From Daucus carota subsp. sativus (Eukaryota > Streptophyta > Magnoliopsida > Apiales > Apiaceae), in assembly GCF_001625215.2 (NCBI RefSeq), contig NC_030383.2, positions 60,316,949 to 60,380,948 of the forward strand: 64,000 nt of DNA, written 5' to 3'. Position 1 is the stretch's first letter. Every line of letters starts with the position of its first letter. This document shows positions 1 to 64,000 of the stretch, in pieces. The translations under genes and the position numbers were made by a program. The notes below the pieces were generated by a model. The model saw nothing but the letters and a program-made list of their open reading frames with translations. It did not search any database and was not told the origin of the DNA.

Positions 1-247
1 TAAGCTTTTATTCATTTTATCCTTTATTAGTCCTCAGCTTAGTTAATCTGCTTTTATACTACTATGTTTAGGTTACTATATTATCATTTTCTGAACCATC
101 ATATACATAATACCTAATATAATCATGCCTGGAAGTTTATTACTAGTATTTTTTCTCAGTGTAGACTCTATATAATAACAGTGTTATTGTACTCTTCTAT
201 CATTTTTATTGTGTTCTATAATTTTCTTGTGTGTTGAAAACATGTAG

Positions 248-2086
248 GGGTTTTAAGAGAAAGAAGGGGCATTTCACCAGCACATTACTTGTTTAAAATC
301 GAGGGTTTCTCACTCTTTTCCAAAAATGGCCTAGACAAAATTAGTTCAAAAACCTTCAAAGCTGGAGAGTACAAATGGTATCTTTTTTTTGTTTTGTTTT
401 TATTTATTGAATTATTTGCTATATTGAGTTAAGAATCTTGAGATAGTTGGTTGTTTTTTCTAGCATGTCGTCCTTGATTGGTTAATTGTATATCCCTGAA
501 TTCGGCATCTTTAGAGTTAATAGATTTTGTGTTACAAGGTTTAGTGGTAGGTGCTTGTGTACTATTCGATCAGAGGCAAACCAGGGTGCCGCGGGATAAA
601 GTGGTAGGGAAATTGAATTTTCGTTGATTATGCATATATTTATATGTAAAGGTCAATGCTTAAGTGATCATGTGAATTAGCTATAGCTGAAGTTAGGTAT
701 TTTTGGAGATAATGGAATGAAAAATTATTAACAAAAATTCAGGTGTAAAGAAATAATAAGAGGGAAGCGTTCCTTCTCAATTTGTAGATTGAGTTTTACG
801 GTCGGTTTTGACATGTTTTTTTTAGTGCTTCTAATTGTACTTGTAATAGTACTAGTCAGTTCTCTTTCACTTGCAAGATTAAACAATATGGGCGGGTTCT
901 TGTCATCAGTGAATTGCTACATTGAAATAAGTAGAGATGTATCAATAGGCGTTGGAACTTTTTAGCAAAATTTAACAATGCTCTTGATTACAGGAAGATT
1001 TTACTATTTCCAAAGGGGAACAATAGAGGTAAGGGTGATTATGTATCCATATACCTGATGATGGAAATCACTACTAATATACCAGTTGGCAAGGACATCA
1101 ATGCATTTTTCAAGTTCTTTTTGTTTGACCAATTTCGAGGAGAGTATTTGACTGTTCAAGGTATTAGTAATTTTCCCCAGGTTGATAATTGTGTGTATAT
1201 TATGGTCTTTCTAATTCTGTTATATGAGGATGGGATGAACGTAATTTTGATCTAACCTCTATGCTTTGTATTCTTTAAGGGAGCGCAAGACGTTTTGATT
1301 GGGTGAAAAATGAATGGGGGTTTGATAAGTTCATTCGTTTAATAGATTTTGAACAGCCTACAAATGGTTTTCTGGTTAATGACACATCATTTTTTGGAGT
1401 GGAGGTTTTTGTTACTGAAAGCTCAAGACTCGGTGAATGTCTTTCAATCTCAGAAGTTCCTAATATATCTGGCTTTCCTAATATATCTGGCAAGTACGAG
1501 TGGGTGATCAATCAATTTTCGAAGTTGGGAGAGGAATGTTTTTCTAATGTGTTTATTGTCGGAGGTCATAAATGGTACTTGTGTATGATTTTTGATCCTT
1601 TCATCAACATCAGTTCTTTGTGTCTGTTTTTAAGCAACTTTATCTTTCTAATATCTTCAGGAAGCTACACCTTTATCCCCAAGGCTATTCAAATTATAAA
1701 GGTTTCAGTCTTTCCCTGTTTTTGGTGTCTGTGGATTCCCAAAGTCCCATGTCTGATCACAAAGTGAAAGCAGAGTTCACGCTAACACTTAAAAACAAGT
1801 TTTCTGGGAATTATGCAAAGAATAGAAGTAAATACCACTTCGCTATCTGCTATAGTCTTCTTTTGCAATGGTTCTTTAAAACAATTACGGTACTAATATT
1901 ATTGTTGTATCTGTTGCAGCTACCATCTGGTTTGGTGCACCAACACAACGCCATGGTTGGCGCTCTTTCATCAAACTAAAAGATCTACAAGATCGTGCAA
2001 AAGGCTTTTTAGCTAAAGATAGTTGCGTAATTGAAGCAGAAGTTACAGTGGTATGTGAAACTAGTCAGAAGATGCTAAACTGCTGA
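248..2086 (+). CDS. MATH/TRAF-like domain protein, copy 1 (5' end outside window)
   Basis: Five exons are visible: 248-377, 994-1160, 1280-1574, 1661-1827 and 1920-2086 (stop TGA 2084-2086). All introns are GT-AG and the phases agree with copy 3. The product has two MATH (TRAF-like) domains: the first carries YLFKIEGFSLFS and FFKFFLFDQFRG, the second starts near GKYEWVINQFS and ends with WFGAPTQRHGWRSFIKL. MATH domains are protein-interaction folds; in plants, two-domain forms like this are a large, fast-duplicating family with mostly unknown partners. The short ATG-bearing first exon seen in copy 3 (about 540 bases upstream of exon 2) would lie left of the window, so the gene is partial here. 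No MATH-associated BTB or protease domain is seen. It is the first of three tandem paralogues. Confidence 0.88.
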
Positions 2087-4020
2087 TTTCCTCTTCTTTC
2101 TTAGGAGCAGCATTTAAGCATTTCCTGATGCCTTCGGTATAGAATGTTGAGGAAAGTATTCCTGAGGTTTTCATGACCCTTTTGCATTGAAACATTGAAC
2201 ATTATGATGATATTTGCATTTTGATGTATTAACTGATTTTTATTGCCTACTGTACTATTTTTGGTACTAATCAGAATTGTTGATGAAATATTTTTTTGAG
2301 GATGATAATTTTACATTCTAAACCACTGCGGGACAGAAGTGGGCTTATTTCTAATCTGATTATTGATGTGCCGTATGGAACAATTGTTTAGTTGCTGCAG
2401 TTTAACTAGTTTTATTACAAGTAAAGAGTATCAGGTGGTTTAGCAATATGTGCTTGAAAGCTCTATCCAATCTATCCAATCAATGTGCTCGCTTCTTGCA
2501 TGAAATTGAGACCCCCGTAGAGAGTATGAAAATGGCTCTCGTTTTAAAATTCTGCTTAAGGTTTTAACATCTGTTTCCAATTTTATGAAAAGGAAAGTAA
2601 AATAATGCAAAATAGATATTTTCCACTTAAAATCTACCTAAATGTGGGAAGAATTTTTTTGAATAAATATATATATTAGATTTTTTTTATAAGTAATTTT
2701 TTATGTTTTTTTTTCTTTTCTTTCTCAAAACATTACTTAGCTAGAAACACTCTAAAGAAATTAAATCTTTCGATTTTTAGACAAATTAAATATTTCTCTT
2801 TTTGTGGCAAAAATTATTTCTCTCTCTTTGTTAATATCATAACAAAAATTAGATCAGTAAACAAATCAAATATTTGATAAGTTGCTCGTTCACTTATGTT
2901 AAAGTTTGTTAAACTCGGTCTGATATGCTAATGAACACGAAATTGTCAATTTTTTTTGTTATTCGAAAATTTAGCGAACCAAACCTTTCCCACTTATTTG
3001 ACTCCTTTACAAAACTTATTAAATAATATATTCGTTATGATATGTCACGACGGGTGAAATGGTAAGTTATGTTATTAATCGAGAAGAAAATAATAGCAAA
3101 TTCTAATTCTGGAAAACAAATTTCCTAGTAAACTAATATAGATATAACTGATAGATCTATCATGATACGTTTAAACACTCAAACGAGTGTCCTCAATTTT
3201 GTGTCCGGGTAAGATTTTATCATGACATAAGATATTAGAATTGGGGTGATTTTGGATGTAAAATAATAAGATGGGTGATAAGATTATTTATACCGAATAC
3301 AAATTATAGGGGAAAAATAATAAAATATGTTATATGTTTCATTTTTAATTCCAAAATTTGTTGCATAATACTTACATTCATATTTATTTTAAATTATGTA
3401 CTTTATTATTTTATAATAATCGGGGATACTGGACATATACTTTGATATATTTATATATTTTAACACGTATTTTTAAATTTCTTTTATCATATATTTTTAA
3501 AAAAATTGGAAATGAAAATTTGGATAAAAATAGTCTGTGATATATTTTTATTTAAAAAGCAAATATTTTAAAAAATAATTTAAGAGGGTATTTGGATCGT
3601 TGGTGGGAATGAGAAAGAGAAGTATGGGAAAGAAAACCAAAAGGGTGTTGAAGGAATGATCGGTCTCATTCCACACAAAAATTTTGTTATTCCAAACACA
3701 ATTTATAGGCACGGGTTGAAATTTCCGTTAACCGAGCTCATTAATCAAAACTTTAAAAACAAGTGAACAGAGAGAGTTGGGTAATGCAAGTGCGGAGGTT
3801 AGAGGTACATTGGATGATTTGAATCCCCTCGTATTGAAGAATGCGATGCGAGTAGTCTAGTATTTAATTTTCATTCAATGAAATTACTCCTTCACGCTAC
3901 TCAAGAGTCTCTTCAATTGTATTAGGAGTATAAGTATGTGCAGACTCATATTCCATTGAAAAAGTTTCTAAGGTTGGAAAAAAAAAGGTTTTAAGGCTCG
4001 GAGCTCATCATATTCTGCAA
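2087..4020. other. intergenic, AT-rich, no gene seen
   Basis: Between MATH copies 1 and 2 I see only AT-rich sequence with poly-T runs. A short stretch near 3590-3720 resembles a decayed terminal-repeat element (GGGTATTTGG at one side, CCAAACAC at the other), but no target duplication can be made out. Confidence 0.5.
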
Positions 4021-5525
4021 ATGGCTACCCTCAAGGAGAAAGACGAATGTGGTTCGTATTCAATTCCTTCTAAACTTCCTGACAGTTTATTTGTTTATTT
4101 TTACTTGATAATTTAAGAGATATACTTGAAAATTGAAATCTATAAGAATCAGATCTTTCTAGTACTAATATGATGTTATATTTCTCTGGTATATATATGG
4201 ACGAATTTTAGGTGATTTACGTTGGGGAATAAGAGAAAATCCACCATCAGATTACTTGTTCGAAGTCGAGTCTTTCTCACTTTTTTCTGAAAGTGGCTAC
4301 GGAGACATTGAGTCTGGTGAATTTGTTGCTGGTGGGCACAAATGGTGCGTAAGCATATCTTTAATATTAATTTATGATCTTTTTTTTTATTTTTTTATTT
4401 TAGGGTTGAGTTATTTTAAACAGGAAGATTGTATTCTCTCCATAGTGAGGATGAAGATTATGATGAGTATATGTGTCTGTACCTTTCGCTTGAAGACCAG
4501 GGTAAGGAGGTTCACGCTATATTCAGATTCTTTTTGTTTGACCAGATTCGAGGAAATTATCTCACTCTTGAAGGTATTATTTTCTAATTTGTTCGGAGAA
4601 AAAAATATTTAGCTAATTACATGAATATGTTTATGAAATTGTGAATTTATGATGACATAATGATACATGGTGCATGTTTATTTGAACTTTTTTTTTTATA
4701 GGTGATGTAAAACGTTATGATTCTGTAAAATACCAATGGGGTGTAATTTTCATTTCTTTGCAAGAATTCAAAGATCCCATTAACGGATATTTAGTTAATG
4801 ACACTTGCGTTCTTGGAGCTGAGGTTTATGTTGTCCGAAGACCAGTTCTTCAACAACGTCTGTCGATATCAAATATGGTTAATGTTATCTATAACTATAC
4901 ATGGAAGCTTACTCATTTTTCTGAGTTGGTGGATGATGAGTGTTTTTCTGATGCATTTGATATAGGGAGCTACAAATGGTATTTTCACTTTCAAGCTTCC
5001 TCGTGTTCACAATTTGTATTTTGTACACTACCCCAATATTTGCCTTTTATATATACTTTTTCCGTGATGCAAGGATGCTCTTTTCATCTTCTTAATGTGC
5101 TTCTTTCAGGCGGCTATATCTTAAACCAAATGGTGACGCAGATAATAGAGGTTGCAACCTTTCGTTGTATGTGGAGATGATGGATCCCCCGGATAACTCT
5201 TCTGATGAGCATGTGAAAGCAGAGTTCAAAATCACACTCAAAGACCAGATCAATATGAAACACTACATAAAGAGAGGTTCCATATTTTTCTGTAAAATTT
5301 GTAGAATATTAATCCCAGAAAATTGGTTAATTAACTGGATAATCTTTCTTTTTAGGTACTAATTGGTTTGGTCCTTCAACTTTGCACTCGTGGGGTTGGG
5401 GTTCTTTCATTCCGCTCAAGAATCTACATGACCGTGCTAAAGGATTTATAGTCGAAGATTGTTGCAAATTTGAGGCTCAAATTACCCTGTTATGTAAAAC
5501 TCATCTAAAGCCTCTAGATTCTTGA
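4021..5525 (+). CDS. MATH/TRAF-like domain protein, copy 2, with frameshift at start of exon 3
   Basis: Exons by homology to the neighbours: 4021-4051 (MATLKEKDEC), 4212-4344, 4424-4573, 4702-4978, 5110-5276 and 5356-5525 (stop TGA 5523-5525). Two MATH domains are recognisable (YLFEVESFSLFS, FFLFDQIRGNYLT; then YTWKLTHFSELV and WFGPSTLHSWGWGSF). Exon 3 spliced at the position used by its paralogues reads KIVFSP and then hits TAG at 4443-4445; the conserved frame resumes one base later at SEDEDYDEY. The exon is 150 bases, where the paralogues have 167, so the phase is broken. An internal acceptor, CTCTCCATAG ending at 4445, would restore the frame (exon 4446-4573, 128 bases) but removes a conserved strand and turns the junction Trp into Cys. 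It is therefore either a recent pseudogene or a gene using a shifted acceptor. Confidence 0.75.
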
Positions 5526-6507
5526 ACTTCTTCAGTGAGTTGTTGAAAAATGTAGCTAGTTTGCTTTTGGAAGTCGGATGAAGTTTAATTTTTCAACAAC
5601 TTCTGTGTTTCACTTGTTTCGAATGGAGATAACTGGTTTTGTTAATTATAACTGTGTTTAAATTCATCAAAAAAACACCTTTTTAATTGTCATTCCATGG
5701 AGACTAGCATGTAATACAGCTTTTGCCAGACTATTAACTGGAATAAGTTATACTTCCAAAAAGTGAGCTCAAGTCTGGAGTCGAAATTTATAAATCCAAG
5801 TTGGGAGATATCAAAATATATAAACTAATAAAAAAGTTTCCGTTCCCGGTATCAAAATTTAATAAGAAAATTCACAAAAATACTCATATTTCTAAAATTA
5901 TGATCAAAGTTGCATATGAGATTTCAATCTTGATCCAAAAAAGTTGATTTATATGGTTGTTGGTATATTTGGGGTAAAAAGTTGAAATGCGGATATTTTT
6001 GAAAAAAAATCCTAAATTAATTTATGTGGAATAATCAATATACTTATACAATGCTGATCCAAAAAAGTTGATTTATATGGTTGTTGGTATATTTGGGGGA
6101 AAAGAGTTGCAATGTGAATATTTTTGAAAAAAAATCTTAAATTAATTTGTGGAATAATCAATATACTAAGCAACTTAAGGGAACAATGGTAAAAAAAATT
6201 AGGTTGCTCGTGGATATAAAGAACTAATTTTTTTTAAATAATACTACAAATTTTTTGTCAATGCCTTTCTAGTGTTTCTCATAACTATTAGACAGAAGAT
6301 TTTGATTGCCGGAAATTTTCATGCATCAATAGACAAATAAACATATGTGCTGCACACTAGAAAATCTGTTTTTATAGTAAGCAACTAGTCATAGTCATAC
6401 GAAGAGACGGGACTGTCAGGCTTCCATTTACGAGACGCTATTACTAAGAAAAGTTTAGGGACTTCAAATGTTATTCAGTTCAATTCGTCAGTTTGGTTTT
6501 TCTATCC
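5526..6507. other. intergenic with a 124-bp tandem duplication
   Basis: No gene is seen. A unit starting TGATCCAAAAAAGTTGATTT at 5931 is repeated at 6055 (period 124) with few changes, ending near 6175. The rest is AT-rich spacer leading to the third MATH gene. Confidence 0.7.
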
Positions 6508-8548
6508 ATGGCTGATTCTTTCTCTGCTGAGGATGACGAAGTTGGTATGTTTCCGCTTATTTGTTCTTCTGCAGATTCTTCTTCCGAGTTATAAATTCGA
6601 CTGTAGTCTGTGTAGTAAGGTTTCTAGTAATAATTTCTCTATAGTGATCCCATCTAATGATCTATGTTAATAAATAAACTCTCTAACATGATATCCTTTT
6701 TAAAATGATAATTTTTCCCGGTGTCAAGAATATCAGGGTGACACCATATCAGGGTTAAGGTTATATGATTTCAAGTCATATATCGTCTACTCTCTCTTTT
6801 ATTTACCATGTTAAGTTAGTGACCGTCCTTCAAACCTGTGATGATATCTACTGTGAAAACAAAGGGACTAGTTAAGGCTTCGGATTGAAATTTATGATTC
6901 AGTAAATGTTTTGGACATAAATTTTAGCTAAAAATTAGTCATAAAATTATTTTAAGCCCTAGCTGATATAAAGGAAGTTAGCGATTTTAGATTTTCGCCC
7001 CATATAAAGTCATGATTAATTATGTAATTTTTGGTACAGATAAAGTCATGATTCATCTAATTTTTGATGGATGCACACTCATTGTAGGGGTTTTGAGAGA
7101 AATAAGAGCCACTCCACCGGCACATTTCATGTTCAAGATCCAGTCTTTCTCACTCTTTTCTGAAAATGGCTTAGATGAGATTAGATCGAACAACTTGCAA
7201 GCTGGAGAGCACCAATGGTAACTTCTGAAGTTTCACTCTTATACTTGTAGTCTCTATCAGATTTTATTTCTTGATATTATTACAAGTTGCATTATGATAC
7301 GAAAATAGTTGCTATTTTTAGCTAGCCATCTTTGATTAGTTATTTGCATGCTATCTAATCAAAGCATCTTTAAGGTTGTGACTTGTGAGGTTGTTTGTGT
7401 TGTTTGAGAATATATGTTAACATTTTTTTCGATTTTGTAATTAAGCTGTGCTTATAATTTCTACAGGAAGTTAAAATTGTTTCCAAAGGAAAAATTTGAA
7501 GGTAATGGTGATCATGTATCTATATACCTGATGTTGGAAAGCACAGGTGATCTAGTAGCTGGTAAGGGTGTTGATACCATTTTCAAGTTCTTTTTGTTTG
7601 ACCAAATTCGAGGAAGGTATCTTACTGTTCAAGGTCTGCTTATTTATCATCCTCTTTATATCAAATTCATTGTATTGCTCTTTCTATATCAGAACTTGGC
7701 AAAAGAAACTTATAAGGTCTATGCAATGTATATTTCACAGGGAGAGCTAGACGTTTTGACAGGGTAAAAGACGAATGGGGCTTTGCTAAGTTCATCTCTT
7801 TAACAACTTTCGAAGACCCTACTAATGGTTTTTTAGTTGATGACACTTGCTATCTTGGAGCAGAGGTGTCTGTATTAACTGAAGGCTCGTGTATTGGTGA
7901 ATGTCTTTCAATATCAAAAGTTGACCACAATTTTTCGGGCAAATACAAGTGGGTAATTCATAAATTTTCTGAGTTAGGGGAGAAATGTGATTCCGATGTA
8001 TTTACTGTTGGACGCTATACTTGGTGTGTACTTCGCTAACTAGTAATGCTTGACAGTTTTATTAACGCCTATTCTCTGATATTCAGTCGTGGATCTGTCT
8101 GCTTAGATATAACTGCAATTTTTTTTTTGTACAGGAAGCTAGTGCTTTATCCTGAAGGCATCTCAAATTATAAAGGTTTTTGTGTCTCTTTGTTTTTGGA
8201 GTTTGCGGATTCCAGTAATTGCACTTCTGAGCACGAGGTGAAAGCACATGTCGTTTTAAAAATTATAGACCACTACTCTAATCAGAGTCATATACAGAAG
8301 AAAGGTAAGACCATTTTATATCTGCATTATTTTGATCCTTATTTTTATAACATTCTTATAATACTGTAGTATCTATTGCAGGGAGCAACTGGTTTGGTGT
8401 AGGCTCACCAGCCAAAGGTTGGCATTCCTTCATCGAACTAAAAGATCTCAAGGATCGGCAGAAGGGATATTTAGCTCAAGATATATGTATAATAGAAGCC
8501 GAAGTTAAACTGCTATGTGAAACTAGTCACAAGTCTCTTTGTTGCTGA
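6508..8548 (+). CDS. MATH/TRAF-like domain protein, copy 3 (complete, 317 aa)
   Basis: This is the best intact member of the tandem array. Exons: 6508-6544 (ATG; MADSFSAEDDEV), 7088-7217, 7467-7633, 7741-8023, 8135-8304 and 8382-8548 (stop TGA 8546-8548), giving 954 bases or 317 residues plus stop. Every junction is GT-AG and every phase closes. The first MATH domain covers roughly residues 20-155 (FMFKIQSFSLFS, FFKFFLFDQIRGRYLT, GFLVDDTCYLGAEV). The second covers about 175-305 (GKYKWVIHKFSEL, KLVLYPEGISNYKG, WHSFIELKDLKDRQKGYL). Introns lie at the same places in all three copies, so they arose by tandem duplication. There is no signal peptide and no membrane segment. Such proteins are thought to act as interaction adaptors; no specific partner can be inferred. 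Confidence 0.92.
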
Positions 8549-9110
8549 GCCTGGGGCGTTTTGCTTTACTTGAAGTTCTTTGATGTTGATGACAAGTTAT
8601 GAAGTTAGTAAGATCTTGTATGATCTTACTCGAAATTTAGCCAGGTCTTGTTTGTGCATCAGTACAATGAACATTTTGTCCATTCAGTGTTGAGAAAAAG
8701 TTAGGAAGGTCTGTTATGATTACATGCTTGCACTATTCATTATAATTGATGATAATTTATCTGCATTTGTTATTATTTGTTATTTATCTATTCTTTTTGA
8801 TCAAGTTTCATTTGAGAAGTTGATCCAGAATGTTCTGCAGCAAGATTTAAGATAACAAATGCATTTGAGCAGGTCCATTATCAAATAATTAAATGAAGTG
8901 GTTCAACAATCAATAACAAAATATACTTCTTAAAAGGAATTCAAACGCAAAGCTGTTAATAATCGTTGACGAAATTCTGTTGACAATTTCTCATTAAGTC
9001 TCTGAGAAAAAAGCAAAAGAAAGTTAATATAAGATCAAAGTTTGACTCTCTGAAAAGACGTTTTTGAGAAAGGTTTACACTTGGCCATGTAGATGGTGAA
9101 TGTTTCAAGT
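8549..9110. other. intergenic, nothing recognised
   Basis: This is the 3' flank of MATH copy 3 and AT-rich spacer. No gene, RNA or element boundary was recognised. Confidence 0.5.
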
Positions 9111-9363
9111 AGAGGTGGCAATATCAGACACGACCCGAAACCCGACATGAACCCGACCCAACTCGAAACCCGATTTAGTGAGACAAAAACCCGAAAGTGA
9201 TCCGAAAATCACCCGAAATCGACCCAAAATGACCCGAAATTATAATTTCATTTCTAATAACTTCAATTTTTAGTTTTATTCAATTTTAAGTGATTTTAGC
9301 TTGACCCGAAATCGACCCGATTGCTGACACGAACACGACCCGTTATCCGAAATTGCCACCCCT
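9111..9363. mobile_element. hAT-like MITE (AGGTGGCAAT ends)
   Basis: Inverted ends AGAGGTGGCAAT (9111-9122) and ATTGCCACCCCT (9352-9363) enclose about 250 bases rich in ACCCGA repeats. The ends and size fit non-autonomous hAT-type elements. I could not see a clean 8-bp target duplication, so the superfamily is inferred from the ends only. Confidence 0.55.
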
Positions 9364-9631
9364 GCTTAGAAGTCATTTATAAGTCAGAAAACACGTATAA
9401 TATTTATCGAGTATCTCCTTGAAAGCTTTCAGAGAATCTTCTATTCAAAAAGTACAGACTTCAAAAATGGGCCAAATGCCCTCGACTCTACATTCTACAA
9501 CAGGAGTTTTAGCAACCTTTCAGTAACACTGGCAGCAATTTGCCAAAAAATAACAATCGCAAAAGATAATTAATCTCATTGACTTGCTAATCTTAAAAGA
9601 TCTCCGTATGAGGAAATTAAAGGACTGCGTC

Positions 9632-12600
9632 TTAAAACAATATGTTCTTGTGCTTAGCGATCAACAGATGATTTTCAGGAGAGATGTTGGACGGGACGTA
9701 CTTAAGAAACCGAGAATCCAGACCATGTTCCTTCATCCATATCGACCTTCCCATGTCAATGATATCTTTGCACATGAAGCCCAGTAGTGCTCTTTCCACA
9801 GCACTCATGTTCCTTGAAATTCCTTCCTCTCCAGATACATCGGAATCCCTGCCACGTCCTTCCTCCCTGAATTAATATAAGATATATAACTTACTATACA
9901 TACCTGAAGCAATAATGTTTATAAACTACATTCAAATATTAATTCTCCATCCCCCAATAACGTATTTGAAGCAATAACGTTTATGAACTATATTCAAGTA
10001 TGAGTTCTCCACCCCCTACAAGCGAACATGAATGAACTACATAGGAAATTGATGATTGCATCAGTTTCCAAGCCATGTATAAAATCAAAAAAGAAATTGT
10101 TCTATATCTTAATATATCATTGGGTCCTGATCCTTGGCGCAACGAGACCTTATATTTTTGGGCCTTTGAATTGACCACAACAGCCCAGATCTTCTTTAAG
10201 TTTATAAGTTGTCCTCATTGAAGTCTTGCGGACTACTAAATACTCCACAAAATGCGGACCACTGCTCATTATCTTTTTTGACAAGTTTCCCCCCTTCCAC
10301 TATCCTCTAAACAAAAAAAAAAAAAGCCCGCGTAATAAACAGAATTAAGCAAAATTCATCACGTATCTACAAATTAAAGAATTCATCGACTATTAAGCAT
10401 TAGTCGGTAACCCAAAGCGGTGAAAATTCAATGTTTCTTAACTTCTGTTGAAAAGAAGCGATTTAATAAGAGATTTTACAAATTCACGTATCTGATTAAT
10501 GTAGGGAATGCTATTCATGCTTTAGTCTATAGATTCGTAAAACATGCAAACACAACACCAACAGCAGAAAGCTTCAAAAAGTACCCATGCCTGGCAAATT
10601 CTCGATCAAGAATACTCATACCAGTCCGAACAACAAAAATTATTTGTCAAAAAAACGAGCAATGGTCCTTGTAAATTTTATGCAGAGTAATGGTAGTCCA
10701 GCATTTATTTTATGCTGCCTACCTAAACAATGAAAGAATATCTGGCTGTTGGTGAGTCAATGCAACAGTCCGAATCAAATATGGCTATATTACGGTCCCT
10801 GGTGGCCAGGGACCAGGACCCTATATCATTTATTGTGTGTAAAAAAGTCTAGCATTTACTTGAGTAAAATTGAAGATTTTTACATTATTTCCGGATGTGA
10901 TGTGGCATCTACTACATCAGAAAGTGCTGTACCATGATCTGCATCTACTGCCCAGCTGGTAAACCATGTGATTGCATGGAAATAATCTCTGTCAATACCC
11001 AGATTTGACATATATCCCTTATCTACAAGTAAACCAAGTTTCCATAAGTTAGAAAAGCCATAAAACAAGAAGATTGATCAAGTGACAGTAGTTGTTGATT
11101 ATGCTTCACATAAATTGTTACTTGAATGATTCACCTCATCAGCTTAGGACTAACATTGGTATTAACAGGCCACCACAACACATTATCTTCCTTGTGTAAT
11201 CAAAACAGAAATGACTCACAAATCACCATTGGTTTATATCTAATGAGTTGGATAAGAATTTACTTATATAATGCTTCCACTGACAAAGATGATGGCAGCA
11301 TGTTGCTAATGCTAAGCCTCTCAGATAAGTGTTCACAGTCCCCTCAGCAACATTATCTTGATCACCGTGTTTTGCTAAACAACATCTTATGGTCATATCT
11401 GTAGTAAACAGAACAGAGTAAATTAAAATAATGAAGAGTTCAAGATCAATGCTCAGAAGCAAGATAAAGATTAATTCAGATAAGTCAATTACCTGTTGCC
11501 GGTCCACAAAGATGTTTACCAATTGCCAAATAAGGGATTCCTTTAAGAGATTCAACAGCATTTAAGTTCAAATCCTCAACTGCAAAAGTTTAGGTTTGAT
11601 GTAATTAAACAACATTATGCACATCAAATTTAAATAGTATAAATATGCTTCTGTAGTGAGATTAGGAGACGTAACTGTCCAAGATATAGGCAAAAGTTTC
11701 AAAAATAAAAACCTTTAAGAGGTATCAAGGGAAACTCAACAGGTTATGTTTATTTTTAAGCAAATCAGATCTCAAGTTACTGATTTCATGATCAAGCAAA
11801 CACCCTCGCTGTACGGGACAATATTTTTTGCTTTTTATTCATTATAATTCACATAAAACCAGACAATTTATATGTAATAGTGATTGAAACACGGAACTGG
11901 AGAGGCTAAGCACGAGCACAAAAAAGATGCATGTTGCGGTAATATGTCCTTAGAATTGAATTTTGAACCTAACAATTCATATAATTTTTAATGGTCTACA
12001 TCATTACATGACCAAGCCATTGTGTCATTGTGACTACTAGGTGGTCATGCTACAATACTAGATAACTTTGACTGTGCTTGATTTATAAGGAATTTGTTTG
12101 AGAGAATTTGAAATGTATATCACAAAAATTAGATTACAGGATATCGAAAAACCTTACTATCAATTCTCAATCGCTCTAAAGTCAAGCTCTCTATCTGACG
12201 CAAGCTCCGATCAGCCTAAAAAGTAGCATTAACAGGACATGGAACTTTTAGCGAAAGAACTAATAAAGTGGGGACTTTACAGGTATAGTTTAGAATGTCC
12301 TCTTGATTAATTAAATTATAAATCTGACAGATCAGCAACATAGACCAAAACTTTGATGCCAAAACTTTGCACATATATCTAAGAGGACTCTAATGTAATT
12401 CATAATCAATTTGACAACAAATTCACAGACCTTAAGTTTGTATGACTTCCTCTCGACCAAGAAAACTTTTTTGATCCCATAACAGTCTGCAAGCATTTGC
12501 GTCAAGTATCCCCTCCCTGCTCCAAACTCAACCACTGCAGGAATATCATCATCAACGCAGGACCCATTGCCGTTAGCACATGATTGATTCTTTTGTGTAC

Positions 12601-13501
12601 CACCCGCACCAGACGGCTTTATAACACCAACGTCTTCCAAATTCCCAAGAATTGAGGCCTGCTGCAATACATGTTTTTCTTGGAATGGCAACTTCCTATC
12701 AAGTACAAGAGAAATTCACAAACAACAATCCTAAAAAATAAAGGAAACTGATAGTTAAATAGAACAACATCCCCTAAAACGGCTAATATAATCACATATA
12801 TGTGCATGATTACCTGTCAATTTCATGATTAGTCCAAATTCCACAAGCATCCGGAATCTTATGTGATTCTTGAATGTCATTACAAATCAAAGCATGAACA
12901 GACTTAATCTTCCTAATCAATTCCGACACTTCTTGTGCAGTCATACCAAGCACAGCTTTCCGCTTCATTTCCGAGCTAACATAATCTACCAATTCATCCC
13001 CTTCTCCACCACCATTAATCCCCTTACTATAGTAAGGCAGGAGTGATAATGACTGAGCATATTTCTTAAAAGGGCACTTCTTAAGATGAGCCTCCAGATT
13101 ATCTTGAAGAACAGAGCTATCAAAATGAACACAAACTAATCAAAACACAATCTTGCAACTAAGAAACACGAAAAATAAAGTAAAGAACTTTACTTAAACA
13201 TATGTGTATATATATGAAGTGAAGCAGGGAAGATTGAGATTTACTGAGAAGGATCAATTGGGCATGGAACCCACGTATCATTGTTTCTTGCTGTATGATT
13301 TCCACAGAATCTGAGACAATCAAATTCACTATTAATTAAAATCACATACACACAGAGGGGGAGAGAGAGAGAGGGGGGGGGGGGGGGAGAGAGAGAGAGA
13401 GAGAGATTTTACGAATTGACTCACGGTGAAGTTCCAAGAGGGAGATTAGTACAGAATCTCTTCTTCTTGGGGAGCCAGAATTTACACTTTGTTGTTGCCA
13501 T
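9632..13501 (-). CDS. TRM13: tRNA:m4X modification enzyme TRM13 (tRNA 2'-O-methyltransferase), 454 aa
   Basis: Nine exons on the minus strand: 13425-13501, 13245-13310, 12814-13116, 12431-12695, 12158-12215, 11493-11579, 11264-11398, 10884-11022 and 9632-9866. They total 1365 bases (454 residues plus stop) with all phases closed. TRM13 methylates the ribose at position 4 of the tRNA acceptor stem using SAM. Seen in order: a CCCH zinc finger (C6, C17, C28, H31 around CKFWLPKKKRFC and FCGNH); a CHHC finger (C42, H48, H58, C62); a SAM-binding glycine loop VVEFGAGRGYL near residues 203-213; then YLAIGKHLCGPATD, RCCLAKHGDQ, LATCCHHLCQWKHYIN and FHAITWFTSWAVDADHG; and the C-terminal VERALLGFMCKDIID. 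The start is the only ATG before the first finger. Length matches the family. Intron 1 holds a GA/G microsatellite. A 35-codon open stretch at about 10210-10310 is not needed by the model. Confidence 0.95.
13353..13406. repeat. GA/G-rich microsatellite in TRM13 intron 1
   Basis: A purine run of (GA)n, a stretch of 16 or so G, then (GA)n again, on the plus strand. It lies in the first TRM13 intron, close to the donor. Confidence 0.9.
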
Positions 13502-13784
13502 TTTTGATGGGTCCTGAACTGAATCCAACTTAAACCCTAGATTGTGATGTTGGTGCTAAGCTCTATTTCAAACACCGTAAAACTAAACCCTCCCAGATTT
13601 TTCACTGCGGTCTTACGGTTGACATTCTCTTCTACTTCCATTGCACAGCTCGGTTTAATCCCAAATTAATTTTCATCGCAAAAAAAATAAATTCCCAGTG
13701 ACGGTTTGTTTATTTTATTTTTAATTTTTAATATATTATTCCCTGATCAATTCCCAGTAATTTTTAAGGGAATAGTGACTATTT

Positions 13785-14605
13785 GGCTTTTGAAGTCACT
13801 GCATAGATGTTGAATTAGTGTATTCATGCACTATCAAAAACTTAACTAAAGACTGCCTCTTGAGTTCAGACTTCAGATAAGTTCATGTACCTGATAAATG
13901 AGGTATGTAATTAATCAGCATAGTTCATAGTTCATCATATACAAGTAAATTTTAAGCTGAGTTTCTGACTATTCATATGTCAGATTTAATTTAATCTTAG
14001 ATTATAATCCATTACCAACACGAAAAGATATAGCCGATGTTTTATATTCCATGCAAGTCGAAGCAAACACACTGGATAAAATTACTAAATACTGATTTAT
14101 GCAGTTCAGACTAAGCTTGATAGTACTAATATTTTTCATTCTAATTAAAATTTGGCACCAGCTTAATTAACTAATTCTGCTTATTCCCTTTGGTATTTAC
14201 ATCTCTACGTGACATCAGGGTCAAAAGGAATAAATTTGAAGACAGAACATGTAGCTGAGGCCGCTTTGTTTCTGGCTTCGGATGAATCTGTTTATGTAAA
14301 CAGACATAATTTAGCTGTTGATGGGGGTGTTTCTGTTATGAATACTGGTCTGGCAATGATGCAGGATACCTTTATAAAGTAATCAAGCAAATTTTGATCC
14401 TGATCCATTGAACTCATGCTCATGACACTACTGATGTTTTTTGTTAATAATAATTTTCCTTCCAGCCTAACTAAATATCAATCCAAATAATTTTCGAATA
14501 CTTCAACTTTTGGCCTTGAATTAGATTCAACCAAATACAAGTTGATTAGTTGGATTGTTCCCGTATAACAAGACAATATAAATGTGTCAAATTGCCTAGA
14601 ATGCG
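13785..14605 (+). pseudogene. truncated duplicate of the short-chain dehydrogenase gene
   Basis: This block copies 16320-18460 with large gaps. Bases 13800-14218 match the 5' flank of the intact dehydrogenase gene (for example CCATGCAAGTCGAA). The copy then jumps directly to the 3' end of its coding region: 14219-14382 correspond to about 17610-17775, including the C-terminal GLAMMQD and the TAA stop. The promoter-proximal part, exon 1, the intron and most of exon 2 (about 870 bases) are missing. The junction lies at GACATCAGGG, a short sequence shared by both parent sites. A second difference is about 465 AT-rich bases present at 17880-18345 and absent here. The copy cannot make an enzyme. 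Confidence 0.88.
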
Positions 14606-14756
14606 TGGCTTTGATAATTATCCGCATATCATTCAAATATCTGTCAGGTTCCTAGCTATGAGGTATGTTTTTTTTTTTTTTGCTAAATAGCTATGAGGTA
14701 TGTTGATTACACTTAACCTATACATTATATTTTTTATCTTTCAACTATTATATTAT

Positions 14757-15590
14757 GAGAACTTGGCAAGTGAAATTTGAAACTAAGCTCTATGCTATGT
14801 ATATTTTGCAGGAAACAAGGCGTTTTGACAGAGTTAAGATGAATGGGGTTTTGCCGAATTCATTTATTTAAAATCTTTTGAAGAACCTGCTATGGGTTTT
14901 CTGGTAAACGACACTGGCTTTGTTGGAGTGGAGGTTTTTGTCACTGAAGGCTCATGTCTCAGGGAATGTCTCTCGATATCAGAAGTTGCCAGCCAAAATA
15001 TCTGAAAAATACCAGCGGAGAAGTAATCAAATTTCAGCACTGGGGAAGATATGTTTCTCTGATCAGTTTGTTGCTGGAGATCACAAATAGTACTTGCATA
15101 TAATGCTTGATATTTTTAACAGTGTGCTATCAATCGTTATGCAGTAACTTTACTTTCCTAATCTCCACAGGATGTTACTACTTCATCCCAAAGGCAACTT
15201 AGAGTGCAGAGGTTTCGGCCTCTCCCTCTAGTTGGTATCTGTAGTTTCCGCTACTGTACACAAAGTTAAAGCAGAGTTCATGCTAACACTCAGGGAACCA
15301 GCTTAACCAGAATCATGAACAAAAAAAAGGTAAAAGTATTTAAATACATTTTTTTCCTTCTAAATTGCAATTTCTGCTCACAATTTTTTAAATTAAAAAC
15401 AATTACTGAAACTGTTGTAATTGTTGCAGTAACCTGCTGGTTTGGTGCACCATATCAATACTGATACTGAGGTCGGCCTTGCTTAATCGGTCTGAAAGAT
15501 CTCAAAGATTCTAAAAAAGAACATTTAGTTTGCATAATTTAAGCCGAAATACCAGTGCTATGTAAAACCAGTCAAAAGACTCAAGATCTC
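14757..15590 (+). pseudogene. decayed MATH-domain gene copy (exons 4-6)
   Basis: Sequence matches the 3' half of the MATH genes at 0-8.5 kb. The intron 3 tail (GAACTTGGCAA) is followed by an exon 4 relic at about 14813-15090, exon 5 at about 15171-15310 and exon 6 at about 15430-15570. Lesions include a one-base loss at GTTAAGATGAATGGGG (frameshift), a TAG replacing the Trp/splice-donor region at CACAAATAG, and several further frame breaks. Exons 1-3 are absent. Closest to copy 1 by eye. It sits directly after the truncated dehydrogenase copy, so both may have arrived together. Confidence 0.88.
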
Positions 15591-15961
15591 TGAATTCCTC
15601 TACCTTCCTAGGTAGCAGGATGTAGTCATTTTCTTTATTTTTGGAATGAAATGTTGAATAGATTTTTTTCGGTCTGTTTAATACACTGAAAATTTGTGTT
15701 GCTTTGATTTTTACATTAGAGAACCAAGTTCTCAAGCAACAGCTGTCTTCACAGCAAAACAATTAGCAAAGATAAACAAGGAACTAACTGCTGTAGTATG
15801 CGATAAACAGAACTCAAAAACGATTAGCAAAGGATAGCTGGTAGCTTAAATTCACATATATTAAGATCAAAGCAGATATCACACATAGGTCATAATAATT
15901 CCCATAAACATAATAAATGTTTAAAATTTAATATATATTTTTTGCCAAACATGCACCAAGC

Positions 15962-16210
15962 TTAGTTGCAAGCACCTCCTCCACAGCCAACATTAACCTT
16001 GACAGCCTCCTCTTTCTTGACAGCAGTAACATTTCCAGTCTCTTTTTTCTCAACCTTGACAGCAGCATTCTTGATCATTTCAGGCTTCACATCTTCGGCT
16101 TTTGGAGTCTTCACCATCACCACTGGCTCTTTCTTTGGAGTAGCCACAGGCCTCACAGCTCGAGCTGACGGGCAGCAGCTCCTTCCTGAACAGCAGCTCT
16201 TCCTCTCCAT
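15962..16210 (-). CDS. small Cys- and Lys-rich protein of unknown function, 82 aa
   Basis: Single-exon ORF, ATG at 16208-16210, stop TAA at 15962-15964. I do not recognise the family. The N-terminus has two CC pairs (C6, C7, C12, C13) in RKSCCSGRSCCPSAR; the C-terminus is GCGGGACN (C76, C81); the middle is Lys/Glu/Val-rich (KKEPVV, KVEKKETG, KKEEAVKV) and probably disordered. Terminal Cys clusters separated by a Cys-free linker recall metallothioneins, but the CxC pattern is absent, so metal binding is only a guess. A good TATA box (16304-16312) sits about 95 bases upstream of the ATG, and GC content is clearly above the flanks. Both support a real gene. It is head-to-head with the dehydrogenase gene. 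Confidence 0.72.
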   Translation of the reverse strand: MERKSCCSGRSCCPSARAVRPVATPKKEPVVMVKTPKAEDVKPEMIKNAAVKVEKKETGNVTAVKKEEAVKVNVGCGGGACN

Positions 16211-16303
16211 TTCACAATAAATCTTTCTTACAAATGTACCAAAAAACTCTTTTAATTTTTGTGGAATTATTGATTAGTTGAGATTGGTAGAAGCAGAAGG
16301 GAG

Positions 16304-16312
16304 CTATTTATA
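16304..16312 (-). promoter_or_regulatory. TATA box of the 82-aa gene
   Basis: TATAAATAG on the minus strand, about 95 bases upstream of the ATG, leaving a leader of roughly 65 bases. Confidence 0.7.
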
Positions 16313-16813
16313 CATGTATAAGTTTGGCTTTTAAAGTCCATCCTTATCATTGTATACAGATGTTGAATTAATGTATTCATGCACTACCCAGAATTTAACA
16401 AAAGACTGCCTTTTAAGTTCAGATAAGTTCATGTACCTGATAAATGTGGTTCACATAGAGGTTCTAAGCTCAGTTTCTAGCTATTAATATGTCAAATTTT
16501 ATTTAGTTTAAAATTACATATTCCATTCCGAGCATGAAAAGCTATAGCCGATGTTTTATATTCCATGCAAGTCGAAACAAACACATTGGATGGAATTATG
16601 TGACTAAATATTGATTTATGCAGCTCAGACTAAGCTTGATGCTAATATTCTTCATTCTAATCAACATTTGATACCGGCTTAATTAACTAATTCTGATTAT
16701 TCCCTTTGGTATTTACATCTCTACACGACAGCATCTATATTTTTCTTGTCATTTCCTACAAGCATATGAAAACCAGACATTCGACATTAATTTCTATGTC
16801 AAATGTATTACAC

Positions 16814-16820
16814 TATAAAA
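16814..16820 (+). promoter_or_regulatory. TATA box of the dehydrogenase gene
   Basis: TATAAAA, 69 bases upstream of the chosen ATG at 16889, leaving a leader of about 40-45 bases. This position supports the small first exon. Confidence 0.65.
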
Positions 16821-16888
16821 TGGCAACAATCTTAAATATGTTTAAAGAAATTGTTGTGTCGGACCTTCATCTCTCGTGAGGCTTCCCA

Positions 16889-17775
16889 ATGTCGAAGCTG
16901 AGGTGACTCTGTAATTCATAAGCTTTTTTATAGTTTGATTGAAGCTATGAAAGCATTGACTTAATTTTACAATTGTTTTCAGGCTACATGGTAAGGTCGC
17001 GATCATCACAGGAGCAGCAAGTGGCATAGGAGAGGCGACAGCAAGGCTATTTGTGAAGCATGGAGCATTTGTTGTCATAGGAGACATCCAAGATGAATTG
17101 GGGCAAAAAGTAGTTTCTTCGATCAACTCTGACAAAATTATGTACAAGCATTGTGATATCAGCGACGAAAATCAGGTTCAAGAATTGATATCTGACACCG
17201 TAAAAAAATATGGTAGCCTGGATATAATGTACAGTAATGCAGGGATCATGGGATCAAGTACTAATGTGCTGGAAATGGATATGGCGAGTTTTGACAAAAG
17301 CATTGCCATTAATTTGCGCGGATCAGTCCTGTCAGTCAAGTATGCAGGGCGCGCGATGGTGGAAAATAAAATCAGGGGCTCAATTATCTGCACAGGAAGT
17401 GTGTCAGCCACTGCTGGTGCAAATGGTCCATTTGGTTACACAGTCTGCAAGCATGCAATACTAGGCATTGTCCGCGCAGCTGCTAGTGAGCTCGGGAAGC
17501 ATGGCATAAGGGTGAATTGTGTTTCGCCATCCGGTGTGGCCACGCCTCTGTCATGTGGCACTTACAATAGTTCTGCTAGTGAGGTTGAAATGATTAGTGC
17601 CGCGGTATCAGGGCTAAAAGGAATAAATTTGAAGACGGAAAATGTGGCTGAGGCCGCGTTGTTTCTGGCTTCGGATGAATCTGTTTATGTGAATGGACAC
17701 AATTTGGCTGTTGATGGGGGTGTTTCTGTGATGAACACTGGTCTGGCAATGATGCAGGATAGCTTTATGAAGTAA
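16889..17775 (+). CDS. short-chain dehydrogenase/reductase (SDR110C / secoisolariciresinol dehydrogenase-like), 268 aa
   Basis: Two exons: 16889-16902 (only MSKL plus two bases) and 16983-17775, joined GT-AG, total 807 bases or 268 residues. The 14-base coding exon is chosen because it supplies the family's usual lead-in to RLHGKVAIITG. Classical SDR features: Rossmann motif TGAASGIG (residues 14-21), acidic D near the end of strand 2 (VVIGDIQ; NAD preference), SNAGI (N90), catalytic S144, and Y157-x3-K161 (YTVCK). The C-terminus ends [10 protein letters not shown]. The family oxidises secondary alcohols on plant metabolites (lignans, xanthoxin, terpenoids), so the substrate cannot be named. 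The 5' flank, C-terminal coding part and 3' flank exist as a second, deleted copy at 13.8-14.6 kb. Confidence 0.93.
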
Positions 17776-17879
17776 TCAAGCAAATTTTGATCCTGATACT
17801 GGGCATTGAACTCATGCTCATGACACTAGTGATGTTTTTCATTAATAATACTTTTCCATTCGGCCTAATCTAATGTAAG

Positions 17880-19918
17880 CGGCATATTGAACCCGAATTT
17901 TAATATATTATATATAATTTATGGATTTTAATAGATTATATCTAATTTTGAATTTATGCGAAATTTAAAAAATGTCGCACAATTAATATAGAGTATTTAG
18001 GATTTAAGTACACTGATTCAAATCCTCATGAATTTTGAATTTTGATGATATTTCAAAAAAATTGTAATAAATCGAACAATCGCACAAAATTCATAAAAAC
18101 AAATCCAGCGGCATTTGAATACCGTCAGATTTTAATGAATTTTAAATAATCTCAATTGAATATCATCGAATTTTTAAACATAATTTAAAATTTCGATTGA
18201 ATATCACCAGATTTTGTAACATAATTTAAATATTTAATTAAATACCCTAACATTATGATGCATTTTCGAAATTCTGAATTGAATAAACCAATTTTGTATA
18301 TGAAAGAATATTCTTTAAAATTACAATTAGAATATATCCCTAAATATCAAAACCAAATAATTTTTAAAAATTTCAGCTTTCGGCCTTAAATTAAATTAGA
18401 CCAAATACAAGTTGATTGTCCCGTATAACAAAACAATATAAATGTGTCAAATTGCGCATGAAACATGTGCAGCAAAATCTGACCTCAAACTCAAAGCTGC
18501 AGTTGCATGTAAATTTGCGGAACAAAATCAAAATGCTTCAAACTTCAATATAAAATAATTTAAATGACTTCGGGTCAAATTTTTTGGATTAAATCTGTTT
18601 TGATCGCAACATTCCACCGAATATCTTATTTTACCTATACTAATAGAACAAATCTCGAATTTTATAAAAGAGAGGGGTGAATCATGAGGTTTTGAGGTGA
18701 TCATGGAGTCAGATAACGTGTACTACGGCTGAGTTGATAAGACTCTATGATTTAAACAAGTAAATCATTTTGCAATTCACCCAAATGGCCACAAAATCAA
18801 AATATAGTCAAATTTATTATGCTTTCAAACTTTCTGAGCTTGTGTTTATACTTATGTACCAAGTCTTCAATAATACCAAAGTTCTTATTCAATATGTGTG
18901 CTGATATTTATTTTAAAAAATAATTAAGTTATAATTTTTGGTGTTTGCCCTTTGCAGACTCAGATTCTAGTTATTCAGCACTGAGTTTGAGTTATGCAAA
19001 TTTGTAATTCTAGTCGGACGGGCAAGCTCACCTAGCTCGAATTCGTTTAATTAAACTCGATTCGGTTTGACTCGTTAAACGAGTTGAAAAAGTTCCGGCT
19101 CGTTTAATTAAACGAGTAATTAAACGGCTCAGCTCGTGAAATTAAACGAGTTGAGTTCAGGTAGAGATTTAAACTTGATTAAATATAAATTTATACGAGC
19201 TGACATGCTCGACTCGTCAAAATCGGCTTGCTTAGACTCGACTCGTTTATGATCGAACATTTTTAAGTTTAAACGAGTGTTCAAGCTCCTCGACCCGAAT
19301 CTACGATAAGAGTTCGAGAGACATAAATACAGTTTTTTCAAATTTTATACGCATACGGCATCCCAGCGAGACCAAGACCTCAATTATTTTCCGAGACACA
19401 CAATCATTGTCCATCTACAATAATCCAGAGGGAACATGTATCATACATGTATAGCTGCTTGATTATTCTGTCCCATGACAGTGGAAGCTACTGGCCCTCT
19501 AACACTATAATTATATACGATATTAAGCTCGAAAGATAAGTTCAACAAATTTAGTTGCTCGATAACATAAATTTCAAGCCATTGATGGGGACATTTTATC
19601 AACCTCGACAGAATAATTGTAATGTGGTGTGGAAAATTAATTTAAACACATATGAACATCTTTTTGTTCTCCACTTATGTTGTGGGATTGACTTTACCGG
19701 ATAATAGGGTATAAATTGCATTAGTTACTAAATACAAGGTGACAAAGGAGTTGGGCTGATTGAGAAAATGAGAATGAAATTACATTAGCGACAAGTGAAA
19801 TTACAGGAGCATCAACCTTTTCTCATTTATGTACTTTTTTGTGTGGAGTAAGTTGCCAATTGCAAAAGAGCATACACTTAAATATTCCAATATTTCTGAG
19901 TAGAAATTCATTGTCTAA
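17880..19918. other. intergenic, AT-rich with degenerate repeats
   Basis: No gene is seen. 17880-18345 is an AT-rich block absent from the otherwise matching copy at 14.47 kb, so it is an insertion here or a deletion there; it contains loose repeats of TTGAATATCA-type units. 19010-19320 is rich in CTCG/CGAG and AAACGAG words, a pattern seen again at 58.35-58.56 kb, probably decayed non-autonomous transposon sequence. Confidence 0.5.
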
Positions 19919-20597
19919 TCTATACTATCTATACTATACTATAAAAAGCCAACATAGGTAAATTTGTAGTCGTACAAAATTTTGGTTTGATACTCTCCTC
20001 TAAAACTAAAAGTCTACACTAAAACTAAAAGTCTACAAGTAGATATCTATTAAACAGTTTCATATACTAAAAACACTCCTTATGTATATTAATATCTTTT
20101 TAAATATAATTTATAATTAGTTAAAAAAAGGTGAAACTACTGTTAATAACATATATTAATATTAAAAATTACTTATAGATAAATGTATAACTAATTATAA
20201 ATATACAATTTTGAATATCTTTTGTCTAAAATACATATAAATAATTAAAGACGCTACTTTTTAATTATATTCTACTCGAAATTTAACACTTACATATTCT
20301 ATTTCATTACAAACACGAGCCATTACGTAACATATGAAGATATATGAAATATGAAAAATTTGATTTAAATTGAATAATAAACTGTCACATATTAATATAG
20401 AAAAATATTTACAGATAGATAATAAATTGTGAAAGCTAAATTTCCGTTAGAAGATATAACGAGTTGGTTAATATAATTTAACTAAAATCCAATTCATTAA
20501 TACTAAAATACTAATAAAATGGTGTTAAGAATTAAATTATAATTAATAAATTACGAATCATATACCCGCCCGTGCTTTGCACGGGGTTAAAGGCTAG
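19919..20597 (+). mobile_element. non-autonomous Helitron (679 bp)
   Basis: The 5' end is TCTATACTATC and the 3' end is CTAG, inserted between A (19918) and T (20598) as Helitrons do. Nine bases before the CTAG is a perfect hairpin, CCCGTGC-TTT-GCACGGG (20569-20585), the classic Helitron 3' terminator. The interior is AT-rich with no helicase ORF. An alternative 5' end a few bases further in cannot be excluded because the TCTATACTA word repeats. Confidence 0.82.
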
Positions 20598-20992
20598 TTT
20601 TAATTAAATACACAAATATCTCATAAATTAAATAATTTGGATTCATATTGAATATATCTAGAAAACAAATACTTCCCCTCAAAATAAAAAATATTTAAGA
20701 TGATTATGAAAACTAGACGATGATAAAGATAAGAAAATAAACATCATATATCTTTTTTTCAATTCTATACCCAGCAACCTGTTCCACCTGTATCCAAATG
20801 CACTTTGGGAGTACTCCCTCCATCCCGATCATTTATATACAAATGATTTGGACACGGAGATCAAGAAAAAATGTAAAAAATAATAAATTTAGAGGAAAAA
20901 TGGGTAAAATGGTGGGACCTATTTATATTTAATGATAGATTTAAGATAGTGGAGGAAAATAATGGGTGTAATAGTGTTTATACTCCCTCTGT

Positions 20993-21216
20993 CTTTTTTA
21001 TATGTCACTTTTGACTTGGGCACGTAGTTTTAAGTGAGTTGACCGGATAGTAAAAATTATTATTTTTAATTAACTTTTTTTGTGAATTAAAATTTTGATT
21101 ATATATTTTTATTCAGAAAAAGAAAATTTCAAAAATAATACTTTTAACTACCCGATCAAAGCACTTAAAAGTGTGTGCCAAAAAGTCAAACGTCATATAT
21201 TAAAAAATAGAAGGAG
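20993..21216. mobile_element. Stowaway-type MITE, inner 1
   Basis: TA-CTCCCTCTGTC at left, GAAGGAG-TA at right; removing it with one TA restores the outer element's GTTTA-TTATTATAGA sequence. Confidence 0.75.
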
Positions 21217-21269
21217 TATTATTATAGATTGAAGATAGTGAAAAACGTGGTAGGTGTAATAGTGTTTTA

Positions 21270-21560
21270 CTCCCTCCATCTCAATTTATAGGTCCATTTT
21301 GGAATAAACACACATATTAAGAAAAAAGTTGGTTAGACAGAATCTTTATCTCATGTATCATTAATTAATGCATTGATAAGTGAGAATATAGTTGAGTTTC
21401 AAAAAAATCACAACAAATACAGGGATTTAGTGCACTGAGAAATGAAAATAATGTTGAGTTTCAAAAAAGTCACAATTAACATGTAGATAAATTTGTATTG
21501 AAAGAATAGAGAGACAAGTGTTTTGGGACAAGTCTACAATTAACATGTAGACGGAGGGAG
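21270..21560. mobile_element. Stowaway-type MITE, inner 2
   Basis: Ends CTCCCTCCATC and GACGGAGGGAG, flanked by TA on both sides (21268-21269, 21561-21562). Confidence 0.78.
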
Positions 21561-21567
21561 TATATTA

Positions 21568-21816
21568 TTCTCTCCGTTTCAAATTAAATGTCCACTTAAA
21601 AAAAATCACACAGTTTAAGAAAAGTGGTTGTTCACAAATTAATTGCATTAAATGATCAAAATATGTGGAGTGAGATTAATCTAGAAAATATAAATAAGAG
21701 ATATGTGGAGTAGAATTGACTTTGCAAATATGATTTTGCATTGAAAATTGAAGTGGACAAGTAATTTGAAACAAAAAATTTTTTTGAAAGTGAACATGTA
21801 ATTGAAACGGAGAGAA
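21568..21816. mobile_element. Stowaway-type MITE, inner 3
   Basis: Inverted ends TTCTCTCCGTTTCAA and TTGAAACGGAGAGAA, flanked by TA (21566-21567, 21817-21818). It sits only a few bases right of inner 2. Confidence 0.78.
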
Positions 21817-22160
21817 TATTAAAAGTTACTATTTTTGGAATGTATAAAAATGATGAAACATTCAAAAAGGAAACCGTATAAAATTGAGCGGGACGGACTA
21901 ATTGTCAATCAAGAATAAATAATAAGGAAAGGACGCACTACTGTACAACAAAAGGCCTATAAATGAAAAATATAAACAATAATGAGATGGACCAAGAGGT
22001 GTTTCATGTTGAAAGTTGAAACATACATTGAAATCAAGAGGGATAGATTTACAAATAATTTTAAAAAAAAGTTGAACGGTCAAAAAGAAGTGACCAATAA
22101 AAGAATAGTATAAAATTATAACACCATTAATGTCTGAGCCTTTGACTGTCAAACCAAACT

Positions 22161-22419
22161 CATCTCTCTCCTCTCTCTTACAATAAACCAAACAAAACCC
22201 AAATCACAAAGCAAAGAAAAAGAACCCATTTCATCTCTCTCCTCTCTCTTACATAATCACCCATTTTTCACAAACCCCAAGTTCTTGATTTTCTACACTG
22301 ATAGATCTGATTTTCAGCACAAAAGAAACAACCCCTTGTGCTTTGATGCAGTTATGAAGCCTTCTTGGCCATCTGGGTCAACTTCTGTGTTCAAAGTTGG
22401 TGCCTTTTTCATCTGATTG
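22161..22419 (+). other. 5' leader exon of the GSK3 kinase gene, with uORFs
   Basis: A CT-rich leader in which CATCTCTCTCCTCTCTCTTA occurs twice (22161 and 22232). It ends at 22419 with donor GTATGT; the next exon starts after TTCTGTAG at 23309. It contains ATGCAGTTATGA (22346) whose stop overlaps a 20-codon uORF, ATG 22354 to TGA 22414-22416, beginning MKPSWPSG. The transcription start is not fixed. Confidence 0.65.
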
Positions 22420-23386
22420 GTATGTGTTTTAGTTCCTTGGTTGGTTAAAGCTGTAAAGATTCAATCTTTATTGTTAATTTGATCTGGGTTTTAGTCTTCT
22501 TGATGATTTTATCTTGTTTGTGTTGGATCTGTGGATGATGTTGATTAATAGTGTTAAAAATGTGTAAAAGGGAAGTCTTTCAAATTAAGTAGTTTAAATG
22601 TCTCTGTGTTTTGTTAGTAGTGTAGTGTTGTAATACCTTTTTGATTTTTGACTGCTGTTCTCACTAATGTCTGAAAAACATCATAGTTTATGGACTCTGG
22701 TAAGATGATTTTTACCTGAAATTAAGATTTACTAGTACTATGTAAGTGGAAAGAGGAGGTTGTGCTTTTGGTCTACTACTGTGGAACATTGGACTTTATG
22801 CAAAGATCTTGGTTAATGTTCTTCTTCTTATAATGGAGAGTTGACCAGTTATAAATTGGTAAATTTGCAAACACAGGCACACACACAAACAAGAATGTTT
22901 TCATTGTTGCTGTCAAAGAAATGGTATCAATGATGGTCTAACTTCTTAATGGTTGTGTTTTGTCATAGATTTCTGGTAGAAAAGTTAACTGTTAGTTTGG
23001 CTAGAGTTTAGCTTTCATAGTTTGTTTTGTCTTTAACTAGGAATTTGTAATGGAGATGGTTTGAATGCTGATTACATGCGCAGTTCAATGAATTCATTTA
23101 TACTGGCAACCTCTAATGGTTATATTACAAGTAATAGAGGAATCAAAATTATTTAGTGTATATGTACACTGGTTTTAATGGTAACATTTCTTGCTGATGA
23201 TTCTGTGAGATGTACATATATGGTCTTGGTCTATCTTTATGAGTAAATTTTGGTTGAATGAATTAAGCTTGTTTTTACATTGATAAATTGGCACCTACAT
23301 TTCTGTAGGTACGGCGTTGACTTCACTTCTGCAGCTTAATTCTCAACGTCGGGAAGACCAGATATATTATTTAAAGTTCAGTTTTT

Positions 23387-26052
<2,666 letters not shown>

Positions 26053-26720
26053 GGCATGAAGGTTTCTGCATTGACATGTGCTTTTGTGAAATGAGCTCCT
26101 CTACTGCATAAAATGAGATATCTGTGCTCTTCTAAGTGACTACTCGATTTGTTTCTTTATCTGTTCCGTAGTCTCAATGTATTTATATTCTCCCTTCTCC
26201 GTAGCAGAACCAAAATGTTGTGTTTTATGTTTTTGAGTATGCTGACCCTTGTTGCTAATCGTGGACAGAGTTGTAATCGCTTTAATGTGCAAATATTTAT
26301 GTGTTTTCGACAAACATAATGTAATTTTGCTACTCGGACTCTATTGTTTCAAAGTTCTTGAGCCTGTGAACAATTTCTGTGATTCTTACTCCCCGATGAT
26401 TACTTTCAACGTCTGTTATTCTTACACAATTGGTCTTAAAATGTTCAGAACTGTCTTTCTCATTTCTTTATACTGTTTTATATTCCTCCACACATTTTAA
26501 GATGCATGTAAAACAGAGTATCATAATTTTATCATAATTTTTTCATGAAATTTTGTGTAAATATTTATACGACTGGAAAAGAGAATCAGTTTTTTTTTCC
26601 AGTTCATAGAAAATAATAAAAAAATTAGTATTATAGATTGTAGTTTTAACTTTTTACTTGTAAAAATTAGAGAAACAGTTTTTTTTTTCTCACTTGATAG
26701 AAAATGATCAAAAATTAGTA
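26053..26720. other. kinase 3' UTR and spacer
   Basis: The likely 3' UTR of the kinase runs into AT-rich DNA with poly-T tracts. No gene is seen. Confidence 0.5.
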
Positions 26721-26723
26721 TTA

Positions 26724-27487
26724 AGCATCTCCACCGGCATTGGATATAATCGTCGGTTAAATTGAACCAATAAGACATTATGTAAAATTTGCTGAATATG
26801 TAAGAGCATCTCCAACCATCTAAAACTCTTGGCTAAAAGGTGAGTTGACATACTTAAAATAAAAAAATTTAGCCAACAGCTCTAAAAACTCAACTCCAAT
26901 CATGCTCAGCTGTTATCTATAAATTTAGCCAACCTCTTATGGATGACTAAATTTGTCGAAACTCTACAGGTCTGTAAGAAAATCCGTAGGAAGATTGTAC
27001 ATCATTTATTACCATATTGAACTGATATATTCTATTTTAACAATTTAAAATATTAATAACATACTATTTTTAAATTATAGTCAACCAATATAGCCAATAC
27101 CATTGAAGCAAAATGTATTACAGGTCCAACAAATTTTACATAATGTCTTACAGGTCCAATTTAGCCGAGGATTATAGCCAACGCCATTGGAGATGCTCTA
27201 AGACATTGTATTTCAATGGTATTAGCTATATTAGTTGGCTATAATTTAAAAATAGAATGTTATTAATATTTTAGTTTGTCGAAATAAAATATATCAATAT
27301 AATATGGTAATAAATGATTCCTACATATTTCTTACAGACTTGTAGAGATTCGACAAATATAACCATTAATAGGAGGTTGGTTAAAATTATATACAACATG
27401 TTAACGTGGTTGAAGTATAATTTTTTCAACAGGTTGGCTAAAGTCAACTCACTTTTTAGGTATAAATTTGTATGGTCGGAGATGCTC
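26724..27487 (-). mobile_element. MITE B (Tourist-like), split by MITE A
   Basis: The two halves 26724-26800 and 27202-27487 form one element in reverse orientation relative to A and C. TTA flanks it at 26721-26723 and 27488-27490. Joining the halves at the single TAA gives a sequence collinear with MITE C (around GTAAGACATT). Confidence 0.85.
26804..27198 (+). mobile_element. MITE A (Tourist-like), inserted inside MITE B
   Basis: Ends GAGCATCTCCAACC and CCATTGGAGATGCTC; TAA direct repeats at 26801-26803 and 27199-27201. The 3-bp TAA/TTA target and GAGCATCTCC ends fit the PIF/Harbinger (Tourist) superfamily. No ORF of substance. Confidence 0.88.
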
Positions 27488-27490
27488 TTA

Positions 27491-27884
27491 GAGCATCTCC
27501 AACCATACAAACTCTTTAGCTAAAAAATGAGTTGGCATTCCAAATATAAAAAATTTAGCCAACATGTTGAAAAAATCGTACTCCAACCACGTGAACCTGT
27601 TGTCTATAATTTTAGCCAACCTCCTATGGATGGCTATATTTGTCGAACCTCTACAGGTCTGTAAGAAATCTGTAGGATGATTGCACATCATTTATTACCA
27701 TATTAAACTGATATATTCTATTTTAACAAACTAAAATATTAATAACATTCTATTTTTAAATTATAGCCAACCAATATAGCCAATATCATTGAAGCAAAAT
27801 GTCTTACAGGTTCAACAAATTTTACATAATGTCTTACAGGTTCAATTTAGCCAACACTTATAGCCAACGCCGTTGGAGATGCTC
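27491..27884 (+). mobile_element. MITE C (Tourist-like)
   Basis: Ends GAGCATCTCCAACC and CGTTGGAGATGCTC; TTA at 27488-27490 (shared with B) and 27885-27887. Intact length 394 bases, used as the reference for A and B. Confidence 0.88.
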
Positions 27885-27887
27885 TTA

Positions 27888-28733
27888 TAGATTATAGTCT
27901 TAACTTGTATAAATTTTTGTAAGATTAAAAAAAGGACGGTTCCTAACTTGTGTAAATAATAGTTCCGTCATCAATTTGTTACAATTCGATTGATGTTAAA
28001 TATAGCGAATTGTCACATTTTCCCTCATCAGCTGTTTTTTTAATTATAAATTAGCTCATGTGATTACAAAATACCGGTCCACCGCTGCTTCACGGCAAGA
28101 AATTCCAGGCCAAGATTATTTCATTCCAATTTTGAAAACATGAATAGGGTCCTTTTCTTGTGATATGAATAACCGAACAAGTCTCACAATTCGATTCCGA
28201 CGATGACGGCATGGAATATTACTTTAGGAAATAAACTAATTCATTTTCCTCCATTAGTCTGCAACTGTGACGTTGAATTCTTCGCTTCTATGGTCAATAG
28301 TCTATACTATTAAATTCAATAACAAACGAATCTTTGTTTATCGATTAATTAATACCTTGAGATTTATGTTGTTTTATACAATTAGGAAAATACGAAAAAA
28401 GAAAAAGTCATTTTCCGCCGCAGAGACTACCACCGCGAATACTTTCTGCATCACCAACTCCATTACACATAAATATATCAATAATAGTATAATACCACCC
28501 CTCATTATATCCGTTCAATCAGAAGAGTTCGGTATACATTTTAAGTCGTCTATAAAACAGAGTTTCATAAATTAATTTAATTTTTTTCTGAATAAAATTT
28601 AATATCTAAATTTTTATATTTTCTTTTCTGCCAAATTTAACCTTTTCTTAGAAACAAACTTTTAAAAGATAATAAAATTATATTTAACATAAAATTTTAA
28701 AATAAGTGTTCATATATAATATAGAAAATTTGT
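27888..28733. other. intergenic, nothing recognised
   Basis: AT-rich spacer. The open frame at 28267-28575 has no ATG-proximal family signature, no recognisable motif and codon use like its AT-rich surroundings; I do not call it a gene. Confidence 0.45.
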
Positions 28734-29033
28734 CCTCCTTTCGTCTCATTTTATGTGAGTTTGTTTGATTTTAGATTAAGAAATGATAGTAAAAAAAGAG
28801 TAAATTTAGTTGAAAAGCATGTAAAGTGTTGAGATCTATCAAAATTTGATAATAGATTTGAGATAGTGGAGGAAATTAGTGGGTTCAATAGTATTTTTTT
28901 AATAAGTGATGAGTATAAAATAGAAGACTACCGATATAATATTGAAAATTAATGTTCAAAAATAATAAATATAATAGGTTGATTCTTGTTTGGGACATCA
29001 GGAAGAAATAAGGATCATATAAGGCGGAGAGAG
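28734..29033. mobile_element. Stowaway-type MITE (degraded left end)
   Basis: CTCCTTTCGTCTCATTTTATG at left and GGCGGAGAGAG-TA at right; interior words (GATAGTGGAGGAAA) are shared with the elements at 20.8 and 46.4 kb. Confidence 0.6.
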
Positions 29034-29324
29034 TATAAAAATAAGGGTCAGAGGACATGCACATAATGTTTGCTAAGACACAAAACGGAGCACAAAATTT
29101 CAACCTGATTTACAAACGCATTGACGAAGACTACTGCATGCAATAGAATATATGCTATTGAAATGCTCAGCAAAAAAGGAATATATACTATTGAAATAGT
29201 TTACTTTGTTCTCTCTTCAAGGAAGGAGCTAAGAAGTTTCTCGCCTAAACTTTATACGCCAGAAAATCCCTCATAAAACAAAATCTTTCTGTCCTCTCCA
29301 TTTGGCTAAAGCTTGAAAAAAAAA

Positions 29325-29687
29325 ATGGAAACCAGAAGTCACAAAAATAGAGGGAAGGCCTTGTGCGATCGAGATCAGGGCGATGACGAAGAAAATATGG
29401 AGAAATTCTTCGAGCTTGTAAAAAATATTCGAGGAGCTCGACATTACATCTTGAATTATAATAGTTCTGATGAAGTGAAGCTCGAAAATGTGGAGGGGGA
29501 CAAGAGAAGAAAGATAGAGGAGGAGGCCACGTGGAAGCCGACGTTCCAACCCGAAGATTTTCAGGCATATAGGTCTAGTTCTACAAGTATGTCGCAGCTG
29601 AGTGCATTTGAAAGCATTGGTGGAATGAAGAAAGATGAGAAGAAGAGAAGGTCTGGGCTAGGGTTAGACCTCAATCTTCCACCTTGA
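29325..29687 (+). CDS. NIMIN-like (NPR1-interacting, EAR-motif) protein, 120 aa
   Basis: Intronless ORF, ATG 29325, stop TGA 29685-29687, as expected for NIMIN genes. Seen: acidic GDDEENMEKFFELVKNIRGA (residues 19-38), matching the NPR1/NIM1-binding-type EKFF segment; basic DKRRK (59-63); WKPTFQPEDF (70-79), a family signature; basic KKDEKKRR (102-109); and a C-terminal EAR repression motif LDLNL (114-118). NIMIN proteins are small nuclear proteins that bind NPR1 and dampen salicylate-induced defence genes. A longer reading from an upstream TTG is rejected. A TGACG/TTGAC word about 200 bases upstream (29122) could be a TGA- or W-box site but is a single short match. A TATATA at about 29182 could be the TATA box. 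Confidence 0.85.
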   Translation: METRSHKNRGKALCDRDQGDDEENMEKFFELVKNIRGARHYILNYNSSDEVKLENVEGDKRRKIEEEATWKPTFQPEDFQAYRSSSTSMSQLSAFESIGGMKKDEKKRRSGLGLDLNLPP

Positions 29688-31924
29688 GTACTTGTACTTG
29701 TGTGCCTAGGCTTTAAGATAGGAGATGAGGGTTGAGAGATTTATGAAATTTCCAAGTTTAGGATGATGTAGCCAGAGCAATTTTTATGCAATATTGGAAC
29801 TTAGTTCTAGATTATATGTTTAATTTGAGATTTAAAATTGAAAAATGTGCATGCAGGCTAGTTTCATGTTGCGATTTGTCAGGTTATCCAAGATTTGCCC
29901 AATTATGAAATTACAAGATTGATAACCTATGTGCACCTTACTAGTAAGGGCGGAGTCAGAATTTAGTCATAAAATAAAAATTTTCATCATAAATTAATGA
30001 ACTAATTTTTTAATGAACTAATTTTTTGAGCCCTCATTTTACCTTTCAATTTTAGTAAAGAGAATATAAGAAAAAATTACTAAAAATAATAAATAGATAT
30101 GAAGTATAATAATTAAGAAATGCATGAGCGTTATAATTTCATATTTTTAATATTCACATGAAATAGGCACACCGGAATGTTCTAAAAATCCCTCATGTAA
30201 CCGATTAATCCCCGATTAATCTCTTACAAGATGACCGAACGATTCAATTTTTGAAATCCGATTAATCCTCATAAGTTTTTTTTTAAAATCAAAGTATATA
30301 TAATAATTTATTAACATAAATATATTATATTACTTAAATTGAGCAAATATAGAATTTATGATATAATATAACTAAATATTAAATAATATTTAATATTAAA
30401 ATACACCCAATTTTCACTCCGATTAATCTCCGACTTTTCTTATCCGATTCCCCATATTTGTAACACTGACACACCGTGTGCCCATGCCAACTATGCATGA
30501 TACCTTCATACCTCCCTCCCAAATCAATTGATTATTTAATATAGTCGGACATAGATATTTGTAAATAATTTTTTTTTTTTAATTTTCAGTATACATAAAA
30601 ATATAAATATAAATTTATATTTATACAAAACGAAAAAATAGTAAAATATTATTATTTAAGTACACTGCATCGAAATTTTGAAATGCATGAAATAGTAATG
30701 TTTCATTTTCCGATTTGACCCACTTCTGGCCCTCGGTTCGAAACACAGAAAGACCAATCACCTCTGGATCAATTCACAGAAAGGATCTGGGCTTTTACTT
30801 TACTCGAGACAACGTCGGCCCAAATAATAATAAGTTAAATACACGAACCACACTCTTTGATCCATTCTATAAAGTATAAACGATGGGACTTCCTCACACA
30901 GTCATTATTATCCCCCCCGCACAAAAGTAAATTATTCTTTTATTCATTGGGAATCGAAAAAAGAATAGATCATCTGAATTATTTCTCAAAATTCAAAAGT
31001 TTATGGAAAATTCGAAAGTTGTATATTCGGGTCGAGAAGCAAAAGTCATTTCGTGCATGGGTGGGGTGGATCCAACTATTAAACGTGTGCGGCGTGTGAA
31101 ATATTTGATATCTATTGTCTTCGTTCGAATAAAAACTGATTTCACTCTATACAATAATCACCGTTCTCATTATATCACGATCAATCACCGTTCGCCTGCC
31201 GAATCTTATTTATGATGGGTATGATCAAATAGATTATTTTTTTTATATTGTTGTGTGAATTTTGTTTTATATTAATACTTTAGATCAGTTTGTTTTGATC
31301 AGCTCTTTATATATCACTATATATGATATTATATCAAATATGTAAATTAACATACATTAATATTTTATTTGTGTTTATAAAAGTATAATATTCTTTTTAT
31401 AGGCCCCAACTCAATAATTTGGGAGTCCTTATGTGAAATTAAATAAATCCACAAAAAATATTTAACAAATCTATACAAAACTTAAGAAAAATAGTAAATA
31501 ATAATTCATTCTTAATAATATACGGACATAAGAATATATAATATAATTTTACATATGATGATAATATCAGTGACGATTGATCATTTATAAAAACTAAGTA
31601 TAAATTAGAGATTTTAACCAATATTTAATATAAAATAAGGAAAAAATATAAATCAAGAATTAATTAATAAGTATATTGTAAAAATATATCAATTATATAA
31701 TATATAGATATTGTGGACCTGAAATTGAGAATCTTTTTAATTTTGAAATTTTATATTTGTGAAATTATTTGGCCATGTTATATTCGATCGAGGTGGTATG
31801 TTACAACATGCTTATAGTCAAGTAGTGGTCACTTCCTTTATCGGTGGATCCAAACACAACGCGTATTAAACCCGCAACATTCGATATCTTTATATTCCTG
31901 TTTAGGCGTCCCCAACGCAACCCC
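29688..31924. other. intergenic, no gene seen
   Basis: AT-rich DNA. Near 29946 GGGCGGAGTCAGAATTTAGT resembles the end of hAT-like elements such as the one at 46.97 kb. 30180-30460 has repeated CCGATTAATC words. Open frames at 30857-31215 are short and carry no recognisable domain. Confidence 0.5.
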
Positions 31925-31928
31925 GACC

Positions 31929-31935
31929 TATATAT
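31929..31935 (+). promoter_or_regulatory. TATA box of the ARF gene
   Basis: TATATATA-type element followed about 30 bases later by the CT-rich leader exon; the leader ends TTTTCAG with donor GTACCC at 32010. Confidence 0.6.
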
Positions 31936-32009
31936 ACATTACACACTCAATTTGTAAAAACACTTTGAAACAACACACATCTCTCTCCGCCTCTCTCTCC
32001 CATTTTCAG

Positions 32010-32017
<8 letters not shown>

Positions 32018-32092
<75 letters not shown>
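32018..32092. repeat. (CT)n microsatellite in the ARF leader intron
   Basis: About 37 uninterrupted CT units just inside the first intron (32010-32996) of the ARF gene. Likely length-variable. Confidence 0.95.
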
Positions 32093-32097
<5 letters not shown>

Positions 32098-32950
32098 ATT
32101 GAGCTTCATTCTGCGATCCAAATGCATATAGATCTGATCAGACATAACATTTTCTCGTTTTTCAATTCTATTTTCGAGATGTAGATTTTGCTTAATCAAT
32201 ATCTCAGATCGGCTTGTTTTGTTCTGTGATTCTATTAACTGTTGTATATATTGTTGTGTCTATCATCTTTGTGATTCAATTCGACGTTGTTAGATCTGTA
32301 CGATGCTTGTATTTGATTTTTCTCGATGTGTAAATCTATGATGCGTGCTCAATCTGTTGTAGTTTGGTCCAATTATCCAGAATTTTCGGATTTTTGAATT
32401 TCGAAGTATGTTTGATGTTAGTTTGTACAAATGACTTTTGATTTTATATCTAATCTGATAGAATTTAGCGGGGTTGTATAAAGCGGGAATCAGACTTAAT
32501 CGGTGAAGACATTGAACAAGGATTAATCGGATGATTAGTTAAATAATCGGAAATTTAATCAGTTCGGCGAGTTACAGAACATGGATTAATTTAATCACCA
32601 ACTTTTAGAACAATGAAATTTAGTAATCATATAAGTTGTTGCTTCGAAGCTTGATATAGTACAAGTCAGATTCAAAATTTTAGTTTCATAAGGTAACATG
32701 CAGATGTAGAACAAATGTCCAACTTACTCTAGACACCACGGTACTACCATTGGTACTCTGATCGTAAATCAGATCTAGCATTTACCAAGAATTGAAATTA
32801 TTTTTCTGATGGGAATGTTTACTAAAGGATTTTAACTGCAATATTAAATTAGGCTTTAAGGTTTGAAGCTTGCCTTTGTTTATAGTTTGTACACAATGCC
32901 ACTGTTGCGAGTTTGTTGCTATCTTTAAGTTTCCTATCAAATACCAATAG

Positions 32951-34788
<1,838 letters not shown>

Positions 34789-35414
34789 GTTGATCAGGTT
34801 GGGATCTTCTCTGCATCAAGACGGGGTTCTTCATACTCCTATATTTTAATCTGTAATGACAGTTTGATAGAGTTTATTGTATTTTATTTGTCCCGAGTGG
34901 TGTACCTTGTGCTTCAGATCTTGTTCCGCTCTCCTTCAAGTTGACTCATTATGCCTAGGCGAAATATGTAATGTTTGGGTAAATTACTTAAAGTGAGCTT
35001 TAGGTAAGAAATGGGTCAGCAAACATTGAGTGCCTAGGAGGTACTTTTACATTTTATACTTGCTACTTTAAGCTAATATCAAGTATTTTATAAGCAACTT
35101 TTTTTAAAGTTAGTTAAAAGACCCTCCTGTTCGACCTGTTTTGAGGTCTTAATAGTTTCGTTTGTTATTTGTAGGCGACATGATTATCTGTTTCATTTAT
35201 CATTCCCTATATATATGCTTGTTACAAATTTCAATGAGTATAATTTGTGTGAATGAGCTGTTTTTATGCCGGTGCCTTTCTCCCTTCCGAGTAGGGAGCA
35301 CTGCAGTAGAGTGTGTGTACGATTTAAGCCAATTCGCTGTTGATGATACGAATAACAAGCATAAAAATTCGTTAAAAAAGATGTTTCAAGTTATGTTTGA
35401 TGTAATAAATTAAA
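34789..35414. other. ARF 3' UTR and spacer
   Basis: Probable 3' UTR of the ARF gene followed by spacer; no other gene recognised. The frame at 35162-35413 lacks any family signature. Confidence 0.5.
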
Positions 35415-35820
35415 AATGCTTTCTTGCTGTAATCTAATAATTCATCATTGTAGGGATAGATCCCAGTATCCCACCATCTGTTTACCATATGTTCTTCTTT
35501 GCACATTCCTCGTTCACTTGGTTTGAATAGACAAAACTAGAAAAAGTTTAGATATGATATGGTGTGCGAGTCCAAGGTTCGAATCTTATATATATATATA
35601 TATAAATTTAGATATAGGAAAAAATATACAAAAAGTTGAATACACAGCCGCACAACATTGTACAATTTTCACATTATAAATGTTTTCGAAATGGAATACA
35701 AACTCATCTTGTAAGAATAAAAGCTTTTATTATGCGCAACTCAGAATCAGATGTTTTTACCTCTTCCGCAAAAGTGATATTGGAAGTGGTATCACGCTGG
35801 TTGAATTATAACATAAAATT
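35415..35820 (-). pseudogene. galactinol synthase relic
   Basis: Three blocks match the minus-strand galactinol synthase gene at 47.9-49.9 kb in the same order. 35415-35520 corresponds to exon 4 (TTCATCATTGTAG, CCCACCATCTG, CATATGTTCTTCTTTG, then the acceptor region ATTCCTCGT). 35640-35680 corresponds to the end of exon 3 (CCGCACAA, TTTTCACATTAT). 35745-35780 corresponds to the exon 2 donor area (CAGATGTTTT, TACCT, CCGCAAAAG). Large internal deletions remove most coding sequence. Intron pieces are retained, so it is a degraded DNA-level duplicate, not a retrocopy. A box-B-like GGTTCGAATC at 35579 may be a small inserted tRNA-derived piece. Confidence 0.78.
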
Positions 35821-38601
35821 TGTTTAGATGAGATGATTTTTTTTTTTTTTTAAATCTGTGACCAAGAAGATACAAGTCCCCTCTTTAACCAACTAAACCA
35901 ACTCTTGCCAGAACTTTAATTTAACGGGATTCCGAAGATCGACACTGATACACTTTTCAATCCTGAAAATTGGATTTCTGTGTAGATATAATTTTCATTA
36001 ATGGAGCACAAGTGAATTTGGTAAACATCTTCATATTTTAGAAAAACAATATATATAATTTTTTTAAATCAAAGATAGTGAATCACCTATTTTGAAGAAT
36101 TTAAATATTGTAAAACGGAAACTTTTAAAATAGATATATAATAAACACTTTAAAGTATATTATAATATTTGGTCTTAAAAAATTTAGTCTACGTGGTTCC
36201 CCGCACATGCACGGATCTCGTCCTTGTCTTGAGTGTGCGACCGAAACTCTAAACACTATATTTCATCATTCTAAAAATAAACGGTTACCGAAACTCTTAA
36301 CATTATATTTCATCATTCTGATAATATATTTATTTTATAATAATCTACATAATAATGTATTTATTTTGTTAATGGTCTACATATAACATTTTAATTCATT
36401 ACATTGATATCTCAGCTCGTAGTACATTATTATTATTCTTCTGTCTTTTATTTGAACCCTTTTGATATAAGATAATTTGATTGAAAATAAAAAGAAAATA
36501 TTCAATATTTTTTTGTGATACGGAGAATGGACAACGAGTCACATATTTCGAAAAATTTAATATTTTAGTCAATACTTTAAAGAATCTAAATTAATAATTA
36601 AATTCTTTTAATAAATATTAAAATTATAAAAGGGATACTTTTAAAATATGAAATCATATTAAATATCTTAAAGTACTTTAATGTATATGATAAATATACA
36701 ACACATTTTAATGAATCTTAATATTATATTACTTCCTCCACCCCTCTCATTTTTGTGTATTTTTTTCATTAGTTATCACACATTTTAAGACTTTTATATA
36801 GTATAGTTTTAGAATTTATTTTTTAAATTTTTTGTTTCCCAATAAAAATTTAAATATTATATTTTGTTTAAGGAAAAAATAACTTTATAATAATTTATAG
36901 AACTATATTTGATAAGAGTCTTAAATGCTTGCCGAACCCTCTCTTCCAAACATATATAATAAAATGTTGGGTCACCTAGATGTTTATTGATGTGTGAAAT
37001 TATACTTGACCGCAAGGGCAGGTTATGGTATAGATTGACAAATACGGGTCTATCTCAAAAAGACAGATGCTATCAATTTTTACTCAATTACAATCAATTG
37101 TTTCAAAAGCATATGATGAGCTAACTAATAATCATAACTAAATTAACACTAATTAAATAGTCACTAAAATAATATATTGAAAAACCAGGGCAATCACGTC
37201 CACCATGCTTACAATATAACCAGTTCCAAAGCTAAAGTAATTACATATGGTTAAGTAACAAGAGTATGTTAATCTCTCTCCAGTATCAACACTCTCGAAA
37301 CATGATTATACATGATTACACGTATAATCACTTTTAGTAATTCGATTAATCAGACAATTAAAACAATGCTAATCTCTTTTTAGCATTAACGCTTTCAGAA
37401 ATCCAACGATACTCTCGCACTCAAAGTCAATTCAGCTAATTGTATGTGCTCTAGTAGTATATATCTCGATCGTAATCCTATATATTCGCAAATGATTAAT
37501 TCATAGTATCGGTCGATTACATAAATCAATATCAAAACATATTAATTAGAATTAATCACAACTAATCAAATCACTATGAAAATCATGCCAATATCATAGT
37601 GCAAACATACCTCTCCCATTACCTTAGAAGTCTAGAACACTTACTCGATACTAATTAAATAAGTAAAACAAACAAGATAATCATCATCCCTAACATTATA
37701 TACATCATATAATTTTATCTTCCAACTAATATTATATTTCATTAGTGATTTAGATATTTTCACCACCAAAATATATTCATCAATTAATATTACACTATAG
37801 GTCCTTAGATATATAATACACACATTTATCTCGCCCGCCATCATATCATATCCATCATCTAACTTTGTCGCCTTCTAATATAATATTTCATTACTGGTCT
37901 TGATGTGTCCCTACATCTGGATATATTCATCCCCTAATGTTATACATCTTATATTAGTTTCATCTCCTTGATATTTGCGCTTAATATATTGTACTCATCG
38001 CTCTTGAATATAAACATTTTTTGATATAAGAAAATTTAATATGGAAAAATAGGCAATCTATTGAAATTTTGTTTTGTGATTTGGAGTGTGGGCATTCAGG
38101 ACAAATCATATGTTGTGAAGAATTTTAATATTGTAGTAGTTTCTTCAAAAACTCTTAATAAATTATTAAAATCTTTGATGAGTCTTAAAATTATAAAACA
38201 TGATACTTTTAATATATAATCTTATAATAAATACCTCAAAGTATATTGAAAAGTAATGATACACTTTATAGAATCTTAATATTATATGTTGTTTCAAAAA
38301 AAAAAAGAATCTTAATATTATATGTCTATAAAATATCTGGGTCACCTATATGTAAATGTGGTCCCTACCTAATATTATATCCCATCATTTTGTTTTGTCC
38401 GTCTTCTAATTCATCACCTAGATATCTCCTCCACCTAGAAATCTCCTCCACCTAGATATATCCGTCATTTAATGTTATAATTCATCACCTTGATATCTTC
38501 GCCCCTCATGATATTATATTATTCTCTCTTTCATTAAACTTTTTTGATACAAGCAATTAGGTTGTGAAAATAGAAATTGCTCTGAAATTTCATTTGTTTC
38601 G
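35821..38601. repeat. AT-rich block of degenerate repeated units upstream of the phosphotransfer gene
   Basis: Units near 36440-36740, 37980-38290 and 38525-38640 share TTTGATATAAG/TTTGATACAAG, then GTGATACGGAGAATGGACAA, GTGATTTGGAGTGTGGGCAT or GTTTCGATGGAAAATGGACA, and CAAATCATATG-like words. The third unit includes the ATG exon of the gene at 38602. A weaker related block lies at 35940-36180. The stretch 36990-37600 (CCGCAAGGGCAGGTTATGG onward) looks like part of an old LTR element but no ends are seen. No coding gene recognised. Confidence 0.5.
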
Positions 38602-41600
38602 ATGGAAAATGGACATACTGGACGAATCACTGCAAATATGGTTCTTAATGCTATACGTCGCTTGGAACAACAGGTTATTCTAATTCAACTCATATATGAA
38701 TGCTAATTTCATTTTTCATGTATGATGAAGGCTTACTACCCTTTTTTTTTTTGAAAAGCTACATTTGTGTGTGAGTATAGAGTTTAGTATTAACAATGGC
38801 TTGATTAAAATATGTTAGTACAAGTTAAAATTTTGAATTATATTTTAAAATCAGTTGATTGTTTGGATCTGGATTCAATTTTTAATGTGATTTGAGTTAC
38901 TTGATTTTATAATCTTGGGTCTAGTTTGATCTAAATCTTTTTCTTATAAACGATTTGGTTAAAAACTGTGGATTGTCGTTATTATGTGTGTGTGTATGAA
39001 GAATTGATGTGCAACATATTATTATTATGTTAGAATTAAGTACTCAATTCGAATTTTTCCTCATCAAAAATGAGGATTTTTTTATTCGTCAATTTGTGTA
39101 ATTCACAACAACTTTTATTTTTGAAATAATATATTCACATAATATGTGAAAAAGATACAAGAAATGAAATGTAAATGTTAGCCCAATATTGAAAATCGAA
39201 ATTAGTATTTTGATCCAAAATACAACAAATTTTTGACGAAACTATTATTCTAAAAATAATTTTAGTGAGAATATATGATGATAATTAAAAACGATTTTTC
39301 ATGGACCGAGGTCAAAAATATATGACTCTCCAAAAGTCAAAATAATTTTAATATTAACTTTAAAGACTACAAGTGATCACCTGATTAGTTTCTTATCACC
39401 TAGCATAACATTATATGTGTTTTTGTGTGTATGTGCTTGCAAGAGATGTTGATAGGAATCATACATGTTATCTTTTAGTTTCATTAAATATATGTGTTTG
39501 TGGGATGCGATTATTTATCATATCTAACAAATGGACAATTAAAAATATGTAGCATAACGCATTGCGCGTGATCTGTATACGATGTGTATATAATTAAATG
39601 TTATAAAAATAACGATACATTTGTTTCCTTCTATTTCAATTATTATATTCGATTCACTTTTGATCATTTATTATATTTAAGCTTTTTAATATCAATACCA
39701 TGGCTAACTGGGTGACATGATCTTTAAATGATGTCGCACATGAAATCATATATCTAGTTAAATTAAGTAAATTAACTATTAAGAAGATCCTAGAATATGT
39801 GTTCTAGTTCAATTTCGAGAATGTGATTTTTTTATAACGGTATGACTTAGATTTCAATGACAAATAGTATCTATATAAGTATAATTTCTTTCTAAAGTAA
39901 TGCCATCAAAGTATATAACATATTCATTCTTTTTGGTACATGTTTGTAGGGTTTGGTTGACCGCAATCTCCGTGGTTACTATGAATTCAGGCAAGATGAC
40001 CCCCGCTTCATTGAAACCTTAATTCAGGCATTTCTGGATGAAGTTGCGAGTACTTTTCATAGCATGTTTATGACATTGTACGTATTAGTTTGTGGATAAG
40101 AATGTGATTATTACTATTGTTTTATTTTAGTGTGGTTGATACTATTTATGTTTGTCATTTATTTATCAAAATGGTTTTGGATGACTTTTCTTTTATAATT
40201 GGAATGGTTTTAGGAATGCGGATGTTGTGAATTTTAGAGGATTGAGCGACCTCTGCATAAAAGTAAAAGGAGTTGTTGATTGGTAATGTAACTTTTACAT
40301 TATTATTTACCTTTTTTCATTGATTGGACTTTATATGTATTAAAAAGTTAAAACATATTGAAATCACATCCATTTAACTAGGTTCATATGTATATATATA
40401 GACAAATGGGAACTAAACTTAAAATGATTAATAATCAAGGTAAATCATTCAAATTTTATATAAAAATTATTATTTTATTATACCTGCACGTGCACGCGCA
40501 CACATATACAAAATTTCAATTTTTAGTGTTATTTATTTGTTTTAGTTCGTGCAGGTTTTAAAATCTTAGTAAGACTTATTTTATGTTGAAGTACCAATTA
40601 TAATCTAGTACTTGAAGTCTTATATGGGTTTTCCTTGTATAATATGTCAAATATAAATTCCACATATATGTTCCATTCACAAACTTATATAGTGTTCAAG
40701 CAGTCACATATAATCGATACTTATATATATAGTAAAATCCTGTTATTAACAAACAATTAAATGAATTACAGTAGTTTACGAGTGGTAGATGATATTTGAA
40801 ATAAATCATTTACCTAAATATTGATAAAAAAAAAGTCAAAGTTGTTTTTTTTCCCAAAAATTATATCTTTCTTATGATTTGCATGCAACCCTATTGTGAT
40901 TTTAATACTTGACTTATATGTGAGATTAATGTTTGAATATTACAGCTTTGGTGCTACTCGGATGAGGAGAGCGTGCACCAACCTATTTCATGCATCAGAG
41001 AATGCATCTAAACCGACGTGAGTATACTTAATACTATATACAAACATATAAATAGTGAGAAATGGAATTGTAGATCAGATATGATATGCACTAATTAATC
41101 ACTTTTAACTAATGATTTTTTGCTATGTTATCGATATTTTTTTTAACCAGGTGTGTGCAAGCATTCATAAGATTAGTGAGCGAATTTGTTGTGTTACGCT
41201 CACGTTTGGAGTTTGTTTTATCGGTATGTCTCTTCTTAAAAATAATTAGGTTTAATACGGTAAAAATTATACTTTCACTTACTTCAAACAAAGCATGTCA
41301 TGGTATTATGTATGATATCTTATATGAGAAGACACTTATTATCTATTTAAAAATTAGTTTCTCAAAAATTTATTCTATTGTTATTATGATGTTTTCTCCT
41401 CACAAGTTTTTGCCCCTGCGCGGCCTGCCCTTAACACAGCGCTCACGAAATGCCCACAAGCGTCCATGTAGCGCCTCCGAGTCTAAGAACAGTCAGCCTT
41501 CCCTAACACAACCACGTGTGTGCAAGTGTGTTTGATTACCAAGCAAATGTAAACACACAACAACAATTTACAGGCAAACTAGCTCAACCTTTTATTGCCC

Positions 41601-44600
41601 CAACAATTTAAGGATACAACCCAAATATATGCTTACAGACTTGCCTACTGCCTAGCATACAAAATATTACAAGTGCAGATCCGTTTGAACTTGTAACTCT
41701 ATCTAATATACACCAAGTACTATCATACACAATATTTAGAATGCCTATCTAAATATTAAAATGCACTCCAGGCGCCCCCAAGGCGTTTCCCGCGCGCCCC
41801 AAGGCTCCAGCGCCCATGTAGAGCAGTTGTGGCAGTTACCAGCGGTTATAAGCAGTTCCAAGCAGTTTCTTTGCCCCACTCAGCCTTCTTTTTAGCCACC
41901 CAACTCAGCCCACATTAACCCACCATTTTGGGCCTTCAAGTCCATCTGATTTAGCCCACAAACACTTCACAAGAGTGTCCAGGCGCCCATAGGACGCAGC
42001 CCGAGCGCCTATGCACGCGCAACTACAATTTTGGCCCAAGTGCCTCCCTCACTTGGCCTGAGCAACCTGTCCAAATACTAAGCCCAAGACTCCATATCTT
42101 TAGCACTTAGCTTCCCACGAATTTACCCCAAACATCCATCAGCCCGGGTTGACTCCACCCTTCAGGCGCCGTCGCCCACCAGCGCCCTACCTTCGCCTGG
42201 TCGCTGCCTAGCTCAGCGACCGCCCTTGGGATCACCTAGACGCCCAAGTCCAAAATCCAATAAAACCACACAAGGGTGTTACAAACCCTCCCACCACCGA
42301 GAGTTTGATGTCCTCATCAAAACCAAAACCATCTTGAGAAATCCGTCTCCCAAATGTAGCAAACCAACGCCCCAACCCCGAGGCTATAAGTCCATCTGCT
42401 GCCTTGCTACCCAATAAACTCTGCTACCATAAGCTCAGCTAACCTTGTAAAGTTTCCAACTTTTATTTTCTCATCCAAGTCACCAATGCCTCACTGATGA
42501 CAAAGTGCAGGCGCCTAGCCACCTATACTACCCCTCAAAATAAACTAAGCACCAGCTGTGTCCCCAACCCTTGGAGACGTTGACTTGGATCCAACCAGAA
42601 AACCATCATGCACACTATCAAGCTCAAGTGACTCGCCCACCCCAGGCTTAATCCCACAGATTATGTCGCCCACAAGAACCTGAACAGCTCCACACTTAGT
42701 TATTTTCTGTTTACCCTTGTCAACCTTATTAGGAACAGCCTTCACAAAACATGGACAGCCCGTGTCCCAAATCATAACACCACCAAGGTGCATCATGACA
42801 GCAGTATTGGTCTTTACCATAAAATCAATACCAAGAATGCAGTCAAAATCATCTAAGACAACAACATGAAAGTTGAACATACCTTTCCAATCCCCAATTG
42901 TCAAGTCCACACTTGAACAGCCCCGAATCCTTTGCAACTCAGAATTAGCCGTCTTAATCTGATTTGTACTCGGCGCCAAACTCAACCCCAGCTCATTTGC
43001 ACAGTCTGTCGAAATGAAGCTATTTGTGGCACCCGTGTCCACTAAAGCCATCACAGCCACCCCATTCACTAATGCCTTGACATACATTAGTCCATCCCCC
43101 TCCACGGATTTTTCGGTCCTTAGCACTACCAAATGCAAGATGTTAGCCTTCACCATAGGCCCCTCGCTTTCCCCATCATTTTCCTCATTCTGCTCCTCCA
43201 CACGTAGAGCATTCATTTTTTCTTTCCTTGGGCAGTTCCTAGCATAATGTGGTCCATCACATATGAAACAACCCTTGTCGCCCTCCCTTGGAGCGTATTT
43301 CTCATCCTTGGCGTCCCCATCGCCATTTCCCTTGTCCTTCTACTTGAACCTGCCCTCATCCTTGTGATTCTTGCCACTGTTTTTACCCCTTTCAACATCA
43401 CCCGAACCAGCCTGCTTGTAGTCCACCAAACTATCATCAGCGGCGACAGCAGATGGCAAGTCCTTCACAGCCTTCCTCCTCAATTCTGCCTGCACCCAAG
43501 GCTTTAGACCGGCCAAGAAATTGAACAACTTGTCCTCATTCGACATGTTCTTTATATCCAACAAAGAACTGAATTCCTTCACATAATCTCGAACAGATCC
43601 CGTTTGTTTGAGATTCCTTAAACTTTCCCTAGCAAGCCAAGAAGCATTAAGTGGCAGAAATTGCTCCTTAAGTTCCTTCTTCAATGCCTCAAAAGTGGTT
43701 ATCACCGGCCTGTCCACACTCGCATCACCGTCCGTACGAGTCCGCCACCACAATTTTGCATCGCCAACCAAATACATACTCGTGATTGAAACTTGCTCCT
43801 TCTCATCAATATGGGCACTCCTGAAATACTGCTCCATGTCCCACAAAAAGTTCTCCAGATCCTTTGCAACCCGTGCACCACTATAGGACTTCGGTTCTGG
43901 AATTTTCACCTCAGAGTGCCCCTGCCTAGCACTGCTAAACATGTTGCTTGCCACAACCCCCTTCATGATGGTAAGTTCGTCTCCCAACTTCTTCACTTGA
44001 TCCTTCAAGCCATCAGAAGAAGCAGCAACCGTAGCAAAGAGATCAGCAAACTTATTTTCATTTGAAGCTGAGACACCCGCAACCATTTCCTTAAACTCAG
44101 CAAGTTCATTCCGTAAAAATAACAGAATAAGTTCATTCCGTATAATATCATGAAATAAATTTATATTATTTTCTTAAAATGAAGCATTTTATGTAAGAAT
44201 AAATAACAGAATATCTCCAAGCCTCTAGCTCTTTTAGTTTTTCTAGAGTGTTAGAATTATTGATCATTTTTACAATGAAATGCGATATACCTTTTTTCTT
44301 TAGTACTCTATTGATGAAAAGATAGTAATATTATCTCACATATATACGCGACATTGATGAATAAGTGTGTGTATATTTTTAAAAAGCGCCTCTCCTAGCC
44401 ATTTGAATTTCTTGTATGAGTATGTGAGGTAGATTACTGGGCTCTGACTTGAAATGTTACCAAATTTCAAAATGAAATTTTAACTTAAGAAATAAATAAA
44501 AATATAAATGCTTTTATGTTAATTTATTTTCAAAGTTATCGTCTATTTTAATCATCATCCTGATTTTGAAAGGATTTATTTTTTTATTCGATTAAAGCGA

Positions 44601-44683
44601 GTAACGACCAATGCACCTCTCTTCTAATATTATTCTATGATTTAATTGATATGCAGCTAGAGCGGGCGTTGCTTGCAGGTTAG
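38602..44683 (+). CDS. pseudo-histidine phosphotransfer protein (AHP6-like, phospho-His replaced), 146 aa
   Basis: Six exons: 38602-38673, 39950-40077, 40214-40282, 40946-41017, 41151-41223 and 44657-44683; 441 bases, all GT-AG with closed phases, 146 residues (family about 150). Alignment to plant AHPs is read from GLVDRNLRGYYEFRQDDPRF (the LD..F..LQ.LQD..P segment), RMRRACTNLFHASE (family R.K.AC..FR) and the tail LERALLAG. At the phosphorylation motif H-Q-L-K-G-S-S-S-S-I-G-A this protein has IKVKGVVDCFGA (82-93), so the phospho-accepting His is Ile82. True AHPs relay phosphate from cytokinin receptors to response regulators; AHP6-type pseudo-HPts block the relay. An inhibitory role is inferred. 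The last intron is 3.4 kb because it contains a retrotransposon relic; the last exon has only eight codons plus stop. Confidence 0.82.
41405..44140 (-). mobile_element. Ty3-type LTR retrotransposon relic (gag, zinc knuckle, protease, 3' LTR) in the phosphotransfer gene's last intron
   Basis: GC-richer than its surroundings and read on the minus strand: gag, zinc knuckle and protease, then a purine tract (42284-42299, GGTGGTGGGAGGGTT) directly before TGTAACACCC, the probable start of the 3' LTR, running left through 42283 to about 41530 or 41405 (end not resolved). No reverse transcriptase, RNase H or integrase lies between protease and purine tract. No 5' LTR or primer site is seen at the right; sequence becomes host-like near 44140, beside a duplicated AAGTTCATTCCGTA (44102, 44128). 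It is a truncated, non-autonomous element. Confidence 0.82.
42545..44086 (-). pseudogene. retrotransposon gag-zinc knuckle-protease ORF with one in-frame stop
   Basis: One frame runs from ATG at 44086 (MVAGVSASNENKF) to a stop at 42545, interrupted only by TAG at 43340-43342. Before the stop: coiled N-terminus and a Retrotrans_gag domain (LENFLWDMEQYF, YLVGDAKLWW, LRNLKQTGSVRDYV). After it: a CCHC zinc knuckle CFICDGPHYARNC and a retropepsin-like protease with LVDTGATNSFIS and ILGIDFM. The host gene is on the other strand. The frame may originally have begun further right (RNELAEFKE precedes the ATG). The absence of other lesions in over 1.5 kb suggests recent loss or stop-codon readthrough. 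Confidence 0.85.
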
Positions 44684-45540
44684 CTAACAATAATCAAGAG
44701 GGCTCAGAGGATTTTGTTGTTTAAACATCGTGGTTAGTTTAAAAATTTTAAGGGTTGCAATAATATATGTAAGCAAGTAATATTCGCTTTACCATTACCT
44801 GGGTTGGGATTAAATTTCTGTGTAATGATTTTAAAATATTATTTCATCGTTTCATGCATGTTATAAAATATTGATGATGGCCATGAATATGAAATTAAAG
44901 TTTGAATGTTAATTATTTAATATCTCATTCATAGTTATACATGACGATACTTATTATTGAAAAAATTAAATATAGTTCTTGATGCTTTCTCCTCATAATA
45001 ATTTTGATTTACTTTCAAAAATAAAAATTATTTTAAATTGTGCTTTTAATATGTTTGTTTGAATAGAACTCCTCTAGGTAATTTTAAATATATCATATGG
45101 TCGTGTAAGAAATTTATTATATTTTTTTAAACTAAAGGTTTCATATGTCAGAATAAACAACATGATTTCTCCAAGCCTATAGCTATTCGAGCTTTTTTAA
45201 TGTGTGTAAAATTATTGGTCACTTTTGCAATGAGATGCAATAAACCTTTTTTCACATAGTTCTTTAAAAAATAGAAGATACTAATAAGATGTCATGTAAG
45301 TTGGTATGTGTATATATATTTGTAAAGGTTTTTAGATTTCTTGTACGAGGTGATTCGGATTTTCGGTCTTCTGACATGAAACGTCACAAATTTTTCAAAA
45401 TGAAATGTGATGAAAGAAAAAATAAAAATACATATGTTATAAAGTTATGTTCTTTTGTAAGTTATCATCCAACTTATTATCTTGATTTTGAAAACATGAA
45501 TGTATCCGACTGAAGCGAAAAGGGAATTGATCAATTGATA
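44684..45540. repeat. 3' flank with a diverged duplicate of the last intron
   Basis: 45060-45530 is a diverged copy of 44150-44640, the right part of the phosphotransfer gene's last intron: both contain TCTCCAAGCCT, CTAGCT/ATAGCT, ATTATTG.TCA.TTTT.CAATGA, AAACCTTTTTTC-type text, TTTCTTGTA, and CTTGATTTTGAAA before GAAGCGA. The duplicate lies beyond the last exon and has no clear exon of its own. Confidence 0.65.
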
Positions 45541-45554
45541 CACCCGAGCACTGT

Positions 45555-45660
45555 CGGATGGGTAGCCCATGTGGTTAAGATGTTATCCTCTGTGGTCTCG
45601 TCGTCTCAGGTCTTAGGTTTGACCCTAACTCATCCTGAGAATTTATTAGAACAAATATCG
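45555..45660 (+). mobile_element. possible tRNA-derived SINE head
   Basis: Pol III promoter-like boxes: box A TAGCCCATGTGG (45563-45574) and box B GGTTTGACCC (45616-45625), 41 bases apart. Together they resemble a tRNA-related SINE head. The 3' end and target duplication were not found. Confidence 0.45.
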
Positions 45661-46419
45661 AGAAAATCAAAAGAGATCCGATAATTTTGGTGTTTAAATG
45701 ATTAGACTCAAAACTGGGTTGTAATAAAATTTATATGAGAATTTGACAAGGTTTAGTGCAATACTCAGACTCGCGACTCAGTTATGCAACTTCGAAACAG
45801 ACGACTCAAATTAACTATCCCAACCACTCATTCTTCAAACAAACTCTTCGACTACAACTCAATCAAAAAGAAGAACAAGACTCGGACTTGCGATTGGACT
45901 CGGAGAAAACACACAAGAAATCAACCACTCTCGATGTCACAGCAAAACACAGCAAACAAATCTCAAGAAATCGAAGCAAAATCCAGCATAATCAAATGTA
46001 AACTCATCTACTCGGAGTTGACTCAGTGCAAATCACAAACAAAAGAAAGAAAAGACGCAACCAGATGAGGAGTTTAGGCGGGACTTGGCGGCGGCGCGTG
46101 AGAATAGGGAGAGGTCGGAGAGTTCGTCGGTGAGGGAGATGGGCGGGAAAATGATAGTGTGGGTTGAAGAGAAGAGATGGGTTGAAGAAAGATTAATTGA
46201 TTTTAGGAGAGAGAGAAAATGAGGTGAGATGAGAGAGGAGGAAAGATAAGTAATAAAAAAATGAAAAGATGAATTAGAGAAAGTAGTATTTTTGAAAATA
46301 AGATTGAAAGAATAGTATATTTGAAAGATTTTTGAGAGGGTAGTATATTTGTAAATAAGATCCAAAAAGTAAGTATACATGACAAATTCCCTATTTATAC
46401 ATACCATAAAAATAAGCTA
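45661..46419. other. intergenic; GC-rich island near 46060-46160
   Basis: Mostly AT-rich. 46060-46160 is unusually GC-rich and reads open as EEFRRDLAAARENRER then SESSSVREMGG on the plus strand, which looks like a stray gene fragment, but no start, splice site or family could be assigned. Confidence 0.4.
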
Positions 46420-46734
46420 CTCCCTCCGTCGTCCCAGTCATTTGTATACAAATGGCTGGGACACGGAGACCAAGAAAGTGAGTAATAAATGAATAAAGTT
46501 GGATGAAAAGTGGGTATAATGCTGGGATCCATTTATATATAATAATAGATTTGAGATAATGGAGGAAAATAGTGGATGTAATAGTGTTTTTATTATTATA
46601 GAATGAAGATAGTGGAAGAAAGTAGTTGGTGTAATAATGTTTAATATCATAAAAATTTACTATTTTTGGAATGTATACAATTGGTACGACGTCCCAAAAA
46701 GAAAACTATATACAATTTATTGGGACGGAGGGAG
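46420..46734. mobile_element. Stowaway MITE, intact
   Basis: Ends CTCCCTCCGTCGTCCCA and TGGGACGGAGGGAG, flanked by TA (46418-46419, 46735-46736). Used as the reference for the interrupted element at 20.8-21.9 kb. Confidence 0.9.
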
Positions 46735-46968
46735 TATGACTTATTAGTCATAAGTTTGATTTATAAAATCTTTATAAATAACCATTATACATATCATGAA
46801 AGACACAAGATGGACCCAAAAACTGAACTTAAAATCCAGGCCGAACACCCCAAAGATTTTTTGATATAAGAACGAAAAGCGGAAAATTTAACTTATTTCG
46901 ATCTTGAACTACTTCTCCTGTACAATGGTCACGCCATACTTTCCTCTGAGCTACAATCGATGATACAT

Positions 46969-47903
46969 CAGGGACGAAGCCAGCAAACGTCTGTAAGGGG
47001 GGCCAAAAAAAATTTTCTTCGATACAATAAAAATTTTCATCAGCACTGTAAAATATTCATTATAAAATAAATACAAAAATACTAGTAAAAAAATTATAGT
47101 AGAGCTTTGCGTTCTTTTAAATCAGGAAATCAAATTTATAATAGTGTCAACAAAAATATTTAGCTATTTCTCTTTAAATATATTTAAGTATAAATGGTCA
47201 GAAAACTCATCATAATAACTCTAAGTTATAGTAATCTTTAATTAGCAAGTAACACACATTATATGAAATTGTATTTTGACAATATCTCAAAAACTAAATA
47301 TTATTTTTATTATACTTACTCCTTTTCAAAAAAAAATGTTTATTATAGTTAAAAAAAATATTATACTTATTTAGAAGACGACAAGTTATAATTTAAATAA
47401 GTAAAAATATTATCTGGATGATGAATTTAAATTGAAGATGAGTATATCAATATTAATATTAAATAATAAATTTATAATGCACGAGGACTAACTATTCTAT
47501 GAAAATGAAGAAGTGAAGTGAGGTATAAGTTTTTTGGATAAGACCTCCACCAAAGATTCTTATTTTTAAAGAAGAACCATATTGACATTTATATTTATCA
47601 CATATCACATTTTACGATCTTTCCTTTTAAATTTCCTTTTAAATTAGTATAATTGTATATATATCCATATTTTTGTTTATTTTTATTTTTAAATTTGGTC
47701 TAATACAATAAATTAGAAAAATCTAAGAATTAAAACTTTATTTTGAAGCGAACAAATATTTTTTGAGGGGGGCCAAATTTTTATATTTATATAAATATAT
47801 AGATAAAATACAATTTTTTTCAAAATTATATAATAAAAATTACAATATTATGGAAATCCTAGGGGGCCATGGCCCCTTCTGACCCCTGTGTAGCTTCGTC
47901 CTG
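46969..47903. mobile_element. hAT-like non-autonomous element in the galactinol synthase 3' UTR
   Basis: Inverted ends CAGGGACGAAGC (46969-46980) and GCTTCGTCCTG (47893-47903). Direct repeats TGATACAT flank it (46961-46968 and 47904-47911); the match extends to TGATACATCA if the first CA of the element is counted as host. An 8-bp duplication and CAGGG ends fit the hAT superfamily. GGGGGGCC-type subterminal words occur at both sides; the interior is AT-rich without an ORF. The right edge is 26 bases from the galactinol synthase stop codon, including the duplication. Confidence 0.85.
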
Positions 47904-47929
47904 TGATACATCATACATTGTTACAAACA

Positions 47930-49904
47930 CTATGCTGCCGGGGGTGCCATGAGATAATTAGCGGCTCTTTTTGGCTGCGCCGCAGGTGCTCCGAGCACTG
48001 CAGCAGACCCTGAAAGAGCAACAGCCAGAATATTCACCGGGTCTGCATTTGCGACCGCCGCTTTCTTGTTGTAGTCTAGTGATTCATCATTGTAGATTTC
48101 CCACCATCTGTTGACCAGCATTTTGATATCTTCCCTTTCCATATGTTCTTCTTTGCCGGTATACCTCCACGGTTTAGACCCCTGCATATTCCTCGTCACT
48201 TAGTTTGAGGTTATATATCAAAATAGACAATATTAGAAAAAGCTTAAATTCGATAGAGACATCTCGATCAGGTGGTATCTCTTTGTCACGAACTGATCTA
48301 GTAAGAAGTCCAATTTTTTTTTAACATTTTCTCATCACTAAATTTTATAAAGTTATTAAAAATTATCAAAAAATTTGAGATATTCAAATATTATGAAAAA
48401 AAGACCTTGTCAGGACTGATCTAGCAAAGCAAGGAACTAAAATATTTTTAACACGTTATCATTCTAAATTTTGTAAATTTTTTAAAATATTTTAAAAATT
48501 TTAAAATATATAAATATCATCTGAAAATTTACTTGATGCTCCCAGAATCCCATACTAGATCCGCTCCCCCGTTAAATGTAATTTTTTTAGAAATTTCAGA
48601 AACAGAAGATATGCGAAAAGTTACATACCGCCGCACAATAGTGCACAACTTTCACTTTATCAAGTTCCACATTCTCCGGATGCCGCCACAACATCGCAAG
48701 AACAAGATTATAAATTAGCGGAATCGGCTTGTACACATCCCTAAAGAACATATTCAAAAAATCCTGCCAATAACAATAAAATCCATAATCAACAACTTAG
48801 TCCAATACAGATGTTTTCGGAGCTTTTAATTAATCAAATATTATTACCTGTTCGGCAAAAGGCGTAGGAGGAGTGATCTTGAGAGTTTCAAGAAGTCGTT
48901 CGTAAGTGGAATAATTTGGTTCGAACACGAACATCCCAGCATTGAAATAAAGCTGCGGTGGCTGCCCTAGCTCTGCCACGGGCCACTTAATCTTTTCCGG
49001 GCTTTGTTGACAGTACCCAAGCTTGTATTGAGGTGTGTGGCTCCATGTTTTCTCGCAGAAGCAGTCCATCACGCCGTAGAGGTAGCCGTCCGGGAGGTCA
49101 AACAGATGGTCAATGTTGTCGAAAACTTGAATATCTCCGTCCAAATATATCATCTTACTGTACTCCAAAAACTGTTGCAATAAACCAACGATTAAGTATG
49201 GAGTAAATTTTGAATAAACTTTTCATAATTTTCTATAAATTTGTGAAAACAGTGCTATATATTTGAAATTTGAATAATAAAAAATATGAACTCCTTCCAT
49301 CCTAAATATTATATTTTATTTTTGGTCAAAATTGAGCAAATATTACATATAAGGTCAAATATTACATATAAAATATAAATAAAAATACTAAAATAGTGGT
49401 AAAATTGTCCCACCAGAAAGTATATTTTATCTATTTTAATATATATTTTTCAAACTTTATAAATTATAAAAAAAATAATAAATAAATGATTTGACTCCAA
49501 AAAGTCAAAAAGCCAAATACGACAAAAATATATAAATTTCATAAGACTCCTGTCTTGTGATACTAAGAATGATGACTAACCTGCCAAATACGTAACTTGG
49601 AGTAGTTGATGACATAATAGGCCATGGCAAACTGAGTTTGATTATCCGGCGGATAAATAGGTTCGATTTCTCTAACAATACAACCTTGCTCCGCCAGCAC
49701 ACGACGATGTTCTTGCGGCACATCAGGCAGAACCGCCACCACAAGTGGATACGCCGCCTTGACTTGACGTAAACCCTTGGCCAACCCTACAACACCTTTC
49801 ACATAGTCGCCATTTCCGGCCAAAAACGTGACGTAAGCCCTATCATGTCGAAACAAGGGCTTCGCCAAAAATGGCCCATTTGGGTTATCAAGTTTCGGAG
49901 CCAT
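47930..49904 (-). CDS. GolS: galactinol synthase (GT8 family), 344 aa
   Basis: Four exons on the minus strand: 49581-49904, 48848-49171, 48629-48763 and 47930-48181; 1035 bases, 344 residues, all phase 0. It transfers galactose from UDP-galactose to myo-inositol, giving galactinol, the first committed step to raffinose-family sugars; cytosolic and usually stress- or seed-induced. Seen: RAYVTFLAGNGDYVKGVVGL near the start, the metal/UDP-binding DxD in IYLDGDIQVFD (D119, D121), FNAGMFVFEP, VVHYCAAGSKPWRYTG, and the C-terminal hydrophobic pentapeptide, here APPAA instead of the usual APSAA. ATG 49904 is used; an upstream TTG frame is not needed. TATA box at 50001-50010. A hAT-like element follows the stop codon. 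Intron 1 contains a Stowaway-like fragment (CTCCTTCCATCC at 49291). Confidence 0.96.
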
Positions 49905-50000
49905 CCTAAAATTATCAAATACGTGGGAGTTCAAGAGAAGAGTGTTTGCTTGAGGCTAGTAATTTTCTTGATATTGTGTGGTGAAGGATGCATAAGCTTA

Positions 50001-50010
50001 ATTTATATAG
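50001..50010 (-). promoter_or_regulatory. TATA box of galactinol synthase
   Basis: CTATATAAAT on the minus strand, about 100 bases before the ATG. Confidence 0.7.
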
Positions 50011-50374
50011 AGGTAATGAAGAATTAATTAATTTCTTGAGGTGATTATCTGGTGGTTTATGGCTACACGTGTCGTGATTACAAGAAAGGTGGAAAAGAAG
50101 GGAAGGTTCGAGAGTTAAAGAAGTTGTAGTAGATAAGTAGCTTACTTTCACATACTTGTGTTGGTTTGTGGAGAAGAGACTGGAAAGCACTTTAAGTTTC
50201 TATGTCCAAGACTCCAAGGTGACAAAAAGAGTTTTTGTTATCTTGATAATCTAGAGTGTTGTATTTGTAGTTCATGATCCATTGGTATTAGAAGGCTCGT
50301 GTAGAAACTGCTCGACTCACCATTCGGCCCATAATTCTGTTATTGGACTTCTGCACTTAGTCAAAATACGACCC

Positions 50375-50480
50375 TAAATTTTTATTTAGAATAAGTATTA
50401 ATCTATTGCCATAAGCATATCTAGTTAAATTTTTATTTAAAATAAGTACTAATCTATTGCGATAAGCATATCTAGTTAAA
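50375..50480. repeat. 51-bp tandem duplication upstream of galactinol synthase
   Basis: Unit TAAATTTTTATTTA..ATAAG through ATAAGCATATCTAGT repeated once (starts 50375 and 50426) with three mismatches, about 370-480 bases upstream of the TATA box. Confidence 0.8.
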
Positions 50481-52521
50481 TATCCGGTTTAGAAGGTTAT
50501 GTTCACAATTGATGTCAAATAAGCTAATATTGTATCGTCGTGTACTGTCTTGATTGTAATTATTAGAACCGAAAGATCAAAGACATCGACCAGCTTGGCG
50601 TGGTGAATATGCAGCTTTCTTAAATTTACACCAACTGAAAGGTTGTAAAGAGTTGAATTTATTAGGTTTAAAATCATAGAAGGAGTGTTGAATACGATAT
50701 GCATTACAATTATTTATTTATTTTTTAAATTTTACGGATAAATAAATTATAGTCCTGTAACGGAGGTTTACTATGACAACTAATACAAACATTACAAGTC
50801 CTAACTTCTAGCAATATATTAATTACAATGCTAAATTAAGATTTTTGTGTGAGTAAGTTGTAGAAATGTATTGGTTAGAGTCAAGTACCTAGACTATCCA
50901 CAAAAAAGTTATCATGAATTGTGAAAATAGTCCACATATTTATAGGCTTTTTTAAATTAGCCACGATTAAGGGTCACCAGTTTCCTTACTTGCCTTGCAT
51001 ATATGAATATTATAGTTGACGCCAGTAATTTAGAATATTCAAACATAACTTTACTAGCGTCTACCATGAATACATATTTGCAGTTACTGTATGGCGTCAT
51101 AAGCCATGCCTTAGACATATTTCTATCAGTTGGCGCCTCAACAAACATACATACTATATTCTATATATAGGCGGCCACTCCTTTTACTTAAAGAAATATG
51201 CAATTCACAGAACATCTGGGGCAGAGTATTTCTTGTATACACTTTATGTAACGCCACTTAATTATCACTACAAAACATTATCTTGTGTCACTTCCATGCT
51301 TTAGTGAAATTTTGAGTTCTCTATCATATACTATATATAGTATGATTAAGGATACACCAACTCCATATATAAATACTTCTAATTCACTTGGCGCCAACTT
51401 GACTAATTATTTTTAAATATAAGTTTGAATCCTTAACAAACAAAAGGCTTTGACTTGATTTTGGAACAATTGAATTCAGTTGACTCAATCAATTATTCGA
51501 TTAATTATAATTATAGCGAAAAACTTTGTACATGTTGACCTTTAGTCCACTGACCTATTTCACAAATGACTAACACTGAAATCGAATTCCGTACCGTCTT
51601 TATCAGCGCAGTATTGATCAATCGGTTCATGGGCATCATGTGTTGATTATAAATAATCAATCAATTTATAAACTGAAATCTTGTAGCATTTCAACTAAAT
51701 CAGAACTACTTCTGTAACCCTAAAATTGTTTGAACATTATTCTCCACTAAGGCCGAGTTCTGCCATTTTGTGATCTCTAGTAGAATTTAGGATTTGTGAC
51801 TATTCTGATTCTTCATCTATGCCTGATCTTCAAAACTTTATGATTTCATTCGACGCTATATCTATAAATAAATAGGAGCTGGTATATCTTGCCTCTATCA
51901 ATGATTGTAGAGAATCATTGCAAGTACATCGGAACCTTACGACCATTTGAACAACATCATTATTGGTTCAATAATCTTCTAACACTTTAATCTTTATTCT
52001 GCACTAAGGCATGAACATATTAATGAACTTTTCAAGTGAACTTATTTCTTCAAAATTGTAGATGACTTCTTTATCCTTTATGTTTGAATCTTCTGATTCC
52101 TGTGCAGACATAGTACTATTTACTTGTCATGTTATAATGTTGAGTTATTATCCCTATGTAACAAATAAGATTGTCTTTACATTTAGACTTACAAAGTTGT
52201 CAGATGGTATTGTCTAAATAAAGGATATATTATTGTGGTAGGACCAGTCCAATAATGTTCGAATAAATACCCCATAAATATATTAAAAAATAGTGTTACA
52301 GTGATTTATAACATATTAACTTCAATAACATGTCTTATAACTGTGTCTTATTATTAAGATAATAATATATTTGAATTATTATTGGAGGGAAAGGAAAAGA
52401 TGAGAGCAGACAGATGTAATGAGATGAAAATAAGCTAATATTTTATTGATGAAAATGGTTTAGAACAAATATAATGATGCCTTAAATATAAGGTAGTTGT
52501 TGGAGCACTCATTTCTTAAAA
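50481..52521. other. intergenic, nothing recognised
   Basis: AT-rich. TGGCGCC words recur (51131, 51392, 51400) without a clear repeat structure. No gene found on either strand. Confidence 0.45.
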
Positions 52522-52526
52522 TATCT

Positions 52527-53226
52527 TGTTGGTTTTGAGATACAAGAGGGAGATAGATATAATATATTAGGTGGAAGTTTATTCTTTTATTCATCATAAT
52601 ACTCTTTATATAGAGTTTACATCAATCAAATAAGTATGATTAGTTCCACTTATATAGCCAAATAAATTACAAATATTTCTACAATCAATGAACATTAAAA
52701 CAAAATCAACTAATTAATATTTCAGTTATAAATTTGAATTATAATTCCAACACTCTCTTTTGATTCGAAATTGTAAAATTTATTCAACAATATTTAAAAA
52801 TGATGATGTACTTCTCATCATCACCAAGCATGTAGCACTTCTCTCCACAACCGTGAAGCACTTCTCTTCACACACGTGGTGCACTTGTCACCACAAACGT
52901 TTATCACCAAGCGGGGAGCACTTTTCTCCACAACCGTGAAGCGCTTCTCTTCACAAACGTGGTGCACTTCTCACCACAAACGTGGAGCACTTCTCTTCAC
53001 AAACATGGCTATGCACTCATACTCCTCATATAATATCTTGGGTGGAAGTTTATTCTTTTATTCATCATAATACTCTTTATATAGAGTTTACATCAAACAA
53101 ATAAGCATGATTAGTACCACTCATATAACCTAATCAATTACAAATATTTCTATAATCAATCAATATTAAAAAAAAATCAACTAATTAATAATATTTCAGT
53201 TACAATTTTGAATCATAATTCCCACA
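52527..53226 (-). mobile_element. TRIM-like miniature LTR retrotransposon (700 bp)
   Basis: Direct terminal repeats 52527-52752 (TGTTGG...CCAACA) and about 53028-53226 (ending CCCACA) share long matching stretches (GGTGGAAGTTTATTCTTTTA, CTCTTTATATAGAGTTTACA). A 5-bp target duplication TATCT flanks the whole unit (52522-52526 and 53227-53231). On the minus strand a purine tract CAAAAGAGAG (52753-52762) precedes the left repeat's TGTTGGAATT, so the element reads right to left. The right-hand repeat lacks about 30 bases of its inner end, and no primer-binding site is visible. There is no coding capacity; the interior is mostly a hairpin array. Confidence 0.88.
52802..53000. repeat. array of eight co-varying hairpin units inside the TRIM
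   Basis: Units of about 23 bases each form a stem with a seven-base loop of CACTTCT type: 52802-52822 GATGATG/CATCATC; 52832-52848 (decayed); 52853-52871 GTGAAG/CTTCAC; 52876-52894 GTGGTG/CACCAC; 52913-52931 GGGGAG/CTCCAC; 52936-52954 GTGAAG/CTTCAC; 52959-52977 GTGGTG/CACCAC; 52982-53000 GTGGAG/CTTCAC. Stem sequence changes between units while pairing is kept. The order GGAG, GAAG, GGTG repeats as a three-unit period. Confidence 0.88.
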
Positions 53227-53231
53227 TATCT

Positions 53232-53792
53232 TAAATTTGTTTTAGAACATCTATTTAGAACATTATTGAACTTGCTCTCTGAGACTGGTACCAAAGTACA
53301 TCAATGATATTCTCATTTTTAAGTTTCTTCTAATTAATTTTTAAAAAAGAAAACGAAGTTTAGTCTAAACAAGTAACAAGTTCTAATAAAGTTGTTCTTT
53401 CTTCATGGAAATACTAAGATGGGTCAAGAAGTTAGAAATCACTTTATTGATCTTCGGCTAAAAATAGTGGTAGCTATTGAAATCTCATATAAAACGTGAA
53501 CGTGATCAACTTTTCAAAGATTTTAGTGAACTTAAATTCGAATGGTGAATATAATTGAAAACTCAGAACCACTGAGATATAATATTCAAGGCTTTTTATA
53601 ATGTTTGTGTACGCGCTTCATATAGGTAAATGTCAATTAGTTGCACCAGTCCCAGCAGTATCATCCATCATTTCACACAGCTCCAACGACAGTTGGAAAT
53701 CAAAGAATTTGAGACGAGAATCTGAGTCTCACTCTTTGTTCAGTACATCAGGCACCAGATCTTTCCCCTTTCCCCTTTTATAATACTCCATG
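53232..53792. other. intergenic; one unassigned open stretch
   Basis: An open frame at 53601-53783 is richer in GC and Ser than its flanks (SHSSNDSWKSKNLRRESESH) and could be a relic exon, but I recognise no family and see no splice partner. Confidence 0.35.
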
Positions 53793-54039
53793 ACGTCGTT
53801 TAGATGAGTTTAAAATAAATGCTTCTTACTTGAAATAAAAAAGTGAAGTAGAAATTAGAAGCAAAGTTAAGACTTATAAGTATTATAAAGTGTTTGGTAA
53901 AAATGTAGATGTCATCAACAAAAACTAGTATTTTAAACTTCTTATAAATACTTCTCGATTTTTTATACAAACCGTACGAATAAGTGTTTCTAACTTATAA
54001 ATCCATAAACCGGGCTTTTAAACCCGGCCAAACACCCCA
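53793..54039 (-). mobile_element. Tourist-like MITE, decayed copy
   Basis: Reverse-oriented relative of the element at 55396-55642 (shared GGCTTTTAAACC-like end, AATAAAAAAGTG.AGTAGAA). It ends CCAAACACCCC followed by ATAA; the left end is degraded. Confidence 0.6.
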
Positions 54040-54877
54040 TAAACCTTCAGAACATTCATTTCAGGGAAATGTACCCAAAATATATTCCCAAAACCTTTCT
54101 CAAATGACATAGCTGACAGAAGATTAATTTTAATTGGGTGATTGATGTGCATACGGGAGATCCATTGTTATTAGTGTGAGGGTAACCAATCATACATTGT
54201 CAATTGAATTTGGGAAAAAAAAATATGAAAACAATTTTTGGATACCTAACGTCCTTTTTTTTTATTTTATCCTACTTATATAATACTCTATGACTTCAAA
54301 ACATTGATTTCATCCTACTTATATTAGTGTTATAATATGTTCTGCCTATCATTAGGCCGAACATAATTAAGTTTGTGTAATTTTGTTTCGTGATTGTGGA
54401 AGCTAATCATTATTTCATGTCATTTGAGCTAACACTTTTAGCTAACGAGATGTTCTTAATTAAATGTCTTAAATAAGAGAGGTGAATCGTAATACTTAAA
54501 TATTTTCAATTCACGAGTTCGTAGTTTTTGGTCACCTGCTGGATGAGTGGATATAACTCTAGATCATAAAGCCAAATCTCAATTGATGGTCAAAGATTTG
54601 TTTGTACTATATTCTGTTTGTTGGGAAGAGCAACTATATTAATTAATCAAGAGGTTTTTTTTTTTGAATTGTTAAACTTTCTGTGTATTTGCAGAAATTA
54701 GAGGAAATTATGATGATAAATTTAAGAAGAGAAAAACAATTGAACATCCGAGTACAGTCATGTAACAATCGCAACAAACTATGATAATAAAGTTGAAGAA
54801 AAAAGAACATTAAGATTTTTATTCTCTCCCAGCATTTCTAGCATAAGTAAAACGGCCAACTAATAATATAAATACTA

Positions 54878-55134
54878 TTCACTCCGTCACTTTTTAGTTG
54901 TCACATTTCTATTTTTGTTAATCAAATTGACTAAGTTTTGACCAAAAATTATAAGTCACTCACTCATTATTTTAAAAAACTGAAAATTACATCTTAAAGT
55001 AGGTTAAAAGTTAATTCCGGTGATATATATTTTTTATTTTGTCAATTGATAAAATATTAAAAAAATTCAGTCAAACTTTAGTCAATTTGACTGGCATAAA
55101 AACAAATGTAACAACTAAAATGAGACGGAGGGAG
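54878..55134. mobile_element. Stowaway-type MITE
   Basis: Ends TTCACTCCGTCACTTTTTAGTT and AACTAAAATGAGACGGAGGGAG, TA on both sides (54876-54877, 55135-55136). Confidence 0.78.
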
Positions 55135-55395
55135 TAATTATCAGATAACTGTTTAATATATGTAAAATTTTGGTCAAGATTTTAGAAAAAATATATAAAT
55201 AAATTGAGTGGGGGAAAATACTTTTCTGTGGTTTGAAGATATTGCACAATCCTTGTATCTGTCACTGTTCGTTCTGGAGACCACTTTACAAAGCAGGAAA
55301 AGTACATTATCGAATAGATTCGTGGAGAAGATCTGAGACTATTATATATGAATCTTAACATGGCCGTGCCAAACAAAAGTAACACCAGCTACTTA

Positions 55396-55642
55396 GGGGG
55401 TGTTTGTTTGACGTTTAAAAGTCCGGCTTCTGAATTTATAAGTTAGAAGCACTTATTCGTACCGTTTGTGTAATAAGTCAAGAAGCACTCATAAAAAGCT
55501 AGAAATGCTAGCTTTTGTTTCAGGACTTCTACTTCTTTCCCAAACACTTATTCACTTATAAGTCTTAACTTGCTTCCGTCTTCTACTCCACTTTTTTATT
55601 TTAAGCAAGAATCACTTATTTTAAGCTCACCCAAACGGCCCC
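55396..55642 (+). mobile_element. Tourist-like MITE (247 bp)
   Basis: GGGGGTGTTTGTTTG at left, CACCCAAACGGCCCC at right, TTA direct repeats (55393-55395, 55643-55645). Similar fragments occur at 53.8 kb and 63.34-63.46 kb. Confidence 0.75.
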
Positions 55643-55867
55643 TTAATTACTCCCACGTCCCGTGTTATAAGATTCTTTTACCCTTTTACACCAATTTAGA
55701 CGTAGAAGAAAGTGTTATCCCACTTTTACATGATTCTTATAATTTTAACACATACGTACATATCATAATCCTCCCTCTAATCAACCTATATGCACAAATT
55801 CACCTGGGCCTGATAAATGTATCTTCTGCATTGTATCCGTGCTAGTTCCGTGCTCCGGTGAACTTGA

Positions 55868-58137
55868 TTAACACTTCTTTTTTTCATTGTTTTGATTGTG
55901 ATTATACTTGAACAGATCAAGACGACGATCAGCCAGGCGCTGAGAGTATGCAGCTTTCTTTAGTTCACGCCAAGTGAAGGGCCTGTAGTGAATCAAAGAC
56001 GATACCATCCGTGGTATAGGACAGATTGTTGCGTCGAGGGACGGTGCACCGAAGTACATCATAGACAGTCTCGGCTTATCATTAAAGTTCTCCATTACTC
56101 TGTGTCTCGCACTCTTGAACCTATCATTTGTCAAAGCCTACATTACCATAAAACAACTGTTATGTTATCAGAAATAGTTGTATGGTTTATTACTCCCTCT
56201 GTCCCAGACTCCCAGCAGGTTTTTTTACATTACTTTTTGACACGTATTTTGAGATTCTTATAAAGTATAGTTTCATAATATTTTTTTAATTTCTTTTTTT
56301 TTGAATCAAAGTTTGACGTTTAAACTTTTATTCAAAAAAAAAATAAAAAAACGTTATGAAAACTATACTTTATAAAAACCTCAAAATGTGTGAAAAATAA
56401 ACGTAAACAACCTGCTAGGACTGAGGGGATAATAAATAAGCAATGCAAACTCAGACGATCTTTATGATCAGTGGCATGTATTGATTACGTATGATTTATT
56501 TGAATACTATTAAACTTGTGCATCCTTAGCTGAGTAAAAAACCTGAAATGTGTCGCCAACAATCACACAAAATTCGGTAGGGTTAGGAGGAATAGAGATC
56601 CAAAGTCCATCATGTGAAAAAATTTGGAATCCGCCAACATCGTTGGAACGCATAATTGTCAAGATTTGAGGGTCCGAATGCTCTCCGAGTCCTACCCGAG
56701 AAGGATGATCACCATTATTGGCAATTTTATCATCTTGCAATATAAACTTGGGAGCTGGAATGAAGGCCTTTGCAGTTTGATCAAGGGGAGGATAATGATT
56801 GACCCGAAAAACAGCATCGCTTTCCACATTGTTTATGAGCCTACTTAGTACGAAGTTGTCTCCAAGACATAAGCCTTCGGCCACAAGGTCAAGAATATCA
56901 CATGTGAGCCTTCTTACAGCTTGTACATATTCATTTACAACACAACTGCAATATGAAAGCAAACGTATGGCAGAGAACAAATCAGTACTATTGTTTCTAT
57001 CATTATCAACTTTTATATAATTTTAGTTGGTAATGGAGTACAATATACCATCTTTTATTGCACAGACAGGTCTTTTACCTTCCCCAGAATCAACAGATAT
57101 ATGGTGGATTTCTTTGTATAGTCAAATTCAGGAAGCACTACTTACAATTTGCAAGTCACATAAATGAAGTATTATATGTAATATTTGGACTTTTTTTTTC
57201 TTTATTATGTGTGATAATTATATAAAACAAAAATGTGAGAGCAAAAAATCTATGATGAGTTTTAGGAGAAAAAAGAGTAAGAGGGAAAATGGAGCATTCA
57301 TCCGATTTCAAATCGGTGGTTTCATTTTCGGTTTAGTTTGTTAGGAATGAAATGAAGAGCAAATGAAAATGTTGAACTTTTACCTGGTTCAGATCTCATC
57401 ATAGAAGAGTTCAAATCAATGAAACATTCTTGCTTGCATTCATTCGGGTTAAACACGACTTAAGACTTTTTAAAGACAATTTCAAATGGATGGCTAGAGA
57501 TACTGTTGAGAATCAGTCCATTTAAAACCTTAAGGTCTCTGGTACCATGTTGAGAACTAGTCCATCTAAAACCTTAAGATGTTAGAGGAATGTCTCAAAT
57601 GGATCTTATGCTATATTTCAACATATACAAATTTAAGGCGGATAGGTTTTGTCGATGGCTACGTTCAGCAATAGTAGTTATAGCTGAAGACATAAGTTTA
57701 ATATCTTTAGAACAATGCTGCATGCCGTGCTAGGAATTATGCAAAAACCATGGAAAAGAAACTCCAAAGTTGAGAGTTACGTACCTAATTATTTGGAGGT
57801 CATTATTTGAGATCAGTTTGGAACTTTGGGAGACTGATGGTGGATTAGCGGCCGGAAGCAAGAGATATTCGAGTTCACCCGTATCTCCCTGCAAGCCAAT
57901 AGTTCGGCAACCATACCCCAAAGGATTCGGAGGTCCAGCTTGTTGTTTCTCAGATCCTGGCTTTGCGAAAAACCTGAAACTTTCTTCTTCAACTCTTGAG
58001 ATGATTGCATTAGAAACCCCGTGGTTGATGAGCCTGAAGAAACCATATTCTTCGCAAGCTATAACAATTTGTTGGGACACTATACTCCTGTCCACTGAAA
58101 GATCAATGGTTGGAACTCCCAGAGCTCTAGAGGTCAT
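55868..58137 (-). CDS. GA2ox: gibberellin 2-beta-dioxygenase (GA 2-oxidase, C19 type), 341 aa
   Basis: Three exons on the minus strand: 57785-58137, 56543-56945 and 55868-56137; 1026 bases, 341 residues, GT-AG with closed phases. It is a 2-oxoglutarate/Fe(II) oxygenase that hydroxylates gibberellins at C-2 and inactivates them; soluble. Seen: VPTIDLS and ACEEYGFFRLINHGVS near the N-terminus (DIOX_N), GLGEHSDPQILTIMRSN with Fe ligands H207 and D209, third ligand H264 in KSARHRV, and 2-oxoglutarate-binding R275-x-S277 in PRLSMMYFGAP; the QILTIMRSN and MMYFGAP segments are typical of GA2ox. ATG 58137 is used because an in-frame stop lies a short way upstream and no other ATG is available; the N-terminus is somewhat short. 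TATA box at 58221-58228. Intron 2 contains a Stowaway element. Confidence 0.93.
56193..56429. mobile_element. Stowaway-type MITE in GA2ox intron 2
   Basis: Ends CTCCCTCTGTCCCAG and CTAGGACTGAGGGGA, TA at both sides (56191-56192, 56430-56431). Clear inverted arms (TTTATAAAGTATAG-type) make a long hairpin. It lies in intron 56138-56542. Confidence 0.75.
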
Positions 58138-58220
58138 TTTGTTGAAGTTGCTGTTTGGCAAAAGAAAGATTTTAGGAAATTGTCTAGGAATGATTCATTG
58201 CTGTGCGGTCAGGTACTTAC

Positions 58221-58228
58221 ATATATAG
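58221..58228 (-). promoter_or_regulatory. TATA box of GA2ox
   Basis: CTATATAT on the minus strand, about 85-90 bases before the ATG. Confidence 0.6.
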
Positions 58229-58261
58229 AGGAGGATATGAAAAAGAAGGAATTCTTCTTAA

Positions 58262-58885
58262 CATCAAAATGCGCATGGACATCAAGTCAATTCGATATTA
58301 CCAGCAAGGAATAGGCGGCAAAAATTGCAAATGAACAGAGTCGTTTGTGAACAAAACTCAAAGCTCGGCTCGATTAAACAAGTCCTGTTTTGTTCATTAA
58401 CTAAAAGAACTCGATCTTAAAATGAAAAACTATTTGATTTGTGAATGAACCTGAGCCGAGATTTGTGCATGTTCAGCTCAAGCTTGGCTTGTTAGCTTAG
58501 GATCTACTCGAGTTTGGCTCGGACTCTTTTAACTCGACCCGGCTCGGATAGAATTTATATATATATATTTAAAATTTAAAAATTATAATTTAAATATTTT
58601 AAACTGAAATTTTCAAATTAATATCTTTCAAAACTTGACACAAGAGCTGAAATGAGAAAGGAACAAGTGTATACTTTATGAGTCTTGGTGTAAGTGTTTG
58701 ATTATCATCATAGTTAAATACCGATTCGAATGTAACTTGTAAATTTATTAATTATATTTTTTGAATTGGGATTAGTCGAGTAAAAAACACGTCACCAACC
58801 AAATTAATAAACTAATAACCCGTATGTCACCAATTTTTCATTACAGAAATCACTAGCTAATTTGTACATCACAAATCATCATTTA

Positions 58886-58919
<34 letters not shown>

Positions 58920-59502
58920 CATATCTCTCTAATATAAATGCTCATGATTCCAATCAACCGATTCATTGAGCAACTCTTGGAGGCTTCTATAAACTAATAA
59001 AAAAAAACTGCCCGTGTAAATTCACTCAAAAATTATATAAGTCTCCAAAATAAAATGAAAATAAAGAAAACAAAAAAAAATTAGGAGGGGGGAGGTCTAC
59101 TAGTAAGTTTTTAATTTTTCAAGATAATATCAGAACTTTTTTATATATTCTTTGTTCGGAACCATTCTTTGAATTCTTCGATTTTTTTCTTAGTTTCATC
59201 GATTTATTCATTCAACTCACAGTCCCAGAAGATATTAATTAAGGGATTTCTCCTCAATAAAAGTAGTGTAACCTAGCTCAATTCACCTCATTGATTCCTT
59301 CTATTAGCTATAAAACTCTTTGTGCTTGCTTAGCGGATGTCCTTTACCTCTCTGCTTTGGACTCAGTCACTCTAGTTTGCAGTAAAGAACTCAAAAGCAT
59401 TTCTACAAACTCCCATCCATTCCCATTTCCTGTCCTTCTTTAGCAAAAATGTATACATGCATGCATTACACAACGTATATGATCATCATCTTCACCCGTA
59501 CT
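58262..59502. other. intergenic with CTCGG-rich repeat and (CA)n/(TA)n
   Basis: 58350-58550 is rich in GCTCGGCTCG/CTCGAGTTTGGCTCGG words, like 19010-19320. A (CA)n(TA)n microsatellite lies at 58889-58918. No gene seen. Confidence 0.5.
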
Positions 59503-60038
59503 TAGGGGTGAGCATTCGGTCGGTCCGGTCCAAAACCGGACCGAACCGAATAGACCGAGACCTGAAGTTTTAATATATTCAGGACCGAACCGGACCGAAG
59601 TTTTATAATGGACCGAACAGGACTGAATCGAAATAATTCGGTTCGGTCCGGTCCAGATCGAAAGAACCGAAATTATTTTAAAAAATAAAAAATTATATTA
59701 TAAATAAAACTAAAATTCATCTTTTATTTTAAAATTTTCATATTAATTAATCACCCCCAATTCATTAAAGATAGATATAATTAAATTTACAAATTAGATA
59801 TTATAATTATAACATATAAGATATATATAATATAAATATTAATTAAAATCATATATATTTCGGTCTATTCGGTCCGGACCGAAATATTTTTTTACGGACC
59901 GGACCGGACCGAACTTTATTTCGGTCTATTCGGTCCAGACCAAATGGACCGAATTTTCATAAAATTAGGACTGAATTGAACCGAATTTACACGGTTCGGT
60001 TCGGTTTTGCAGTTGCGGTTCGGTTTTACTCACCCCTA
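59503..60038. mobile_element. hAT-type non-autonomous element with 8-bp target duplication
   Basis: Ends TAGGGGTGAGCATTCGGTC and GGTTTTACTCACCCCTA (10-bp perfect inverted repeat TAGGGGTGAG). Exact 8-bp direct repeat CCCGTACT at 59495-59502 and 60039-60046. Subterminal regions are packed with CGGTCCGGTCC/GGACCGAA words, and the core is AT-rich. Size 536 bp, no ORF. Confidence 0.93.
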
Positions 60039-60046
60039 CCCGTACT

Positions 60047-61290
60047 ACAAAAATGTACCTCCTACCACCATTATCAACACCTTTTATGACTTGTCATCAT
60101 TACCTTCCATCACTAATACTCATCGACACTTGACATCATAATTTACCACAACTAGCGACTACTTACTTTCATCACATACATGATATCATCACTTACTACC
60201 ATCATGGACCTCGTACAACTACAAGATCATCAATAACCGGCCACCAATTATTAACATAAGTAGATTTTCTTAATTATGAATGAACAAAAATTGTTAGTCT
60301 TACTTTATAAAATCGTGATTAATGCAGCATAAACCAGTGAATTAAAATACTACTTGCAAAACATATATTATTTTTAAAGATTTTTAATTAAATAATAATT
60401 TTATAGGATATGATTTGCAAAATTATGATTGTATTGATAGTTTGATAGTTTAACTACATAACATGCATGGTCTCTGAGGACTCTCATGATAAGCGTCTTC
60501 ATTGAACATTAATATTTTTGGTAAGATATAGTGTTGAAAAATGACATAAAAATTGGGACATACATTACCCTACTAATATCAGTATATTATAATATAATGT
60601 TATGCGATCCAAGATTCTTTTAACATAAGAAATTAATAATTTTATTATGTGTCCATCTATAAATATGATAGTGAAGATGTACATAATAAAATAGTTCTTA
60701 TTTGTGTTTGATGTACATAATAAAATAGTTCTTATTTATGTTTGATGGATGTTAATTTATGCATTTAAAGAGGGTAGAAATGAGAGCAAATTAATACGTA
60801 TATTCATATATATGAGTGTGTATAAGTGTATCAATGAAAGATAATAGAAGAGTCTCGACCTTTTATGTTATTTTAATCTAAAGACTCGTAATTGGTCTCG
60901 AGTCTCTTATTTATTTGGGGTCTACACTTTTCTTTTGAAACATAGAAAATTATATTGCTCCAATAAAAAAATCGGCCATCTTTACAAGTCAAAGTCGTCG
61001 ATGAAAATAGACTTTGATCAATAAAATAAGATAGGACATATCAGAAGATATGGACTATTACTGCCTACTAAATCAAAACATCCCAAAATCATTTAAACAA
61101 ACTAGAACTGAATTAATAATTAAAAACATAATGAAAACTGAAAACTAACATGGAGATGAACTTTGGTTCCCCGTAACTCCACTGCTCCGTTTAGTGACGC
61201 CCCATCCTCGCTCCTCGGCGACAATCACAAAGCATCCTCCTCTTCATCGTCTAATATTTTCGCAATCTTCTCATCATATAATATATAACG

Positions 61291-61346
<56 letters not shown>

Positions 61347-61613
61347 CTATAGATTATAAATAATTTATCCAATATAATAAATTTAAATTTAAATTTTCAC
61401 CAATAAATCTAATCATATACAAGCAACTCTCTCCCCATTTAAATCAAACATCTATGTAAACCTGGAGGGATAACCTTGTATCCAGTATCCACCAACATGC
61501 CTAGCTGGGGCCACATTCCAAAGAAACCTTGTACCAAAACAATATTTATCATACATTAATTAATTAAGGGGGCATGTACGTAGAACTGTAATCCCTCCTT
61601 CCCCTTAATGGTA
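60047..61613. other. intergenic, AT-rich
   Basis: No gene seen. A 34-bp unit (GATGTACATAATAAAATAGT...) is tandemly duplicated at 60676-60743. A long (TA)n run lies at 61291-61342. Confidence 0.6.
61291..61342. repeat. (TA)n microsatellite
   Basis: About 26 uninterrupted TA units. Confidence 0.95.
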
Positions 61614-61846
61614 CTCCCACGGTCTCGAAAAACTTTTTTAACCCAAATCACTAATTTAATTATGTCTAATGTATCATAAGATTAAATATAAGAATAAATT
61701 ACTAATTTACATCAAATATAATCATGAGTGGTCTTATTGTTTTCCTATTTATGACTACTTTAATATGAAATTAAAAATATTAATGATAAGTGTGTGTTGG
61801 CAACGTGATAAAGGCAAACAGAAAAAGTTTTTAGGGACGGAAGGAG
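61614..61846. mobile_element. Stowaway-type MITE
   Basis: CTCCCACGGTCTCGAAAAACT at left, TTTTTAGGGACGGAAGGAG at right, TA flanks. It is an inverted relative of the next element. Confidence 0.72.
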
Positions 61847-62346
61847 TATAAATTAGGGATAGGGACGTTTTTAATACTTACCGTTCAATAATTGATTTTT
61901 TTTAAACTTTTTTCTAAATAAAAAATTTTAATTTTAATTTTTACTCAAAAAAAAAATTAAAAAATAAGTTATAAAATTATATTTTATAGAAGTATAAACT
62001 GTGTGCCGAGCACTCAAGAAAATATAAAAATGAGTGGGATGGAGAGTAACTGTTTTTCTCTCAAAGCTAAAGTATTTTTGATAAATATATAAACAGTTAC
62101 TTTGAACAACAATTTTCACCATAATTTTTGAAAGAAAATTCTTTCCATATTTTACCTAAATATGTTAAATATTTTCCATTAAAATTTATTAATAATATTA
62201 TTTTTCCTATTATAACAAAAATTGTTAATCATCATCTAATTCTGCTGTCACTGAGAATACAAGTTTTGAACATCACAATAAAACCCTAATCACATTAGTT
62301 TAACAGCACAACAAACCCTAATCTTATAATGTGTGCATAAATACTA

Positions 62347-62605
62347 CTCCCTCCGTCCCTAAAAACTTTTCCTGTTTGCCTTTGTCACGTTTGCCAACAC
62401 ACACTTTTGATCATTAATATCTTTAATTTTGTATTAGTATTAAATATAAAAGTTTCACTGTATTAAAGTACTCGTAAATATGAATCCAACGAGATCACTC
62501 ATGATTATATTTAGTCTTATAAATTAGACGTAAACAAGTAATTTGTCTCGTGTCATGAACAGTGCCGACATTTGAAATGAGCAAAGTATAAAGAATCAGA
62601 GGGAG
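62347..62605. mobile_element. Stowaway-type MITE
   Basis: CTCCCTCCGTCCCTAAAAACT at left, CAGAGGGAG at right, TA flanks (62345-62346, 62606-62607). Shares the TTTGCCTTTGTCACG region, inverted, with the element at 61.6 kb. Confidence 0.78.
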
Positions 62606-62607
62606 TA

Positions 62608-64000
62608 TAATCAAAATATTATGGATCTAAATAATATTGCACAGCCATTTTAAATTCAGCTAGCTAAATTTAGGAATAGGAACCATATATGGCATATGAG
62701 TAAAGGACAAGTACAGTAACTTCTTAAAGTATGTCTGCCGGCAGACATATTGATTAAAATTTGACAAGCTGATGAGCGAAGTGTCATTAACTTTTCGCTT
62801 AGATGTGATATGTGGAAAAAGGCTGAAAATTTGTAAATAATTGTTCAACTTTATTGATTGTTATTTGTCGAAAAGAAACTGAGGAGTAAATTTTCTTTCC
62901 TAATCATGTTTCTTAATTTGTGTTATTCTTTCCCAAACTTATTTCAAATAAAAAATTAATTATATTTAAATATTTATTCAATTGATATGTTATAATTGAC
63001 AATACCAGGATCATTTAATATAATTTTTTTATAATCTGTCAAAATATATTTATTTTAATATACTGTATATCAATTTAAAAATATATAAACAATTCAAATT
63101 TAACACATTTTCTTCATCTATTTTTTTAATTAATTTTAATTAAACATACCATTGGGATCTATTTAATTGTAAATAAAACTGCAAACAAATTAAGTAGAGT
63201 TTAGTTACCGATTTCGAGTTTTAACAAATCAAGTTGAGTCGATATTTAGTAAAAAAAAAAAAGAAAAGTTGAGTCAATATAATACCTATTTCGAGAAAGA
63301 CAATATCTAATTTAAGTTGAGGGGAACATTATATTTGTTATATTTATAAGTTAGAATCCTAACTTTTTATAAGTGATTTCCGACTTTTTAGTACGAATAA
63401 GTCTAATTTAAAACTCCAACTCCAGAAGCAGAGTTAAAAACCCACTCAAACACCCCCAATATATCAAAATGGTGGAACGTTATATTTGTTATATTTAGGA
63501 AAAACAAGCACTGTGGTGGAATATTTAGGGAAAAAAGGACTCCAGTGGAATGGGGCAATTCTGCCAGGCCAAATGATTTCCTGCCGGAAATTTTATGAAC
63601 TCCTTCATCAAAATATTCTGGCAGATGTATAAATGAGATCATCTCCTGCACTCCTGCAGTACGCAGAAAATGTGCATTTTATTATTTTGAAAGAAATCAT
63701 TTTATGTAAAGTTATAGCGGAATGAATTTAAAATGTTAATTACTGAAGGGTGAAAATAACAAGATACTCGGATTTAACCTTAAAATAAGCCATTAGGACA
63801 ATAATACGTAACTCTATTCTAGCCCAACAATTTTGAAGGTCCTTAACTTTATTTTAATCTGAGACAAGTGTTTAAGTTTATCCTGCACTTGCATTTGATA
63901 TTGGTATATTTTTTTTCTTCTAAGCATGGGTTAGTTCTCTTTACTTGTAATTTTCCTTAATACTTTATAGTACACGAAATGATTTGTTCACCTCATTAAA
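62608..64000. other. intergenic to window edge
   Basis: AT-rich. 63344-63456 is a fragment of the Tourist-like family (TATAAGTTAGAA, CACTCAAACACCCCC). GTTATATTTGTTATATTTA occurs on both sides of it (63329, 63479). A minus-strand open stretch at about 63540-63660 (EYFDEGVHKISGRKSFG) is not assignable to a family. Confidence 0.45.

Follow-up and report, generated by a model that had tools for sequence, protein, structure and literature searches.

We found that a miniature retrotransposon in the carrot genome, and relatives of it with unrelated LTRs, carry an array of short hairpins whose arms stay complementary while their letters change. The element lies in the window, by which we mean the whole 64-kb stretch of DNA that was analyzed, and it belongs to a TRIM family, has suffered an internal deletion and occupies positions 52527–53226 on the minus strand. 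In our preferred interpretation, which we put at slightly short of an even chance, the array forms a module made up of short RNA hairpins immediately upstream of the polypurine tract (PPT), in which pairing was selected while the families moved, and which likely acted as a cis mobilisation signal.

Anatomy of the window element

The window element measured 700 bp, of which the 3' LTR took up 226 bp and what is left of the 5' LTR about 184 bp. Its parts were as follows.

52522–52526: left target-site duplication (TSD), TATCT, identical to 53227–53231
52527–52752, minus strand: 3' LTR (226 bp), sense start TGTTGGAATTATAATTC, sense end ..AAAACCAACA
52753–52761, minus strand: polypurine tract AAAAGAGAG, directly before the 3' LTR
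53007–53042, minus strand: internal-deletion junction region; 5' LTR end and PBS, ~0.3 kb, missing in comparison with intact copies
53043–53226, minus strand: 5' LTR remnant, sense start TGTGGGAATTATGATTC; TATA box at 53075–53084
53227–53231: right TSD, TATCT

The left border of the 3' LTR was set from intact genomic copies and falls outside the direct repeat visible within the window. Early LTR borders of 52568–52752 and 53039–53226, which came with a near-match TSD, were replaced when the intact copies gave the true left border and a perfect TSD; these two features also ruled out the right repeat as a solo LTR. The deletion was mapped by alignment with L029, an intact relative: positions 1–480 of the window element align to L029 3–499, and 517–700 to L029 817–997, in the second LTR. 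The tRNA PBS after the 5' LTR is absent from the window copy, having been removed with the neighbouring sequence by the deletion. The PPT of most intact copies (7 of 9 relatives examined) was CAAGAGGGAG.

Stops were found in all six frames of the interior of the window copy. An Rfam scan of 52300–53500 (E up to 5) gave three matches, all under the gathering score, and neither a hammerhead (retrozyme test) nor 5S rRNA (Cassandra test) was among the matches in this interval. The copy therefore has a PPT, a 5-bp TSD (TATCT/TATCT) and no coding capacity, as TRIMs do, and the earlier note was right to call it a miniature retrotransposon, given the two LTR parts, the PPT, the TSD and intact relatives with TRIM features.

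Several other features were seen in the window. Beside the TRIM is an inverted pair at 53797–54042 and 55393–55637 (~245 bp, 80% identity), which we take to be perhaps hAT-like miniature elements, and a miniature element at ~54883–55137 with the ends CTCCGTC/GACGGAG is presumably Stowaway-like. An LTR retrotransposon was represented at 42545–44086 on the minus strand by ORFs for a Ty3-type gag and an aspartic protease. A gene-like repeat family occupied 989–2071, 7462–8533 and 14774–15634 (~66–73% identity), and the ORF at 1303–1767 matched MATH domain models.

The hairpin array in the window copy

Eight loop-centred units were located in 52803–53000, starting at 52803, 52830, 52853, 52876, 52913, 52936, 52959 and 52982, and a CACTTCT-like loop (plus strand) was common to all eight. 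The units and the duplicated segment that contains most of them are listed below; stems are in plus-strand letters.

52801–52823, minus strand: unit D, 8-bp perfect stem TGATGATG/CATCATCA, loop TACTTCT
52820–52902, minus strand: 83-bp segment, first tandem copy (D tail and units 1–3)
52830–52848, minus strand: unit 1 (type A), with p1 and p4 unpaired in the window copy
52853–52871, minus strand: unit 2 (type B), GTGAAG/CTTCAC
52876–52894, minus strand: unit 3 (type C), GTGGTG/CACCAC
52903–52985, minus strand: 83-bp segment, second copy
52913–52931, minus strand: unit 5 (type A), broken at p2
52936–52954, minus strand: unit 6 (type B), GTGAAG/CTTCAC
52959–52977, minus strand: unit 7 (type C), GTGGTG/CACCAC
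52982–53000, minus strand: unit 8, GTGGAG/CTTCAC, A-type 5' arm with B-type 3' arm

A perfect 6-bp stem around a 7-nt loop was found in five of the eight units, the first of which extends to 8 bp, and unit 8 had a single G-T pair on the plus strand. The stems of the other two were broken, by two pairs in unit 1 (ATGTAG/CTCCAC) and by one pair in unit 5 (GGGGAG/CTCCAC). Thus the earlier description of eight units, each with a 6- to 7-bp stem around a CACTTCT-like loop, was accurate for the units, the loop and their place, but not for the stems of these two. The same note had reported one unit with a G-T pair, which is correct for the plus strand. However, the sense strand of the element is the minus strand, so that in RNA transcribed from the element the two bases form an A.C mismatch, and the use of this pair as support for a plus-strand RNA was dropped.

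The five perfect 6-bp/7-loop hairpins were compared with 2000 dinucleotide shuffles of the array stretch, which averaged 0.051 such hairpins and never exceeded 2, and the array was the densest 230-bp stretch for such hairpins within the 64-kb window. The arms were paired in 45 of 48 cells (93.8%, G-T counted) in comparison with a shuffled mean of 81.3%, and none of 500 shuffles equalled this value, which agrees with the earlier observation that both arms change together. The covariation score of the window array was 0.393 against 0.165 in shuffled arrays, with no score as high in 500 shuffles. Two further measures of the window array were unremarkable (both-side changed pairs, 89 of 500 shuffles; further pair types, 385 of 500).

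Units 5–7 arose by tandem duplication of an 83-bp segment made up of units 1–3 and the end of the first unit, and this duplication accounts for the three-unit order that had been noticed. Because units 5–7 were duplicated from units 1–3, the window holds only about four independent unit types (D, A, B and C): ATGATG/CATCAT, GTGGAG/CTCCAC (the majority of units 1, 5 and 8), GTGAAG/CTTCAC and GTGGTG/CACCAC. All 24 pairs of these four types were Watson-Crick pairs, and the real pairing of arms was the best of 24 permutations (exact permutation test, 1/24). When neutral divergence from one hairpin was simulated for the four types, full pairing arose in 1–3 of 69,344–384,191 conditioned trials, depending on the rate. 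The most parsimonious origin of unit 8 would be a fusion in which an A unit supplied the 5' arm and a B unit the 3' arm. A tandem-array control on the rest of the window gave 27 rows, 4 of which were the hairpin array; several AT-rich rows also had consensus hairpins of 4 to 7 bp, so that a hairpin within one repeat unit is by itself weak evidence.

The two 83-bp copies differed at 7 of 81 sites (the first 81 sites against 52903–52983, excluding the final two columns, which overlap unit 8), or at 9 of 83 with these columns, and the aligned LTR parts of the window copy differed at 16 of 185. These divergences were equal within error (Fisher p = 1), and the 83-bp duplication is therefore about as old as the insertion. 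Three of the seven changes since the duplication fell in stems, and all three broke pairs. The window copy is dead; its array drifts neutrally, and nothing visibly keeps the hairpins now.

Relatives in the carrot genome

The genome searched comprised 441,086,747 bases in 11 contigs, with 64,558,952 bases in the contig of the window. A search with the window element, in which 40 of 63 candidates were scored, gave at least 76 genomic matches, and one with the array alone gave 48. Units were counted in 46 stretches, including the window, and core units (at least four Watson-Crick pairs) were present in 39 of them. The 17-mer TGNNGCACTTCTCNNCA occurred 701 times genome-wide in comparison with 4 times for a reversed-pattern control, the former count being inflated by many matches in a TRIM satellite on C2.

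Fourteen loci with two LTRs and the array (L029–L040, L043 and L051) were assigned to family 1, with self-scored LTR identities of 89.7 to 99.2%. In L029, whose LTRs are 99.2% identical, the PBS TGGTATCAGAGC begins two bases past the 5' LTR and a PPT precedes the 3' LTR; the element has a 5-bp TSD. This PBS was exact in 11 of the 14 copies and had 1–2 changes in L030, L033 and L043. A script found an exact 5-bp TSD in five of eight relatives (L029, L033, L034, L036 and L037; not L040, L090 or L091). L034 was a tandem element, in which three LTRs alternate with two interiors. On C8, L030, L031 and L035 lie between common flanks, one of which is also found at L032; the first three are therefore one insertion multiplied by segmental duplication, and the loci are not all independent. 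A subgroup on C6 and C8 (L041, L042 and L044–L049) adds units with TTG/CAA stems at 30-nt spacing, and its members appear to have been duplicated from one or two sources.

Family 2 (L088–L093) has the identical loop at the identical position. In L090, the LTRs were 99.7% identical, the PBS adjoined the LTR and the PPT was GGGGGTGATT; the TSD, ATCCT, was read by eye, the scripted border search having missed it. Comparison of L029 with L090 by blastn showed that their LTRs share only pieces of 10 to 15 nt, whereas parts of their arrays match at 78–87% over 31–46 nt. The array adjoins the PPT in both families, each of which has young members. Up to about 10 hairpins were found beside the PPT; the number of units varies among copies, and their spacing is 21 to 37 nt, mostly 23 to 30 nt.

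According to excerpts of PMC6934838, a TRIM is shorter than 1000 bp and has direct repeats of 100–250 bp. The window copy (700 bp) and L029 (995 bp, LTRs of about 247 bp) are of this size, and L090 (1079 bp, 340-bp LTRs) exceeds both limits; excerpts of PMC4717578 count some elements of 1,172–1,449 bp as TRIMs.

The hairpin array was absent from two further young TRIM-like elements, L095 and L096, which have LTRs that are 98.3% identical, a PBS and segments related to family 2; L096 holds a single unpaired loop-like 7-mer. The array is therefore not obligatory for movement and is at most an aid.

Covariation across copies

The core units of the 39 stretches contained 97 distinct stems, of which 14 were perfectly Watson-Crick and 9 of these 14 occurred in at least two loci, although two of the perfect stems, TTATTA/TAATAA and CATGGC/GCCATG, may be non-homologous units. 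The pair varied among GC, TA and AT at p1, between GC and AT at p4 and between AT and TA at p5; variation at p3 was a single case, in L093. The earlier note had proposed other copies of the element as a test of the paired arms, and in the genome paired stems were indeed kept, with different letters.

Watson-Crick pairs at p1, p4 and p5 numbered 200, 249 and 281 in 324 array units, in comparison with 108, 163 and 149 expected from independent arms, with relatedness ignored. This set was formed from those of 381 loop matches that lay no more than 65 nt from another, in 40 stretches, family 2 not included. A null model based on a UPGMA tree and Fitch reconstruction was then applied to 129 unique units, drawn from 276 of 373 by requiring a G before and a C after the loop, which fixes the p6 pair. 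The data showed that 631 of 774 cells were paired, whereas the null gave a mean of 374 and a maximum of 514, and none of 300 null sets reached the observed value; the tree is weak, with units of only 23 nt. Ranked by corrected mutual information, the paired columns p5, p1 and p4 were numbers 1, 2 and 4 of 253 column pairs. Only p5 of the six pairs was significant alone (E about 0.007; 1.5 for p1 and 4.1 for p4). The array as a whole thus pairs beyond the tree-based null, and the covariation above background that had been proposed holds for total pairing, which exceeded all 300 null sets, but individually for p5 only. Units were chosen by loop identity, so loop constancy across copies is a selection criterion, and several loci are duplicates.

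The variation in the arms bears on the possibility that the array is a set of protein-binding sites acting at the DNA level, as an enhancer, insulator or silencer, with the hairpin incidental. Binding-site arrays exist in other retroelements, such as the gypsy insulator and the Tnt1 U3 boxes, and the constant asymmetric core GCACTTCTC with its mostly 23- to 30-nt spacing would suit such a function. However, a protein that reads sequence would fix the letters of the arms, and here the arms vary and tend to stay complementary; the spacing, from 21 to 37 nt, is also inconstant. We consider this explanation unlikely.

Strand and folding

Wobble pairs and stems were counted in 306 of 373 units, those with at least four Watson-Crick pairs, a choice that biases towards pairing. 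Selection on the sense RNA would predict an excess of plus-strand A.C cells (G.U in the sense RNA) over G.T cells. In these 306 non-independent core units, the former numbered 107 and the latter 41, but among unique stems the excess, 41 sense-type versus 28 antisense-type wobble cells, was not significant (p = 0.15). The three most widespread imperfect stems (22, 12 and 11 loci) were G.U-paired in sense RNA, whereas the fourth, ATGGTG/CACCAA (8 loci), had a true mismatch. Full pairing was seen in the sense strand for 15, and in the antisense strand for 9, of the 21 stems found in at least three loci; for the 65 private stems these numbers were 20 and 13. The stem counts lean towards sense RNA as the selected molecule, short of proof. 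Matches at p4 were also counted genome-wide, with 253 for the sense wobble (control 0) and 11 for the antisense wobble (control 2), but this ratio is unfit as a test, as 82 of the 100 listed sense matches lie in one tandem satellite and the other 18 resemble copies of one unit.

Fold z values for the window copy in two runs were -1.9 and -1.4 for the sense strand and -4.4 and -5.1 for the antisense strand, and the sense strand of L029 gave -1.8 against shuffles. The sense strands of these two elements were thus only modestly more stable than shuffles, and the better antisense values speak against selection on the sense RNA. Across 12 sequences, with 60 shuffles each, the values ranged from -1.4 to -7.0 (sense) and from -2.9 to -7.3 (antisense), ranges that do not help to choose between the strands. 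That both strands fold, and that fold-back copies of the array exist, would be in keeping with stacked hairpins or fold-back copies serving as a source or decoy of siRNAs. However, 6-bp stems alone are far too short for Dicer-like processing, and we regard a small-RNA role as very improbable.

Exchange, fold-back and expansion of arrays

Family-1 array sequence was found inside family-2 sequence in L065 (127 bp, 87%) and L066 (104 bp, 92%), and these mosaics indicate that arrays moved between families. The simplest route for the exchange would be reverse-transcriptase template switching on co-packaged RNAs. Head-to-head fold-back arrays were present in L094 and at C2:1530369–1530791 and, in less regular form, probably at C1:43305366–43305756. 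Strand-switching copying therefore occurs in these arrays, and this keeps alive a purely mutational explanation, in which quasi-palindrome template switching from arm to arm, in hairpin-prone DNA or cDNA during replication or reverse transcription, altered both arms in one step, slippage multiplied the units, and the array is a passenger that was not selected.

We take the mutational explanation to be a serious possibility, though one with the balance of probability against it. Excerpts of PMC8794818 propose that template switching creates or mends stems and so gives multi-base compensatory changes, and those of PMC7004042 describe tandem arrays at the 3' ends of plant LTR elements as hypervariable and as seeds of satellites. 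The change from A-T to T-A at p5 has no wobble intermediate, unit number is variable, and L095 and L096 lack the array, all of which fit a passenger. However, frequent correction of one arm by the other should erase mismatches, yet stems with sense G.U pairs persist in the 22, 12 and 11 loci noted above (not all independent), and the three stem changes since the duplication in the window copy all went uncorrected. The presence of one loop at one position in two families with unrelated LTRs is also unexplained by mutation, unless by common descent or exchange.

Two expansions of hairpin-bearing sequence were observed. At C2:15195152–15232546 or beyond, a hairpin-bearing TRIM is repeated in a long tandem array with a period of ~807 bp, which looks like a satellite born from a TRIM. 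In L061 (C3:42600700–42602700), the hairpin array itself was amplified in tandem blocks of ~330–370 bp.

A possible role in mobilisation

The position of the array beside the PPT, its presence in two unrelated-LTR families with recent insertions and the persistence of pairing through change together favour a cis-acting RNA role. The structure was probably kept in the active past of the families. The suggestion in the earlier note that the array may be kept as an RNA or DNA structure therefore applies to that period, as paired copies elsewhere indicate, but not to the window copy, which drifts neutrally.

Selection on a structured transcript would keep stems paired while the families were active. 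Most likely, the array would serve as a cis signal that helps the Gag or reverse transcriptase of a helper to recognise the TRIM RNA, package it or copy it. Redundancy would come from having several near-equivalent hairpins, slippage would lengthen or shorten the array, and template switching on co-packaged RNAs could swap arrays between families. We tentatively extend this to a modular mobilisation signal, built of near-equivalent hairpins that undergo compensatory change, traded between TRIM families with unrelated LTRs and recruiting helper machinery; we see this as possible rather than probable.

An autonomous gag-pol partner was not recognised in searches with the window element, the LTRs and interiors (in two of which 40 of 63 and 40 of 187 candidates were scored). 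Among the LTR matches listed (40 of 187 candidates scored), same-strand neighbours that pair start 684–1350 bases apart, which is TRIM-sized, and the interior searches, in which all candidates were scored, gave known TRIMs, short fragments and further places that, like others among the matches of these searches, could still harbour such a partner. In four 10-kb stretches by family-1-like arrays (L084–L087), no sense frame stayed free of stops for more than 176 aa. Among the eight self-matches listed for each of L085–L087, none was clearly a pair of LTRs enclosing a long interior, and the self-match list of L084 was filled by a satellite of ~160-bp period and is uninformative on an LTR pair. 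Open stretches of 133 and 145 aa run across the arrays of L084 and L086, and 23-nt units shift the frame.

The earlier note had also offered dimerisation as a function. A kissing-loop signal of this kind has been proposed for yeast Ty1, according to excerpts of PMC5454406, and the carrot array is likewise a cluster of hairpins in the RNA of an LTR element. However, the sense loop AGAAGUG is not self-complementary, only 2 of 14 elements had CACTTC anywhere beyond the array, and the array is at the 3' end rather than in the 5' leader. The dimerisation claim is accordingly disfavoured, and we give it hardly any credence.

Comparison with known systems

Among the literature titles searched, with most subscription papers outside the search, none dealt with hairpin arrays that covary in TRIMs, whether of carrot or of another organism. 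Excerpts of a paper on carrot LTR elements (PMC9324142), which by its title are active in callus, mention neither hairpin nor stem-loop, and their matches to "trim" refer to a read-trimming program. Four pattern searches of viral contigs gave 0, 19, 0 and 0 matches, and two of prokaryote contigs gave 0 and 1; these 20 matches were rejected as chance rather than arrays, being single units of which 5 had paired NN/NN. A plasmid search gave one 35-base match.

The carrot elements resemble the plant TRIMs described in excerpts of PMC4717578 and PMC6934838 in their small size, two direct repeats, tRNA-iMet PBS, PPT and 5-bp TSD, in the lack of coding (window copy) and in the occurrence of tandem forms (here L034 and the satellite at 15.195 Mb of C2). 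In contrast, a hairpin array common to families with unrelated LTRs is not mentioned in those excerpts. Excerpts of PMC4717578 describe the mechanism of TRIM transposition as ambiguous and report 11 large TRIM-related LTR elements. For the copying of non-coding TRIMs, an RNA module that covaries and is common to families with unrelated LTRs offers a concrete candidate cis signal. If the pattern is purely mutational, it is natural covariation without selection, and it bears on how far covariation can be taken to prove RNA structure.

According to excerpts of PMC7004042, Ogre/Tat elements have tandem repeats in their 3' UTR that also form a short, length-variable array before the 3' LTR and can become satellites. 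However, their monomers vary in sequence and length, whereas the carrot array keeps its loop and its pairing, and no gag-pol was seen with it. Bivalve TRIM and GalEa elements have a conserved hairpin, and thus likewise place inverted repeats inside a miniature LTR element, but excerpts of PMC6934838 describe one hairpin with 9- to 10-bp arms and a suggested PBS role, in contrast with the row of hairpins beside the PPT and the normal PBS in most intact carrot copies.

The human L1/Alu pair differs in that LINEs and SINEs have a single stem-loop, whereas the carrot elements are LTR elements with an array, for which the searches above recognised no partner. Nevertheless, the 3' stem-loop proposed for L1 and Alu, and known in stringent-type LINEs (excerpts of PMC5135761), is likewise a hairpin thought to be read by the reverse transcriptase of a partner, and we would regard this LINE/SINE stem-loop as the nearest working analogy for the carrot array.
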